From SAR202 cluster bacterium (GTDB taxonomy: Bacteria > Chloroflexota > Dehalococcoidia > Lucifugimonadales > Lucifugimonadaceae), in contig VFGU01000010.1 in assembly GCA_009392285.1 (NCBI GenBank), forward strand, positions 1-60,704: DNA of 60,704 bases. Reading direction: 5' to 3'. Every line of letters starts with the position of its first letter. Position 1 is the stretch's first letter. Made by a program: the position numbers and the translations under genes. The notes beneath the pieces were generated by a model, which saw nothing but the letters and a program-made list of their open reading frames with translations, was not told the origin of the DNA and did not search any database. This document shows positions 1-60,704 of this stretch, one piece after another.

Positions 1-439
1 TGAAGCAATAACTATAGACATGGGGGCAAAATATAAAGGATATTGCAGTGATCTTACAAGAACAATATTCATTGGAGGGCCAGATGAAAAATTCAAAAAG
101 ATTTATACAACAGTTCTAAGAGCGCAACTAATTTCAATGGAAACTGCACAACCTGAAATGACAGGGGAAGAAATAGATAAAATCGCCAGAGATATAATTG
201 CTGCTGAAGGATATGGTGAATACTTTGGTCATAGTTTAGGTCATGGTGTTGGGATAGAAATACATGAAAATCCTGGAGTCGGACCAAACAGTAAAAATAG
301 TATAAAACCTGGAATGGTATATACAATTGAGCCAGGTATTTATATAGAAAATTGGGGGGGCATCAGAATCGAGGATATGGTAATAATGACTGAAAGTGGC
401 AATAATCTTATAAGCCATGCTTTAAAGGAGACTTACTAA
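1..439 (+). CDS. M24-family aminopeptidase (Xaa-Pro peptidase type), C-terminal part
   Basis: Only the last 145 or so residues are present; the reading frame is open from base 2 and the 5' end lies outside the window. The family is a cytoplasmic dinuclear-metal peptidase that removes N-terminal residues, usually next to proline. All five metal ligands of the pita-bread fold can be seen: Asp in IDMGA, Asp in SDLTR, His in SLGHGVG, Glu in TIEPG and Glu in RIEDM, so the enzyme looks active. The stop codon overlaps the efp start by one base (TAATG), so the two are cotranslated. Peptidase-efp adjacency is common in bacteria. PepP and PepQ cannot be told apart from this fragment. Confidence 0.9.
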   Translation, partial: EAITIDMGAKYKGYCSDLTRTIFIGGPDEKFKKIYTTVLRAQLISMETAQPEMTGEEIDKIARDIIAAEGYGEYFGHSLGHGVGIEIHENPGVGPNSKNSIKPGMVYTIEPGIYIENWGGIRIEDMVIMTESGNNLISHALKETY

Positions 440-1005
440 TGACAATCAGTTCAAGTGAAATAAAGAAAAATATGACATTGATTATAGATGGAGAATTATA
501 TCAAGTTGTTGAATGGCAACATAGAAAGCCCCCAAAAGCACCTCCTACTCTTACCTTAAGAGTAAAAAGTATAAAAAATGGAAATATAGTAGAAAAAAAA
601 GTTCAAGGAAACAGACCTTTGGCAGTTGCAAGGACAATGAAGCAAGAATTTCAATTTCTTTTTGAAGAGTCTGGCAATGCTACTTTTATGGACACAGATA
701 CTTTTGAACAAATATCTGTGAATAATGATTTTTTAGGTGATACATTAGATTTTATTGAAGAGGGTCAAAATGTAGAATTGTTGATGTATGAGGGGTCACC
801 AATAAGTATTGAGCTCCCTGCTTCAGTTATATTAGAAGTAAAATCATCTGAAGATGCAATTAAAGGCGATACCGCTACAAATGTAACTAAATCAGCAATA
901 TTATCAACAGGATTGAGTGTCCAAGTCCCATTATTTATAAAAGAGGGAGATAAAATCAAAGTTGATACTAGGACAAAAGAATACATTGAGAGAGATAATA
1001 GTTAA
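439..1005 (+). CDS. efp: Translation elongation factor P
   Basis: EF-P binds ribosomes stalled at polyproline and helps form the peptide bond. Its 188 residues match the usual length: a KOW-like N domain (about 1-63) followed by two OB domains. The P-site-facing loop normally reads KPGKG; here it reads KPPKAPP with the tip lysine at residue 33. The prolines flanking the lysine recall the proline-stabilised loops of EF-Ps that work without modification. No epmA, epmB, earP or ymfI is in the window. It is coupled to the upstream peptidase gene and lies 5 bases before xseA. Family assignment is firm; modification state is inference. Confidence 0.95.
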   Translation: MTISSSEIKKNMTLIIDGELYQVVEWQHRKPPKAPPTLTLRVKSIKNGNIVEKKVQGNRPLAVARTMKQEFQFLFEESGNATFMDTDTFEQISVNNDFLGDTLDFIEEGQNVELLMYEGSPISIELPASVILEVKSSEDAIKGDTATNVTKSAILSTGLSVQVPLFIKEGDKIKVDTRTKEYIERDNS

Positions 1006-1010
1006 ATAAA

Positions 1011-2216
1011 TTGGATATAACACTTACTGTAACAGAACTAATAAAATATATTCAGAAAAAATTTAACCAAGATTCTTATTTAAGTTCTATACAACTTGTG
1101 GGGGAAGTTTCAAATCATCATGCGTCACCTGCAGGACATCATTATTTTTCATTAAAAGATGAAGAATCCGTAATCAAATGTGTACTTTTTGCAAGAGGTA
1201 GTGGTCAGCATCATCTAATTGATGGTGACAGTATTTTAGCTGATGGAAAAATATCCATTTATCAAGCAAGAGGAGATCTTCAATTCTATGCAGATACAAT
1301 ATCTCCTAGAGGCGAAGGAACACTTCAACAAAAATTTGAAAAATTAAAACTTGAACTTGAAGCTCAAGGATTATTTGATGAATCTAGAAAACGTAGTATA
1401 CCGGATATACCTAGAGTTATAGGGATAGTCACATCCAAAACCGGATCAGTTTTGCAGGACATTTTGAATGTCATGAAAAGAAGGTACTCAAAAATTAAAA
1501 TAATTGTTGCCGACACAAGGGTTCAAGGTGAAAATGCAGGGGAATCAATTAGCGAATCAATAAAAAACTTAAACAAATTAAATGATTTAGACTTAATAAT
1601 ATTAGCTAGAGGTGGCGGATCACTTGAAGATCTATGGCCATTTAATGAAGAAATTGTGGCTAGATCAATTTTCGCAAGTTCAGTTCCAATAATTTCTGCA
1701 GTAGGTCATGAAACAGACTTCACTATTTCTGATTTAGTAGCTGATTTGAGAGCCCCTACCCCTTCAGTTGCAGCTGAATTATCAACACCTGATTCAAATC
1801 AATTAAAGAAACTAGTTGATAATAGATTAAGTGAAATTTTAAGCAAAATTAATTCAAAGATATATAACCTAAATAACCAATATTCTATGTCTCTAGATCG
1901 ATTATTAAGTTATCGATCAAATACTTCATTTTATAAATTAAAAATAGATACTATAAAGAACTCTTTGATAAATAAATTGGAGTCTAAAATAATAAAGTCA
2001 AAATTAATCATTCAAGATATAGAAAACAGTTTAAAGCATTTAAATTTTGATGAAACTCTTGCTAGAGGATTTTTTATGACCTCAAAGAAAGAGGATAATT
2101 CGTTGGTGAAAGATATCACTAAGATTAAACAAGGCGATCATTTGATTATCTCCAATAACCAGGGATCCATACATACTGAAACCATAGAAGTAATAAAAAG
2201 GAGGCCTAATGCCTAA
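1011..2216 (+). CDS. xseA: Exodeoxyribonuclease VII large subunit
   Basis: Catalytic subunit of exonuclease VII, a single-strand-specific DNase that acts from both ends in repair. The 401 residues contain the N-terminal OB fold (about 10-105) and the catalytic region with the conserved RGGGSLEDLWPFN and GHETDFT motifs near residues 200 and 240. A coiled-coil-rich segment follows to about 340. The start is TTG, the only initiator that gives the usual N-terminus directly after efp. The small-subunit gene xseB overlaps its last 8 bases, as expected for two subunits made in fixed ratio. Confidence 0.95.
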   Translation: MDITLTVTELIKYIQKKFNQDSYLSSIQLVGEVSNHHASPAGHHYFSLKDEESVIKCVLFARGSGQHHLIDGDSILADGKISIYQARGDLQFYADTISPRGEGTLQQKFEKLKLELEAQGLFDESRKRSIPDIPRVIGIVTSKTGSVLQDILNVMKRRYSKIKIIVADTRVQGENAGESISESIKNLNKLNDLDLIILARGGGSLEDLWPFNEEIVARSIFASSVPIISAVGHETDFTISDLVADLRAPTPSVAAELSTPDSNQLKKLVDNRLSEILSKINSKIYNLNNQYSMSLDRLLSYRSNTSFYKLKIDTIKNSLINKLESKIIKSKLIIQDIENSLKHLNFDETLARGFFMTSKKEDNSLVKDITKIKQGDHLIISNNQGSIHTETIEVIKRRPNA

Positions 2217-2427
2217 AGAAAATTCATTTGAGTCAAAAATATTGGAGTTAGAGGAATTAGTAAGAAAGTTAGAAGAAGGGGAGGTAACTCTAGAAGAATC
2301 AAAAAATATATACAAAAAAGGTATCTCGATAGCAAAGCAATGCAATGATTTATTAAAGGAAACTGAATTGGAAATATCAGAACTAAAGGCTGAATTGGAT
2401 GATCAGTTTAATGATGCTGAAGAGTAA
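2209..2427 (+). CDS. xseB: Exodeoxyribonuclease VII small subunit
   Basis: A 72-residue protein with the typical XseB pattern: FESKILELEELVRKLE, then the GEVTLEES turn, then a second helix ending in an acidic tail. It wraps around the coiled coil of XseA and is needed for exonuclease VII activity. Its ATG sits within xseA, preceded by an AGGAGG-like sequence (aaaaaggaggcct), giving translational coupling. Its 3' end overlaps the next gene. Confidence 0.93.
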   Translation: MPKENSFESKILELEELVRKLEEGEVTLEESKNIYKKGISIAKQCNDLLKETELEISELKAELDDQFNDAEE

Positions 2428-3079
2428 TAATATTCTCAAAATAGGCTTAATGACTTCTGGAAGAGGAGAGGGATCTTTTAATTTAGTAAAATCAATAAAT
2501 GCGGCTACAAAAAGGATCCCAGTAAAAATAGAATTTATTTTTTGCAATAGAGAAAAAGGTGAATATCCTGGATCTGATCGTTTTTTGGAAGAAGTAAGAA
2601 ATTATGATGCACCAATAATTACTGTCTCTTCAAAGAAATATAAAGAAAGTTATGAAGATGAAGTATTAAATCAATTATCAAAATATGATTTTGATTTAAT
2701 AATATTAGTAGGATACATGCTAATAACTAAGAAAATTCACAATGAGCATGCCACTTATAATCTTCATCCTGCCCTTCCAAATGGCCCAAAAGGTAAATGG
2801 GACGAAGTGATAAATGAATTGATTGATAATAAATGCAATAAGTCGGGACTGATGATCCATAAGGTGATAGATGAAGTAGATTCAGGAGAGTGCCTATCTT
2901 ATTGTTCTTTCGATATACATTATTCATCTACTGATAGAGAAAAACAATTTTTAAATATAAGGCAGCAAATTATAGGATTAGAATCTAAGTTCATATGCAA
3001 AACTATAGAAATGATAACTTCAGAAGAAATAAAATTAGACTCGAAAAGATCTGTAGATTTAACTAAATATTTAATCTAA
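2411..3079 (+). CDS. PurN-like formyltransferase (phosphoribosylglycinamide formyltransferase family)
   Basis: A Rossmann-type formyltransferase of about 222 residues. The N-terminal strand IGLMTSGRGEG, the GYM segment near residue 103, NLHPALPNGPKG and HKVIDEVDSGE are seen. The Asn-His and Asp of the catalytic triad of glycinamide ribonucleotide transformylase are therefore kept. The family makes formyl-GAR in purine synthesis using 10-formyl-THF. It is more divergent than a textbook PurN, so another formyl acceptor is possible. The start is uncertain (2399, 2411 or 2414) because the gene overlaps xseB. It ends 2 bases from the convergent clpP. Confidence 0.72.
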   Translation: MMLKSNNILKIGLMTSGRGEGSFNLVKSINAATKRIPVKIEFIFCNREKGEYPGSDRFLEEVRNYDAPIITVSSKKYKESYEDEVLNQLSKYDFDLIILVGYMLITKKIHNEHATYNLHPALPNGPKGKWDEVINELIDNKCNKSGLMIHKVIDEVDSGECLSYCSFDIHYSSTDREKQFLNIRQQIIGLESKFICKTIEMITSEEIKLDSKRSVDLTKYLI

Positions 3080-3081
3080 TT

Positions 3082-3702
3082 CTACTTTTTTCCTTCGGGG
3101 TACTCTAGAATCTCATCAATTAGTCCGTATTTCTTTGCCTGTTCAGCATCCATCCATATATCTCTATCAGAATCCTTTGTTACTTGAGATTCTTTTTGTC
3201 CAGTATGCTTTGAAATTATCTTTGTTAATTTGTCCTTTAGTCTTAGCACTTCTTTGGCTGCTATTTCTATATCTGAAGCTTGCCCTTGAGCCCCACTCAA
3301 AGGTTGATGCATATGAATCGTAGAGTTAGGCAAGGCAAATCTTTTTCCTTTAGCACCAGCAGTCAATAAAACTGTTCCAAAACTTGCACATAGACCAACA
3401 GATATAGTCGAAACATCACAAGGTATATGCTGAATTGTGTCATATATTGCCATACCCGCGTAAACCATGCCTCCAGGTGAGTTTATATATAGACTTATAT
3501 CTTTATCTTGATCTTCTCTTGCCAGATATAACAATTGTGCAACTATAAGATTTGCGATCTGATCATTGATAGGAGTTCCTAAAAAAATGATCCTTTCCTT
3601 AAGCAATAATGAATAAATATCTAATGCTCTCTCTCCTCTTGCACCAGATTCAAAAACAGTTGGGATTATATTCTTAGTTAAATCAGTATTTGGCAAATCC
3701 AT
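3082..3702 (-). CDS. clpP: ATP-dependent Clp protease proteolytic subunit
   Basis: Barrel-forming serine protease of 206 residues that degrades proteins unfolded by ClpX, ClpC or ClpA. The catalytic serine lies in VGLCASFG, histidine in IHMHQPL and aspartate in DSDRDIWM. A good Shine-Dalgarno (AAAAGGATAATT) precedes the ATG. It follows tig in the same direction, the common tig-clpP order, but no clpX follows; purN-like converges instead. It has its own strong promoter in the 81-base gap after tig. Confidence 0.97.
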
Positions 3703-3741
3703 AATTATCCTTTTATGTTATATATAATTAATTCGAGTCAT

Positions 3742-3770
3742 ATATTATAACTTGATATGATCTATGTCAA
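3742..3770 (-). promoter_or_regulatory. Probable sigma-70 promoter of clpP
   Basis: On the minus strand a perfect TTGACA (3765-3770) is followed after 17 bases by TAATAT (3742-3747). An overlapping TATAAT lies at 15-base spacing. It is about 40 bases upstream of the clpP ATG, in the gap behind tig, so clpP can be transcribed independently of the aspS-tig unit. Confidence 0.7.
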
Positions 3771-3783
3771 CATTAAATATTTT

Positions 3784-5052
3784 TTACTTTAGTGCAATAT
3801 CCTTAATTTTTTCTAGTAATTTCTCTCTTTTTAAAGAATACTTAATTTCACCAGATACTTGCTCTTCAGAAAACTGAGAGTTGTTTTGCTGCTTTTTCCA
3901 TTTTTCCATCTCTTCTTGAACTTTTTCTTCTTGCACTTCTATTTCATAATGAGTCATTACTTCTTCAATAACTAGGGCTCTCTTTATCCTATTCTCTGCA
4001 GCAATCTTTAATTCTTCCTCAAAAGTTTCTTCTGTCTGATCAATTTGTTTTAAATAATCATCAAATTCAATTTTTTGATTCTTGATCATTTCCTTTTGCT
4101 GATCTATTAAAGCGTTAGTTTCTTGCTCAACCATTAATTCAGCAATTGTAAATTTAGAAGAATCAACAGCCTGTTTAATGTATTCATCCCACAATTCTTG
4201 ATCCCATTTATTATCAGCTGTAGTTTGAAGATTTGTTTTAATTAACTTTTTCAATCCTTTTAAATCTTCTACATTCGGATCAACAATTTTTGCAAATGAA
4301 TCATCTATTTCAGGTAATTCTTTTTCTTTGATTTCATGCAATTGAACATTATATTCTGCAGTTTTATTTCTAAACTTTTCACTGAGATAATCATCGGGCA
4401 ATTCAATATTAAATTTCTTTTTTTTATTTTTTTCCATTCCAGAAATCTTTTTCATTAACCCCGGCATTTTAAGGTTTTCTTCAAACTTTAAGTCAAGTAA
4501 TAGATCTATAGAAGAATGATTCATTACTTCTTCGTCATCTACTTCACACTTAAAATCAATGGTAACTAAATCTCCCATTGCAGCTTTCCTAGAAACAGGA
4601 GCCCATGTTCCATTTTGATCCCTAATTTCATCGATTACCTTATTTACTTCTTTAGCAGATACTTTTTCCTTCTCAACATCAACTTTTATTTTTTCTAAAT
4701 TCAATAATTCAGTGATTGGCTTTAATGCAATCAAAGCTTCAAGTTTCAATTTTGGCTGCAGGTCTATTATGGATACCTTTGGAGTAGAGAAGAATTCAAT
4801 ATTTTCTTCTTGTATTGCCTTATTAACTAAATCTGGCACTGCATACTCCAGGGACTCCTCAACTATTCCTTCTATTCCTACTATTTGTTCAATAATTGAC
4901 ATAGGAGCTTTACCTTTTCTAAATCCTGGAATCTTTAACCTGTTACTCAACTTGGCTGATGCCTTTTGTAAATGATTATTTATTTCATCATTATCAACTT
5001 CAAGGGTTAATTTTAATTGCTGACTTTCAATTTTTCCTTTATCAATTTTCAA
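3784..5052 (-). CDS. tig: Trigger factor (ribosome-bound chaperone / peptidyl-prolyl isomerase)
   Basis: Folding chaperone that docks on L23 at the exit tunnel. The 422 residues show the N-terminal ribosome-binding domain with the signature GFRKGKAP at about 43-50. An FKBP-like middle domain (about 155-245; MGDLVTIDF, MPGLMKKISGM) and a long helical, very Lys/Glu-rich C-terminal domain follow. The ATG overlaps the aspS stop by 4 bases (ATGA), so it is translationally coupled to aspS. Confidence 0.95.
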   Translation of the reverse strand: MKIDKGKIESQQLKLTLEVDNDEINNHLQKASAKLSNRLKIPGFRKGKAPMSIIEQIVGIEGIVEESLEYAVPDLVNKAIQEENIEFFSTPKVSIIDLQPKLKLEALIALKPITELLNLEKIKVDVEKEKVSAKEVNKVIDEIRDQNGTWAPVSRKAAMGDLVTIDFKCEVDDEEVMNHSSIDLLLDLKFEENLKMPGLMKKISGMEKNKKKKFNIELPDDYLSEKFRNKTAEYNVQLHEIKEKELPEIDDSFAKIVDPNVEDLKGLKKLIKTNLQTTADNKWDQELWDEYIKQAVDSSKFTIAELMVEQETNALIDQQKEMIKNQKIEFDDYLKQIDQTEETFEEELKIAAENRIKRALVIEEVMTHYEIEVQEEKVQEEMEKWKKQQNNSQFSEEQVSGEIKYSLKREKLLEKIKDIALK

Positions 5053-6848
5053 TTTTTATCCTTTTCTTGATTTATACTCTTGATATTTAGTTCCTTCTTT
5101 TGTTTCTCTTCTATTAAGGAAGGTGCACCCCATAATAAATCAGAGGCACTTTGGGTTTTTGGAAATGAAATTACATCTCTTATTGATTCTTCGTTAGAAA
5201 ATAATGCAACTAACCTATCAATACCTAATCCCATGCCTCCATGAGGTGGAGCACCATATTCGAATGATTCAAGAAGGGGGCCAAATCTGTCCTCTACTTC
5301 AGATTTCGAATAACCAATTATTGAGAAAACTTTTTCTTGCGTTTTTCTATTATGTATTCTTATACTTCCTGATCCCAGCTCTACCCCATTGCAAACTAAA
5401 TCAAAAAGATTTCCTATCACCTTGCTTGGATCAGAATCCATAAATTCTTCTGTTTCTTTGGTTGGGGAAGAAAATACATGATGCATAGCTAGCCATTGGC
5501 CTGATTCTTTATCAAACTCAAATAACGGGAAATTAGTAACAAATAGAAAATTAATTTTATTCTCATCTATTAGTTCCAAATCTTTTGCTAACTTATTTCT
5601 AAGCGAGCCTAAACATTCATTAACTTTGTCGTTTTCGCCAGCAGAAATAAATATAATATCGCTTTCAGATGCGCCAAAGATACTGAATATCTCTATAACA
5701 TTTTCAGCACTCAAAAATTTGGCAATAGGAGACTTAACATCTTTAATATCTAATTTAGAAATATCTTCAACATTATCTAAAGATATAGGAATTACTCCTC
5801 CACCTCCCATTTCAATTACGAAATTATTTAATTCATCAATATAACTTCTTTTTATTGAATCTGAATTTTTCAAAGAAATCCCCTTTATAGAGCCCCCGCT
5901 CTCCAAAGTATTATTGAAAACTCTGAACTCTGTGCCTCCTAAAACATCATTTAAATTCTTCAGTTCCAATGAAAATCTAGTATCAGGTTTATCAGTACCA
6001 TATTTTTCGATTGCCTCTTTATACGTAATTCTAGGGAAAGGATATGTAATATCTTTAGATTGATATTTCTTAGAAAGAAAATGATACAAATCTTCACAAT
6101 TTGCTAAAACATCCTCTTGATGTACGAAACTCATCTCAAAGTCTAATTGAGTGTGTTCTGGTTGTCTGTCTGCTCTTAAGTCTTCGTCCCTAAAACATTT
6201 AGCAATCTGATAATATTTTTCAAATCCCGACGTCATAAGCATTTGTTTAATCTGTTGAGGAGATTGAGGTAATGCATAAAATTCACCTGGATGCACTCTG
6301 CTAGGCACTATATAATCCCTCGCTCCTTCTGGGGTGCTCTTAATTAGTATTGGTGTCTCAATATGCACAAAATTTTTATCATTTAAAAAATTACAAATTG
6401 ATAAAATCACATCATTTCTCAGCCTAATATTATTCTGCATTCTTGATGATCTTAAATCTAAAAATCTATACCTCAGCCTTGTAGTCTCGTCTATATTCTC
6501 AGAATTCACTTCAAAAGGAGGTGTTTTTGATTCATTTAACACGTTAATTTCAGTGGCATGCACTTCAATGTAACCAGTTGAAATATTAGGATTTTCTGCT
6601 CCTTCTATTCGTTTCTCTACTATTCCCTTTATCTGAACTACCCATTCGGCTCGAAAAGATGAAGCAATCTGATGATTAGAATTACTCTTGCTTTTATCAA
6701 ACACAACTTGAACGGTTCCTGTGGAATCTCTTAAATCAATAAATAAAAGGGACCCGTGGTCTCTCCAAGAATCTACCCAACCAGCAATAGTTATCTCATT
6801 CTTCTCTTGGTCTATGCCAATTTCTCCGCAACCCCATTCCTTATACAA
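5049..6848 (-). CDS. aspS: Aspartyl-tRNA synthetase (bacterial type)
   Basis: Class II synthetase charging tRNA-Asp. The 599 residues have the anticodon-binding OB fold (about 1-105), motif 2 as FRDEDLRADRQPEHTQ, the inserted GAD domain (about 285-400) and motif 3 as GMGLGIDRLVALF near 535. Length fits the bacterial type. The start is TTG, supported by AGGAG six bases upstream. Whether it is discriminating or also charges tRNA-Asn cannot be decided here; no gatCAB is in the window. It lies 17 bases after bioY and overlaps tig, so it is probably part of an lrp-bioY-aspS-tig unit. Confidence 0.96.
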   Translation of the reverse strand: MYKEWGCGEIGIDQEKNEITIAGWVDSWRDHGSLLFIDLRDSTGTVQVVFDKSKSNSNHQIASSFRAEWVVQIKGIVEKRIEGAENPNISTGYIEVHATEINVLNESKTPPFEVNSENIDETTRLRYRFLDLRSSRMQNNIRLRNDVILSICNFLNDKNFVHIETPILIKSTPEGARDYIVPSRVHPGEFYALPQSPQQIKQMLMTSGFEKYYQIAKCFRDEDLRADRQPEHTQLDFEMSFVHQEDVLANCEDLYHFLSKKYQSKDITYPFPRITYKEAIEKYGTDKPDTRFSLELKNLNDVLGGTEFRVFNNTLESGGSIKGISLKNSDSIKRSYIDELNNFVIEMGGGGVIPISLDNVEDISKLDIKDVKSPIAKFLSAENVIEIFSIFGASESDIIFISAGENDKVNECLGSLRNKLAKDLELIDENKINFLFVTNFPLFEFDKESGQWLAMHHVFSSPTKETEEFMDSDPSKVIGNLFDLVCNGVELGSGSIRIHNRKTQEKVFSIIGYSKSEVEDRFGPLLESFEYGAPPHGGMGLGIDRLVALFSNEESIRDVISFPKTQSASDLLWGAPSLIEEKQKKELNIKSINQEKDKN

Positions 6849-6865
6849 TAAAAACTCCTACTTAA

Positions 6866-7501
6866 CTAATTTGTTTTCTTTGAAATTTTCCACAAGAAAC
6901 TGATTATTAGAGACGCAAATATAAGCTTAACGAAATCACCAATTAAAAATGGATACACAGCTTGAGATAATAGTTTACCATTTTCTGGCCACGAAAAATC
7001 AAAAATTGATAACCATATCAAAGCCGGAATATATATAACTATATTGGCATATAGCATTGCCCATATAGATAGGCCTGATCTAAGCCCTCGAGTACTTAAA
7101 AAAGATCCTAGTATAGAGGCAAAGAAAAATCCAATCAGGTATCCTCCCGTGACACCCATGAAATAATCTAAACCACCATTATGTCCTTGAAAAATTGGTA
7201 ACCCTACAACTCCTAAAACAAGATATACAGTTATTGATGCTAGAGTGAGTCTTAACCCATAGAGTGATCCGAGCATCAATATCCCAAATGTTTGCAATGT
7301 TATAGGTACAGGGTTATCAGGTAGAAAGAATTTAACTTGAGAAAGTAAATACTGAATCAAAACGAACCCAAAGACTAACGACAATAAAACAATTTTTGAT
7401 TTAGTGTTTACAAAATTATTTATCAATGGGTCTGCTTTTTTCAGATCATTAAATTCTATAATTCTTTCAAAAAATTTATTCCTTCTAATCTGAGTTACCA
7501 T
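6866..7501 (-). CDS. bioY: Biotin transporter substrate-binding membrane protein BioY
   Basis: S-component of an ECF-type biotin importer, sometimes active alone. The 211 residues carry about six hydrophobic segments after a longer than usual charged N-terminus of about 30 residues. The family segment PVPITLQTFGILMLGSLYG and the glycine-rich GGYLIGFFFAS are recognisable. No bioM/bioN ATPase or permease and no biotin synthesis gene is in the window. Biotin is needed by the acetyl-CoA carboxylase and carboxyltransferase genes found further right. It follows the Lrp-type regulator by 2 bases. Confidence 0.9.
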   Translation of the reverse strand: MVTQIRRNKFFERIIEFNDLKKADPLINNFVNTKSKIVLLSLVFGFVLIQYLLSQVKFFLPDNPVPITLQTFGILMLGSLYGLRLTLASITVYLVLGVVGLPIFQGHNGGLDYFMGVTGGYLIGFFFASILGSFLSTRGLRSGLSIWAMLYANIVIYIPALIWLSIFDFSWPENGKLLSQAVYPFLIGDFVKLIFASLIISFLWKISKKTN

Positions 7502-7503
7502 AA

Positions 7504-7932
7504 TTAAATTCCTCTCTTAAGCACTTTTAAATTTACAAAGGTTTCAGTTTTTTTTACGCCATCTATATTACCTAAATCGTTACTTAAGAATTTACCTAAC
7601 TCTTCGCTAGTGGGCAATGTTACCCATGAAAAAATATCATAACTTCCAGTTGTTCTTGCAACCCAAGTTGTGTATTCGTGATTAGAAATCTCTTCTGCTG
7701 CTAGGTCTATCTTATCAGGATCAACTTGAATTCCAATCAATGCCTCAGAAAAGTAACCATTTTTTTCGGGGTCTGGAACAGCATAAACATTAATAATGCC
7801 TTCTGTCTTCATTCTTTTGATTCTTCTTCTTATTGTTCCTTCACTGACATCTAAATTCCTTGCAACTTTAGCATTGGATATTCTCCCGTCAGTTTTTAAA
7901 ATATCTATAATCTTCTTATCTAATTGATCCAT
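7504..7932 (-). CDS. Lrp/AsnC-family transcriptional regulator
   Basis: A 142-residue regulator with an N-terminal winged helix-turn-helix (DKKIIDILKTDGRISNAKVA, recognition helix near SEGTIRRRIKRM). The C-terminal RAM ligand-binding domain holds YTTWVARTTGSYDIF. These proteins form octamers and sense amino acids or other small molecules. It is first in the leftward unit with bioY, aspS and tig. A good Shine-Dalgarno (AAAGGAATTTAAC) precedes the ATG. A palindrome inside its own promoter suggests autoregulation. Ligand unknown. Confidence 0.92.
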   Translation of the reverse strand: MDQLDKKIIDILKTDGRISNAKVARNLDVSEGTIRRRIKRMKTEGIINVYAVPDPEKNGYFSEALIGIQVDPDKIDLAAEEISNHEYTTWVARTTGSYDIFSWVTLPTSEELGKFLSNDLGNIDGVKKTETFVNLKVLKRGI

Positions 7933-7956
7933 GTTAAATTCCTTTATTAAAATATT

Positions 7957-7984
7957 ATTATATTCTACGAATTTCGTTTGTAAA
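7957..7984 (-). promoter_or_regulatory. Promoter of lrp-bioY-aspS-tig with a palindromic candidate operator
   Basis: On the minus strand TTTACA (7979-7984), a 16-base spacer and TATAAT (7957-7962). The spacer holds the perfect inverted repeat ACGAA-T-TTCGT at 7967-7977, positioned so that a bound protein would block RNA polymerase. The Lrp-type regulator encoded just downstream is the natural candidate. Confidence 0.65.
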
Positions 7985-8077
7985 TTTTTTCTATAATATT
8001 TAATACAAAATTTATCCTATTTATTTTATTTATTGTGTAAAATAATATTTATAATCAATAGTTTGTTTGGAGAAAAT

Positions 8078-8434
8078 ATGACAACGGAAAATATAATTAC
8101 CTTCACTGAGGCTGCTGCTTCAAAAATAAATGAAGTGCTTGATGAGCAAGGCAATGAGGAATCATATTTAAGAATTACACTTACTATGGGTGAAAATGGT
8201 GGAGCAGGTTATGAATTTGGACTTGAAGATAAAGCTTCGGAGTCAGATACAATAATTGAATCAAATGGAGTTAAAGCACTTATTGATTCAGGAAGTGCTC
8301 CGTTAATTTCAGGAGCAAGTATTGATTACGTTGAAGGAATGCAAAGATCTGGCTTTGTAATTTCAAATCCTAACATGCCATCCGCCGGCGGCGGATGTGC
8401 TTGTGGTGGCGGCGGATGTGGATGTGGCGGATAA
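8078..8434 (+). CDS. A-type iron-sulfur carrier protein (IscA/ErpA/HesB family), atypical
   Basis: A 118-residue protein of the HesB fold, seen in ITFTEAAASKINEVLDEQG, SGASIDYVEGMQRSGFVISNPN. A-type carriers hold Fe-S clusters or iron with three cysteines. The first one, normally within a GGCSG motif, is missing: the equivalent reads NGGAGYEFG. The tail is a Gly/Cys-rich GGGCACGGGGCGCGG with four cysteines instead of the usual CGCG. The start at 8078 is chosen over an upstream ATG at 8033 because TTTGGAG lies six bases before it and it matches the family N-terminus. The ferredoxin gene follows 26 bases later. Confidence 0.85.
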   Translation: MTTENIITFTEAAASKINEVLDEQGNEESYLRITLTMGENGGAGYEFGLEDKASESDTIIESNGVKALIDSGSAPLISGASIDYVEGMQRSGFVISNPNMPSAGGGCACGGGGCGCGG

Positions 8435-8460
8435 AATAATTCATTATTTGGGAATATAAA

Positions 8461-8727
8461 ATGACTTTTGTTATTACATCAACATGTTCAGGATCTCTTG
8501 ATGGAGCTTGTGTAGACGTATGTCCTGTTGATTGCATATATTCAAAAAAGGGAGACAATCATCTATTCATTAACCCAGAAGAATGCATTGACTGTGCAGC
8601 GTGTGAACCTGTATGTCCTGTTGATGCTATCTTTCCAGACGATGAAGTGCCAGAAAACGAAAAAGAGTACATAGACAAAGCAAAAGATTACAACTATGAC
8701 GATTCTGAGCCTGGGTTAAATTTGTAA
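8461..8727 (+). CDS. fdxA: 7Fe-type ferredoxin (3Fe-4S / 4Fe-4S)
   Basis: An 88-residue low-potential electron carrier. Cluster ligands follow the FdxA plan: Cys9, Cys17 and Cys21 in CSGSLDGACVDVCPVDC for the first cluster and CIDCAACEPVCP for the second. The tail is acidic. It lies after the A-type carrier gene, which could help load its clusters; that link is inference. It ends 2 bases from the convergent GNAT gene. Confidence 0.92.
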   Translation: MTFVITSTCSGSLDGACVDVCPVDCIYSKKGDNHLFINPEECIDCAACEPVCPVDAIFPDDEVPENEKEYIDKAKDYNYDDSEPGLNL

Positions 8728-8729
8728 TG

Positions 8730-9173
8730 TCATATTATTTTTGACATCAAAATAGCATCATCAATTGGGTCTTTATAGTAATCTTTTCTAATACCATCAA
8801 TATCAAATAGAAAATTTTTATAAAGTTTTATAGCAACTTTATTCTTATTTGCAACTTCTAAAATTATTTTCGAATTCACTTTTTTATTACCAAGAAAATC
8901 TGACATTAGCAAAGAAGCTATACCTTTCTTTCTGTAATATGAACCCACAGCAATAGAGATTATTTCATATATATTTTCAGTGACATTTAGAGATAGCAAA
9001 TAACCAACTATGCTTTTTTCTTTAGCAGCAACAATAATTTCATAATTCTTCTTATTAAAAAAATTTAAGAAATCTAACCTTTTTGTTAATGCTTTAAACG
9101 ACTTAGAGTTAAGATTATTGAGGTTTTTCAAATCAAATTCATTTGCTTTTCTAATTTTTAAACTATTTTTCAT
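8730..9173 (-). CDS. GNAT-family N-acetyltransferase (RimI-like)
   Basis: A 147-residue acetyl-CoA-dependent acyltransferase. The acetyl-CoA binding motif appears as VGSYYRKKGIASLLM around residues 77-91, followed by LEVANKNKVAIKLYKNFLF, the usual last strand and helix of RimI-like enzymes. RimI modifies the N-terminus of ribosomal protein S18, but the substrate cannot be read from sequence. It is a single gene, convergent with fdxA. Confidence 0.8.
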   Translation of the reverse strand: MKNSLKIRKANEFDLKNLNNLNSKSFKALTKRLDFLNFFNKKNYEIIVAAKEKSIVGYLLSLNVTENIYEIISIAVGSYYRKKGIASLLMSDFLGNKKVNSKIILEVANKNKVAIKLYKNFLFDIDGIRKDYYKDPIDDAILMSKII

Positions 9174-9244
9174 ATAAAAGATATTGTTTTCGATATATTA
9201 AATAAAATATTATGTTTAGTTGAAACAACTTTCAAAAAAAATTA

Positions 9245-11053
9245 GTGAACATAAAATTAAAAGAATCTCCGCTGCACCTATCAGATCATCTAGGAGAGTT
9301 AACAATTCTAATAAGGATTGTAAAGATGTGTTTCGCATATAAGAAACTTATTTTATTGGGCTTCATTGGAGTTTTCGGTTTAATCTCTTCTCAATTATGG
9401 TTACCTTATCTTTTGGGTACATCTGTAGATACTGCATATGAAAAAATAAATTCAGGATCCAAAGATTTTTCTGCATTATGGATACTCGCAATTTCAATTA
9501 TTTCTGTAAGCGCATTGAGAGGGATCTTTGCATTTATTTTGCAATTTAATGGAGAGAAAATTGCAAATAGAATTTCATCAGACTTAAGGAGCAAATTTCA
9601 TAAAAAACTTCAATCTCAAACTTATAAATATCATGACAGAATACATACTGGAAACCTAATGTCTAGAGGAATTATGGACATAGAAGGAGTGAAAATGTTT
9701 GTAACCACAGGGTTATTCAGGACATTTGAAATAATCAGTTTAATGTTAGCTGGGTCATTTTTATTATTCAGAACAGATTGGCAAATTGGAGTTATTGCAT
9801 TTGGTTTTATGATACCTGTAGCAAGCATAGCAACTATAAATAGATTAAGGCTAAGAAAAATATGGTTCAGGATTCAAAAAGAGTTTTCAGTACTTAATAC
9901 AAATCTTCAAGAAAACCTAATAGGGGTTAAAGTTGTAAGGGCATTTGGAGGTGAAAACTACGAAATAAAAAAATTCAATTCATCTCACCAAGATGTAACT
10001 GACGACACAATTAAGGGTGTGAAAGTTGATGCTACTGGAACTAGTTTAATGGGGTTCTTTTTTTTATTTATATGGGCATTAGTAATTTGGACTGGGGGTC
10101 ATAAGGTAATAAATGGACAGATGTCTATCGGGGATCTAACTCAATGCCTTATATATCTTGGCATGCTTCAGAGACCAGTAAGGATTGTTGGATTGATGGT
10201 AAATTCTTATGCAAGAGCAATCACGTGCGGATTAAGACTTTTTGAAATTTTAGATTCAAAACCAAGAATTTCAACAAGGAGTAAGAAAAAAGAAATCGAT
10301 AGAATTAATAAAGTTGAATTTAAAAATGTGGGTTTTAAATACTATAGAAAATCAAAAACTAATGATATTGATGATATTAATCTCGAATTAAGTCCTGGAA
10401 AAATTGTTGGATTGATCGGTCCTCCTGGTTCTGGTAAATCTACGATATCAAATTTAATACCAAGATTTTACGATGTTCTTGAGGGAGAAATCTTAATAAA
10501 TAAAACTCCCTTAAAAAAAATAAGTCTAAAACCTTTAAGAAGTAAAATTGGATTAGTTTCTCAACATACATTCTTGTTTAATAGTACATTGAGAGAAAAT
10601 ATTGCATATTCAAATCCAAAGCTGGGCATTGAAAAGGTTATAGAGGCAGCAAAAATTGCTGATATTCATGATTTCATAGATAGTTTGCCAGAAAAATATG
10701 AAACTATGGTTGGGGAGTTTGGAGTTTCACTCTCAGGTGGTCAAAAACAAAGAATAGCCATAGCTAGAAATATTATTAAAAACCCAGATATATTTATATT
10801 TGATGATTCATTTAGTGCCCTTGATACAGGAACAGACAAATCAATTAGAGAAAGGTTAATACCTTTGCAAAAAGAAAAGGCAACTTTAATAATTTCTCAA
10901 AGGATTAGCACTATTTCACACTGCGATGAAATATTAGTTATGGATAATGGAAGAATTGTCGATAGAGGAAAGCATGATGATTTAATTGCTATAGATGGAA
11001 TATATAAAACTATTTTTGAATTACAAAACCCTAAACTTCAAAAGGTTCATTAG
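9245..11053 (+). CDS. ABC exporter half-transporter, subunit with degenerate ATPase site
   Basis: A 602-residue protein with six membrane segments in the first 320 residues and a C-terminal nucleotide-binding domain. Walker A is GPPGSGKST at about 391 and the signature LSGGQKQR is intact. Walker B ends in FDDSFSALD, with Asp where the catalytic Glu should be, and the switch histidine is Gln (ISQRIST, about 549). This is the pattern of the inactive-site partner in heterodimeric exporters such as TM287/288. The start is GTG. It lies 2 bases before the partner gene. Substrate (lipid, drug or peptide) is unknown. Confidence 0.92.
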   Translation: MNIKLKESPLHLSDHLGELTILIRIVKMCFAYKKLILLGFIGVFGLISSQLWLPYLLGTSVDTAYEKINSGSKDFSALWILAISIISVSALRGIFAFILQFNGEKIANRISSDLRSKFHKKLQSQTYKYHDRIHTGNLMSRGIMDIEGVKMFVTTGLFRTFEIISLMLAGSFLLFRTDWQIGVIAFGFMIPVASIATINRLRLRKIWFRIQKEFSVLNTNLQENLIGVKVVRAFGGENYEIKKFNSSHQDVTDDTIKGVKVDATGTSLMGFFFLFIWALVIWTGGHKVINGQMSIGDLTQCLIYLGMLQRPVRIVGLMVNSYARAITCGLRLFEILDSKPRISTRSKKKEIDRINKVEFKNVGFKYYRKSKTNDIDDINLELSPGKIVGLIGPPGSGKSTISNLIPRFYDVLEGEILINKTPLKKISLKPLRSKIGLVSQHTFLFNSTLRENIAYSNPKLGIEKVIEAAKIADIHDFIDSLPEKYETMVGEFGVSLSGGQKQRIAIARNIIKNPDIFIFDDSFSALDTGTDKSIRERLIPLQKEKATLIISQRISTISHCDEILVMDNGRIVDRGKHDDLIAIDGIYKTIFELQNPKLQKVH

Positions 11054-11055
11054 TA

Positions 11056-12867
11056 ATGGCGACAGAAATAAAAAAACAAGATAGGAAAGTAGTAAATGCA
11101 ATTGAAGAAGATTTAGAACAATTATCTTCGTATGACGGAGCTGTAGCAGCAAGATTTATAAAATACATAAAACCTTATAAGAGAGAGGCTTTAATTGGCG
11201 TAATCTCCGTGATCTTATTTACTATTGCAGTTCTTTCTGTTCCTCTTATGGTGAAATTTACCATTGATAATGCAATCACAGACAATAATGGAGGCCTTTT
11301 AAATATATTATTCATTGGGTTAATAGGGTTTTCTATTATGCATTTTGCATCTAATTATGTTCAACAAAGAGTGATCAGAGAAATAGGAGAAAAAATATTA
11401 TTTGATATTAGATCACAAATGTTTACTCACCTTCAAAGATTATCAATGTCTGTTGCAGATAGAAGTAAATATGGCTCAATAATGTCTCGTGTCCTTGGTG
11501 ATGTAGGTGCCCTACAAGAATTATTTCGAGCTGGAGTATTTGCGATAGGAGATCTGCTTACTCTATTAATTATAACAATAATTATTTTCTCTTTAAATTG
11601 GTCAATGGCCTTAGGAATACTGTTAATAATGCCTGTATTTTTAGGGCTAAGAATATTCTGGTTACCAAAAGCAAGGAAAGCTTTTCTGAAGGCTAGAGCA
11701 TCTTCTTCAGTGGTTAGCGGAGTATTAAATGAACATGTTAATGGAATAAGGGTTACCCAAAATATGATTAGAGAAGATGTTAATCAAGATCGTTTTGATG
11801 AAAGAGTAAGAGAAAATTTTGATGACATGAATGATGCTGCTAAATATGGTTCAGGAATCCATCCACCAGTAGAATTATTAGTAGGGCTTACAATGTCATT
11901 AATTGTTGTTCTAGGAGGATATCTAGTTTCTGGAGGCTCTTTAGAAATAGGAGTAATGATAGCTTTCTTACTTTATGTTCAGAGATTTTTTGATCCTATT
12001 AGGGCCCTTACAATGCATTACAGCGTACTTCAACGAGCGATGGCTTCAGGTCACCGCATCTTTGAACTGTTAGATATAAACATAGACATAAAGGATTCTA
12101 AAGGAGCTGAAGATATAATTGTTAAAAAAGGCTCTATTAAATTTAAAGATGTTAATTTTGAATATAATTATAATGAGCCTATTTTAAAGAACATAAATTT
12201 AGAAATTAATGAAAAGGAAACTGTGGGCTTAGTTGGTCCTACAGGATCCGGGAAAACAACTATAGCCAGCCTGATTCACAGATTTTATGAAATCAAAAAT
12301 GGCAATATTTTAATTGATGATCAAGATTTACAGAAGGTAACTCAAAGTTCTTTAAGCGAAAATATTAGTATGGTACTTCAAGACCCAATAATTTTCTCAG
12401 GTACTGTAGAAGATAATATCAAATACAAAGCGCAGGCTACTAGAGAAGAAGTTATAGAAGCTTCAAAATTAGTTGGGTCACATGATTTTATAATGACATT
12501 ACCCAAAGGATACGACACTAATCTAGAAGAATCAGGGGCTAATCTCTCTATAGGTCAAAGGCAACTGTTAAGTTTTGCAAGAGCTTTATTATTAGACTCA
12601 AAAATATTTATTTTGGACGAAGCAACATCCTATATTGATAGTTATACAGAAAGGCAAATTCAAAAAGCATTAGATGAAGTTTTAAAAAATAGGACGGGTA
12701 TAATAATTGCTCACCGACTTTCGACTATAAAAAATGCTGATAAAATCGTTGTTCTTGATAAGGGCGAAATACAAGAAATAGGCTCTCATGACGAACTATT
12801 AAACAATAAAGGATTGTACTGGAAATTATGGAATAATAATGAATCATCATTTGATGATTTAAATTAA
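11056..12867 (+). CDS. ABC exporter half-transporter, subunit with canonical ATPase residues
   Basis: A 603-residue partner of the preceding half-transporter, with the same layout: cytoplasmic N-tail of about 40 residues, six membrane segments, then the ATPase. Walker A GPTGSGKTT (about 393), Walker B FILDEATSYID with the catalytic Glu, and AHRLST with the switch His are all present. Its signature is LSIGQ rather than LSGGQ. It therefore supplies the competent Walker motifs, and its weak signature faces the degenerate site of the partner. Its stop TAA overlaps the ruvB stop on the other strand in a shared TTAA. Confidence 0.92.
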   Translation: MATEIKKQDRKVVNAIEEDLEQLSSYDGAVAARFIKYIKPYKREALIGVISVILFTIAVLSVPLMVKFTIDNAITDNNGGLLNILFIGLIGFSIMHFASNYVQQRVIREIGEKILFDIRSQMFTHLQRLSMSVADRSKYGSIMSRVLGDVGALQELFRAGVFAIGDLLTLLIITIIIFSLNWSMALGILLIMPVFLGLRIFWLPKARKAFLKARASSSVVSGVLNEHVNGIRVTQNMIREDVNQDRFDERVRENFDDMNDAAKYGSGIHPPVELLVGLTMSLIVVLGGYLVSGGSLEIGVMIAFLLYVQRFFDPIRALTMHYSVLQRAMASGHRIFELLDINIDIKDSKGAEDIIVKKGSIKFKDVNFEYNYNEPILKNINLEINEKETVGLVGPTGSGKTTIASLIHRFYEIKNGNILIDDQDLQKVTQSSLSENISMVLQDPIIFSGTVEDNIKYKAQATREEVIEASKLVGSHDFIMTLPKGYDTNLEESGANLSIGQRQLLSFARALLLDSKIFILDEATSYIDSYTERQIQKALDEVLKNRTGIIIAHRLSTIKNADKIVVLDKGEIQEIGSHDELLNNKGLYWKLWNNNESSFDDLN

Positions 12868-13931
12868 AACATACTACCTTGTGAACTTCCTCCGGCTTGC
12901 CTATTAGCATTCTCACCTAGATATCTTAATGCCTCTAGCGTTACTTTTCTGCCTGAAGGGGTTCTAATAATAAATCCTATTTTGAGTAAATAAGGTTCAA
13001 CTACGTCAATTAAAGTTTGAGTTTCTTCATTCAAAGTTGCTGCCAATGCCTCTATGCCTGCAGGGCCGCCATTATAGTTATTAGATAGGGTAACAAGATA
13101 TTGCCTATCAAGCCTATCAAGCCCTTTTGAATCTACACCCTCTAGTTCCATAGCTTCCGATGATATGATTTTATTCAATTTCTTTTCTGTATGATTAACC
13201 TGGTGATGGTCTCTAACTCTCCTGAGAAGTCTGTTAGCAATTCTAGGTGTGCCTCTAGATCTTATGGCTATCTCTTGCGATGCATCTTGTTCAATATCAA
13301 CACCTAAAATACCAGAAGATCGATTTACTATTTCAGTAAGTTCATCTTCAGAATAAAAATCTAAGTGATAAGTTAATCCGAATCTATCTCTTAAAGGCGA
13401 AGAAAGCATTCCAACTCTAGTGGTAGCACCAACTAATGTAAACCTTTTCAAAGGAAACGTTAAAGTTTTAGCAAAAGTTCCTGACCCAGTAATAAAATCA
13501 ACTTTAAAATCTTCCATTGCTGAATAAAAATATTCTTCTACTCCTTTGGATATTCTATGAATTTCATCTATAAAAAGTACATCGCCCTCCCCCAAATTTG
13601 ATAATAAACCCACTATATCGGCAGGTTTTTCTAAACTAGGACCTGAAGTGACTACTAAATTCGATTTCTTTTCTTTTGCAATAACATGAGCGAGGGTTGT
13701 TTTGCCAAGGCCAGGAGGCCCATGAAATAAAACATGATCCATGGCCTCACTTCTAGCTTCTGAAGCTTGAATAGCAGTTTTTAAACTTGTGACGATGTTA
13801 ATCTGCCCAACATATTCCTTTAATATTTTAGGCCTTAGGTCAGAGGAAGTTTCTTCAACATCATTTTTTGTCGATTCTTTATTCTTATTATTATCCTCTG
13901 GATTATTATCAATTATCTTTTCTATTGCCAT
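12864..13931 (-). CDS. ruvB: Holliday junction branch migration ATPase RuvB
   Basis: Hexameric AAA+ motor that drives branch migration with RuvA. The 355 residues have a low-complexity charged N-extension of about 30 residues, then LRPKILKEYVGQ, Walker A GPPGLGKTT, Walker B FIDEIHR and the sensor VGATTR. The C-terminal winged helix contains GRKVTLEA. Last gene of ruvC-ruvA-ruvB, 5 bases after ruvA. Its stop shares the TTAA with the convergent ABC gene. Confidence 0.97.
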   Translation of the reverse strand: MAIEKIIDNNPEDNNKNKESTKNDVEETSSDLRPKILKEYVGQINIVTSLKTAIQASEARSEAMDHVLFHGPPGLGKTTLAHVIAKEKKSNLVVTSGPSLEKPADIVGLLSNLGEGDVLFIDEIHRISKGVEEYFYSAMEDFKVDFITGSGTFAKTLTFPLKRFTLVGATTRVGMLSSPLRDRFGLTYHLDFYSEDELTEIVNRSSGILGVDIEQDASQEIAIRSRGTPRIANRLLRRVRDHHQVNHTEKKLNKIISSEAMELEGVDSKGLDRLDRQYLVTLSNNYNGGPAGIEALAATLNEETQTLIDVVEPYLLKIGFIIRTPSGRKVTLEALRYLGENANRQAGGSSQGSMF

Positions 13932-13936
13932 AATCT

Positions 13937-14566
13937 TTAATTTTCTTGATTAGATTTAAATACTTCTCTAATTATATCTTCAACATTTTCACTAACCTCA
14001 GACTTTTCCTTTAAAACTTCATTAATTTTATTTAATGCTTCAGATTCTCTGAACCCTAATCCCACTAATATTTCTAAAGCACTATCTCGAACATTATATT
14101 CTTGACTTGAAGAAGGGCCTGAATTTCCAACTTCAGCAATAATTTCCATTAATTTACCCTTAAGAGTAGCTATCATTTTTTGAGCTGCTCTTGACCCTAT
14201 TCCTGGCATTTGATTAAGAATAGTGGAATCTTCATTTTCAATAGCTTGAGCAATAACGGAAACAGGAAAAATTAATGCCGAAACAGCTTTTAGAGGTCCT
14301 ATGCCTTCAACCTGAATTATTTTTAGGAAAAATCTTTTTTCTAGTTGATTGAAAAACCCAACCAGTAATGGCTTTGGCGATCTTTCAGTTGAGTGAAAAT
14401 ATATCTCCAATGTTATCTCCTGCCCTACATCTAATGAAGAATTCAACAGTGAATCTAACACAAATACCGGCAAGACAACTTCATACCCCACCCCAGATAC
14501 ATCTAATTCAATAGAAGAATTTTCTCTATAAATATTTCTTAATTCACCTGTTAAAAAACTAATCAT
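13937..14566 (-). CDS. ruvA: Holliday junction binding protein RuvA
   Basis: Tetrameric junction-binding partner of RuvB. The 209 residues show the N-terminal OB fold (about 1-65; MISFLTGELR, LDVSGVGYEV). Helix-hairpin-helix motifs follow at VEGIGPLKAVSAL and MPGIGSRAAQKMI, and a C-terminal RuvB-binding domain with the SALEILVGLGF segment. It lies 18 bases after ruvC. Confidence 0.96.
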   Translation of the reverse strand: MISFLTGELRNIYRENSSIELDVSGVGYEVVLPVFVLDSLLNSSLDVGQEITLEIYFHSTERSPKPLLVGFFNQLEKRFFLKIIQVEGIGPLKAVSALIFPVSVIAQAIENEDSTILNQMPGIGSRAAQKMIATLKGKLMEIIAEVGNSGPSSSQEYNVRDSALEILVGLGFRESEALNKINEVLKEKSEVSENVEDIIREVFKSNQEN

Positions 14567-14584
14567 TAACTAATATTATATTTA

Positions 14585-15064
14585 TTAAGGGGATTCGGAC
14601 ATCATCTTATGGCATATTGCAGAGGCAAAAGCATCTGCTACGTGCTCATTTTTTATAATATCTTGGCCCAATCTTAACCCTACACTCTTCATCATCTGCA
14701 TCTTATCTGCCCTTCCAGATCCAGTTATCATTTTTTTTATCTGAGTAGCTTGATAATGGTATACAGGGATATGATTCAAAGATGACACAGCACAGGCAAC
14801 ACCTCTGGCATGGCCCATTATAATTGCTGTTTTTAAATTCCTATACCTAGAATGCAGGTCTTCAATTGAAGTGATTTCAGGGTTAAATCTTTTATAAATT
14901 TGATTTAAGTCTTGAAATATTGACCCCAACCTAACATGAAGATCATCAGAAGAATCAGTTTTAATTACCCCACCTTCAACAATGGCTTCTTTTCTTTCAC
15001 TGAAATCTATGATTCCATAACCCGTAAACCTAAGACCTATATCTATCCCAATAATTCTTTGCAC
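14585..15064 (-). CDS. ruvC: Holliday junction resolvase RuvC
   Basis: RNase H-fold endonuclease that cuts Holliday junctions. The 159 residues keep the acidic active site: Asp in GIDIGLRFTGYGI, Glu in SIEDL and Asp in HVADAFASAI. The start is GTG. First gene of the ruvCAB unit, with a promoter and a small inverted repeat upstream; the divergent partner is rpmF. Confidence 0.96.
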   Translation of the reverse strand: MQRIIGIDIGLRFTGYGIIDFSERKEAIVEGGVIKTDSSDDLHVRLGSIFQDLNQIYKRFNPEITSIEDLHSRYRNLKTAIIMGHARGVACAVSSLNHIPVYHYQATQIKKMITGSGRADKMQMMKSVGLRLGQDIIKNEHVADAFASAICHKMMSESP

Positions 15065-15088
15065 AATAAAACTTGAAATTGAATTAAT

Positions 15089-15117
15089 ATCCTATTTTTA
15101 CCCCTGATAAGTATCAA
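15089..15117 (-). promoter_or_regulatory. Probable promoter of ruvC-ruvA-ruvB with overlapping inverted repeat
   Basis: Minus strand TTGATA (15112-15117), 17-base spacer, TAGGAT (15089-15094), about 25 bases before the ruvC GTG. The inverted repeat TGATA-AG-TATCA at 15105-15116 covers most of the -35 box. ruv genes are often damage-regulated, but this repeat is not a known LexA box of either the CTG-N10-CAG or the GAAC-N4-GTTC type. Confidence 0.55.
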
Positions 15118-15144
15118 TTTGGATAAAAAAGTATGCTGAATTTG

Positions 15145-15172
15145 TTGAAAATATATATATAATCTGTACAAT
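15145..15172 (+). promoter_or_regulatory. Probable promoter of the rpmF-fabD-nusB-acpP unit
   Basis: TTGAAA (15145-15150), 16-base spacer, TACAAT (15167-15172), about 31 bases before the rpmF ATG. The -10 is preceded by TG as in the ftsH promoter (TGTACAAT at both). Confidence 0.6.
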
Positions 15173-15203
15173 TCATTTATCAAAAATTATATAAGTAGAG
15201 AAA

Positions 15204-15419
15204 ATGGCTCCACTACCAAAGAAAAAACATTCAAAATCTAGAACGAAAAGGGCTAGGGCTCATATGGGTCTTAAATCACCTCAACTAATAAAATGTCCGT
15301 CTTGCCCAACACTTATAAGGCCTCATCACGCTTGCCCAAAATGTGGCATTTATAAAAGCGAATACTATGTAGATGCTCCAACACTAGAAAAAAAACAAGT
15401 TAATTTTGCTACAAAATAA
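15204..15419 (+). CDS. rpmF: 50S ribosomal protein L32
   Basis: A 71-residue basic protein of the large ribosomal subunit. MAPLPKKKHSKSRTKRARAH at the start and the zinc ribbon CPSC...CPKCG at 31-51 are typical of the four-cysteine L32 form. It heads the fatty-acid gene run, as rpmF does in many bacteria (rpmF-plsX-fabHD-acpP); here plsX and fabH are missing and fabD follows directly. Confidence 0.95.
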   Translation: MAPLPKKKHSKSRTKRARAHMGLKSPQLIKCPSCPTLIRPHHACPKCGIYKSEYYVDAPTLEKKQVNFATK

Positions 15420-15421
15420 TT

Positions 15422-16348
15422 ATGATCGAATTTAGTAAAAATACAGCGGTTGTCTTTCCAGGCCAAGGGTCACAAGTAGTAGGTATGGGGGCTGATTTAT
15501 ATGAAAGTTCAGAAGATGCTAAAAGTATATTTGAAGAGGTTAATCAAACTCTAGATAGGAATTTATCTGAAATAATTTTTTCTGGTTCACAAGAAGATCT
15601 TAACAAGACTGAAAATGCTCAGCCTGCTATTACTGCTACTTCTTTGGCTTGCTTGGCAGTCTTTAAGGAGAAATATCCTAAATTTCAACCTAATGCTACA
15701 GCTGGACACAGTTTAGGTGAGTACACTTCTCTTTGTGCTTCTAACTCATTATCTATATCAGACACGATAAAACTCGTTTCTGAAAGAGGTAGGTTGATGC
15801 AAATAGCTTGTGATAAAAATCCAGGAGGCATGGTTGCTTTGATTGGCATGGACATTCAAACAGTTGAGGAAGTGTGTAGAGAAGCCGGAGCATATCCTTC
15901 AAATATAAATAGTGAACAACAAATAATTATTAGTGGAGATAATGATGCTCTCGCTATCGCTGTGGATCTTGCAAAAGCAAGAGGTGCAAAGAAAGCAATA
16001 AAGTTGAGTGTGGGTGGGGCTTTTCACTCTATATTAATGGAACCTGCCCGAGATAGTTTAATTGAATTTATTGAAACTCTAGATTTCAAAGATCCTGAAA
16101 TTCCTTTGATAGGCAATGTCAATGCAGAGCCGCTGACATCGTCTGAAGATATTAAAAATGAACTAATAGATCAATTAATGTCGTGCGTACAATGGAATGA
16201 CACTATAAAATATATGTCTGCCAACGGATATGATCAATTTATCGAATTTGGTCCAGGGAAAGTTCTCTCAGGGTTAATTAAGAGAATAGATTCTAACTGT
16301 TCTACTAGCAATATAGATTCACTAGAAGCATTAGAATTTTCAGTTTAA
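15422..16348 (+). CDS. fabD: Malonyl-CoA:ACP transacylase
   Basis: Transfers malonyl from CoA to acyl carrier protein for fatty acid elongation. The 308 residues hold FPGQGSQ near the N-terminus, the nucleophile serine in GHSLGEY (about 100) and the catalytic histidine in GAFHS (about 202). It lies 2 bases after rpmF, and acpP follows after nusB, so the donor and the carrier are in one unit. Confidence 0.96.
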   Translation: MIEFSKNTAVVFPGQGSQVVGMGADLYESSEDAKSIFEEVNQTLDRNLSEIIFSGSQEDLNKTENAQPAITATSLACLAVFKEKYPKFQPNATAGHSLGEYTSLCASNSLSISDTIKLVSERGRLMQIACDKNPGGMVALIGMDIQTVEEVCREAGAYPSNINSEQQIIISGDNDALAIAVDLAKARGAKKAIKLSVGGAFHSILMEPARDSLIEFIETLDFKDPEIPLIGNVNAEPLTSSEDIKNELIDQLMSCVQWNDTIKYMSANGYDQFIEFGPGKVLSGLIKRIDSNCSTSNIDSLEALEFSV

Positions 16349-16447
16349 ATTTTAATCAAGGAACAGAAAATAGTAGTAGAAGAACATAAAGAATTAATAG
16401 GATCAAAAGATATTGAGTTAGTTGAAGAATATTCAATAGAAATACCT

Positions 16448-16909
16448 TTGAATAAGACTCAAATCAAAAGAAAACTGATGTTACAGGTTCTGTATTATCT
16501 TGACCTAACTAATGACAAAAATCAGACTCTACTTGGAACTGCAATTGAAAATAATAGTGACGATCTAACACAAGACGAAATAGACGAATCAACAAAAATA
16601 GGTGTAGAAATATTTGAAGATAAGGAAATTCTTGATCATGTAATACAATCTTTTGCAGAAGAATACCCCATAAATCAATTGTCAATAGTAGATAAAAGCC
16701 TATTAAGATTAGCCTTTTGGGAAGTAAAAAATGACAATTACATGGGTAACGAGAAGCAGTTAGTTGAAGATTTTGAAAAATTAGGTTATCTTTTCGGTTC
16801 AGATAACTCAAATAAATTTGTTAAAGGCGTTATTAAGTCTTTAATTAAGAAAATAAAGAAAATTGAATTAGAAAACAAGCGAAAGAAGGGTAAAAATGGC
16901 GACAATTGA
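16448..16909 (+). CDS. nusB: NusB-family transcription antitermination factor
   Basis: Helical RNA-binding protein of the rRNA antitermination complex. Family signatures are KRKLMLQVLYYLD at the start, QLSIVDKSLLRLAFWEV in the middle and NKFVKGVIKSLIKKI near the end; 153 residues. The TTG start gives the usual N-terminus but has no Shine-Dalgarno. The frame is open back to the fabD stop, and AAGGA lies 7 bases before an ATA codon at 16370, so a 26-residue longer acidic N-terminus from a rare start is possible. The gene overlaps acpP by 14 bases. Confidence 0.78.
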   Translation: MNKTQIKRKLMLQVLYYLDLTNDKNQTLLGTAIENNSDDLTQDEIDESTKIGVEIFEDKEILDHVIQSFAEEYPINQLSIVDKSLLRLAFWEVKNDNYMGNEKQLVEDFEKLGYLFGSDNSNKFVKGVIKSLIKKIKKIELENKRKKGKNGDN

Positions 16910-17153
16910 AGAAAGATTATATGAAATTATCGCAGAATCTCTCTCTGTAGAAAAAGATGACATTAAGTCTGATTCATCTTTTATAGATGATTTAGACGCT
17001 GATTCGCTAGATGTGGTTGAGATGATAATGGCAATGGAAAGCGAATTTTCTACAGATGATAATGATCTAGAAATATCTGATGAAGAAGCAGAAAATATAG
17101 TTACTGTGGCTGATGCTTTGGCATTCCTAGAAGGTAAAGGAATTACTGACTAG
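16896..17153 (+). CDS. acpP: Acyl carrier protein
   Basis: An 85-residue, very acidic carrier of growing acyl chains. The phosphopantetheine serine is in DLDADSLDVVEMIMAME (Ser36 or so). It works with FabD and AccDA encoded alongside. The ATG is inside the end of nusB, after GAAGGGTAAAA. Two stem-loops follow in the gap to ftsK. Confidence 0.97.
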   Translation: MATIEERLYEIIAESLSVEKDDIKSDSSFIDDLDADSLDVVEMIMAMESEFSTDDNDLEISDEEAENIVTVADALAFLEGKGITD

Positions 17154-17177
17154 ATATAAATTAGCCTTAATTTATAT
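17154..17177 (+). repeat. Perfect inverted repeat directly after acpP
   Basis: Ten-base arms ATATAAATTA (17154-17163) and TAATTTATAT (17168-17177) around a GCCT loop, starting at the base after the acpP stop codon. In RNA it forms an all-A-U hairpin. There is no following T-run, so it does not look like a classical terminator; a 3'-end protecting or processing hairpin is more likely. Confidence 0.7.
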
Positions 17178-17198
17178 AACTCTCTAATTGATTTATAG

Positions 17199-17227
17199 GT
17201 TCTATTTACTTACAGTAACAGTAGAAC
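17199..17227 (+). repeat. Second stem-loop in the acpP-ftsK gap
   Basis: GTTCTA (17199-17204) pairs with TAGAAC (17222-17227), and inside it TTACT (17206-17210) pairs with AGTAA (17214-17218) around a TAC loop, with a 1x3 internal bulge. It ends 15 bases before the ftsK ATG. It could be a leader hairpin, an operator dyad, or a weak terminator with the later TTTTT. Confidence 0.5.
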
Positions 17228-17242
17228 AATTGGTTAGTTTTT

Positions 17243-19390
17243 ATGAAAAAAATTAGAGAATTTTGCACTAAAAATAGAATATATGTTTTCTTTGTAGTTT
17301 TAGCATTGGCAATTCTGCTTTCAATTCTTCAGATAGAAATATTTTCAACTGGATATGGAAATATAATTTATCAACCTTTCTTGATTAGCTTTTTTGGCAT
17401 ATCATTTGTCGCCGTGTTTTTATGGATCCTTTCTTTAATCTTCATTGCACTATACACAAAAATTTTGACTAAAAAAGGCGCAAAGTTTTATCTAACCACT
17501 ACCCCACTAATAATCATCTTAGAAGTTTCAGCAATTTCTAGTTTTTTTACATTTAATCCTGATGGAATTTTTCCATCCTCTTATGGAGGTTTGTTAGGTG
17601 AATTTATAATAAAATGGCCAACTAATTGGGATAGATACACTCCTACGCTTTTTAATTATTCAACAGGAGTTGTAAGATTAATTCTATTAAACATATTAGT
17701 TGTGACTATATTCTTTCCTAGGAATGTCTTAAATCAGTCTAAAAAACTAATAAGTTTTATTTTTACTTTAATAAAATCGATATCATCTAAGTCTAAAAAA
17801 CAAGAAAATAACAATATATCTAATGATGATATAGAAGATTTTGATGTGCCTGAAATCAGCAAAATTATCCCCCAAAATAATATAAATGTTTTTGAAAATG
17901 ATAATTTAGACTCTCAAATTGCCTCTCCAGATCAAGATAATGAACTTAGTCATACATTTAATCCTAATACAAATGAAAATTTAAATTGGCAGTTGCCAAA
18001 TAAAGAAATTCTTGCATCGATCGAATCCGGAGAAGAAAATCAAGAAGATATAGAAATAAAAGGAGATTTGATTGAAAAGACATTAAGTGAGCATGGGATA
18101 GAAGTTTCAGTAGATCAAGTTAAATCTGGACCAACTGTTACTATGTTTGGTCTTGCCCCTGGCTATGGAAATTCATCAAAAAGAGTAAGGGTAGACCATA
18201 TTCTTGCAAGAGAAAAAGATCTTGCGCTTGCATTAGCATCTCAAAATATTAGATTCCAGTCTCCAATGCCCGGAGAATCATTAGTAGGCATAGAGATACC
18301 AAACTCTAAAACATCTACTGTTGGATTAAAAGATTTAATTTTTGATAAAAAAAATAAGGACTTTGATAAATATACGCTGCCAATAGCCTTAGGAACAGGA
18401 AGTGATAATAAATCATTGTGTTGCGATCTCACAAAATTACCTCATTTATTAGTTGCAGGAGCAACAGGATCAGGGAAGAGTGTATGTATAAATTCAATAA
18501 TCGCTGGCTTTCTAATGAAAAAGAATCCTGATGAGGTTAGGTTGATAATGATTGACCCAAAAAGAGTTGAGTTAACCCCATATGCTGGTATACCTCATTT
18601 ATTAACTGACCCAATAGTTGAGCCATCTCAGGCGATAATAGCCCTGAAATTAATGGTAGAAGAAATGCAATTTAGATTTAAGCAATTAGAGGAAGATAAT
18701 TCTAAAAACATAGCAACTTACAACGAGAAATCTAAGAAAAATAATAGAGTAAAAATGCCGTATATAGTTATTATAGTCGATGAACTGGCTGACTTAATGT
18801 TAACTGCATCTAGTGAAGTTGAAAAATTACTTGTTAGATTAGCTCAACTTGGAAGGGCTACAGGAATACACCTAGTTGTAGCAACGCAAAGGCCTTCAGT
18901 AGATGTAGTTACAGGATTAATAAAGGCAAACTTTCCTAGTAGAATTTCATTTTCTGTAACCTCTCAAATTGACTCAAGAACAATTATAGATTCACCTGGA
19001 GCTGAAAAATTATTAGGAAAAGGTGATATGTTATTTGTTCCAATTGATAACCCGTCTCCAAAAAGAGCGCAAGGTATTTTTATTTCAGACGAAGAAGTAG
19101 AGTCGATAGTGCAACATTGGAAAAATCATGAAATTTATAACCCTCTAAAATATCTTGACCTAGATAAAATGGTAGATATTTTTTCTGAAGAAGAAGTTGA
19201 AATAAATTCTGAAGATTCTTTAATATTGCAAGCTCAAAATTTGGCTAAAGGTCAAAGAACCCTTTCTACCTCATTTTTGCAAAGAAGGCTAAGAATAGGA
19301 TACCCAAGAGCAGCAAGACTAATGGATGAACTAGAGGAACAAGGAGTGGTAGGGCCTGGTGATGCAGGAAAGGCAAGAGAGGTCTTATAG
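17243..19390 (+). CDS. ftsK: DNA translocase FtsK/SpoIIIE
   Basis: Septal, hexameric DNA pump that clears chromosome ends and activates XerCD. The 715 residues have about four N-terminal membrane segments (to about residue 165) and an acidic Asn-rich linker (about 185-260). The motor follows, with Walker A GATGSGKS at about 405 and Walker B IIVDELADLM near 515. The C-terminal gamma winged helix (about 650-715, LQRRLRIGYPRAARLMDELE) reads polar KOPS-type sequences. The linker is short compared with E. coli. The accDA ATG follows directly after the stop. Confidence 0.96.
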   Translation: MKKIREFCTKNRIYVFFVVLALAILLSILQIEIFSTGYGNIIYQPFLISFFGISFVAVFLWILSLIFIALYTKILTKKGAKFYLTTTPLIIILEVSAISSFFTFNPDGIFPSSYGGLLGEFIIKWPTNWDRYTPTLFNYSTGVVRLILLNILVVTIFFPRNVLNQSKKLISFIFTLIKSISSKSKKQENNNISNDDIEDFDVPEISKIIPQNNINVFENDNLDSQIASPDQDNELSHTFNPNTNENLNWQLPNKEILASIESGEENQEDIEIKGDLIEKTLSEHGIEVSVDQVKSGPTVTMFGLAPGYGNSSKRVRVDHILAREKDLALALASQNIRFQSPMPGESLVGIEIPNSKTSTVGLKDLIFDKKNKDFDKYTLPIALGTGSDNKSLCCDLTKLPHLLVAGATGSGKSVCINSIIAGFLMKKNPDEVRLIMIDPKRVELTPYAGIPHLLTDPIVEPSQAIIALKLMVEEMQFRFKQLEEDNSKNIATYNEKSKKNNRVKMPYIVIIVDELADLMLTASSEVEKLLVRLAQLGRATGIHLVVATQRPSVDVVTGLIKANFPSRISFSVTSQIDSRTIIDSPGAEKLLGKGDMLFVPIDNPSPKRAQGIFISDEEVESIVQHWKNHEIYNPLKYLDLDKMVDIFSEEEVEINSEDSLILQAQNLAKGQRTLSTSFLQRRLRIGYPRAARLMDELEEQGVVGPGDAGKAREVL

Positions 19391-21154
19391 ATGATTTTTA
19401 AGGAAGAAACAATCTTTGATGATGAACTTAATGAGATATCTTGTTTTAAATGCAATAAAGATTTAGAAAAGTCTGCGGAATATAAAAACTATAAAATTTG
19501 TACATATTGCAATTTCCATTTTCATATGTCTGCAAGGGAAAGAATAAATTCAATTGCAGATAAAGGAACATTTGCCGAAATTTTTAACAAAATTACAACT
19601 TCATATGAAGAAATAGCTGAAGAAGAAATAGAATCATATGATAAAAAAATTAAAACTGATCAAAGTAGGACAGGGCTCAATGAGGCAGTGTTATGCGGAA
19701 CCGCCAAGATAGGAAATCAAGAGGCAATAATAATTGCCCTTGATTTCGGTTTTTTAGGTGGAAGTATGGGGTTGATTGTTGGTGAAAAAATTGCACTCTC
19801 ATTAGAAATGGCTACTAAAAAGAAATTGCCTGTAATAACTTTAATTAATAGCGGAGGGAGCAGGATTCAAGAAGGCGTAATGTCCCTAATGCAAATGTCC
19901 AAAACGGTGGCTGCTGTCAATAATCTGAAAAATTCTAATCAACCTCTAATTTCTATATTAAGTAACCCTTCTACAGGGCAGGCTATGGCAAGTTTTGCGA
20001 CACTATCGGACATAATTATCGCTGAACCAGGTGCACATATCGGTTATTCTCCATATAGAAAACTAAAAGAAATAACTGGAAATATAGAATCAGAAAAATA
20101 TCTTTCTGAAGACTTCCTAAATTCTGGATTTATTGACAATATAATTTCAAGAAATGATCTTAAATTTGAATTAACTACATTGTTAAGTGTTTTAAAACCA
20201 ACATTCACTCTTAAGAAAAAAAAGGCGAATAAAATTACTTCAAAAATAGATTATAAAGATATTACTGCATGGAATTCGGTTCAGTTATCTAGAAAAATAA
20301 AAAGACCAAAATCAATTGATTATATATCAAGAATATTTAATGAATTTATTGAATTAAGCGGAGACAGGTCTGGAGGAAATGATGGGTCTGTCAAAATAGG
20401 TCTAGGTAAAATATCAGGAGAGCCGGTAGTTCTAATTGCTCAACATAGAGAAATTTTAACAAAAGTATCATCTAATAATGTCTCTAGAAACTACAAAAAT
20501 AAAATAACTCCTTCAGGATTTAGAAAGGCTTCAAGAGCATTAGATATAGCACAAAAATTTAATCTACCCTGCTTATGTATAGTTGATTCTGTATCACCTG
20601 AATTATCTTTAAAATCAGAATATGATGGACTTGCTTTCTCAATTAGTGAATTAATATCAAAAAAATTGAATTCAGAAAATCCTATAATTTCAGTAATAAT
20701 TGGAGAAGGAGGTAGCGAAACTGCACTAGCATTTTCTATTGCTGATTCAATAATGATGTTTAAAAATTCCATTTTTACTCCTCTAAGTCCAGAAGAAGCA
20801 GCAAAGATAAAAACCGGTGACAAGAGAAAAGCTGATGAAGTTTCAAAAACTATGAGATTAACTTCTGTAGATTGCTTGGAATTAGGTATTATAGACAAAA
20901 TTATCGATGAACCAGAAGGCGGATCTCATCGAAATCATGATGAATCTGCAAGATTATTAGAGGAATCAATTTTGGAGGAATTAATTTCCATAAAAGATAC
21001 TTTTCCTAAAACATTATCTAAAAGAAGAATAAAAAAATTTAGAAAAATGGGCGAATATTCTCAAAAATATAAACCTGCTCTGAAATCTGAAATAAAGATA
21101 TGGAGAACTGCACTATCTGCAGGAGTTTCTACATTAAGAAACAAATCTAAATAA
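19391..21154 (+). CDS. accDA: Acetyl-CoA carboxylase carboxyltransferase, fused beta-alpha (AccD-AccA)
   Basis: Transfers carboxyl from biotin to acetyl-CoA to give malonyl-CoA. The N-terminal half (about 1-270) is AccD with its zinc ribbon Cys18/Cys21 and Cys38/Cys41 and the crotonase-like core (GGSMGLIVGEK, NSGGSRIQEG). The C-terminal half (about 290-587) is AccA (FIELSGDRSGGND, GEGGSETALAFS, LTSVDCLELGIIDKII). Most bacteria have two genes; a single fused chain is found in some Actinobacteria and Chloroflexota. It directly follows ftsK and completes the fatty-acid set of this unit. accB and accC are elsewhere. Confidence 0.93.
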   Translation: MIFKEETIFDDELNEISCFKCNKDLEKSAEYKNYKICTYCNFHFHMSARERINSIADKGTFAEIFNKITTSYEEIAEEEIESYDKKIKTDQSRTGLNEAVLCGTAKIGNQEAIIIALDFGFLGGSMGLIVGEKIALSLEMATKKKLPVITLINSGGSRIQEGVMSLMQMSKTVAAVNNLKNSNQPLISILSNPSTGQAMASFATLSDIIIAEPGAHIGYSPYRKLKEITGNIESEKYLSEDFLNSGFIDNIISRNDLKFELTTLLSVLKPTFTLKKKKANKITSKIDYKDITAWNSVQLSRKIKRPKSIDYISRIFNEFIELSGDRSGGNDGSVKIGLGKISGEPVVLIAQHREILTKVSSNNVSRNYKNKITPSGFRKASRALDIAQKFNLPCLCIVDSVSPELSLKSEYDGLAFSISELISKKLNSENPIISVIIGEGGSETALAFSIADSIMMFKNSIFTPLSPEEAAKIKTGDKRKADEVSKTMRLTSVDCLELGIIDKIIDEPEGGSHRNHDESARLLEESILEELISIKDTFPKTLSKRRIKKFRKMGEYSQKYKPALKSEIKIWRTALSAGVSTLRNKSK

Positions 21155-21905
21155 CAGGATAAACAAATTTCTTAAGGGCATAAGAAACTCCATCTTCATT
21201 AATTGATTTGGTTATGAAATCAGCATGTTCCTTTAACTCATGATTTGCATTTCCCATTGCTATTGAATTCTTACAATCTAGGAACATAGGAATATCATTC
21301 ATTCCATCGCCGATAACAAATGTTCTTTCTTCAGATAAATTATAGAAATTAATAAAATGTTTTAATGATTTGTCCTTTCCAGAAAATTCATCATGATAGT
21401 TTAAAAAGTTATTTCCATTTTCATCTATAGATTTTTGACTAATTACACCTTTTAATGCTCCTAGCTTCGAATTAAATAAATCTAAATCTTCTTGTTTTTT
21501 AGATGAAATCACTATGGAAGAAATATTAGTTAAATTTTCTATTGGATTTATTAGTGTGGCACCATTAGACACAACAATATAATCAAAATCTGTTTGTTTA
21601 ACCTTATTAAATATTACTTCAGCTGATTCTTTAATTATAAGGTTTTGAAAAATTAATTCTCCACTGGCTGCATCAATAGCACTACTGCCATTTTCACCAT
21701 ATTGAGGGCCATAAAAATCTAATAACTTAGAAAACTTAAACACATCTTGAGGGCCTCTGCCAGATACAATCGAAATAGGTATGTGCTCCTTTAATTCCTT
21801 CAAATCAAAAATTACTTTTTGTGAAATAAAATCATTCTTATTTAAAATAGTTCCATCTAAATCAATCAATAATCCTGATAAAAAAGCATTTTTTTCTAGA
21901 TTCAT
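21147..21905 (-). CDS. HAD-superfamily phosphatase, Cof-type
   Basis: A 252-residue hydrolase with the nucleophile motif LLIDLDGTIL near residue 15, the IVSGRGPQD motif and the terminal GDGMNDIPMF. The large C2-type cap places it in the Cof/YidA group, which removes phosphate from sugar phosphates, flavin or PLP. The substrate is not predictable. The start at 21905 has an AGGAAT Shine-Dalgarno; the frame is open further upstream, but that would overlap thiG on the other strand. Its stop overlaps the accDA end by 8 bases. Confidence 0.85.
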   Translation of the reverse strand: MNLEKNAFLSGLLIDLDGTILNKNDFISQKVIFDLKELKEHIPISIVSGRGPQDVFKFSKLLDFYGPQYGENGSSAIDAASGELIFQNLIIKESAEVIFNKVKQTDFDYIVVSNGATLINPIENLTNISSIVISSKKQEDLDLFNSKLGALKGVISQKSIDENGNNFLNYHDEFSGKDKSLKHFINFYNLSEERTFVIGDGMNDIPMFLDCKNSIAMGNANHELKEHADFITKSINEDGVSYALKKFVYPVI

Positions 21906-21975
21906 AAAATAAATTCCTAATAAAATACAATAATGAAATATAATTATATTAATTATAAAAAAGTAGCCAGCAATA

Positions 21976-22767
21976 ATGACTGACAAATTAATTATAGACG
22001 GAAAAGAATTTTGTTCCAGATTATTTATAGGAACAGGCAAACATAGAAATTTAGAGGAATTAGAAAAATATATTTTATCTTCTGAGTCTGAACTAATAAC
22101 TGTCGCCATAAGAAGATTGGATCTGGAAAATAAATCTTCTAAAGATAAAGATTTACTACAACTCTTAAAGCAAATAAAAATAAATATATTACCTAATACC
22201 GCAGGCTGTAAAAATTTATCTGAAATTATATTAACTTGTGAACTTGCGAGAGAACTTATAGGAACCAATTGGGTTAAACTTGAGGCCATATTAGATAAGA
22301 GGTATCTGCTACCTGACCCAATCATGACCTTAGAAGCTGCAGAATCATTGATTAACAAAGGCTTTAAAGTTTTGCCTTATATAAATGCTGATCCTACATT
22401 AGCAAAAAGATTAGAAGATATAGGCTGTGTAACTGTAATGCCTCTTGCATCACCAATTGGGTCAGGGAATGGAATAAAAAATGAGGAAAGCATTAAAATA
22501 ATTATTGATCAAGCGAAGGTTCCTGTGGTGGTAGATGCTGGAATAGCTGTCCCTTCTGACGCTTCAAAAATGCTTGAAATAGGTGCTGATGCTGTACTTG
22601 TAAATACTGCTATAGCACAAGCATCAAAGCCATACATTATGGCTAAAGCATTTAAATTAGGTGTAGAGGCAGGAAGAAATTCTTATCTAGCAGGGAGAAT
22701 TCAATCTAAGCCTATTGCTTCAGCAAGTTCTCCAGAAATAAATTTAATAGACGCTTCAGATAGTTAA
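21976..22767 (+). CDS. thiG: Thiazole synthase
   Basis: TIM-barrel enzyme making the thiazole phosphate of thiamine from DXP, dehydroglycine and ThiS thiocarboxylate. The 263 residues include [32 protein letters not shown] (the Schiff-base lysine region), [13 protein letters not shown] and [13 protein letters not shown]. It starts a thiG-thiE-thiS run. I see no TPP riboswitch in the 70-base leader. Confidence 0.96.
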
Positions 22768-22768
22768 A

Positions 22769-23398
22769 GTGACTAATAAAAAATCAATAACCTTAATCAC
22801 TAATACTAGAATACTAAATCAATCTAAAACTATTAATTTAGTTAAAAAAATTCTGCCATTCGGACTCCAGAGGATTCAAATTAGAGAAAAATCAATTCCT
22901 GAAAAGGTACTGGAAAAATTTGTATATGACTTAAGAGAATTAACATTAGGAAAATGCGAGTTAATCTTAAATGGACCAATAGAATTGGTTCATAAATATC
23001 AATGTGATGGGGTTCATATGCCAGATAAAGGAATGCCTGAGGAGCAAATGGGAATTGAATATTCTAGCGATTTAATTATCGGCAGGTCAATCCATGAAAA
23101 CTATAAAAAAGGAAATAAATATGAAGATTTTTATAGTTATGTTCACCTAGGGCCAACATTTAGAACAGAAACCCACCCAACATCTTCACCACTAAGTCGA
23201 GATAAGATTAGAGAAATAAGTGGGATCGCTGGATTGTCAGTTATATTAGTTGGGGGTATAAATACTTATAATCTAGATAATTTAATAAATTATAAAATAA
23301 GTGGGATCGCTGTCATGAGAGATCTATTGCTAAGCAAGGATCCAGAATCTACATATATAAATCTAGAGCAAAAATTAAATGGGACAAAACACAGGTAA
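22769..23398 (+). CDS. thiE: Thiamine phosphate synthase
   Basis: Joins the thiazole and pyrimidine phosphates to thiamine monophosphate. The 209 residues form a TIM barrel with QIREKSI (phosphate-contact Arg/Lys), CDGVHMPDKGMP, IGRSIHE, LGPTFRTETHP and VILVGGIN, all matching ThiE/TenI signatures with small changes. The start is GTG, one base after thiG. The thiS gene overlaps its end by 20 bases. A TenI-like aromatase cannot be excluded but is less likely given the context. Confidence 0.85.
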   Translation: MTNKKSITLITNTRILNQSKTINLVKKILPFGLQRIQIREKSIPEKVLEKFVYDLRELTLGKCELILNGPIELVHKYQCDGVHMPDKGMPEEQMGIEYSSDLIIGRSIHENYKKGNKYEDFYSYVHLGPTFRTETHPTSSPLSRDKIREISGIAGLSVILVGGINTYNLDNLINYKISGIAVMRDLLLSKDPESTYINLEQKLNGTKHR

Positions 23399-23600
23399 AA
23401 TAATAGTTTTCATAAATGGTAAAAAAAGATCAATACCATCAAATTGCACAATTAATGAGATGCTAAAAACTTTAAATATAGAAAATATTTCGATTGCCAT
23501 TGCTGTAAATAAAAATGTAGTGCCAAAAGAAGAGCATAATACATTTATTGTAGAAAATGATTCCGCAATAGAAATTATTAGCGCTGTTGGTGGAGGGTAG
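23379..23600 (+). CDS. thiS: Sulfur carrier protein ThiS
   Basis: A 73-residue ubiquitin-like carrier ending in AVGGG, whose terminal Gly-Gly is thiocarboxylated to carry sulfur to ThiG. FINGKKRSIPSNCTINEML and IAIAVNKNVVPKEE are family-typical. The first 7 or so residues overlap the thiE end, so the real start may be a little downstream, though no better Met is present. Confidence 0.92.
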   Translation: MGQNTGKIIVFINGKKRSIPSNCTINEMLKTLNIENISIAIAVNKNVVPKEEHNTFIVENDSAIEIISAVGGG

Positions 23601-23657
23601 ATATATGTTTAATATAATTAATTCTGATAACCTTTAATTCTTAAGAAGTGAAGAGCA

Positions 23658-24389
23658 ATGAATAACAATAGAATTCTAGAGAAAATAAGAAAAAAAGAAA
23701 TAGCTAATGTTGTAAGTATCAAATCTGCAAACTTAGATGTAATAGAGTACGCTGCAAAACTTAACTATGATGCGATACATTTAGATGCTGAGCATGGCTC
23801 ATTTTCTGTTGATTCCATTGAAAGTATATGCCAACTAGCTATCTCATGCGGCCTAACTGTTACAGCACGTATCCATAAAATATCAAAACCAGAAATTAAT
23901 CTATTTATAGATAGAGGTGTGCAAGGGATAATGGGTCCTCATGTTGATACATTTGAGGAGGCAAAATTATTAGCAGACAGTTGTTTGTTCCCTCCCCTTG
24001 GTAAAAGATCATGGGGTGGCGGAAGAGGTACTGAATTTGGAGAACAATCTTTTATGAATGAGCACGACGGAGTATCAGATAAATTAAGTTATGCTAATTG
24101 GGCTAATAGCAACATGGAACTCACAATTCAAATTGAATCTGTAAAAGCAGTAGAAAATTTAGACTCAATCTTGAAGGAAAAAAGAATTAATAGAATTGCA
24201 TTTGGCCCACATGATCTAGCCGCAGATCTAGGATTCCCAGGCGAACCTAATCATCCTAAAGTATTAGAAACTCATAGTAAAATAGAGAAAGTGGCAAGAA
24301 AAGCTGGAAAGTTAGTTGTAGGTGACTACATTAACTCGATTAGATTTGAAGAATCTGCAGTAGAAATGTTAAATAAATTTAAGAACTAA
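23658..24389 (+). CDS. HpcH/HpaI-family class II aldolase
   Basis: A 243-residue metal-dependent aldolase or lyase of the HpcH/HpaI group, which cleaves 2-oxo acids such as 4-hydroxy-2-oxo-heptanedioate or 2-keto-3-deoxy sugar acids. The metal and catalytic motifs are DAIHLDAEHGS (about 35-45), GPHVDTFEEAKLL and FGPHDLAADLG; GRGTEFG lies where the phosphate/pyruvate-binding region is expected. A good Shine-Dalgarno (AGAAGTGAAGAG) precedes it. A sugar-acid role would fit the SDR/enolase pair at 48.1-50.0 kb, but that link is a guess. It overlaps the next gene by one base. Confidence 0.85.
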   Translation: MNNNRILEKIRKKEIANVVSIKSANLDVIEYAAKLNYDAIHLDAEHGSFSVDSIESICQLAISCGLTVTARIHKISKPEINLFIDRGVQGIMGPHVDTFEEAKLLADSCLFPPLGKRSWGGGRGTEFGEQSFMNEHDGVSDKLSYANWANSNMELTIQIESVKAVENLDSILKEKRINRIAFGPHDLAADLGFPGEPNHPKVLETHSKIEKVARKAGKLVVGDYINSIRFEESAVEMLNKFKN

Positions 24390-24811
24390 TGACAATCTCG
24401 AAAAATAAAGAAACACAGTTAAGAAAAGGGGTAGTTCTTTATAAATCTACAAAAGGGATTAGGCTCGAAAAGAATATTGAAAATAATAATTTAGTATCTG
24501 AGATTAAGTTAAATGAAATTAATGGTTATGAGTTATCCCCTAATAAGAAGGATAATTCTCAAGCAATGTGGGCAATTGCAGGATTTTTGTTGGCCATATT
24601 GGTTTGGCAATTGTCTTCAGTTCCTATGATATCAATTGCAGGGTCAATAATTCTCGTATTAGTGTCTTTATTTCTGTCTTTAGATTATATCTTTGCCAAG
24701 ACTAGAATATCATTAATTCTATATATTAACGGAAAAGATTTAAGAGAAGAGATAGATGACGAAAACATCGATGAAATAAGAGAATTTTTAAAAACATTAA
24801 AGATATCTTAA
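24389..24811 (+). CDS. Hypothetical membrane protein with two transmembrane helices
   Basis: Not recognised. The 140 residues have a charged N-terminal half and two adjacent hydrophobic helices (about 61-99). A cytoplasmic C-terminus carries an acidic stretch REEIDDENIDEIREF. The arrangement (small beta-rich domain, helical hairpin, short tail) resembles PH-like membrane proteins in outline only. It is coupled to the aldolase gene (TAATG), and its stop shares TTAA with tsaD. Confidence 0.7.
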   Translation: MTISKNKETQLRKGVVLYKSTKGIRLEKNIENNNLVSEIKLNEINGYELSPNKKDNSQAMWAIAGFLLAILVWQLSSVPMISIAGSIILVLVSLFLSLDYIFAKTRISLILYINGKDLREEIDDENIDEIREFLKTLKIS

Positions 24812-25821
24812 TAATTTAAAACTGAATAAACATTCAGATTGTCTTCCTTGTTCAATAGATTGAACTTAGAATTTTCAACTACAAATGATGCAACCATTGC
24901 CCCGTTGTCAGTACATAATTTCTTCTCAGGAATATACACTGGCAAATTAGATTTTCTAACCATTTCTTCTCTAAGCCAAGAATTGGCTGCAACCCCTCCA
25001 GTTAATACTATTCCCTTGCAATTGAATTTTATTGACGCATCAATAGTTTTCTTTGTCAAAACATCAACAATTGCTTCTTGAAAAGTATTCGATAACTTAG
25101 ATATCTTTTCATCCACTAAAGGTGATTCTGAATTAGATAAATTTAAGAAAGCAGTTTTCATGCCACTAAAACTAAAATCATGCGTGTCATTCATATATGC
25201 TCTAGGGAATTTATATCTATCGTCAGATAACATAGCTTTTTTATCAACTTCTGGTCCCCCAGGAAATCCTAATCCCATTAATCTTGCAGCTTTATCAAAT
25301 GCTTCGCCAGCAGCATCATCTCTAGTCCGACCTATCAACTCAAATTGAAAATTTTTATCTAACTTAACTAAATCGGTATGACCACCAGATACTATTAGAC
25401 ACATCAAAGGAAATTCATTGGGAGTTTCGTAGTTTTTTCCTGTTTCTTTGTCTTCTTTTATCCAAGCTGCAAATACATGGGCTTTAAGGTGATTTACCCC
25501 AATCACAGGCTTGGAAAGAGAAATTCCTAAGCCCTTAGCATAATTTACTCCCACAATAAGAGAGCCTATTAATCCAGGTCCATTTGTAACCCCAATAAGA
25601 TCAATATCATCTAATTCTGCCCCCGATTTATCAATAACTTCATCTATAACTTTATCGATATTTAAAATATGTTGCCTTGATGCTAGTTCAGGAATAATAC
25701 CTCCATGAGGACCATGGATCTTATTTTGAGAAACTATAATATTTGATAATAGATGATTCTTTTCATCAATCAAACTTGCTGAAGTTTCGTCACATGACGT
25801 TTCAATACCTAGTACTAACAT
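24808..25821 (-). CDS. tsaD: tRNA N6-threonylcarbamoyladenosine transferase
   Basis: Universal enzyme that, with TsaB and TsaE, places threonylcarbamoyl on A37 of ANN-decoding tRNAs. The 337 residues begin MLVLGIETSCDETSASL. Metal ligands are in NHLKAHVFA, and the ASKHA nucleotide motifs LIVSGGHTDL, FPGGPEVDKKA and LTGGVAANSWLR are present. It stands alone, facing the zinc-ribbon/cta unit. Confidence 0.97.
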   Translation of the reverse strand: MLVLGIETSCDETSASLIDEKNHLLSNIIVSQNKIHGPHGGIIPELASRQHILNIDKVIDEVIDKSGAELDDIDLIGVTNGPGLIGSLIVGVNYAKGLGISLSKPVIGVNHLKAHVFAAWIKEDKETGKNYETPNEFPLMCLIVSGGHTDLVKLDKNFQFELIGRTRDDAAGEAFDKAARLMGLGFPGGPEVDKKAMLSDDRYKFPRAYMNDTHDFSFSGMKTAFLNLSNSESPLVDEKISKLSNTFQEAIVDVLTKKTIDASIKFNCKGIVLTGGVAANSWLREEMVRKSNLPVYIPEKKLCTDNGAMVASFVVENSKFNLLNKEDNLNVYSVLNY

Positions 25822-25841
25822 AAATAATTAATTGATATTCA

Positions 25842-25870
25842 TTACTATTAAGAGATTGTTATTGTATAAT
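25842..25870 (+). promoter_or_regulatory. Probable promoter of the zinc-ribbon/ctaA/ctaB unit
   Basis: TTACTA (25842-25847), 17-base spacer, TATAAT (25865-25870), preceded by TG. It lies about 34 bases before the ATG at 25905. A GGAAGG Shine-Dalgarno is present. Confidence 0.55.
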
Positions 25871-25904
25871 CAAAATATATGAAAGATAAAGGAAGGCGGT
25901 AATA

Positions 25905-26117
25905 ATGGCTGAGCAATTTCCGGAATGTAAAAGTTGTGATAAGGGAGGGGTTCTAATTCCTCTATCAGATTTTGGGGGGCAAGGAGCACCAATACATTAC
26001 AAGGCTTGGGTTTGCACTGTAGAAGAGTGTGGATTTAATTTAAAAATTAGAAATGGGGATGTTTTAGTAAATGAACCTATTTCAGATGGCTCTCAAAGAG
26101 AGAGAAGAGATAGATAA
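25905..26117 (+). CDS. Small zinc-ribbon protein of unknown function
   Basis: Not recognised as a named family. The 70 residues have two cysteine knuckles, Cys8-Cys11 (CKSC) and Cys37-Cys42 (CTVEECG), spaced as in zinc ribbons. The tail is Arg-rich (SQRERRDR). It has a strong Shine-Dalgarno and lies 11 bases before ctaA, so it is probably cotranscribed with the heme A genes. Roles in heme/copper handling or in binding nucleic acid are both possible. Confidence 0.75.
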   Translation: MAEQFPECKSCDKGGVLIPLSDFGGQGAPIHYKAWVCTVEECGFNLKIRNGDVLVNEPISDGSQRERRDR

Positions 26118-26128
26118 AATAATAGAAA

Positions 26129-27070
26129 ATGGTTTCTATTTCATTTTATAAGGCTAGTTCTTTGTTTAATAGAAGATTTCTGAAACTATTAATTGTTTTT
26201 TCTATAATTGATTGTATTTTTCAAATAAGCCTAGGCGGCTTTGTAAGGGTTACAAGTTCAGGTTTAGGGTGCCCTGATTGGCCTTTATGTTATGGGAAAA
26301 TAATTCCTCCTATGAATTATCATACGCTAATCGAGTGGGGGCACAGAACAAGTGGAGCAATATTGGGTTTGTCTATCTTAATGATAAATCTATTCGTTAT
26401 TTTCTATGAAAGAAAAAATAAACTACTCTTAGGGATGTCTACTGCAAGTCTATTGCTAGTGATATTGGTGGGAGGAATAGGAGGTGCAGTTGTCTTAACT
26501 GAATTAGAACCATCACTAAGAACTTTACATTTATTCCTTGCTCAAATAATAATTTTCACTTTAGGAATATCATTAATATCCCTATACATTCCGGATGGAA
26601 CATCATATAAAGACATATGGATGATAGATAAATATTCAATAATGATTGGGTTATTGGCAATAGCAATAATATTAGCTTTATTAACAGGGTCATATGCGGT
26701 ATGGAAAGGAGCAGGGACAGTATGCTCCTCTTGGCCACTATGTACATCCGGATCTATCCTTCCTCAATCTGGCTTAGGATGGATACACATGATTCATAGA
26801 ATAACTTCATCTTTTGCAGGAATATTGGGATTGTATGCTTTTTATTTAATATTAAGAAATAATTTTGGAAGATCAATAATTATAATATCTATATTCTCAT
26901 TATTTATGATGATTGCTCAGATAATCTTGGGAGCACTTAATCCTTGGACTAAGTTTGAAATATGGGCTAGGGTATCTCATTTGGGCACCTCAAGTGTATT
27001 ATGGGGCTCTGTATCTACTTTATTTTGCCTTTTAACACTAGATATATTTAGATTAAGAAGAAAAAATTGA
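26129..27070 (+). CDS. ctaA: Heme A synthase (COX15/CtaA)
   Basis: Oxidises the C8 methyl of heme O to make heme A for aa3-type cytochrome oxidase. The 313 residues have about eight membrane helices. Heme-ligand histidines are in IEWGHRTSG, LHLFLAQ, IHMIHRITS and VSHLGTSS. The first extracytoplasmic loop has CPDWPLC and a second similar CSSWPLC is in the other half, showing the two-fold internal repeat. It overlaps ctaB by 4 bases. Presence implies an aerobic organism. Confidence 0.93.
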   Translation: MVSISFYKASSLFNRRFLKLLIVFSIIDCIFQISLGGFVRVTSSGLGCPDWPLCYGKIIPPMNYHTLIEWGHRTSGAILGLSILMINLFVIFYERKNKLLLGMSTASLLLVILVGGIGGAVVLTELEPSLRTLHLFLAQIIIFTLGISLISLYIPDGTSYKDIWMIDKYSIMIGLLAIAIILALLTGSYAVWKGAGTVCSSWPLCTSGSILPQSGLGWIHMIHRITSSFAGILGLYAFYLILRNNFGRSIIIISIFSLFMMIAQIILGALNPWTKFEIWARVSHLGTSSVLWGSVSTLFCLLTLDIFRLRRKN

Positions 27071-27936
27071 ATATCCAACAATATATAAAAGATTACACAA
27101 CTTTAACTAAACCAAAAGTTAACCTTCTCTTAGTTATAACGGCTCTATCGGCAATCTTCCTTGCAAGCAATGATTTACCTAGTATTCAGGTTTTAGTAGC
27201 TGTTATAGTAGGTGGAACTTTTGCTTCTGGAGGTGCAGGTGCGATAAATCATTCTATTGATAAAGAGATTGACAATACAATGAAAAGGACATCTAAAAGG
27301 CCAGTTGCGGGAGATAGAATAAGTAGAACTAATGCATTAATATTTGGCATAACTCTAAATATTTTTAGTTTCTTAATTTTATTATTTTTAACTAATCTAT
27401 TAGCAGCTCTGATGGCTATATCAGGCACACTATTCTATGTATTAATTTATTCACTTTGGCTTAAGAAAAAAACTATTCACAATATAGTAATAGGAGGCGC
27501 TGCTGGGTGTTTTCCGCCTTTAGTTGGATGGTCTGCTGTTACTGGAAATTTATCTTTATCTGCATGGTATCTATTTGCAATAATTTTTTTCTGGACACCT
27601 CCTCATTTTTGGGCTTTAGCAATGTTAATGAAGGATGATTATTCTAAAGCAAAAATACCAATGTTGCCTTCAGTTGTAGGTATTAATGCTACTTTTAGAC
27701 CTATGATGCTACACACAATTACTCTAGTATTACTTACACTAACGATGTCATTAATAAACGACAAGCTAGGTTTAATATACGTAATATCATGCTCAATAAT
27801 CGGTATTTATTATATCTATATAACATTTAAAGTTTCTAAAGACTATAGTAGAGAACAAAATCTAAAAGTATATAAATTTTCTTTACTATATATGATGATC
27901 TATAGTTTTATAGTAATAGCGGATTCTCTAATTTAG
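27067..27936 (+). CDS. ctaB: Protoheme IX farnesyltransferase (heme O synthase, COX10)
   Basis: Membrane prenyltransferase adding farnesyl to heme B. The 289 residues hold about nine helices with the family motifs LTKPKVNLLLV, NHSIDKEIDNTMKRTSKRPVA (aspartate-rich prenyl-PP site) and WTPPHFWALAM. The start is TTG overlapping the ctaA end. The 3' end overlaps rplT on the other strand by 9 bases. Confidence 0.95.
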   Translation: MNIQQYIKDYTTLTKPKVNLLLVITALSAIFLASNDLPSIQVLVAVIVGGTFASGGAGAINHSIDKEIDNTMKRTSKRPVAGDRISRTNALIFGITLNIFSFLILLFLTNLLAALMAISGTLFYVLIYSLWLKKKTIHNIVIGGAAGCFPPLVGWSAVTGNLSLSAWYLFAIIFFWTPPHFWALAMLMKDDYSKAKIPMLPSVVGINATFRPMMLHTITLVLLTLTMSLINDKLGLIYVISCSIIGIYYIYITFKVSKDYSREQNLKVYKFSLLYMMIYSFIVIADSLI

Positions 27937-28284
27937 ATCTGATTTAACTTCTTCAACTATTTTTTCAAAAGCTTCAAAATCATTGTAAGCAAGCAAGGAT
28001 AAAGATTTTCTATTTAACTCAATATTAGACTCTTTCATGCCATGGATTAACTGAGAATAACTTATTCCACATTTTCTAGCTGCGGCATTAACTCTGGTTA
28101 TCATTAGAGACCTCTGATCTCTTTTCTTAGATCTTCTATGAGCAGTACTATAAGCTAAAGCATGAATCAAAGATTCTTTAGCAACCTTAAATCTCCTATG
28201 CCTAGAACCTGAATGACCCTTCACACTATCTAAAACTTTCTTATGTCTTCTATGGGTAGTATAACCACCTTTTACTCTTGCCAT
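27928..28284 (-). CDS. rplT: 50S ribosomal protein L20
   Basis: A 118-residue rRNA-binding protein needed for early 50S assembly; ARVKGGYTTHRRHKK at the start and TRVNAAARKCGISYSQL are typical. Last gene of infC-rpmI-rplT. L20 represses this operon in some bacteria; the short gaps here show no obvious leader target. Confidence 0.97.
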   Translation of the reverse strand: MARVKGGYTTHRRHKKVLDSVKGHSGSRHRRFKVAKESLIHALAYSTAHRRSKKRDQRSLMITRVNAAARKCGISYSQLIHGMKESNIELNRKSLSLLAYNDFEAFEKIVEEVKSDLN

Positions 28285-28285
28285 C

Positions 28286-28480
28286 TTACCGCCTAATTAA
28301 TTTTCTTATTCTTTGACCAACTGCTTCATCAAGCAATACTTTAGCACCAAAAAGTCTTTTTGTTCTTTTTGATTTCTTTCTTCTAAGGTGACTTTTCATC
28401 CCTTTAGATCTCATTAACTTGCCATTAGCACTTAACTTAAACCTCTTAGCAGCTCCCTTATGTGTTTTCATTTTTGGCAT
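28286..28480 (-). CDS. rpmI: 50S ribosomal protein L35
   Basis: A 64-residue, very basic protein; [20 protein letters not shown] is the L35 signature. It lies 18 bases after infC and one base before rplT. Confidence 0.96.
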
Positions 28481-28498
28481 TATAACTCCGTCTATAAC

Positions 28499-29071
28499 CT
28501 ATTTTGGTGCAATAATCATGCTTATAGTTCTGCCTTCCATTCCTGGAGTCTTATCAATTTCACAGTATTCTTTAAGTTCAGAATACATATTCCTCAATAT
28601 TTCTACCCCAAGTTCAGGATAAGCATTTTCTCTACCTCTAAGCATCAATGATATTTTTACCTTATTTCCTTCTTTTAAAAATGTTTCTATTTGTTTTCTT
28701 TTAGAATCAATATCATGCTGACCAATCCTCATTCTTAATCTCATTTCTTTCAATCCGATCTTAACTTGAGATTTTTTTGCTTGTTTGAGTTTTTTAGCTT
28801 GAGAAAACTTAAATTTTCCGTAGTCCAATATTCTACATACTGGAGGACTCTGGTTAGGACCAACTTCAACTAGATCTAGGCCTTGCTCTTTTGCTAAATT
28901 TATAGCTTCATTCAAACTTAAAACTGTTGAGTCTGAACTCTGGTCTACAGAGTTTCCTAAAACTATCCTTACTTTATCAGCCCTAATCCTCTGATTAATT
29001 CGATAGTCTTTATCAGTATTCTTATTCTTTTGTATTGCAGGTATTGATTCTCCTATACTTGTTAAAATCAC
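28499..29071 (-). CDS. infC: Translation initiation factor IF-3
   Basis: Prevents subunit joining and checks the start codon. The N domain (DYRINQRIRADKVRIVL, VCRILDYGKFKF) and C domain (KEMRLRMRIGQHD, MLRGRENAYPE) are complete. The outer GTG at 29071 gives 190 residues but has no Shine-Dalgarno. An in-frame ATA at 29044 has AGGAG five bases upstream and would give 181 residues. IF-3 genes often use rare starts for self-control, so the ATA is a real candidate. First gene of infC-rpmI-rplT. Confidence 0.93.
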   Translation of the reverse strand: MILTSIGESIPAIQKNKNTDKDYRINQRIRADKVRIVLGNSVDQSSDSTVLSLNEAINLAKEQGLDLVEVGPNQSPPVCRILDYGKFKFSQAKKLKQAKKSQVKIGLKEMRLRMRIGQHDIDSKRKQIETFLKEGNKVKISLMLRGRENAYPELGVEILRNMYSELKEYCEIDKTPGMEGRTISMIIAPK

Positions 29072-29085
29072 TTATTAACTGCGAA

Positions 29086-29115
29086 ATCTTAGCATCTTTT
29101 AATCTAAAAGGTCAA
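29086..29115 (-). promoter_or_regulatory. Probable promoter of infC-rpmI-rplT
   Basis: Minus strand TTGACC (29110-29115), 18-base spacer, extended -10 TGcTAAGAT (hexamer 29086-29091). The expected start point near 29079 leaves almost no leader for the GTG at 29071 but about 35 bases for the ATA at 29044. Confidence 0.6.
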
Positions 29116-29132
29116 TCGTAAGTTATGTTAAT

Positions 29133-29160
29133 TTGTCTTTGTAATCAATCGGTGTACAAT
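29133..29160 (+). promoter_or_regulatory. Probable promoter of ftsH
   Basis: TTGTCT (29133-29138), 16-base spacer, TACAAT (29155-29160), about 50 bases before the ftsH ATG. A second TATAAT at 29182-29187 is closer to the gene but lacks a good -35. Confidence 0.5.
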
Positions 29161-29211
29161 CTTAGCTTATTCAGATTAAAATATAATACTTTATGTTAAA
29201 ATTATAAAATA

Positions 29212-31131
29212 ATGGGCAATCAAAGAAAAAATATGTTAATTTACCTTGGTGTAATCAGTGTGGTTATAGCAGGGTTCTTTTTACTTTTTGACAATGGGTT
29301 AAATTCTGAAGAAATACCTATGTCATCATTGATTGCTATAACAGAAAATCCTCCAGTAGGTCAAAGAGTAAATATAACTGTAAAAGGAGATGAATTAGAA
29401 GTAAAACTAGGCAACGAGAATTATACTTCTAGGAAAGAACCTGGCAGCAGTATCTATCAAATTCTGCAAGAAGCTAAAATAGACCCTGCAAATTATGAAG
29501 TGGAAGTTGAAGGTTCGAGTGGATTAGGTGGAATTTTCTCAATACTTCTTAGTTTTCTACCTCTAATACTATTTGGAGGGATATTAATTTTTATGATGAG
29601 GCAAGCCCAAGGTGGAGCCAACAATGCAATGGGTTTTGGTAAAAGCAAAGCAAAGAGATTCGTTGGTGCCAAAGCAACTGTCACTTTTGAAGATGTGGCA
29701 GGGGTAACCGAAGCTAAACAAGAACTAGAAGAGGTAGTTGAATTTTTGAAGAACCCTGAAAGATTTTTAGCTTTGGGTGCAAGAATTCCAAGAGGAGTAC
29801 TGTTAGTTGGTCCTCCCGGGACAGGAAAAACTTTACTCGCAAGAGCTGTTGCTGGTGAAGCTGGAGTTCCTTTCTTTTCTATTAGCGGTTCAGAATTTGT
29901 TGAAATGTTTGTTGGTGTGGGAGCCTCTAGAGTTAGAGACTTGTTTGATCAAGCAAAGAAGCACTCGCCTTGTATTGTTTTCGTTGATGAGATTGATGCT
30001 GTAGGAAGGCATAGAGGTGCGGGTCTTGGGGGTGGACATGATGAAAGAGAGCAAACACTGAATCAGATTTTAGTTGAAATGGATGGTTTTGATACTTCTA
30101 CAAATGTTATTGTATTAGCATCAACCAATAGGCCAGATATACTTGATCCTGCCCTGCTAAGGCCAGGAAGGTTCGATAGAAGAGTAGTACTAGATAATCC
30201 TGACATATCTGGAAGAAAAGCAATACTTGAAGTTCACTCTAAGGGCAAGCCTCTAGAAAAAGAAGTTGAACTAGAAAAAATTGCGAAACAAACCCCAGGT
30301 TTTAGTGGGGCCGACTTAGCAAACCTTGTTAATGAAGCAGCAATCTTGGCTGCAAGACGGGGAGCAAAGAAAATAGGTTTAGCATCCCTAGTCGAATCTA
30401 TAGATAGAGTTATTGCAGGTCCAGCTAGAAAAAGTAAAGTCATCACTGAGGAAGAAAGAGAAATAACTGCTTTTCATGAAGCAGGTCATGCTGTAGTCGC
30501 ACATAACATACCGGCTGCTGATCCTGTTCATAAAGTTTCGATAATATCAAGAGGTCAGATGGGTGGATACACAAGATATCTTCCAGAAAAAGATAGGTAT
30601 CTACAGACTAAAGCCCAATTTAAGGCCTATATAGCTGCAGCTATGGGAGGAAGGGTTGCAGAAAAACTAAAATTCGGGGAAATAACAACAGGTGCTAGTA
30701 ATGATATACAAGTGGCTACCAATATGGCTAAAGAGATGGTCACTACATATGGAATGAGCGAAAAACTTGGTCTAAGGTCATATGGCAGAAAACAGGAAAC
30801 CGTTTTCTTAGGTAGAGATGGCACTGAACAAAGAGATTACAGCGGTAAAACTGAAGAAGTTATAGATGAGGAAATAAATTTATTACTAATTGAAGGTGAA
30901 AAAGAAGCCGAAAAGATTCTGAAAAAAAATTCTGATCAAATGGAAAAACTTGCAAAATATTTACTAGATTATGAAACAATTGATGAAGAAGAATTAATGA
31001 AATTACTAGCGGGAGAGGATGTTTCGCCTCCTCTAGTAGGCGAAACTCTTGCTCATTCTGGAGATGAACCTAGTTCGAAGTCTAAAGATAGTAAAATTCC
31101 ACCATCTGATATAGAGCCTCAAGCAAACTAA
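29212..31131 (+). CDS. ftsH: ATP-dependent zinc metalloprotease FtsH
   Basis: Membrane-anchored AAA+ protease for quality control of membrane and short-lived proteins. The 639 residues have two membrane helices (about 8-25 and 107-127), Walker A GPPGTGKT at about 200, [10 protein letters not shown], the arginine-finger region RPGRFDRR, and the zinc site HEAGH at about 421. No Shine-Dalgarno precedes the ATG. The stop overlaps the trpA start (CTAATG). Confidence 0.97.
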
Positions 31132-31928
31132 TGAATAAAATTTCAATTTCTTCTTCTATTCTTGAAGCTAAAGAAAAGGAAGGGATAGGAATAATACCTT
31201 TTCTGACATCAGGATATCCATCTGTTAAAGAGAGTGAAGAAATAGTTAAGGCATTGATAAAGGAAGGCTTAGCATCTGCCATAGAAATAGGAATTCCATT
31301 CAGCGACCCAATTGCAGAGGGCAAAACAATCCAAAAATCGAGTTCTATTGCTCTAGAAAATGGAGTAGATATAAATACGACACTGAATTCTATTGAAAAA
31401 ATAAATTCATTTAAAAGTCATAATGTTCCAATTATAACAATGGGTTATTACAATCCAATATTAAAGATGGGATTAAAAAACTTCTTTTCTGCTTCGAGCA
31501 ATGTAGGTGTAAAGGGAGTTATAGTAGCAGACGTGCCTAATGAAGAACTACAAAAGATGCAAGAAATAGCAAATAACTACAGTATAGATACTATACCTCT
31601 GGTTCCTCTTAATGCTAGCCAAGAAAGAGTTAATCATGCGTGTGAAATGGGTCAAGGTTTTATTTATTGCGTAAGTGTATTAGGTGTTACTGGAACAAGA
31701 GAGGCTCTATCGAAAGATGTAGAGAAAAAGGTTAATACTGTAAAAGAAAAAACTGACCTCCCAGTGGCAGTAGGTTTTGGAATATCAAGACCTAGCCACA
31801 TAGAAGAGTTAAAAAAATTTGCTGACGGGGCAGTTATTGGAAGTGCAATAATTGATGTAATAATGGAATCTAAAAAAAATGATAGTGTAGATAGAGTGAT
31901 AGATTTTATTTCAAAATTATCAAAATGA
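31131..31928 (+). CDS. trpA: Tryptophan synthase alpha subunit
   Basis: Cleaves indole-glycerol phosphate to indole, which tunnels to TrpB. The 265-residue TIM barrel has the catalytic Glu in EIGIPFSDP (about 45) and Asp in VADVPNEE (about 130), plus VSVLGVTGTR and the phosphate site VGFGISRP. It is separated from trpB, which is not in the window, and sits instead next to aroH and DAHP synthase, keeping an aromatic-pathway context. Confidence 0.95.
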   Translation: MNKISISSSILEAKEKEGIGIIPFLTSGYPSVKESEEIVKALIKEGLASAIEIGIPFSDPIAEGKTIQKSSSIALENGVDINTTLNSIEKINSFKSHNVPIITMGYYNPILKMGLKNFFSASSNVGVKGVIVADVPNEELQKMQEIANNYSIDTIPLVPLNASQERVNHACEMGQGFIYCVSVLGVTGTREALSKDVEKKVNTVKEKTDLPVAVGFGISRPSHIEELKKFADGAVIGSAIIDVIMESKKNDSVDRVIDFISKLSK

Positions 31929-31944
31929 TCTAATATAGTTATAC

Positions 31945-32340
31945 ATGAGTGAGATATATAAGAAAAATAGTATTCGAGGAATAAGAGGTGCAACAACCAT
32001 CGAATCAAATAAATCTGAGTTGATAAAAGATGCAACAAAAGAGTTATTAGCAAAAATGGTTGAAGATAACAATGTTGCTACCGAAGATATAGCTGCAGTA
32101 TTCTTTACAACAACTGCTGATATATCAGATGAATTTCCAGCCGTAGCAGCAAGAGAAATGGGGTGGGAAACTGTTCCTTTAATTTGCGGGCATGAAATGT
32201 CAGTCCCTCATGGCCTTGAGAAGTGTATAAGAATACTTATACTTTGGAACACCGAAGTAAAGCAAAAAAAGATTAGGCACCCCTACCTTAGAAAAGCAAA
32301 GTCACTTAGAAAAAGTGATAATGATTTTGAAGCTACATAA
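31945..32340 (+). CDS. aroH: Chorismate mutase, AroH type
   Basis: Monofunctional chorismate-to-prephenate mutase of the trimeric pseudo-alpha/beta-barrel class. The 131 residues keep the B. subtilis AroH active-site set: Arg in RGIRGATT, Cys and Glu in CGHEMSVP, Arg in KCIRIL and Tyr in IRHPYL. It lies 16 bases after trpA. A TATAGT lies five bases before the ATG, a possible own promoter. Confidence 0.94.
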   Translation: MSEIYKKNSIRGIRGATTIESNKSELIKDATKELLAKMVEDNNVATEDIAAVFFTTTADISDEFPAVAAREMGWETVPLICGHEMSVPHGLEKCIRILILWNTEVKQKKIRHPYLRKAKSLRKSDNDFEAT

Positions 32341-32344
32341 AACT

Positions 32345-32372
32345 TTGAATATATTATAAATCAATATATAGT
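32345..32372 (+). promoter_or_regulatory. Possible leaderless promoter of DAHP synthase
   Basis: TTGAAT (32345-32350), 16-base spacer, TATAGT (32367-32372), then only six bases to the ATG at 32379. No Shine-Dalgarno is visible. The 8-base palindrome ATTCGAAT (32373-32380) overlaps the start codon. Confidence 0.45.
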
Positions 32373-32378
32373 ATTCGA

Positions 32379-33428
32379 ATGAAAAAAATACATGATCTAA
32401 ATATAGAGAGTTACTCACCTATAACTCCACCTCAAATTTATAGAGATGATATATCAATATCTGATTTCTCTAGAAATGTTGTTGCAGAGTCAAGAGAAAT
32501 TATATCTAAGATTATAGATGGGCAAGATAAAAGAATTCTTTTAATTACAGGACCATGCTCTATCCATGATGTAGATGCTGGGCTCGAATATGCCAGCAGG
32601 CTTACAAAGTTAAGTGAAGAAATAAAAAATTTTTATATTGTAATGAGAGTTTATTTCGAAAAACCTAGAACAACGGTTGGGTGGAAAGGCCTAATAAATG
32701 ATCCAGACCTTAATAACACATTTAAATTGGATAAGGGGTATAGAAAAGCAAGAACTTTCTTAGACGGAGTAACCTCCATGGGTATGCCAACCGCTACAGA
32801 ATTTTTAGATCCATTCACCCCTCAATATCTTGCTGACTTTGTTTCATGGGGGGCTATTGGGGCAAGAACAACAGAAAGCCAGACACACAGGCAAATGGCT
32901 AGCGGATTAAGTATGCCTATAGGGTTTAAGAATGGAACAGGAGGAAGTATACAAATCGCTGTAGATGCTATGACAGCTGCTAGAGATAAACATGCATTTC
33001 TAGGCATAAACGAACAAGGCCAAAGTTGTATAATTCATACTTCAGGAAATAAATATAGCCACCTCATTCTCAGAGGAAGTACTCAAGGCACAAACTTTGA
33101 TGAAAAAAGTGTCTCAGATGCTTTAAGTTTGGTGGAAAGTCAGGGAATGAATCCGACTGTAGTAGTTGATTGCTCGCATGCTAATTGCGGAAAAGATCAT
33201 AAGAAAATGAATATTGCTTTTCGAGAATTGATAAGACAAAGGGCTAACAATATCAACCCAGGAGTTGTGGGAATTATGCTAGAAAGCCATATTAACGAAG
33301 GTAATCAGAAACTTTCAGATCCAGCAGATCTTCAATATGGAGTATCCATAACTGATCCGTGTATTAATTGGGAAGAAACAGTAGATTTAATTAAAGAAGC
33401 TGATCAAGAACTAGAATCATCTTTATAA
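32379..33428 (+). CDS. aroG: 3-deoxy-7-phosphoheptulonate (DAHP) synthase, class I
   Basis: First step of the shikimate pathway, from PEP and erythrose 4-phosphate. The 349 residues match the AroF/AroG/AroH group: LLITGPCSIHD, the metal Cys in that motif, RVYFEKPRTTVGWKG, GARTTESQTHRQMASGL, CSHANCGKDH and GIMLESHINEGNQ. Feedback type (Phe, Tyr or Trp) cannot be decided. It follows aroH after 38 bases and precedes ribF by 10. Confidence 0.95.
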   Translation: MKKIHDLNIESYSPITPPQIYRDDISISDFSRNVVAESREIISKIIDGQDKRILLITGPCSIHDVDAGLEYASRLTKLSEEIKNFYIVMRVYFEKPRTTVGWKGLINDPDLNNTFKLDKGYRKARTFLDGVTSMGMPTATEFLDPFTPQYLADFVSWGAIGARTTESQTHRQMASGLSMPIGFKNGTGGSIQIAVDAMTAARDKHAFLGINEQGQSCIIHTSGNKYSHLILRGSTQGTNFDEKSVSDALSLVESQGMNPTVVVDCSHANCGKDHKKMNIAFRELIRQRANNINPGVVGIMLESHINEGNQKLSDPADLQYGVSITDPCINWEETVDLIKEADQELESSL

Positions 33429-33438
33429 TATAAATTCT

Positions 33439-34347
33439 GTGAATTCCTTAGAAATCTTTAATAAGCATAAGGAAGCAAAACCCTCTATTGTAACTATAGG
33501 TACTTTTGATGGAATTCACGAGGGTCATACATCTCTTCTAACTAATATGATCAATCATAAAAATAACTTAATTCCAATAGTTATATCTTTCAATAAATCA
33601 CCAAAAGATATAATAAACAAAAATAATTCTAAGATGATTTTCGAATTAAATGAAAAGAAAAAAATAATACAAGAGATAGGGATAGAAAAAATAATTGATA
33701 TAGATTTTAACCAAGAAATACAAGAATTGAATTGTAAAGATTTCATAGAAATTCTTAAGTATTCATTAAATATGGAGGTTCTAATTTTAGGAGAAGATAC
33801 ATTACTAGGAAAAGACAGAAAAGGATACCAAAATGGATTAATAGAAATATTAAATAGTTTTGGATCTAAACTAATTCCAATTCCAAATAAAAAAGATATA
33901 AAAAGCAAGATTTCTAGTAGCCAAATAAAAAAATCTATTTCTGATGGAGATATTGAAAAAGCAAATTTGTTGTTAGGGAGAAAGTTTTTTATAAAAGGGA
34001 AAGTTATAGAAGGTGCAAAAATTGGAGCATCGCTTGGATACCCTACTGCAAATATTCAATATAACGATGATTTAGTTATCCCAAAAGATGGAGTATACAA
34101 GACAGAAACTCATGTTGATGGAGAGACATATTTATCTGCTACCAGCATAGGGCATAATCCAACATTTAATGGTTCAGAAAAGACTATAGAAACTTTCATA
34201 ATTGATTTTGAAGAAGATATTTATAATAAGGATATTAAAGTAAGTTTTTTGGAATTCATTAGAGATCAAATAAAATTTAATGATGTTGAATCTTTAAAAA
34301 AACGTATGTCTGATGATATAAATTATATAGTCATAGGAAAAGGTTAG
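33439..34347 (+). CDS. ribF: Bifunctional riboflavin kinase / FAD synthetase
   Basis: Makes FMN and FAD. The 302 residues have an N-terminal nucleotidyltransferase (TIGTFDGIHEGHTSLL, about 19-34, and the ISSSQIKKSI motif) and a C-terminal flavokinase barrel (IGASLGYPTANI near 195). The start is GTG with only a weak Shine-Dalgarno. tyrS follows after 3 bases. Confidence 0.94.
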   Translation: MNSLEIFNKHKEAKPSIVTIGTFDGIHEGHTSLLTNMINHKNNLIPIVISFNKSPKDIINKNNSKMIFELNEKKKIIQEIGIEKIIDIDFNQEIQELNCKDFIEILKYSLNMEVLILGEDTLLGKDRKGYQNGLIEILNSFGSKLIPIPNKKDIKSKISSSQIKKSISDGDIEKANLLLGRKFFIKGKVIEGAKIGASLGYPTANIQYNDDLVIPKDGVYKTETHVDGETYLSATSIGHNPTFNGSEKTIETFIIDFEEDIYNKDIKVSFLEFIRDQIKFNDVESLKKRMSDDINYIVIGKG

Positions 34348-34350
34348 GCT

Positions 34351-35634
34351 ATGGATTTTACTAAAGAACTTGATTGGAGAGGTTTAATTTCAGATGAAAC
34401 TCCAGGGATAAGAGACATCGTTTCATCTGAAAAAATAACTGGATATATTGGATTTGATCCTACATCCAAAAGTCTTCATATTGGAAATCTTTTACCAATA
34501 ATGAATCTTGTAAGGCTACAAAAATATGGACATAAGCCACTTGCAGTAGTCGGAGGAGGAACAGGACTCATAGGAGATCCAAGTGGGAAATCATCTGAGA
34601 GAAACATATTAAGCAAAGAATCCATCCAAGAGAATTTAGATTCTATAAAATCACAATTAGAAAAATTTTTGGATTTTTCTGAAAGCATAAAGAATCCAGC
34701 AGTGATTTTAAATAATGCTGAATGGTTAGAAAAAATAAATTACTTGGATTTTCTAAGAGATACTGGAAAGCATTTCACAATAAACTATATGATGAAAAAA
34801 GAGTCAGTTAAATCTAGGCTTTCAAGAGATACTGGAATATCATATACAGAGTTTTCTTACATGACTTTGCAAGCTTATGACTATCTTTACTTATACGAAA
34901 ATTATAATTGCATATTACAAATGGGAGGTAGTGATCAATTAGGAAATATTATTGCAGGAGTTGACCTAATAAATAAAAAAAATCCAGGAAACTCTTCTCC
35001 TCTAGCCCATGGAATAGTCTTTCCTCTAATAACTTCTAACTCTGGTGAAAAATTTGGAAAAACTGCAGGAAGTGCCCCTACTTTAGACCCAAAGGAAACT
35101 TCTCCTTACAAACTTTATCAATTTTTTATAAATACTACTGATGAAGATGTGATTAACTATATAAAGTATTTTACTGATCTTGGTGAAGCAAACATAAACG
35201 ATATTTACAATGAATCATTAAATAATCCAAAATCAAGAATAGCTCAAAAAAAACTAGCAGATATAATAGTGGAAACTGTTCACGGGAAAGACGGATTATC
35301 TGATGCTTTGCGGATCACGGATTATTTCTTTAAGGAAGAATACAATGAGTTATCTATTTCAGACCTAGAGGATCTTATGGAGAGCTACCCTTCTTCAGAA
35401 TTATCAATAAAATTACTAAATTCAGAAATATCAATTGGCAAACTTCTTGTTGAAAATAATGTTTTTAAATCTATGGGTGAAATGAGAAGGATGAGCAGCC
35501 AAGGTGCACTTTATATAAATGGAGAAAGAGTTACCGAAATTACTAATAATTTTAATGATTCTCACTTGATTCAAGGTAAGATAATGATAATTAAAAAGGG
35601 GTCAAAAGAATTTTTTATATTAAAATTCTCTTAA
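34351..35634 (+). CDS. tyrS: Tyrosyl-tRNA synthetase
   Basis: Class I synthetase of 427 residues. The HIGH-type motif is LHIGN in GFDPTSKSLHIGNLLP, the tyrosine-binding motif is QMGGSDQLGNI, and the KMSKS loop reads KFGKTAG. A C-terminal S4-like RNA-binding domain (about 365-427) completes it. Its stop shares TTAA with the convergent aminotransferase. Confidence 0.95.
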   Translation: MDFTKELDWRGLISDETPGIRDIVSSEKITGYIGFDPTSKSLHIGNLLPIMNLVRLQKYGHKPLAVVGGGTGLIGDPSGKSSERNILSKESIQENLDSIKSQLEKFLDFSESIKNPAVILNNAEWLEKINYLDFLRDTGKHFTINYMMKKESVKSRLSRDTGISYTEFSYMTLQAYDYLYLYENYNCILQMGGSDQLGNIIAGVDLINKKNPGNSSPLAHGIVFPLITSNSGEKFGKTAGSAPTLDPKETSPYKLYQFFINTTDEDVINYIKYFTDLGEANINDIYNESLNNPKSRIAQKKLADIIVETVHGKDGLSDALRITDYFFKEEYNELSISDLEDLMESYPSSELSIKLLNSEISIGKLLVENNVFKSMGEMRRMSSQGALYINGERVTEITNNFNDSHLIQGKIMIIKKGSKEFFILKFS

Positions 35635-36824
35635 ATAACTTCATTAATCGCTTTGGCAATATATTTACAATTTTTGGTAGTTATTCCAGCAATATTTATT
35701 CTTCCAGAATTAACTATGTATATTGAATAATTTTTCTTAAGGCTATTAACTTGATCTTTGTTTAAGCCTGTATAACTGAACATACCTTTTTGATTTTCTA
35801 TGAATGAAAAATCTTTACTACACCTCTCATTATTTAATTCAGTTACTAATAAAGACCTCATATCCTTCACTCTATTCCTTATACCACTTAAATCTTCTTC
35901 CCACTTACTCCTCAATGAATTATTACTCAAAATGAACTTAACTATTTCTGAACCATGGGCTGGAGGATTAGAGTAATTTGACCTAGCCGTTTTTTTCATA
36001 TGACTCAAAACAGGAGTATAATTGTCTTCAAATTTTGAATTATAAATTAAACAGCCAACTCTTTCGCTGTATAAACCAAAATTTTTTGAATAACTAGAAC
36101 AAATTATTATATTATCTAAATCCCTTATCATTTTTCTTACTCCAGCAGCATCATCATCTAACCCATCTCCTAATCCTTGATACGCAAAATCACAGATAAC
36201 CAATAAATTATTTTTTTTCGATATTTCAGAAATTTGATCCCACTGATCACCTTTTAAATCTTCTCCTGTTGGATTGTGACAACAACCATGCAATACTAAT
36301 ATATCTCCTTCAGGAATTTCCTTGATTACAGAAATCATATTCTCAAAATCAATTGAATTAGATTCGCTATTAAAATAAGGATAACTAGTAACGTCAAATC
36401 CAGATGCTTCAAATATAGGTTTATGATTTGGCCAACTTGGATTACTTATCCAAACTTTTGATTTTGGAGAAAATTGAAACAAAAAGTCAGAACTAAGCCG
36501 CAATGCTCCGGTTCCCCCAGGTGTATTGAGCCCAAAACTAGTGTTTTTTATTTCAGGAAATATAGCCTCGCCTGCTATCAATTTAATTGATTCTTCTATA
36601 AATTCTTTGTCGCCATCTATAGGTTTATATGTTTTACTAATATTCTGATTTAAAATTTCTTTTTCTGCTTCCAGAACAGAAGGTAAGGTTGGGGTATTTC
36701 CATTATCATCCTGATAAACACCAACTGAGAGATTAATCTTTTGAGGATTTAAATCATTCTTAAATTCTTCAGTTAGTCCAAGTATAGGATCTTTTTCTGC
36801 TTCATTTATATTATTGAATATCAT
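35631..36824 (-). CDS. Aspartate/aromatic-type aminotransferase (class I, PLP)
   Basis: A 397-residue PLP enzyme of the AspC/TyrB group: INLSVGVYQDDNG, the HGCCHNPTG motif, CDFAYQGLG, and the PLP lysine in SSYSKNFGLYSERVG (about 240). It would interconvert aspartate or aromatic amino acids with oxo acids. It overlaps the upstream DUF1015 gene by 4 bases (ATGA). Substrate preference is open. Confidence 0.92.
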   Translation of the reverse strand: MIFNNINEAEKDPILGLTEEFKNDLNPQKINLSVGVYQDDNGNTPTLPSVLEAEKEILNQNISKTYKPIDGDKEFIEESIKLIAGEAIFPEIKNTSFGLNTPGGTGALRLSSDFLFQFSPKSKVWISNPSWPNHKPIFEASGFDVTSYPYFNSESNSIDFENMISVIKEIPEGDILVLHGCCHNPTGEDLKGDQWDQISEISKKNNLLVICDFAYQGLGDGLDDDAAGVRKMIRDLDNIIICSSYSKNFGLYSERVGCLIYNSKFEDNYTPVLSHMKKTARSNYSNPPAHGSEIVKFILSNNSLRSKWEEDLSGIRNRVKDMRSLLVTELNNERCSKDFSFIENQKGMFSYTGLNKDQVNSLKKNYSIYIVNSGRINIAGITTKNCKYIAKAINEVI

Positions 36825-38026
36825 TCTAAGTATTGTATAACCAATCCAGTAGGAAGTTTAGGGTAAAACAAAGTTGACTTTGGAGGAAGCAACTTACCTC
36901 TAGAGACTGTATCAATAAAGTAATTCTTTGATAACGCATTCATGAAAAAGCATAACTGCAAATTATTTGAATCCAATTTTGCCTTCATCTCTTTAGAGTC
37001 ATGTTCATATTTAATATGATTAATGATCTCTTCTGGCGATAAGATAGATTCTATAGCAGCGTGAAGAGCCTCATAGGTTGAATTAAAACTTTCTTTAAGA
37101 CGAAGAATTGAAGAATTATCATTATCGACCATTATTATTTTATCTTCATCGTAATAATTAGATTCATAAAAAGAATTTTCCCATGTCGTATTTGAAAATA
37201 TAAAATATTCATTGAGTTCATTCTTTATTAATTCAAGTTTTTCATAACTTAATCCTGAAAATGCTCTATTATAACCAAGAAGCAAAAGGCCCTCATCATT
37301 CATAGAAATCAAATTCATCATTCGGCTTGAATTTTCTTTGTTAATTAGTTCTCTATATTCCAAAGCCGTCTCATACCTGTGGTGCCCATCAGCTATGTAT
37401 ATATTTTCATCCTCAAATAATTTAGTCAGAAAAGATATTTTTTCTGCATCATCTATAATCCACATCTTAAATTCATGCATATTAGGAATAAATCCTTGAA
37501 ATTCGGGAGGCGAAGAGGTCTCTTCAGCCAAAAAATCAATTAACTTACTATCTTTATCTTCTATGGCACTCATTATTGGGCTAAAATTCGCATTAGTTGC
37601 TTTCATTAATTTCAACCTATCGTTTCTTTGTTTTTTTCGTGTTTTTTCATGAGGCAATATGACCTTTTCTTTATAGTCATAAAGATTAACGCTAGAAATT
37701 AAAGATCTTCTTTTCCTATTAACACCCTGAATATCAAATGATTCTTCTAATACGAAAAAGCAAGGTCGCTCTATCTGAATTAAGGTTCGATTATTCAACC
37801 AATCATTAAACAAATCTGCTGCTCTGGAATATTTATTTTCTTCTCCATTATCCTTATCGTTTATTTTGCCATTCTCAAGTCTAATAACGTTATATTCCGA
37901 TAAACTATATAAGTAATTTTTTGAATCTTCATCTACAACATCAAATGGCGGACACAGAAAGTCTCCTAATTGATTTTTCATACTCTCATTAAACATGATT
38001 CCTCTGAAAGGAAAAACTTTAGCCAT
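36821..38026 (-). CDS. DUF1015 family protein (SerK/SbnI-related)
   Basis: A 401-residue protein with the family motifs CPPFDVV, LPHEKT near 130 and IADGHHRYETAL near 220. Some DUF1015 relatives (SerK, SbnI) are free-serine kinases, which suggests a small-molecule kinase; the activity here is unproven. It is coupled to an aminotransferase gene, in line with an amino acid role. A good Shine-Dalgarno (GAAAGAGGCA) precedes it. Confidence 0.85.
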   Translation of the reverse strand: MAKVFPFRGIMFNESMKNQLGDFLCPPFDVVDEDSKNYLYSLSEYNVIRLENGKINDKDNGEENKYSRAADLFNDWLNNRTLIQIERPCFFVLEESFDIQGVNRKRRSLISSVNLYDYKEKVILPHEKTRKKQRNDRLKLMKATNANFSPIMSAIEDKDSKLIDFLAEETSSPPEFQGFIPNMHEFKMWIIDDAEKISFLTKLFEDENIYIADGHHRYETALEYRELINKENSSRMMNLISMNDEGLLLLGYNRAFSGLSYEKLELIKNELNEYFIFSNTTWENSFYESNYYDEDKIIMVDNDNSSILRLKESFNSTYEALHAAIESILSPEEIINHIKYEHDSKEMKAKLDSNNLQLCFFMNALSKNYFIDTVSRGKLLPPKSTLFYPKLPTGLVIQYLE

Positions 38027-38062
38027 TCATTGCCTCTTTCACATTAAGTTATAGGATTATAA

Positions 38063-40663
<2,601 letters not shown>

Positions 40664-40674
<11 letters not shown>

Positions 40675-41920
40675 TATCAAATTTCGTATATTCCTTTAAA
40701 ACTTCTGGAACTTCTACCACTCCTTCAGAATTTAAATAGTTTTCTAATATTGCAATTATTATTCTTGGTATTGCCATACCTGAACCATTTAAAGTATGAG
40801 GAAATTTAATTTTAGAATCCAAAGGATCTCTGAATCTAGTATTTGTTCTTCTAGCCTGAAAATCAGTACAAGTTGAAATTGATGAAACTTCAAGCCATTC
40901 TTCGCAACCAGGCGACCAAACTTCAATATCATAAGTCTTTGCAGACTGAAATCCTAAATCTCCTGAACACAATTCGACTATCCTATAAGTGAATCCTAGT
41001 GCCTCACATAGATTGGAAACTTCTTTGATCATCTCATCAAATGCATTTAAAGAATTCTGCGGATTCTCAAATCTATATAATTCTACTTTTTCAAATTGAT
41101 GTACTCTCTTTATACCTCTTGTATCTCTTCCTGCTGAACTCTTTTCATCTCTAAAACACGGTGTATGGGTAACATATTTTAGCGGTAAATCTTGTTCTAT
41201 TATTTCATCATAAAAAAGGCTATTAATCGATACTTCACCAGTAGGAATTAGCCATAAATCATTCTTGTAATCTGAAAATAATGTGTCTTCAAATTTAGGG
41301 AGGTTCCCAGAACCGGTCATAGTTTTTCTGTTCACTAAGAATGGTGGAGCAATCTCAGTATACTCATTAGTAAACACATGTTCATTAAGCATCCACTGAA
41401 CTAATGCACGTTGTAACATTGCTCCTTTACCAGAAAGAACATACCATCTTGCGCCAGTCAATTTGGCACCTTTTTCCATATCTATGATTTTAAATTTTTC
41501 TCCAAGATCCCAGTGAGGTATAGTTTTATCTCTTTTTTTATCCTGATTAAATACATCTATAACTTTATTATCCTCTTCTGATTTTCCTATAAGAGTTTCA
41601 TCAAGAGGTAAATTCGGAATACCCAATAAAATATCATTAATCTTATTCTCGGTAGATTTCAATTTTTCACTTTTTTTAGAAAGTTCAAGGCCAAAACTTT
41701 TCATCTTTTGAACTAAATCTTTTGAGGGCTTCCCTTTAGACTGACCAATTTCCTTGCTTGCTTTATTCCTAATCGAACTTATTTCTTCTGTTTTTAGTAT
41801 TAATTGTTTTCTCTCTTGGAAAAGTTTTTCTATTAAATCAAAATCTAAACTTTCCCCCATAGAGGTTAGTTTTTTTTCTACAGATTGCTTATTTTCTATG
41901 ATGAATCTTATATCTAACAT
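40664..41920 (-). CDS. serS: Seryl-tRNA synthetase
   Basis: Class II synthetase of 418 residues: N-terminal antiparallel coiled-coil arm (about 30-105) that grips the long arm of tRNA-Ser, motif 2 as CFRDEKSSAGRDTRG, and motif 3 as LNGSGMAIPRIIIAILEN. It overlaps the lysS stop by one base, so the two synthetases form a unit. A tRNA-Ser gene lies at 48.0 kb. Confidence 0.96.
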
Positions 41921-43431
41921 TACTCTAATGATTTAAGTTGCGGAAATAATACTACATCTCTAATAGTAATTTTTTTTGTTATCAACATAACCAACCTATC
42001 AATCCCTAGTCCTAGACCTCCTGTAGGAGGCATGCCATGTTCTACTGCGATAAGAAAATCTTCCTCTAGCCTATCTAGTTCGTCATCGTTGAATTTCTTT
42101 CTTAAAGACTCTTGTTCTTCAAATCTATTTCTTTGATCAATTGGATCATTCAGTTCAGTAAACGCATTTGCCAACTCAGAACCCATTACGAAAGCTTCAA
42201 ATCTTTCTACTATGTCACTATCTCTGTCCTTTCTTTTGGCTAACGGTGACATTTCTACAGGATAGTCAGTAAGAAAAGTTGGTTGTATGAGATTAGGTTC
42301 GACTTTATCTGATATTACCTTATCTATCATTGTAGCCCATGAAGAGTTGGGTTCTACATGAATACCTAATTTTTTCATTTCATTAGAAAGTTCAGATTCA
42401 TCCTTGATAGATATAAAATCAATTCCTGAAAAGTCCTTTATTGCTTGTCGTAAATCTAGTCTTTTCCATGGAGGCTTTAAATTTATGACACCAATTTCAC
42501 CGCCATAATCAATATCAAAAGATTCGTTAACTTCAAAAGCAGCCCCTGAGACTAATTGCTCAACTAATTCCATAATCGCATTGTAATCAACGTATGCTTC
42601 ATAACTCTCAATAGTTGTAAACTCCGGGTTATGATTATGATCAATCCCTTCATTCCTGAACACTCTCCCAAGCTCATAAACCTTTTCTAGTCCACCAACA
42701 ATTAATTTCTTTAGATTTAACTCAGTAGCTATTCTAAGATATAAATCTTTATCTAAACTATTATGTTTAGTTGAAAAAGGTCTAGCATTAGCTCCAGCAG
42801 GAATATCTACTAAAACAGGTGTTTCAACTTCTATATACCCTTTGTCATTCATAAAATTTCTTATGAAAGATATTATCTGGGCTCTTTTTATAGCCGTATT
42901 GAAAGAATCTTCGCTAGAAATAAGATCTAAATATCTTTGCCTATATCGTTTTTCAACATCTTTGAGCCCAGACCATTTATCAGGAAGAGGCCTCATAGCC
43001 TTGGAAAGCATAGTTAAGCCAGATGCCTCAATAGAAGGCTCTCCTCTTCTAGTTCTAAATATCTTTCCAAAAAAACCAACAATATCTCCTATATCAATTA
43101 GTTTTACAAGTTCAAATTTATCTAACAAGAGATCTGATTTTGCTGCTACCTGTATAACCCCTTCTCTATCCTTAACATCAATGAATATCATCTTTCCTTG
43201 ACCTCTTATCCCAATAACTCTCCCTGCAACACTTACTCCTTCTAAGTTAGACTCTTCAAGCGATCCCTTTTCAAATTCCTCAAGCGCATTCACTGATTCA
43301 ATGGACATATGAGTTCTTGGGAATGATTTTGGATATGGATCTAAGCCGGAATCAACTATCTTATCGAGATTATTTTTCCTAGCTAAAAATAATCTATCAT
43401 CCTCGTTTTTAATTTTTTGGTTATCTTCCAT
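41920..43431 (-). CDS. lysS: Lysyl-tRNA synthetase, class II
   Basis: The 503 residues have the anticodon OB fold (about 68-150), RYRQRYLDLI, motif 2 VFRNEGIDHNHNPEFT and motif 3 GLGLGIDRLVMLIT. The ATG has no Shine-Dalgarno; a -10-like TAGAAT lies 9 bases upstream. It is first in the lysS-serS unit. Confidence 0.96.
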   Translation of the reverse strand: MEDNQKIKNEDDRLFLARKNNLDKIVDSGLDPYPKSFPRTHMSIESVNALEEFEKGSLEESNLEGVSVAGRVIGIRGQGKMIFIDVKDREGVIQVAAKSDLLLDKFELVKLIDIGDIVGFFGKIFRTRRGEPSIEASGLTMLSKAMRPLPDKWSGLKDVEKRYRQRYLDLISSEDSFNTAIKRAQIISFIRNFMNDKGYIEVETPVLVDIPAGANARPFSTKHNSLDKDLYLRIATELNLKKLIVGGLEKVYELGRVFRNEGIDHNHNPEFTTIESYEAYVDYNAIMELVEQLVSGAAFEVNESFDIDYGGEIGVINLKPPWKRLDLRQAIKDFSGIDFISIKDESELSNEMKKLGIHVEPNSSWATMIDKVISDKVEPNLIQPTFLTDYPVEMSPLAKRKDRDSDIVERFEAFVMGSELANAFTELNDPIDQRNRFEEQESLRKKFNDDELDRLEEDFLIAVEHGMPPTGGLGLGIDRLVMLITKKITIRDVVLFPQLKSLE

Positions 43432-43440
43432 GTCTTTACA

Positions 43441-43470
43441 ATTCTAAATGTCAGAGTATACCTAATTCAA
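43441..43470 (-). promoter_or_regulatory. Possible leaderless promoter of lysS-serS
   Basis: Minus strand TTGAAT (43465-43470), 18-base spacer, TAGAAT (43441-43446), 9 bases before the lysS ATG. No Shine-Dalgarno lies between. Confidence 0.45.
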
Positions 43471-43534
43471 TGGATATACAGAATAATTATGAAATTTATA
43501 AATACAAAATGTAAAAAATAAGTATCAATTACTC

Positions 43535-43564
43535 TTGAAATTATATGATCAACAAAATGATAAT
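43535..43564 (+). promoter_or_regulatory. Possible promoter of rsmD-coaD
   Basis: TTGAAA (43535-43540), 18-base spacer, GATAAT (43559-43564), 27 bases before the rsmD ATG, in the 160-base divergent gap with lysS. Nothing else is evident in this gap. Confidence 0.45.
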
Positions 43565-43591
43565 TAACTAAAATAAATAAATAATGGTGAC

Positions 43592-44092
43592 ATGAGGCCT
43601 ACTACGTCCAAAGTTAAATTGGCTATTATTTCAATGCTAGGTAGGGATTTGGTGAAGGGTTCTAAAGTTTTGGATTTATTTGCTGGTACTGGATCAGTAG
43701 GTATTGAGTTATTCAAATTAGGGGCAAAGAAAGTAGTTATGATAGAGCAAAATAATAAACAATGCTCTGAAATAAGAGAAAGAATAAAATCTTTTAACGA
43801 TAATTCTTTTGAAATAAAAAAAGGTAACGTATTTAGTTTATTACCTAAACTAAATTCTGAATTTGATATAATTTTCGCTGACCCTCCTTATGAAACCAAT
43901 TATTTTCATAAATTAACAGAGTTAATAGATAGCCCAGAAATTACTTCAGATAGTGCTTTATTTATCTATGAGCATTTCAAGAAGGATCAAACTCCTGATT
44001 ATTTCGGAAATTTTAAAAAACTTCGGGATAAAACTTACGGGGATTCTAGAATTTCGATTTATAAAAAGGGGGAAGTAACTAAAAATGACTAA
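43592..44092 (+). CDS. rsmD: 16S rRNA (guanine966-N2)-methyltransferase RsmD-like, short N-terminus
   Basis: SAM-dependent methyltransferase of 166 residues. RPTTSKVKLAI, the SAM motif LDLFAGTGSVGIE and the catalytic DPPY are present. Known RsmD proteins begin with a further 20 or so residues carrying a GGxxRGRxL motif; here the protein starts at RPT, and the upstream frames are closed by stops. It is either a naturally short form or has lost that segment. rsmD-coaD adjacency (8-base overlap) is widely conserved and supports the call. Confidence 0.87.
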   Translation: MRPTTSKVKLAIISMLGRDLVKGSKVLDLFAGTGSVGIELFKLGAKKVVMIEQNNKQCSEIRERIKSFNDNSFEIKKGNVFSLLPKLNSEFDIIFADPPYETNYFHKLTELIDSPEITSDSALFIYEHFKKDQTPDYFGNFKKLRDKTYGDSRISIYKKGEVTKND

Positions 44093-44570
44093 GGCAATCT
44101 TTCCAGGAACTTTTGACCCAATAACTAAAGGTCATCTAGACATTGTAGAGCGAGGCTCAGAGATTTTCGAACATGTTTATGTATCTGTATACGAATCTAG
44201 CGAAAAGAAAACATTATTTAATATTAATGAAAGGGTAGAAATGTTCGAATTATCTACTCAACATTTAGACAACATATCTGTATCTCCTTACAAGGGGCTT
44301 ACCGTCGACTTTGCAAAAAAAGTAGGAGCAAAAGCAATAATTAGAGGTCTAAGAATAGGGCAAGATTTTGAATATGAAAGAGGGATGGCATTAGTAAATA
44401 GAGAAATAAATAATCGAATCGAAACTGTATGTTTAATATCTACGTTACCTAATCAATTTATTAGTTCATCAAGAGTCAAAGAGATAGCTCAACTAGGAGG
44501 AGAATTTAATTCATTCGTACCAGAAAAAATTTATCAACAAGCAAAAATTAAACTAAAAGGAGCAAATTAA
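44085..44570 (+). CDS. coaD: Phosphopantetheine adenylyltransferase
   Basis: Penultimate step of coenzyme A synthesis. The 161 residues show AIFPGTFDPITKGHLDIVERG with the T/HxGH motif, RGLRIGQDFEYE and FISSSRVKEIA. Hexameric cytoplasmic enzyme. It overlaps rsmD and is coupled to the next gene by TAATG. Confidence 0.96.
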   Translation: MTKAIFPGTFDPITKGHLDIVERGSEIFEHVYVSVYESSEKKTLFNINERVEMFELSTQHLDNISVSPYKGLTVDFAKKVGAKAIIRGLRIGQDFEYERGMALVNREINNRIETVCLISTLPNQFISSSRVKEIAQLGGEFNSFVPEKIYQQAKIKLKGAN

Positions 44571-45154
44571 TGAGTATCACAGAAAAGTTGAACAATATAA
44601 GTGAATATCTATCTTCTTCTAAGAAAGTGATGGGTAAATCGGTTATAGATGTTGAAAAAATCAAAGAAATGTTAGAAGAAGTTCGAGGAAATCTTCCTAG
44701 AGAACTTGAACAATCTGAATTAATAATTTCTCAAAAAGAGTCTATATTGAATGACGCAAGTGAGGAGGCAGAAAAATTAACTGCAGAAACCTCACAACAT
44801 TGTGAAAATTTGATAGCCCAAGCACAATCTAGGGCTGATGAGATAGTATCTCAAGATGAGATAGTTGCTGTTGCTGAGAAAAGAGCTGATGAGATAGTAT
44901 CTCAGGCTGAAAAAACAAAAGAGGACACTATGGAAGTGGTTGAGCATAATAAAAATGAAATTATGTCTCGCGCTTCAGCTATGCAGGAAGAGAGCGAGAA
45001 CTATTCGTCTCAAAGAAGAAAAGACGCTGACCAATATGCGAAAGAAGTCTTATTTTCACTAGAGGAGAGATTATCCTTATCTTTAGCTCAAATCAGAAAA
45101 GGTTTAGAAACTATGGAATCAGGAAATAAGACCCCTGAAGAAAAAGTAGCTTAA
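44570..45154 (+). CDS. DivIVA/SepIVA-like coiled-coil protein
   Basis: A 194-residue, Glu/Lys/Ala-rich protein that is almost all helix, resembling the DivIVA-like or ATP-synthase-b-like coiled-coil proteins found near coaD in Gram-positive-type genomes. No membrane segment is seen. The middle (about 85-112) has RADEIVSQ twice at a 17-residue spacing. The likely role is as a scaffold in cell wall growth or division, by analogy only. Confidence 0.65.
   Translation: MSITEKLNNISEYLSSSKKVMGKSVIDVEKIKEMLEEVRGNLPRELEQSELIISQKESILNDASEEAEKLTAETSQHCENLIAQAQSRADEIVSQDEIVAVAEKRADEIVSQAEKTKEDTMEVVEHNKNEIMSRASAMQEESENYSSQRRKDADQYAKEVLFSLEERLSLSLAQIRKGLETMESGNKTPEEKVA
44834..44904 (+). repeat. Direct repeat within the DivIVA-like gene
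   Basis: A 20-base exact repeat (gctgatgagatagtatctca) at 44834-44853 and 44885-44904, 51 bases apart, in frame. It encodes the doubled ADEIVSQ and points to a recent internal duplication of 17 codons. Confidence 0.85.
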
Positions 45155-45197
45155 AATAGTTTAAAAAAAAGAGTATAATTTCACTCAATGAGTGAAA
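45151..45197 (+). promoter_or_regulatory. Possible leaderless promoter and start-codon palindrome of polA
   Basis: TTAAAA (45151-45156), 17-base spacer, TATAAT (45174-45179), 8 bases before the polA ATG. The perfect inverted repeat TTTCACTCA-A-TGAGTGAAA (45179-45197) is centred on the A of the start codon (45188) and touches the -10. No Shine-Dalgarno is present. Confidence 0.55.
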
Positions 45198-47941
45198 CTA
45201 ATCAAAGTAAAAAAACCCTTCTTCTGTTAGATGGGTTTGCAATGATATTCAGGGTATTCTATTCGAGGCAACCAATGGTATCATCGTCTGGAATTACTAC
45301 AACTGTAGTTCAAGGCTTTCTTTCAATCCTTTTCAAATTAATAAAAGAGGTGAATCCATCTCATATTATTTTAGCTCTTGATTCTAAAGGTCCGACTTTT
45401 AGGCATGAATTATACCCAGAATATAAGGCAGGAAGAGAGCCTGCCCCTCCAGAACTAACTGAACAAATTCCTACTCTCGAAAAGGTCATAGAAGCATTTA
45501 ACATACCCACGTACTTTGTAGAAAAATATGAGGCTGACGATATTATTGGAACAATTTCTTTAAATGCTTATTCGGAGGGATTTAATACTGTAATTGTTTC
45601 AGGAGACAAGGATCTTTTTCAGTTAATTAATGATAAAACTTCGATCTGGTATTCGAGTCCTAATAGATTTTCTTCAGATAGGTTGGTTGACCAAGATACT
45701 TATTTGGATGAAAAAGGATTTGAAGGAATTAAACCTAATAATGTTCCTGACCTCAAAGGGTTAGCTGGAGATTCTTCAGACAATATAAAAGGGATTCCAG
45801 GGATAGGCCAAAAAGTAGCAAATGCCCTTTTAAATAAGTATGAAAATTTAGAAAAAATATATGAAAATTTAGAAAAAATTCCTGAACTAAGTATTAGAGG
45901 TGCAGTTAGAGTTCAAGGATTATTAGAAGATAATAAAAATAAAGCTTTTACTTCTAGAGAAATTGCAACTATAAAAAAAGATGCTCCAATAGATTTAGAT
46001 TTGAATCAATCAGAATTTTGGAATTTTAATAATAATGAAGTTGTGGATATATTAAAAAACTTAGAATTAATGTCATTGATTAATAGAATCCCTTCTAAGA
46101 AAGATTCATCCGAAAATCATAATCTTATACCTAAAATTAAAGGTGAATATAGATGTGCTAATTCAGAGTCAATGATCAACTTAATGATCCAATTAATAAA
46201 GAAGGAAGGGGTGTTTAGTTTTGACACAGAGACCTCATCGCTAAGCCCATTTGAATCAGAGTTAGTGGGAATATCAATATCCACCCAACCAGAAACCGGA
46301 TGGTATATACCCGTAGCTCATGAAGGTGCAGAAAATATATCTGAAAGTGGGCTGCAATTTGTTAAGGATATATTCAAAGATCCTTTCATTGAAAAAATAG
46401 CTCATAATGCGAATTTTGATGTTTCAGTATTAATAAATAATAACTTTGAAATTAATAATTTAAATTTTGACACAATGATTGCTGCTAACCTACTAGGCAA
46501 AAGATATTTGGGTCTAAAAAATCTTTCTTTAGAAATTTTTAATCAAGAAATGACACCTATAGAAGATCTAATAGGAAAAGGAAAAGATCAAATCTCATTT
46601 AAAAATGTACCTTTAGAGAAGGCTGTAGATTATTCATGTGCAGATGCTGATGTAACTTTAAGATTGAAGAAAATATTTGAAAAAGATTTAGATAGATCTG
46701 AATTAATGAAAGTTATGAACGAAATTGAGGTTCCTCTAATTCCGGTAATTGTAGATATGGAGAAAACGGGGGTTTCTGTTAATACTAATAAACTCAATAG
46801 TCTTTCAAATGATCTAGATAGCAGGATAAATATATTAGAAAAAAATGCCAAAGGCATTTTAGGGCAAAATGAAATAAATTTAAGATCAAGCCAACAATTA
46901 GCAAAGGTTCTTATAGATGATTTAGGCGTCCCTAAAACTAAAAAAACAAAAACAGGGTACACAATGGATGCTAACACTCTCGAAGATTTATTAGATAATG
47001 AAGATCTAAATGAAGATGCTAGAAATTTAATTAAAATTGTCTTAGAACATAGAGAGTTTAGTAAATTAAAATCAACTTATTCAGATTCTATCCCCACACT
47101 AGTTAATAAGAAAACTGAGAGGCTTCATACTTATTTTAATCAGTCTGGAACATCAACTGGAAGACTCTCAAGTAGTGATCCAAACTTGCAAAATATACCT
47201 GTAAGAACAGAGATCGGAAATGAAGTAAGAAAAGCATTTGAAGCAAAAGATGGGCACGTTTTAATGTCTGCTGACTATTCTCAAATTGAATTAAAAATTC
47301 TTGCTCATCTTTCTGAAGAGCCAGGATTGTTGAAAGCTTTTAGAAATAACGAAGATATCCATGACGCTACTGCAAAAACCATTTACCAAACTGAAAATGT
47401 TAATAAAGAACAAAGAAGGATCGCAAAAATTCTTAACTTTGGAGTTATTTACGGATTAAGCCCTCATGGGGTTTCGAGGCAAACTGATTTAACAAGGGCT
47501 CAAGGAAAGGAATTTATTAATATCTACTTTGGAAAATACCCTGGAATCAAAAAATATATTGACGATGTTATAGAGTTTGCCAAGAAAAATAAATTTGTAG
47601 AAACACTTACAAAAAGGAGAAGGCTGATATCAGAAATAAACTCCCCTAATTTTCAAATAAGGAGTTCTTCAGAAAGAATGGCAATAAACATGCCTATTCA
47701 GGGAAGCGCGGCAGATGTAATCAAAATTGCAATGATAAACATAAATAAAAGAATAGAAGAAGAAGAAATACTTTCAAAAATGATCATACAAGTACACGAT
47801 GAATTGATATTTGAAGTCCCAGAAAAAGAAGTATTGATAATGGAAAATCTTTTAACTGAAATCATGCCAAAAGCACTAGATTTAAAAGTTCCTTTATCAA
47901 TAGCTATTTCTAATGGCAAAACTTGGGGAGATTTAAAGTAA
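45188..47941 (+). CDS. polA: DNA polymerase I
   Basis: Repair and lagging-strand polymerase of 917 residues. The 5' nuclease is at about 1-290 (LLLDGFAMIFR, YEADDIIGT, GDSSDNIKGIPGIG). The proofreading domain at about 320-500 keeps its acidic residues (FDTETSS, HNANFD, YSCADADVT), so it should be active, unlike that of many thermophile enzymes. The polymerase domain follows (DYSQIELKILAHLSEE, RRIAKILNFGVIYGLS, QVHDELIFEV). It has its own apparent leaderless promoter. Confidence 0.97.
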   Translation: MSETNQSKKTLLLLDGFAMIFRVFYSRQPMVSSSGITTTVVQGFLSILFKLIKEVNPSHIILALDSKGPTFRHELYPEYKAGREPAPPELTEQIPTLEKVIEAFNIPTYFVEKYEADDIIGTISLNAYSEGFNTVIVSGDKDLFQLINDKTSIWYSSPNRFSSDRLVDQDTYLDEKGFEGIKPNNVPDLKGLAGDSSDNIKGIPGIGQKVANALLNKYENLEKIYENLEKIPELSIRGAVRVQGLLEDNKNKAFTSREIATIKKDAPIDLDLNQSEFWNFNNNEVVDILKNLELMSLINRIPSKKDSSENHNLIPKIKGEYRCANSESMINLMIQLIKKEGVFSFDTETSSLSPFESELVGISISTQPETGWYIPVAHEGAENISESGLQFVKDIFKDPFIEKIAHNANFDVSVLINNNFEINNLNFDTMIAANLLGKRYLGLKNLSLEIFNQEMTPIEDLIGKGKDQISFKNVPLEKAVDYSCADADVTLRLKKIFEKDLDRSELMKVMNEIEVPLIPVIVDMEKTGVSVNTNKLNSLSNDLDSRINILEKNAKGILGQNEINLRSSQQLAKVLIDDLGVPKTKKTKTGYTMDANTLEDLLDNEDLNEDARNLIKIVLEHREFSKLKSTYSDSIPTLVNKKTERLHTYFNQSGTSTGRLSSSDPNLQNIPVRTEIGNEVRKAFEAKDGHVLMSADYSQIELKILAHLSEEPGLLKAFRNNEDIHDATAKTIYQTENVNKEQRRIAKILNFGVIYGLSPHGVSRQTDLTRAQGKEFINIYFGKYPGIKKYIDDVIEFAKKNKFVETLTKRRRLISEINSPNFQIRSSSERMAINMPIQGSAADVIKIAMININKRIEEEEILSKMIIQVHDELIFEVPEKEVLIMENLLTEIMPKALDLKVPLSIAISNGKTWGDLK

Positions 47942-48011
47942 CTATATTATTTTATTCGATGGCTTGAGTTAGATAATTTGTGTATACTCTTGATTCAGAC
48001 TTAACAAAGAT

Positions 48012-48099
48012 GGAGCGATGGCTGAGTGGTTTAAGGCGGCAGTCTTGAAAACTGTTGTGCGTTAGCGTACCGGGGGTTCGAATCCCTCTCGCTCCGCCA
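48012..48099 (+). tRNA. tRNA-Ser (anticodon TGA)
   Basis: Acceptor stem GGAGCGA pairs with TCGCTCC, followed by G and an encoded CCA. The anticodon stem-loop CAGTCTTGAAAACTG gives TGA. There is a long variable arm (TTGTGCGTTAGCGTACCG), the mark of tRNA-Ser, and the T-loop GGTTCGAATCC. Length 88 including CCA. TATACT at 47983-47988 could be its -10. Confidence 0.97.
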
Positions 48100-48110
48100 T
48101 TAAATGTAAT

Positions 48111-48872
48111 ATGAAAATTCTATTAACAGGCGGATCAGGGATGGTTGGAAGTTTCTTAACTCCATACTTAAAAGATATTTATGAGTTAAAAATTTTTGAT
48201 CTAAGAGAACCTAAATATGATGATATAGAATTCATACAGGGTTCTATGGACAATCCTACCGATGTTACTGAGGCTTTAAAAGGAGTTGATTTATTCATAA
48301 ACCTAACTATGAAAAATCCTCAAGGGGGATCTGAAACAACACAAAATTTAGAAGATATTCAAAATAACTATGATCTAAATACTAAAGGACTTCACACTTT
48401 TCTTTATTTGGCTCAAAAAGAGGGAGTTATGCGGGGAATTCATACAAGCACGATGAGTGTTCATTACAGAAAAAGACTTCATTATCCAAGTGAAGAGTTA
48501 GTTCCAAAAGATACCCCTTCTGTATACGGATTAACTAAAGGTTTTGGGGAGGAAATTTGTAATTATTTTTGTAGATGGTTCAATATGAATATTGTTTCAC
48601 TTAGACTAACCGGACCAAGAAGTGACAAAAATTGGAAAAAAGAGATAAAAAATAGAGAGGATAAAAATCCAGATGGCTCAAGACTTTGGATAACACACGA
48701 AAAAGATTTAGCAAATGCGTACATTGCCTCAATTGATTTTATTCAAAACGGTCATTCAAGATTTGATCCTATATTTATTGCAGGAGATCCTGAAAATAAA
48801 GAACATAATTTATCAAAAGCTTTTCATTTATTACAATGGTCCCCAGAAATGAATCCTGAGGATTACAGATGA
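48111..48872 (+). CDS. Extended SDR, NAD-dependent epimerase/dehydratase (uronate dehydrogenase-like)
   Basis: A 253-residue Rossmann enzyme: LLTGGSGMVGSF at the N-terminus, HTSTMSVHY with the active Ser, and YGLTK with Tyr and Lys. The short length without a large substrate domain is like uronate dehydrogenases. It overlaps by 4 bases an enolase-superfamily dehydratase gene, a pairing that suggests oxidation then dehydration of a sugar acid. Start 12 bases after tRNA-Ser, with no Shine-Dalgarno. Confidence 0.82.
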   Translation: MKILLTGGSGMVGSFLTPYLKDIYELKIFDLREPKYDDIEFIQGSMDNPTDVTEALKGVDLFINLTMKNPQGGSETTQNLEDIQNNYDLNTKGLHTFLYLAQKEGVMRGIHTSTMSVHYRKRLHYPSEELVPKDTPSVYGLTKGFGEEICNYFCRWFNMNIVSLRLTGPRSDKNWKKEIKNREDKNPDGSRLWITHEKDLANAYIASIDFIQNGHSRFDPIFIAGDPENKEHNLSKAFHLLQWSPEMNPEDYR

Positions 48873-50017
48873 AGATAGAAAAAATAAACTCATATTTAGT
48901 AAGAAATATGTATGTTGTGGAAGTTATTACAGATAATGGAATAAGCGGAGTAGGCCAAACAGCATGCTGGGCTTATCCTGAAGCCGTTAAATCTGTTGTA
49001 GATAAATTCGAGAATGTTCTAATTGGACTCAACCCATTGGATACAGAGCATATAAGTCAGTTATTACTAAGATCCGGCCCTTTTAGAGGGTCCATTCTTT
49101 CAGGGGCTATATCAGCCATAGACATTGCATTGTGGGATATAAAAGGCAAAAATCATAATGAGCCAATTTGGAATTTATTAGGAGGAAAGGTTAGAAATAA
49201 GGTTAGGCTTCATCTTCTTTTAGGTATAGAGCATGGTAATAGTAAATCGAATAATCAAGGAATTATTGATGCAGCAAAAAAAGCTGTAAAAATGGGTTTT
49301 ACTGCTTTAAAAATTGATCCCCTCCCTTCTAATTACTTCGATCTTTCCTTAGATAAGCTTATAAAAGAAACGGAGGATATTGTAGCTGCTTTAAGAGAAG
49401 GTGCGGGCTCTGAAGTAGATATTATATTAGAAATTCATAGGAAACTAACCCCAATGACATCTATTCATCTTGCTAATGCCGTAAAAAAATTTAATCCTAT
49501 GTTTTATGAAGACCCAATTCAAATAGATAGCATAATGTCACAAGGAGAAATAGCAAAAAGAGTATCAATACCAGTTGCCAACGGCGAGCGAATGCATTCA
49601 ATATGGGAATTTAGAGAATTATTAGCACATGGAGGCCCTCAATATGTTAGGCCTGATATAGGGCTAGCAGGAGGATTTACTCAAACAAAAAAAATCGCAT
49701 CGATCGCTGAGTCTTATCATTCAGCATTAGTTATGCATAATTTCTTAGGGCCAATTCTAACAGCAGCTTCTGTTCATCTCGATATAAATATCCCAAATTT
49801 TTTAACTCAAGAATTTACCTTAGGCGATGAGTCTGAAAAACATAATTTTATTGAATCAAGCTTAAAAAGAGATGGTGGGTATATGCTTCTGCCAGAAAAG
49901 CCAGGTCTAGGAATCGAAATTAAAAAAGACATAATAAATCAAATTCCTTACGAACCCTTAGATTTAAATGGGCAGGTACCATTTAGGGATGATGGCTCTA
50001 TTGCTTTTTCGGTTTAA
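48869..50017 (+). CDS. Enolase-superfamily dehydratase (mandelate racemase/galactonate dehydratase group)
   Basis: A 382-residue enzyme with the N-terminal capping domain and a barrel holding acid/base and metal residues. These are LKID (about 150), ILEIHRKLTP, YEDPI, NGERMHS, the RPDIGLAGG Asp and the MHNFLGP His. The last pair is the Asp-His dyad of the mandelate racemase subgroup. Relatives dehydrate aldonic or aldaric acids. Marine SAR202 bacteria are known for many enolase paralogs, thought to act on refractory organic matter; this fits but the exact substrate is unknown. Confidence 0.88.
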   Translation: MKIEKINSYLVRNMYVVEVITDNGISGVGQTACWAYPEAVKSVVDKFENVLIGLNPLDTEHISQLLLRSGPFRGSILSGAISAIDIALWDIKGKNHNEPIWNLLGGKVRNKVRLHLLLGIEHGNSKSNNQGIIDAAKKAVKMGFTALKIDPLPSNYFDLSLDKLIKETEDIVAALREGAGSEVDIILEIHRKLTPMTSIHLANAVKKFNPMFYEDPIQIDSIMSQGEIAKRVSIPVANGERMHSIWEFRELLAHGGPQYVRPDIGLAGGFTQTKKIASIAESYHSALVMHNFLGPILTAASVHLDINIPNFLTQEFTLGDESEKHNFIESSLKRDGGYMLLPEKPGLGIEIKKDIINQIPYEPLDLNGQVPFRDDGSIAFSV

Positions 50018-50020
50018 AAA

Positions 50021-50194
50021 ATGAATCAAAATAAAGATTATGATAGAAATGACAGAGTTACCGAAGAAGAGTTAAAGGCTCTGAAATTAAAAGTATCTCC
50101 GAGAAGAGGGCTCATAATAATCGGGATCATATTTATAATAATTCTTTGGATATTAATGATAGCATTACTTACAGAATATTTTATTCTGAATTAA
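50021..50194 (+). CDS. Small single-pass membrane protein (57 residues)
   Basis: Not recognised. A charged N-terminus (DRNDRVTEEELKALKLK) is followed by PRRG and one long hydrophobic helix (about 31-50), ending EYFILN. It begins 3 bases after the dehydratase stop, so probably is cotranscribed. It ends 6 bases from the convergent GT2 gene. The Arg-Arg before the helix predicts a cytoplasmic N-terminus. Confidence 0.65.
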   Translation: MNQNKDYDRNDRVTEEELKALKLKVSPRRGLIIIGIIFIIILWILMIALLTEYFILN

Positions 50195-50200
50195 TAATTA

Positions 50201-51388
50201 CTAATCAACTTCCTCATAGTTTGCAACGTCATCTTCGCTAGACAGATTTCTATCTTTCCAAACTACATTATTAAATAAGAAAGAAAGTACTGAAAATATT
50301 CCTAATATTGCTGTTATAGTTGTAACTACTGGAAAAAATATTCCAGGCAATAATCCTTGTCTAGACCTATAACTTGAAATTACCCAAGATAAAGTTAGTG
50401 AGCCCCATATCAAGAATGCCATTACCTCTTTAGACCGAGATAATCTTATTTGAAATAAATCTCCGAATATTACCAATACTGGAACTATGCTCATCGCCAT
50501 GAACAAAATCCAAAGTAAAAAAAATGGTACTAACCTATTGGAAAAAAAAGGGAAAATAGATTTTGATAAACCATCAATTGCTTCCCTCTCAGAAGAGTAT
50601 GAGAATGTAGAAATTCTATCCGTCCCATCAAATACTTTTAGATTAAAACCTTCTCTGGTTATGCTTCTTCCTAATTCAAAATCATCTAAAATATTATCTT
50701 TAATTGATTCGTGTCCACCTATTGAAAAATATGCACCTTTCCTAAATAAAAGGTACTGCCCAAATGCCGAAGAAAAAATTGGATTTTTATTAGAAAATAA
50801 AATTGGCAGGCATGAGAAAATAAACCAACCTACTGTAACAGAAATTATTTTATCAACAGAGGTAGAAGTTACTCTTTTTGGAAAAAGTGTTATTAAATCT
50901 ATATCAGACTCTTCCATTTCTGTAATTGTCTCTTCTATAGTTTTTGACTGTAATTTTGTGTCAGCATCTATAAACAGAAGCATATCGCCTTTAGCAATAC
51001 TACTTAACTGATGGCAAGCCCAGTTCTTGCCAAGCCAATCCTTTTCGATTGGCATTCCTTTAACAATTTTTATTCTTTTATCTTTCTTAGAAATTTCTTT
51101 AGCAATACTAAATGTATAATCAGTAGAATCATCATCTAAAATAATAATTTCTATATTCTTATAACTTTGGTCAATTAATGAATACAGACACCTTCCAATA
51201 TTGGCTTCTTCATTCCTGGCAGGAATAAGAATTGATACAAGCGCGCTCTGGGTTTTTAAAGAATCAGATATCGATGCTCTTCTGATAAAAAAAAGATTCA
51301 CTACGGCAAGCAAAGCAACAAGAATAGAAAATGCAAATAAAATATAAAATATAAAAACAGCTAATGTTTCTAAAAATCCACTCAGCAT
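50201..51388 (-). CDS. Family 2 glycosyltransferase, membrane-bound
   Basis: A 395-residue protein with an N-terminal membrane anchor (about 8-33). The GT-A domain has SILIPARNEEANIG, LDDDSTD, the FIDADTK metal motif and a DFELGRSITREG acceptor-site segment, and four C-terminal membrane helices follow. It resembles the HpnB/CrtQ type that works on hopanoid or carotenoid lipids, but the acceptor is uncertain. It overlaps plsY by one base, supporting a lipid role. Confidence 0.85.
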   Translation of the reverse strand: MLSGFLETLAVFIFYILFAFSILVALLAVVNLFFIRRASISDSLKTQSALVSILIPARNEEANIGRCLYSLIDQSYKNIEIIILDDDSTDYTFSIAKEISKKDKRIKIVKGMPIEKDWLGKNWACHQLSSIAKGDMLLFIDADTKLQSKTIEETITEMEESDIDLITLFPKRVTSTSVDKIISVTVGWFIFSCLPILFSNKNPIFSSAFGQYLLFRKGAYFSIGGHESIKDNILDDFELGRSITREGFNLKVFDGTDRISTFSYSSEREAIDGLSKSIFPFFSNRLVPFFLLWILFMAMSIVPVLVIFGDLFQIRLSRSKEVMAFLIWGSLTLSWVISSYRSRQGLLPGIFFPVVTTITAILGIFSVLSFLFNNVVWKDRNLSSEDDVANYEEVD

Positions 51389-51981
51389 TATACTTTACTC
51401 CTTAAAATCCAATCTCTAAAAATTATTCTTTGTCTTAATTCAGACTTATGTTTATACATTACTAATAAGAAATTAATTATCCATAGCAATATTATCTCTA
51501 AATTAGGAGAGAATAAAATTACCCATAATAATATTCCTATCCAACCGAAGATAATGGTCCATATATGAACCTTCTGTATAAGATGAGAGAAAGCCATCAT
51601 AATGCATATAATTGGCCCAATTATGCCAGATGAAATTGCCATCCAAATCCCACAACTCACAGACAGGGACTTACCTCCTCTGAATTTCAAAAAAGGAGAA
51701 AATATACTTCCAATAATTGCAGATACAGAAATTAATACTAGAGACCAAGAGTCTACTCCATAATTTAAGGCTAAATAAATTGGCAAGAAAGATTTAAATA
51801 TATCTAAAAAAATTGCCAATAATCCCAATTTTATACCTGCCAACTTTAAGGTATTAGTTCCTCCAGGATTTTTATCTCCTACTGACCTGATATCTTGATT
51901 TGTGGATAGGTAACCAATAATAAGAGCCCAAGGAATACTCGCAGAAAAGAAACATAGTATTACCCAATAAACGATATTCAT
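51388..51981 (-). CDS. plsY: Glycerol-3-phosphate acyltransferase PlsY
   Basis: Membrane enzyme using acyl-phosphate to acylate glycerol 3-phosphate, the first step of phospholipid synthesis. The 197 residues have about five helices and motifs DKNPGGTNTLKLAG and FRGGKSLSVSCG. It starts the plsY-GT2 unit. Its partner plsX is not in the window. Confidence 0.92.
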   Translation of the reverse strand: MNIVYWVILCFFSASIPWALIIGYLSTNQDIRSVGDKNPGGTNTLKLAGIKLGLLAIFLDIFKSFLPIYLALNYGVDSWSLVLISVSAIIGSIFSPFLKFRGGKSLSVSCGIWMAISSGIIGPIICIMMAFSHLIQKVHIWTIIFGWIGILLWVILFSPNLEIILLWIINFLLVMYKHKSELRQRIIFRDWILRSKV

Positions 51982-52044
51982 AAAATAAACCTCTTAGAGA
52001 TTCACATTAATTTAAGGTATAAAAAAGTACAAGTTTAGGTTCTA

Positions 52045-52239
52045 TTAACCTAAATAAGTAGTGAAAGAATTAAGACCGAATTCATATATAACCCATGCCC
52101 TAACAATGAAGAAAAGGGTAATTAGAAAGATTATTCCAAATAATGAAGCAATAAAACTTGCCCCCATTAGCAACAACCAAGGATTTATAGATAGTGTCTT
52201 TGTTTCTGAATTGTCCATACATCCTATGATATCATTCAT
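52045..52239 (-). CDS. Small membrane protein (64 residues), divergent from dsbB
   Basis: Not recognised. One long hydrophobic region (about 19-47), perhaps one or two helices, then VRAWVIYEFGLNS. The first ATG (52239) lies inside a large inverted repeat; a second in-frame ATG (52218) would give 57 residues and leave room for the repeat as a regulatory site. Real coding is plausible but not certain. Confidence 0.5.
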   Translation of the reverse strand: MNDIIGCMDNSETKTLSINPWLLLMGASFIASLFGIIFLITLFFIVRAWVIYEFGLNSFTTYLG

Positions 52240-52255
52240 TTACTATGAATGATAT
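52229..52255. promoter_or_regulatory. Perfect inverted repeat spanning the dsbB start codon
   Basis: Arms ATATCATTCAT (52229-52239) and ATGAATGATAT (52245-52255) with the spacer TTACT. The right arm starts with the dsbB ATG, and the left arm ends with the complement of the ATG of the divergent small gene. The two coding starts are therefore mirror images, both reading Met-Asn-Asp-Ile. Likely a protein-binding operator for both directions. Confidence 0.65.
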
Positions 52256-52811
52256 TGCTACAGAAACTTTAAATAAGATTTTTTCAATTCTAGCTATTAC
52301 ATCTATAGGTGTATCTGTAGTTATTCTCCAAAGTTATATATTTGCTAAAATTTTTCCTACAAAATTAAGTCTGGCTAAAAATTTTAATAAACTAATTTAT
52401 GACAATTCAACAGCTTTATCTTGGGCTGTAGCAACATTAGCAACATTGGGGAGCCTGTTTTATTCAGAAGTTTCAGGATTTGTTCCATGCACTCTTTGTT
52501 GGTATGAAAGAATTGCGATGTACCCTCTTGTTTTAATACTTGGAATAGGAATACTGAAGAAGAACAAAGAAATATGGATTTATGGGTTACCTTTCTCATT
52601 AATTGGACTGCTAATATCTATATATCACTATCAACTTCAGATTTTTCCAAATCAAAAATCTGTATCTTGTACTACCGAGGCTAGTTGTTCTGGGTCGTGG
52701 ATTATGGAATTCGGTTTCGTTACTATGCCTTTCATGGCTTTATCAACATTTTTACTTATTTCTGTATTACTATTAATACCTAATATAAATAATCTAAGGA
52801 AAAGTATATGA
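52245..52811 (+). CDS. dsbB: Disulfide bond formation protein DsbB/BdbC
   Basis: Membrane quinone-linked oxidase that keeps thiol oxidases oxidised. The 188 residues have five hydrophobic helices. The first redox pair is in VPCTLCWYER (about 83-86) and the second in VSCTTEASCSG (about 142-148). An extra N-terminal helix of about 40 residues precedes the usual four. It is coupled to a thioredoxin-like gene (ATGA). Confidence 0.9.
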   Translation: MNDIATETLNKIFSILAITSIGVSVVILQSYIFAKIFPTKLSLAKNFNKLIYDNSTALSWAVATLATLGSLFYSEVSGFVPCTLCWYERIAMYPLVLILGIGILKKNKEIWIYGLPFSLIGLLISIYHYQLQIFPNQKSVSCTTEASCSGSWIMEFGFVTMPFMALSTFLLISVLLLIPNINNLRKSI

Positions 52812-53494
52812 GTTCGAAGAGAAGGACAGAAACAAAGAGAGGTAATTTAACTCCTATAATTGTTGGTTCAGTAGTAGCCATTATAATAATTTTCTTTATT
52901 GCCGTATTTGCATTACAGCCATCAGCAGAGAAGAACTTTTTTGGGGGTGAAATAAATGTAGAAGGGGACTCTTTGCCAGGCCTATCTCTTGATTTTAATC
53001 GAGACTGCGTACTTTTCGAAAATTTCAATTATTGTCAGCAATTAGAACCTGCAGCAAACTTTGACGCCCCAATAATTTCAGGCACTGATATTAATGGAAA
53101 TCAAATTTCTACAGACTCTAATGATCCTAGAATTATATTGTTTCTTGCTCATTGGTGTCCTCATTGTCAGCAAGAGGTAAAAACTATTCAAAAATGGATA
53201 AATGAAAATGGAAATCCTGATCCAATAAAAATTTATGCTGTCTTAACTTCTATCAACTCTAGCCAACCTAATTATCCTCCAGACAAATGGTTGGAATCTG
53301 AAAATTGGTCATTACCTACTTTCATAGATAATGATCAAGATGGAGTTGCCAAGCATTTTGGTATTAGAGGATTTCCGTTCTGGGTAATCGTTGATCATCA
53401 TGGAAAAATAATCACAAGGTTAAGTGGATCTTATACAGAAGAACAATTCGAAATTATATTAGCAAATACACTGCAGCATGATAAAAAAAATTGA
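52808..53494 (+). CDS. Membrane-anchored thioredoxin-like protein (TlpA/DsbA-partner type)
   Basis: A 228-residue protein with one N-terminal membrane helix (about 16-36) and an extracytoplasmic thioredoxin fold. The redox site is HWCPHCQQE (about 117-120) and the cis-proline is in RGFPFWVIVD. Two more cysteines (about 75 and 83) lie before the fold and may form a structural or regulatory disulfide. It follows dsbB, which would re-oxidise it. It overlaps folE by 4 bases. Confidence 0.88.
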   Translation: MSSKRRTETKRGNLTPIIVGSVVAIIIIFFIAVFALQPSAEKNFFGGEINVEGDSLPGLSLDFNRDCVLFENFNYCQQLEPAANFDAPIISGTDINGNQISTDSNDPRIILFLAHWCPHCQQEVKTIQKWINENGNPDPIKIYAVLTSINSSQPNYPPDKWLESENWSLPTFIDNDQDGVAKHFGIRGFPFWVIVDHHGKIITRLSGSYTEEQFEIILANTLQHDKKN

Positions 53495-54054
53495 AAGAAA
53501 AAGATTTAATAGAATTAGTAAAAAAAATAATATCTGAGTCCGGTGATAACCCAAAAAGAGACGGCCTTCATGGAACCCCAGAAAGGGTAGCAAAATTATA
53601 CAAAGATCTGCTTTCCGGATATTCAATGAAAATAGAAGGAATTGTTAAAAATTCTCTTTTTAGTACCACCTTAGACGATATGATAGTAATTAAGGATATA
53701 GAATTCCATAGTCTATGTGAGCATGACTTAACCCCATTTTTTGGAACAGTAAATGTAGGGTATATTCCTGCAGGAAAAATAATTGGACTTTCCAAAATTC
53801 CAAAAATCATTGAAGTTTTTTCAAAAAGACTTCAAGTTCAAGAAAACTTAACTAACGAAATTTCCTCGGCTCTAGATTCGGCAATCTCACCTCATGGATT
53901 AGGAGTAGTAATAGAAGCAAAGCATACTTGCTCAATAATAAGGGGTGATAATTTCTCTAGTTCTAATCTCACAACTAGTTCGATGCACGGCTCATTTAGA
54001 AATAATTTGAACACTAGGCAAGAGTTTCTTTCACATATACAGAACAATAACTAA
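53491..54054 (+). CDS. folE: GTP cyclohydrolase I with an altered zinc site
   Basis: First step of folate synthesis: GTP to dihydroneopterin triphosphate. The 187 residues have the family core (HGTPERVAKLY, FFGTVNVGYIPAG, LSKIPKI, QVQENLTNEI). The zinc-site motif normally CEHH reads CEHD: Cys76 and His78 are kept, but the second His, a zinc ligand in known enzymes, is Asp79. The later zinc cysteine is present in KHTCSIIRG. Start TTG overlaps the upstream stop. folB follows directly. Confidence 0.9.
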   Translation: MKEKDLIELVKKIISESGDNPKRDGLHGTPERVAKLYKDLLSGYSMKIEGIVKNSLFSTTLDDMIVIKDIEFHSLCEHDLTPFFGTVNVGYIPAGKIIGLSKIPKIIEVFSKRLQVQENLTNEISSALDSAISPHGLGVVIEAKHTCSIIRGDNFSSSNLTTSSMHGSFRNNLNTRQEFLSHIQNNN

Positions 54055-54405
54055 ATGGAAGATTCGATAATAATAAGAAATATTGAGGTTTCCTGTTTAA
54101 TTGGAATAAATCAGGAAGAAAAAATAAATCCTCAGCCGATTATAATCAATTTAAAATTATTTACTTCATTTACAAAAGCATCGCAAAGTGACCAAATAGA
54201 AGACACTGTCAATTATTCGGTATTAGTTAAATCTGTAAAAGAATTTACTAGTAAATCTAGATTCAATCTTTTAGAAACTATGGGTGAAAAATTATCTGAA
54301 AAAATTCTTGAAGATAAAAAAATAAAAGAAGTTGAAATAGAAGTAATAAAACCTAATGCACTAACGTCAGAAAGAGTATCAATCATTATAAAAAGGAGTA
54401 ATTAA
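54055..54405 (+). CDS. folB: Dihydroneopterin aldolase
   Basis: Second folate gene in the pair; splits dihydroneopterin to hydroxymethyl-dihydropterin and glycolaldehyde. The 116 residues show IRNIEVSCLIGINQEEKINPQ with the conserved Glu, VNYSVLVKSV and NLLETMGEKLS. It begins at the base after the folE stop. A tRNA-like remnant begins at the base after its stop. Confidence 0.92.
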   Translation: MEDSIIIRNIEVSCLIGINQEEKINPQPIIINLKLFTSFTKASQSDQIEDTVNYSVLVKSVKEFTSKSRFNLLETMGEKLSEKILEDKKIKEVEIEVIKPNALTSERVSIIIKRSN

Positions 54406-54505
54406 TGACGCCCCTGCCGTTATTGGAGCACAGAGGGCACTCGGTTCTAAGGATAGTTAAAACGAATAAGGTTGCAGATTATCTTTTATAGGCTATCCTG
54501 ATTTT
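54406..54505 (-). pseudogene. Decayed tRNA-Arg (CCT) copy
   Basis: On the minus strand the 3' end CAGGGGCG, followed by TCA in place of CCA, and the T-arm, variable loop and anticodon region (TCCTTAGAACCGAGTG) match the intact tRNA-Arg at 57296-57371 with substitutions. The T-stem is no longer paired and the loop TTCGA is changed. A D-arm trace (AGGATAG) lies beyond an extra 30 or so bases. No 5' acceptor strand is found. Even the 8 bases before it (aattaatg) match those at the intact gene. Confidence 0.75.
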
Positions 54506-54528
54506 AGAAAAATAATTAAAATCAAGTA

Positions 54529-55620
54529 ATGTTATCTATAGGGTGTTTAAGAGAGAATAATGATGATGATTTCAGAGTATCCTTATCTCCGGAAACATCA
54601 AAAAAATTAATTAAAAAAAATATCAAAGTCTTTGTTCAAGAAAATTGCGGATTGAAATCTGGATTTAATAATAAAGATTATGAAAATGTTGGCGTAAAAA
54701 TATTGAAATCATCAGAATCTGTAATTGAAAATTCTGATATTATAATATCTGTAAACCCATTAGATATAGAATATGAAAAGATTTCAAAAAATACGAAATC
54801 AAAAATTTTCATAGGGAACTTCAATTTTAATAATTCTATTCCAGATAGTCGATTCACATTTCTAGCCCTAGAAAGAATTCCAAGAATTGCGAGAGCTCAA
54901 TCTATGGATATATTATCTTCTCAAGCATCAATTGCTGGCTATCAATCCTCGCTGCTTGCTGCAAATCATCTAAAAAAATATTTTCCTATGTTGATTACTG
55001 CTGCCGGGACAATATCACCAGCAAAAATCTTGGTAATAGGTGCAGGAGTAGCTGGATTACAAGCAATAGCAACGTGCAATAGATTAGGAGCTAGAGTAAC
55101 TGGATTTGATATTAGAGAATCTACTAAAGAGCAAGTGGAAAGTGTTGGCGGAAAATTCTTAGAATTAAATTATGAGTATGATGACTCTGATAAACAAGGT
55201 TATGCAAAAGAGCAAAGTTTAGATAAACAAGAAAAACAAAATGAGATGCTATCAAAATATATTCAAAGCTCAGATTGTGTAATTACAACAGCATCAATTC
55301 CTGGAAAAAAGGCTCCTCTGATAATTACCAAAAAAAATGTTGAAAATATGAATTTTGGAAGTGTAATTATTGACTTAGCAGGAGAGTCTGGAGGCAATTG
55401 TGAAATAGGTGATTATGGCGAAGTAACTAACTTTTCAGGGGTAATAATCGATAAACCCAAAAACATAACTAATTTAGTTTCTGAACATTCAAGTTTAGTT
55501 TTTTCAAGAAATGTAGAAGCTTATTTAAATTTAATTATTGATGAGAATAAAATTAATTTAGATCCTAATGATGAAATAATTAAATCTACCAATCTTAATT
55601 TGGAGGCTAAAATTGAATGA
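54529..55620 (+). CDS. pntAA: NAD(P) transhydrogenase alpha subunit, NAD-binding part
   Basis: Soluble domain I of proton-translocating transhydrogenase, which makes NADPH from NADH using the proton gradient. The 363 residues resemble alanine dehydrogenase: RVSLSPETSKKL at the start, RAQSMDILSSQASIAGYQ, the nucleotide fold KILVIGAGVAGLQAIATCNRLGA (glycine-rich turn about 168-175) and TTASIPGKKAPLI. The alpha chain is split, as in Rhodospirillum and many others. The next gene overlaps by 8 bases. Confidence 0.95.
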   Translation: MLSIGCLRENNDDDFRVSLSPETSKKLIKKNIKVFVQENCGLKSGFNNKDYENVGVKILKSSESVIENSDIIISVNPLDIEYEKISKNTKSKIFIGNFNFNNSIPDSRFTFLALERIPRIARAQSMDILSSQASIAGYQSSLLAANHLKKYFPMLITAAGTISPAKILVIGAGVAGLQAIATCNRLGARVTGFDIRESTKEQVESVGGKFLELNYEYDDSDKQGYAKEQSLDKQEKQNEMLSKYIQSSDCVITTASIPGKKAPLIITKKNVENMNFGSVIIDLAGESGGNCEIGDYGEVTNFSGVIIDKPKNITNLVSEHSSLVFSRNVEAYLNLIIDENKINLDPNDEIIKSTNLNLEAKIE

Positions 55621-55909
55621 TGAATTGTATTTAATTTTGATTTTCATAATGGCAATGCTACTAGGATATGAATTGATAAAAAAAATTCCACCAACATTAC
55701 ATACCCCTTTAATGTCTGGCACAAATGCAATTTCAGGAATTGTAATTATTGGGTCAATATTAGTTATTACATCTGCATCCAGCCTAACAGTAAATATACT
55801 GGGTTTTATATCTCTAGTTTTAAGTAGCATAAATGTTTTTGGTGGCTTCACGGTAACCGACCGAATGTTAGAAATGTTTAAGAAACCTAAAAAAAGGGAT
55901 AAGGATTAA
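55613..55909 (+). CDS. pntAB: NAD(P) transhydrogenase alpha subunit, membrane part
   Basis: A 98-residue protein with three membrane helices, the separate membrane part of the alpha chain. PLMSGTNAISGI is the conserved motif facing the proton path. The C-terminus FGGFTVTDRMLEMFKKPKK is typical. Start TTG, overlapping pntAA; pntB starts at the next base after its stop. Confidence 0.95.
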   Translation: MNDELYLILIFIMAMLLGYELIKKIPPTLHTPLMSGTNAISGIVIIGSILVITSASSLTVNILGFISLVLSSINVFGGFTVTDRMLEMFKKPKKRDKD

Positions 55910-57295
55910 ATGGATTCAATTCATATAATTTTATACTTTATTTCTTCAATTTTATTTATATTAGGAATAAAAATGTTGAGTAGTCCATTAATCGCAAGAA
56001 GAGGAAATATAATTTCTTTCCTTGGAATGATAATAGCAATTATAACTACCCTCTCATATGTTGAATATGAAATTAGCTCTATTATCTATATCTTTTCTGG
56101 GATAACTACAGGTGGGATTTTAGGGTTAATATTTGCCAAGAAAGTACAAATGACTTCCATGCCACAAATGGTTGCTATTTTTAATGGGTTAGGAGGATTA
56201 GCATCATCTTTAATTGCATTTTCAGAAATTATTAAAGTTAATAACACAATTTCATTTAACCTTATATCTGTAAGCATTTTAATGAGCATACTGATTGGAT
56301 CTGTAACCTTTTCAGGAAGTATTACTGGATTCTTAAAATTACAATCTCTTATTACAGGAAAACCCATACTAATTCCATTAAGAAATTATTTTAATCTTTT
56401 AATATTATTGTCTGCAATTGGATTGATGATTGTTTCAGTTCTTTATTCAGGCAATACATTAATATTTTATACTTTGTTAGGTGTATGTCTTCTGCTTGGC
56501 ATCCTAATTGTGTTGCCAATTGGGGGAGCTGATATGCCTGTAGTGATAGCTTTATTGAATTCCTATTCCGGAATTGTTGCAGCGTTCACTGGATTCATTT
56601 TTAGTAATGTCGCTTTAATAATTAGTGGATCTTTAATTGGTGCTTCAGGATTGATACTTACAAGAATAATGACAAAGGCAATGAATAGATCGCTTGTAAA
56701 TGTTGTTCTAGGTGGATTTGGAGCTACTGCTACTAATATTGACTCAGAAGCATCTGATAAAAATTATAAATCTGGATCTAGTGATGATATTGCATCACTT
56801 TTAGAATATTCTGAAAATATTATTATTATTCCTGGATATGGACTTGCGGTTGCACAAGCTCAACATTCATTAAAAGAGTTATTAGACGTTCTTGAAAATC
56901 AACAAAAAAATGTCCTTTTTGCTATTCATCCTGTTGCAGGGAGAATGCCTGGGCACATGAATGTTCTTTTAGCTGAAGCAAATATTGACTATGAACTTTT
57001 ATTAGATCTTGATCAAGTAAATGAAAAATTTTCACAGACTGATGTATCAATAGTAATTGGTGCAAATGATGTGGTTAACCCTGCAGCCAAATTAGATAAA
57101 AATAGCCCAATATATGGCATGCCAATTCTTGAAATAGAAAAGTCTAAATCAATAGTTGTTTTAAAAAGATCAATGAATCCAGGTTTTGCAGGTTTAGACA
57201 ATAATATTTTTTATAATGAAAAAACCTTAATGTTATTTGGAGACGCAAAAGATTCTATAGATTCATTAAATAAATCATTTAAAGAATTGAATTAA
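55910..57295 (+). CDS. pntB: NAD(P) transhydrogenase beta subunit
   Basis: A 461-residue subunit with about nine membrane helices (to about 260) and the NADP-binding domain III (about 290-461). It has VPGYGLAVAQAQH-type binding (here IPGYGLAVAQAQ), HPVAGRMPGHMNVLLAEA, VIGANDVVNPAA and MPILEIEKSK. The stop codon is immediately followed by the 3' end of tRNA-Arg on the other strand. Confidence 0.96.
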   Translation: MDSIHIILYFISSILFILGIKMLSSPLIARRGNIISFLGMIIAIITTLSYVEYEISSIIYIFSGITTGGILGLIFAKKVQMTSMPQMVAIFNGLGGLASSLIAFSEIIKVNNTISFNLISVSILMSILIGSVTFSGSITGFLKLQSLITGKPILIPLRNYFNLLILLSAIGLMIVSVLYSGNTLIFYTLLGVCLLLGILIVLPIGGADMPVVIALLNSYSGIVAAFTGFIFSNVALIISGSLIGASGLILTRIMTKAMNRSLVNVVLGGFGATATNIDSEASDKNYKSGSSDDIASLLEYSENIIIIPGYGLAVAQAQHSLKELLDVLENQQKNVLFAIHPVAGRMPGHMNVLLAEANIDYELLLDLDQVNEKFSQTDVSIVIGANDVVNPAAKLDKNSPIYGMPILEIEKSKSIVVLKRSMNPGFAGLDNNIFYNEKTLMLFGDAKDSIDSLNKSFKELN

Positions 57296-57371
57296 TGGCG
57301 CCCCTGCCGTGATTCGAACACGGGACACCCGGTTTAGGAAACCGGTGCTCTATCCTCTGAGCTACAGGGGC
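57296..57371 (-). tRNA. tRNA-Arg (anticodon CCT)
   Basis: Minus strand: acceptor GCCCCTG pairs with CAGGGGC, then G and encoded CCA. The anticodon arm CCGGT-TTCCTAA-ACCGG gives CCT. D-arm AGCTCAGAGGATAGAGC and T-arm CCGTGTTCGAATCACGG are normal. Length 76 with CCA. It reads AGG codons. It abuts the pntB stop codon. Confidence 0.97.
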
Positions 57372-57443
57372 ATGATTTAGTATTCTATCGAATTTTATCT
57401 TTATCAGTATTTATTTCTATAGTAAAAAGAAAAAATTCTATCT

Positions 57444-57449
57444 TATAAT
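57444..57449 (+). promoter_or_regulatory. Possible -10 box of the carboxyltransferase gene
   Basis: TATAAT ending 7 bases before the ATG at 57457, with no Shine-Dalgarno; no convincing -35 is seen at the usual distance. Fits a leaderless start. Confidence 0.35.
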
Positions 57450-57456
57450 TATATTT

Positions 57457-58986
57457 ATGAAAAAGATTAATTTTATGGACACTTCTTTTCGTGATGGTTT
57501 TCAGTCATGTTACGGGGCAAGAGTTAAAACAGAAGATTTTATACCAATATTAAAGGCTGCAGTTGAAGCCGGTAATAACAATTTTGAAATTGGCGGAGGA
57601 GCAAGATTCCAAAGTCTTTATTTTTATTGCCAAGAAGATGCCTTTGATATGATGGATAAATCTAGAGAAATTGTCGGAAAAGATATCAATTTGCAAACCC
57701 TAGCAAGAGGTGCAAATGTTGTAGGGTTAGAATCTCAATCAAGGGATATAATTGATCTTCATGCAAAATTATTTAAAAAGCATGGCATTACCACTATAAG
57801 GAATTTTGATGCTCTTATGGATATTAGAAATTTATCTTATTCAGGAGAGTGTATAACTAATGCAGGTCTAAATCATCAGATTGTTATTGCTCTTATGGGA
57901 CTACCTCCAAGTTTAAATGAGAAATACTTTCATTCTGCAGATTTCTATACTGATAAATTAAAAGAAATATTAAAAGCCGATATTCCGTTTGATAGTTTAG
58001 CGTTTAAGGACGCATCTGGAACAACACCCCCATCCATAGTTTATGATTCTGTGAAAAATGCCAGAAAATTATTACCCAAAGACACAACGATTCAATTCCA
58101 TACACATGACACAGCCGGCATGGCTATATCAAGTAATATGGCAGCGATAGAAGCTGGAGCAGATATTATAGATTTAGCAATGTCACCAGTAAGTGGAGGA
58201 ACTTCACAAACCGATATCTTGTCAATGTGGCAGGCATTGAGAGGCACGGAATATACCTTGGATATAGATGAAGAAAAGATACTAGAAGTAGAAAAATCTT
58301 TTATAGAACAAATGGAAAAATATTATCTTCCTCCAGAAGCAACTGCAGTTAATCCTGTAATTCCTTTTTCACCAATGCCAGGAGGAGCTCTCACTGCAAA
58401 TACACAAATGATGCGAGATAACGGAACTCTAGATCTCTTTGTAAAAGTGATCGAGAATATGAGAGAAGTTGTAGCAAAAGGTGGCTTTGGAACTTCTGTT
58501 ACTCCTGTTTCACAATTTTATTTTCAACAAGCGTTTATGAATACTGTTCAAGAAAAATGGTCAAAAATTTCTGAAAATTATGGAAAAATGATTCTTGGTT
58601 ATTTTGGTAAAACTCCTACAGATCCTGACTCTGAAATCATGAAAATTGCATCAGATCAACTATCTTTAAAACCTACCAATGAAGATGTCCACGACCTAAA
58701 TGATGCAAATCCTAATTTAGGCATTGAATACAACAAGAAATTGCTCAAGGAAAAGAACATAAAAATCACAGATGAGAATATTTTCATATCTGCTACTTGT
58801 GGAGAAAAAGGAATGACTTTCTTAGAAGGAAATGGCCAACTAGGTGTGAGATACGTAAATGATATGGAAGAAACTATAGTTGATACAAATTCTTCAGAAA
58901 CTGAGAATCTTGGTAAAAATGCTTATAAAAAAACTCTATCCGTTGATGGAAATATATACGAAGTTACAATTGACCCGAAAGAATAA
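57457..58986 (+). CDS. Biotin-dependent carboxyltransferase (pyruvate carboxylase B / oxaloacetate decarboxylase alpha type), no biotinyl domain
   Basis: A 509-residue protein with the HMGL-like barrel (DTSFRDGFQSCYGAR at the N-terminus, the carbamylated-lysine motif AFKDASGTTPP near 187, metal histidines in HTHDTAG). The PYC_OADA helical domain follows (FSPMPGGALTANTQM, VKGGFGTSVTPVSQFY-like). Family members often end with a biotinyl domain carrying AMKM; here the chain ends at VDGNIYEVTIDPKE, where that domain would begin. The biotin carrier must be a separate protein. The substrate may be pyruvate/oxaloacetate, but other acyl substrates are possible. Confidence 0.87.
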   Translation: MKKINFMDTSFRDGFQSCYGARVKTEDFIPILKAAVEAGNNNFEIGGGARFQSLYFYCQEDAFDMMDKSREIVGKDINLQTLARGANVVGLESQSRDIIDLHAKLFKKHGITTIRNFDALMDIRNLSYSGECITNAGLNHQIVIALMGLPPSLNEKYFHSADFYTDKLKEILKADIPFDSLAFKDASGTTPPSIVYDSVKNARKLLPKDTTIQFHTHDTAGMAISSNMAAIEAGADIIDLAMSPVSGGTSQTDILSMWQALRGTEYTLDIDEEKILEVEKSFIEQMEKYYLPPEATAVNPVIPFSPMPGGALTANTQMMRDNGTLDLFVKVIENMREVVAKGGFGTSVTPVSQFYFQQAFMNTVQEKWSKISENYGKMILGYFGKTPTDPDSEIMKIASDQLSLKPTNEDVHDLNDANPNLGIEYNKKLLKEKNIKITDENIFISATCGEKGMTFLEGNGQLGVRYVNDMEETIVDTNSSETENLGKNAYKKTLSVDGNIYEVTIDPKE

Positions 58987-58988
58987 TA

Positions 58989-59147
58989 TTAAAATATAGA
59001 CCCTAAAATAGGTGCAAATAAACTCATAATAAGCATTAAAACTAGAATAAGGGTTAAAAACCTTTTGGTCATTTCAAAAAGCCTCTTCCTAATCTGTTGC
59101 TTAATTTGTTGCTTTATTTGCTCTCTATCTAATTCTTCTTGATTCAT
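58989..59147 (-). CDS. Small single-pass membrane protein (52 residues)
   Basis: Not recognised. Minus-strand frame from ATG at 59147: a Gln/Lys-rich amphipathic N-terminus with IKQQ repeated, then a hydrophobic helix (about 30-50) ending ILGSIF. TAGAAT lies six bases before the ATG, giving the same leaderless layout as neighbours. It faces the beta-propeller gene (71-base gap) and ends 2 bases from the carboxyltransferase stop. Confidence 0.55.
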   Translation of the reverse strand: MNQEELDREQIKQQIKQQIRKRLFEMTKRFLTLILVLMLIMSLFAPILGSIF

Positions 59148-59200
59148 AAACTTATTCTACACTCTATCTAATTTATGCCTTATATGATGTAAATCTTAAT

Positions 59201-59219
59201 TTTGTATAAACTATACAAA
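59201..59219. promoter_or_regulatory. Perfect inverted repeat at the start of the beta-propeller gene
   Basis: Arms TTTGTATA (59201-59208) and TATACAAA (59212-59219) around AAC. The last base is the A of the ATG. The repeat covers a -10-like TATAAA (59205-59210) that lies 8 bases before the ATG. Probable operator. Confidence 0.6.
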
Positions 59220-60704
59220 TGAGGGTTACGCTTAAATATTTAATTGTAGTTCTTGTAGTATTATTATTCATTCCAGAATTTTCAGTGCAAGCTCATCAAT
59301 TTGAAATAAAAGATGATAGAGTTCAATTCTTTGATAGGCCTACTCTAGACGGAAGGATGGTATTTTCTGTCAAACTAAAAGACAAGTCTAATCATGATCT
59401 TTGGATAATGGATGCAGACGGAAGTAATATACGTCACCTCACTGATACAGATTATAACGAAATCGATCCTACCATATCGCCAGATGGACGACAGGTTGCC
59501 TTTGCACATGATAAAGATGGAGGGTGGAGAATAAGTATAATGGATATAGATAATCCCGGGCCCAAAGACCCATGGCCAATTACATTTTACGATCACCAAA
59601 GACATCCAGACTGGGGAGACAATGGCTTGATTGCCTTTCAGTCAAACCAAGAAGGAAAGTGGAGTATATGGTCAAAAGATCCATTTATGAAAGGCGATCT
59701 TTACGGGAAAGACCTTAAGGAAGAGTCTAATATTAAAGTATGGGATGGAAAAGAAGTGGATAATGATGTGAAAAAGCCCTCCTACAGTAAAGACGGAAAG
59801 TATTTAGCTTTTGCTACAAATAGAGATGGCCCATTTGGAGATACAAACAAAATAAACCGAATATGGGTCTTGGATAGGCAAAAAGGTCTATCAAAGGAAA
59901 TACCTCGTTCGATGGTGAAGCAAGGCGATGATCCTGAATTTTATAAAGGAAGAAATTGGTATCCAAATGCAAATGGTCAACCTGTAATTGCGTTCGTACA
60001 AATAAAGGATAAAAGGCCAACAATAAGATGGACAAACATAGATGGGTCAGGAGGTGGAAGACTTACTGATAAGATGCCTGGTAATGTCTCAGCAAAAAAC
60101 CCTAAGTTTGGTCCCGAAAGATCACAAGAAGTATTGGCTTTCTTAACTGAGAAAAGTCCTAATGCTGGATGGAAAATTGCAGTAATGGACATTCACAGAG
60201 GACAAGACATGCCTCCTTTTATTGTTACTCCTCCCTCAATGGGTGCATCTATAAGTTCTTTCGATTGGGGACCTCATCCTAAAAATAATACTAGGTCACA
60301 ATCGCAAGGCACCAAGATTAATCCAGGAGGCACTAATAATAATATGGATGATTTTGATGAGAAAATGAGAAAAAAACAAGTTGAGTTTGAAAATGAGATG
60401 AGAGAATTAGAAAATGAGCAAAGAATTAGAAGGAACCAAATGGAAGATGAGATGAGAAGGAATCAAGACTTATCTAGAGAAGAAGAGGAAAGGCTAAGAA
60501 TGGAAGCTGATAGAGAAATGGAAAGAGAAAGAGAAGAGATGAATAGGAGAATACTTGAACAGGAAATGGAACTCGAAAGAGAAAGACTAAGGATGAATCA
60601 GGAGATGATGGATGAGCAAATGAGAATGGAACAGGAAAGAATGGAACAGCAGAGAGAGATGATGAAAAATATGGATGGTGCTGGAGGTCGTGACGATTTC
60701 TTTC
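59219..60704 (+). CDS. Secreted TolB-like beta-propeller protein with a Met-rich charged helix (3' end outside window)
   Basis: Open from ATG 59219 to the window end (495 codons seen). A signal peptide is clear (MRVTLKYLIVVLVVLLFIPE, cleavage probably after SVQA). PD40/TolB-type blades follow: HDLWIMDADGSNIRHLT, TISPDGRQVAFAHD, ISIMDIDNPG, PSYSKDGKYLAFATN, RWTNIDGSGGGRLT, up to about residue 355. A linker of Asn/Gly/Ser leads to about 110 residues (375-487) of almost pure Glu/Arg/Met/Gln/Asn helix with about 18 methionines and no proline. The last residues seen (DGAGGRDDFF) leave this helix. Function unknown; surface scaffold or binding protein are options. Confidence 0.85.
   Translation, partial: MRVTLKYLIVVLVVLLFIPEFSVQAHQFEIKDDRVQFFDRPTLDGRMVFSVKLKDKSNHDLWIMDADGSNIRHLTDTDYNEIDPTISPDGRQVAFAHDKDGGWRISIMDIDNPGPKDPWPITFYDHQRHPDWGDNGLIAFQSNQEGKWSIWSKDPFMKGDLYGKDLKEESNIKVWDGKEVDNDVKKPSYSKDGKYLAFATNRDGPFGDTNKINRIWVLDRQKGLSKEIPRSMVKQGDDPEFYKGRNWYPNANGQPVIAFVQIKDKRPTIRWTNIDGSGGGRLTDKMPGNVSAKNPKFGPERSQEVLAFLTEKSPNAGWKIAVMDIHRGQDMPPFIVTPPSMGASISSFDWGPHPKNNTRSQSQGTKINPGGTNNNMDDFDEKMRKKQVEFENEMRELENEQRIRRNQMEDEMRRNQDLSREEEERLRMEADREMEREREEMNRRILEQEMELERERLRMNQEMMDEQMRMEQERMEQQREMMKNMDGAGGRDDFF

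Follow-up and report, generated by a model that had tools for sequence, protein, structure and literature searches.

In the SAR202 cluster bacterium described here, pnt, an energy-metabolism operon, is set between an intact tRNA-Arg gene and a worn partial copy of the same gene, which comprises the 3′ half alone. The window, i.e., the whole stretch of 60,704 nucleotides that was analyzed, is the whole of contig C10 of its assembly (G000), which comprises 751 kb and is 56% complete. The locus contains the following features.

54055–54405, plus strand: folB (Pfam PF02152), chromosomal flank outside the proposed cassette
54400–54407, minus strand: shared flank aattaatg past the tRNA 3′ end, including the folB stop codon; also present at 57290–57297
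54406–54453, minus strand: degenerate tRNA-Arg copy covering the 3′ half (approximately nucleotides 33–76), putatively the displaced fragment at the far end of the cassette
54529–55620, plus strand: pntAA (Pfam PF05222/PF01262), putative cargo
55613–55909, plus strand: pntAB (Pfam PF12769), putative cargo
55910–57295, plus strand: pntB (Pfam PF02233), putative cargo; its stop codon abuts the 3′ end of tRNA-Arg
57296–57371, minus strand: intact tRNA-Arg(CCT) with encoded CCA (ARAGORN; Rfam RF00005, 66.7 bits), the presumed integration target, which would have been restored after insertion
57330–60704, no strand assigned: 5′ half of tRNA-Arg, a carboxylase gene, and the start of a β-propeller-like gene, 98.9% identical to contig C24 of the congener G006

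An earlier note on this DNA had placed the tRNA-Arg(CCT) on the minus strand with its 3′ end at 57296, followed downstream by pntB, pntAB, and pntAA. ARAGORN and Rfam RF00005 bear out the former, and Pfam the latter. Its remark that no integrase remains holds as well: the ORF listing contains no integrase ORF between 54406 and 57296, and PF00589 finds no match in the whole of the 56%-complete G000 assembly.

When the gap between folB and pntAA is compared with the whole assembly by BLAST, the sole significant match besides itself is 57290–57334 (E 1.3e-5). The similarity contains an exact run of 12 bases, cgcccctgccgt (54409–54420), and gapped alignment extends the copy to 54453, into the anticodon loop, with 39 of 47 aligned columns being identical to tRNA-Arg. 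The copy starts at nucleotides 33–38 of the tRNA, varying with the alignment. The two halves of the tRNA were scored separately against dinucleotide shuffles (n = 2000). Herein, the 3′ half (nucleotides 32–76) scores 38 versus a shuffle maximum of 20, none of the 2000 shuffles being as good, and the 5′ half is at chance, with 213 of 2000 shuffles being equally good. The degenerate, same-orientation tRNA copy proposed at 54406 is thus confirmed by BLAST and by the shuffles, and the coordinates, the orientation, and the exact run of 12 bases stated in the earlier note are correct; the shared aattaatg is present as well. The covariance-model search that had been suggested for the copy turned out differently, in that the Rfam tRNA model gives no match to it.

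The same locus is built differently in two congeners. G002 shows the order folB, purT, half copy, pnt, and intact tRNA-Arg. In its gap between purT and pntAA, the 3′ half scores 55 and the 5′ half is at chance; the copy starts at nucleotide 32, in the anticodon loop. G001 shows the order folB, pnt, remnant, enolase-superfamily gene, and intact tRNA-Arg. The 3′ half scores 27 versus a shuffle maximum of 20 in the gap between the enolase gene and pntB, where a 5′ half is missing, and shuffle scoring of the gap between pntAA and folB in this genome reveals no scar. The missing 5′ half in G000, G002, and G001 argues for a half copy rather than for a whole tRNA that has decayed. A third congener, G003, carries another gene directly after folB, with neither pnt nor tRNA-Arg nearby, and purT is found in no congener other than G002. 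Taken together, the relatives show that several gene cassettes were inserted at the same tRNA-Arg. No congener offered an empty site, at which folB would directly adjoin an intact tRNA-Arg in the absence of pnt; half of the congeners are without the whole locus, perhaps because of incompleteness. These genomes are fragmentary, and six of the ten show no pnt, with five of those six also being without folE. An automatic check of 27 other pnt loci (from G006 and from 26 relatives at a greater distance) revealed no tRNA-Arg beside pnt. In G051, which belongs to a different family, the end of pntB likewise adjoins tRNA-Arg(CCT) (L087 4477–5997). This genome was considered as a carrier of the same cassette and rejected, as its PntB falls into a distant clade and the adjacency is independent.

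Regarding the origin of the operon, a PntB tree, as the earlier note had called for, unites the three copies linked to folB and the tRNA with that of G006 (support 100/98). No foreign source is indicated by this phylogeny, and pnt is not recognizably foreign. The grouping with a congener fits relocation or re-acquisition within the genus better than the arrival of an alien island. A PntB scan of the genome contigs returned no congeners; within the order, the PntB of G121 shows full identity to its counterpart in a MAG of an uncultured Chloroflexi (L147), which makes Chloroflexota the probable phylum of the order. In G006, pnt sits between gluconokinase and the opp genes, within a pentose-phosphate cluster, and these neighbors are adjacent without pnt in G000, G002, G003, G005, and G008. 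This emptied place suggests that the lineage lost pnt there, holding it at tRNA-Arg in G000, G001, and G002. Between the window and G002, fourfold-site identity amounts to 75% in pnt (245/326) versus 59% in the folE-side neighbors (305/516; Fisher p 1.8e-6). Individual pnt genes reach 69 to 77% (75–77% for the two long ones) versus 48 to 69% in the other 18 genes compared, and DNA identity rises from 79 to 89% left of the end of folB to 89 to 96% inside the cassette. The lower fourfold divergence of pnt implies that the block was exchanged at a later time than its neighbors, which allelic homologous recombination could explain equally well as movement of a cassette.

On the opposite side of the anticodon loop, the similarity to G006 C24 runs from tRNA nucleotide 42 to the contig end; in C24, the match stops at this nucleotide, and cassettes start there. 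Other compared proteins of the two genomes are 48 to 60% identical, and the carboxylase of this flank occurs in no congener other than G006. Misbinning of C24 was considered and rejected, because its sucC is 53% identical to that of the window genome and single-copy in G006, marking C24 as a genuine G006-type contig. It consists of the carboxylase gene, a 5′ half, a 627-aa gene, a 5′ half, a 498-aa gene, and a 5′ half, with the intact tRNA-Arg of G006 being located on a different contig. Hence, the right flank of the window looks like the unoccupied form of these 5′-half insertions, the flank having passed from one lineage to another. Its identity possibly stems from a transfer that happened recently, or else from a chimeric assembly at the tRNA. 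The pnt side is independent of this flank because G002 matches the pnt side through the tRNA.

One further 5′ half is present on contig C10 of G002. Behind the 5′ halves, roughly 100 conserved bases with TTTGTTGTCT repeats form a stretch that, of 149 genomes, G006 and G002 alone possess and that, in G006, precedes single-gene cassettes (L041 6687–6840, 8838–8985, 10558–10669; L047 7560–7660). The TTTGTTGTCT repeats may represent integrase arm sites. Since the 5′-half scars end at nucleotides 35 to 39 of the tRNA of their own genome, the anticodon loop is the meeting point of 3′-half and 5′-half scars. Such 5′ halves, ending at nucleotides 35 to 39, are present in G024 and G020, too. In G020 (L081 8189–10941), the intact tRNA-Arg is accompanied by an inverted tRNA-Arg 5′ half, znuA, and a tyrosine integrase that carries a helix-turn-helix at its N terminus, the integrase being located between the inverted 5′ half and the tRNA. 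On each of the viral contigs L224, L225, and L227, a PF00589 integrase accompanies a tRNA-Arg 5′ half; when a 30-base stretch of the 3′ half was searched for in viral contigs, no exact match turned up. The 225-aa protein encoded next to the 5′ half of G002 yielded no relative in Pfam, PHROG, or viral searches. An apparent 5′ half in G052 was rejected, as it is part of a complete tRNA-Arg(CCG).

An intact integrative element of 5 kb exists at another tRNA of the genus, namely tRNA-Pro(TGG) on contig C17 of G006 (L073 3723–8899). The gene order is tRNA-Pro (3723–3799), an endonuclease-like gene (PHROG), small genes, a tyrosine integrase (PF00589; 7692–8669), and an exact copy of tRNA-Pro nucleotides 33 to 77 (8855–8899). 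The identity of this repeat carries on past the CCA, like the shared flank of the tRNA-Arg scar. In the tRNA-Pro element, the structure proposed for pnt is preserved intact. At a further tRNA, tRNA-Met(CAT), G002 and G008 share the position of a tyrosine recombinase gene, directly behind the tRNA (L075 7657–8863; L076 8089–9291).

The stretch 54406–57296 is best explained, with a probability of roughly two in three, as a pntAA-pntAB-pntB cassette inserted at the anticodon loop of tRNA-Arg(CCT), with pnt having been relocated or re-acquired and the integrase having been lost or acting in trans. Recombination at the anticodon loop would insert the cassette, and the incoming DNA would carry a replacement 3′ half, by which tRNA-Arg would be restored. 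The old 3′ half would be displaced to the far end beside folB and decay there. As the cassette is without an integrase, the enzyme would have been lost or supplied in trans. Serial insertion would account for purT between folB and the scar in G002 and for the enolase-superfamily gene between the intact tRNA and the scar in G001. That the mechanism was site-specific recombination, and in which direction the events ran, is what we infer from this arrangement. The tRNA-targeted integration advocated in the earlier note is thus upheld by the geometry, the recurring half scars in G002 and G001, the ends in the anticodon loop, and the integrase element of the genus; a foreign pnt is not supported, and the empty site that it called for was not found. 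Counted against the cassette are these two points, the missing integrase, and the scarless pntAA-folB gap of G001.

Tyrosine recombinase–independent exchange has to be weighed against this cassette insertion. DNA of a related cell may have been exchanged by homologous recombination via tRNA (and pnt) homology without any integrase, the half copy being an illegitimate join. Anchored at the tRNA, this process would leave much the same trace; it agrees with cassettes devoid of integrases and with pnt occupying the same place in G000, G001, and G002, where allelic replacement would explain the lower synonymous divergence. However, in several genomes and to either side of the tRNA, the boundaries of the scars fall on the same handful of anticodon-loop bases, unlike random illegitimate joins, and the genus possesses an integrase element with the same breakpoint. 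Such an exchange is a serious but clearly less probable explanation. Plain duplication of the whole tRNA-Arg gene with decay of one copy, the alternative raised in the earlier note, would suit the divergence of the copy (39/47 columns), and some upstream positions loosely match a D arm. It is disfavored and very improbable, because the 5′ half is at chance in the gaps of all three genomes while the 3′ half beats all shuffles, and because the remaining family members, in G006 and G002, consist of nothing but a 5′ half. Least probable, if by a narrow margin, is a tRNA-like 3′ half kept for a function of its own, such as a terminator, processing, or regulatory element. The element does persist across lineages with about 40% fourfold-site difference, but it is antisense to the folB-pnt reading direction, its flank and spacing differ between G000 and G002, it is missing from the same gap in G001, and it has no convincing Rfam match. 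Moreover, pnt is less diverged than its neighbors, so the scar may postdate the species split.

Cassette insertion places the pnt locus among the known tRNA-anchored additive islands, which are already described in other marine bacteria. In “Candidatus Actinomarinales,” stacked cassettes with partial tRNA repeats form additive flexible genomic islands (PMC7771536). Likewise, a partial tRNA direct repeat here ends a small cassette, and the content at tRNA-Arg varies between close relatives, with pnt in G000, purT and pnt in G002, and enolase and pnt in G001. The Actinomarinales islands belong to another phylum and involve several tRNAs in one envelope island (PMC7771536), whereas the present system combines one tRNA-Arg with a metabolic operon and contains both 3′-half and 5′-half scars. 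The repeats of fGI-2 in “Candidatus Methylopumilus” are the last 20 bp of tRNA-Lys (PMC10872708). This island resembles the pnt locus in its repeats of a tRNA end part, its additive nature, and its streamlined planktonic host; it differs in tRNA and lineage, and the fragment here extends from the anticodon loop to CCA. Tycheposons are described as measuring 4 to 200 kb and, in Methylophilaceae, as carrying a tyrosine recombinase (PMC10872708). They share with pnt the anchoring of cargo DNA at a tRNA in streamlined plankton. Measured against a tyrosine recombinase and a length of at least 4 kb, the pnt stretch falls short, with 2.9 kb and no recombinase. Islander lists 3760 islands with 3′ fragments and 159 with 5′ fragments (of 3919), and 2083 anticodon-centered sites (PMC4383910). 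As in these tDNA islands, an intact tRNA and a same-orientation fragment mark the two ends, and the fragment starts at one of the known crossover subsites (anticodon loop, T loop, or T/acceptor junction), namely the anticodon loop (nucleotide 32 in G002 and 33–38 in the window); in Islander, too, anticodon-centered crossovers and 3′ fragments are the most frequent. Islander demands an integrase gene inside (PMC4383910), yet the pnt cassette is without one. Furthermore, 5′ fragments are rare there (159/3919) but frequent at tRNA-Arg in this genus.

That both halves of a single tRNA are used, and that cassettes share an end, is less usual. Speculatively, the one tRNA-Arg gene might serve the genus as a two-sided dock, although we consider this doubtful. 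Integrase-less, mostly single-gene cassettes would enter with either the 3′ half (the pnt, purT, and enolase side) or the promoter-bearing 5′ half (G006 and contig C10 of G002). The shared end of about 100 bases with TTTGTTGTCT in the 5′-half cassettes would herein be recognized by a recombinase acting in trans, resembling an integron on a tRNA gene.

For the biology of these bacteria, the pnt locus illustrates how a metabolic operon of core type can change its position in a streamlined genome and persist in the variable zone beside a tRNA. Gene turnover by tRNA cassettes, until now known from Actinomarinales in the sea and Methylophilaceae in freshwater, is extended to a probably marine lineage of Chloroflexota. 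The recurring half-tRNA scars provide a simple search rule for cassettes that are missed by island finders demanding an integrase, such as Islander.
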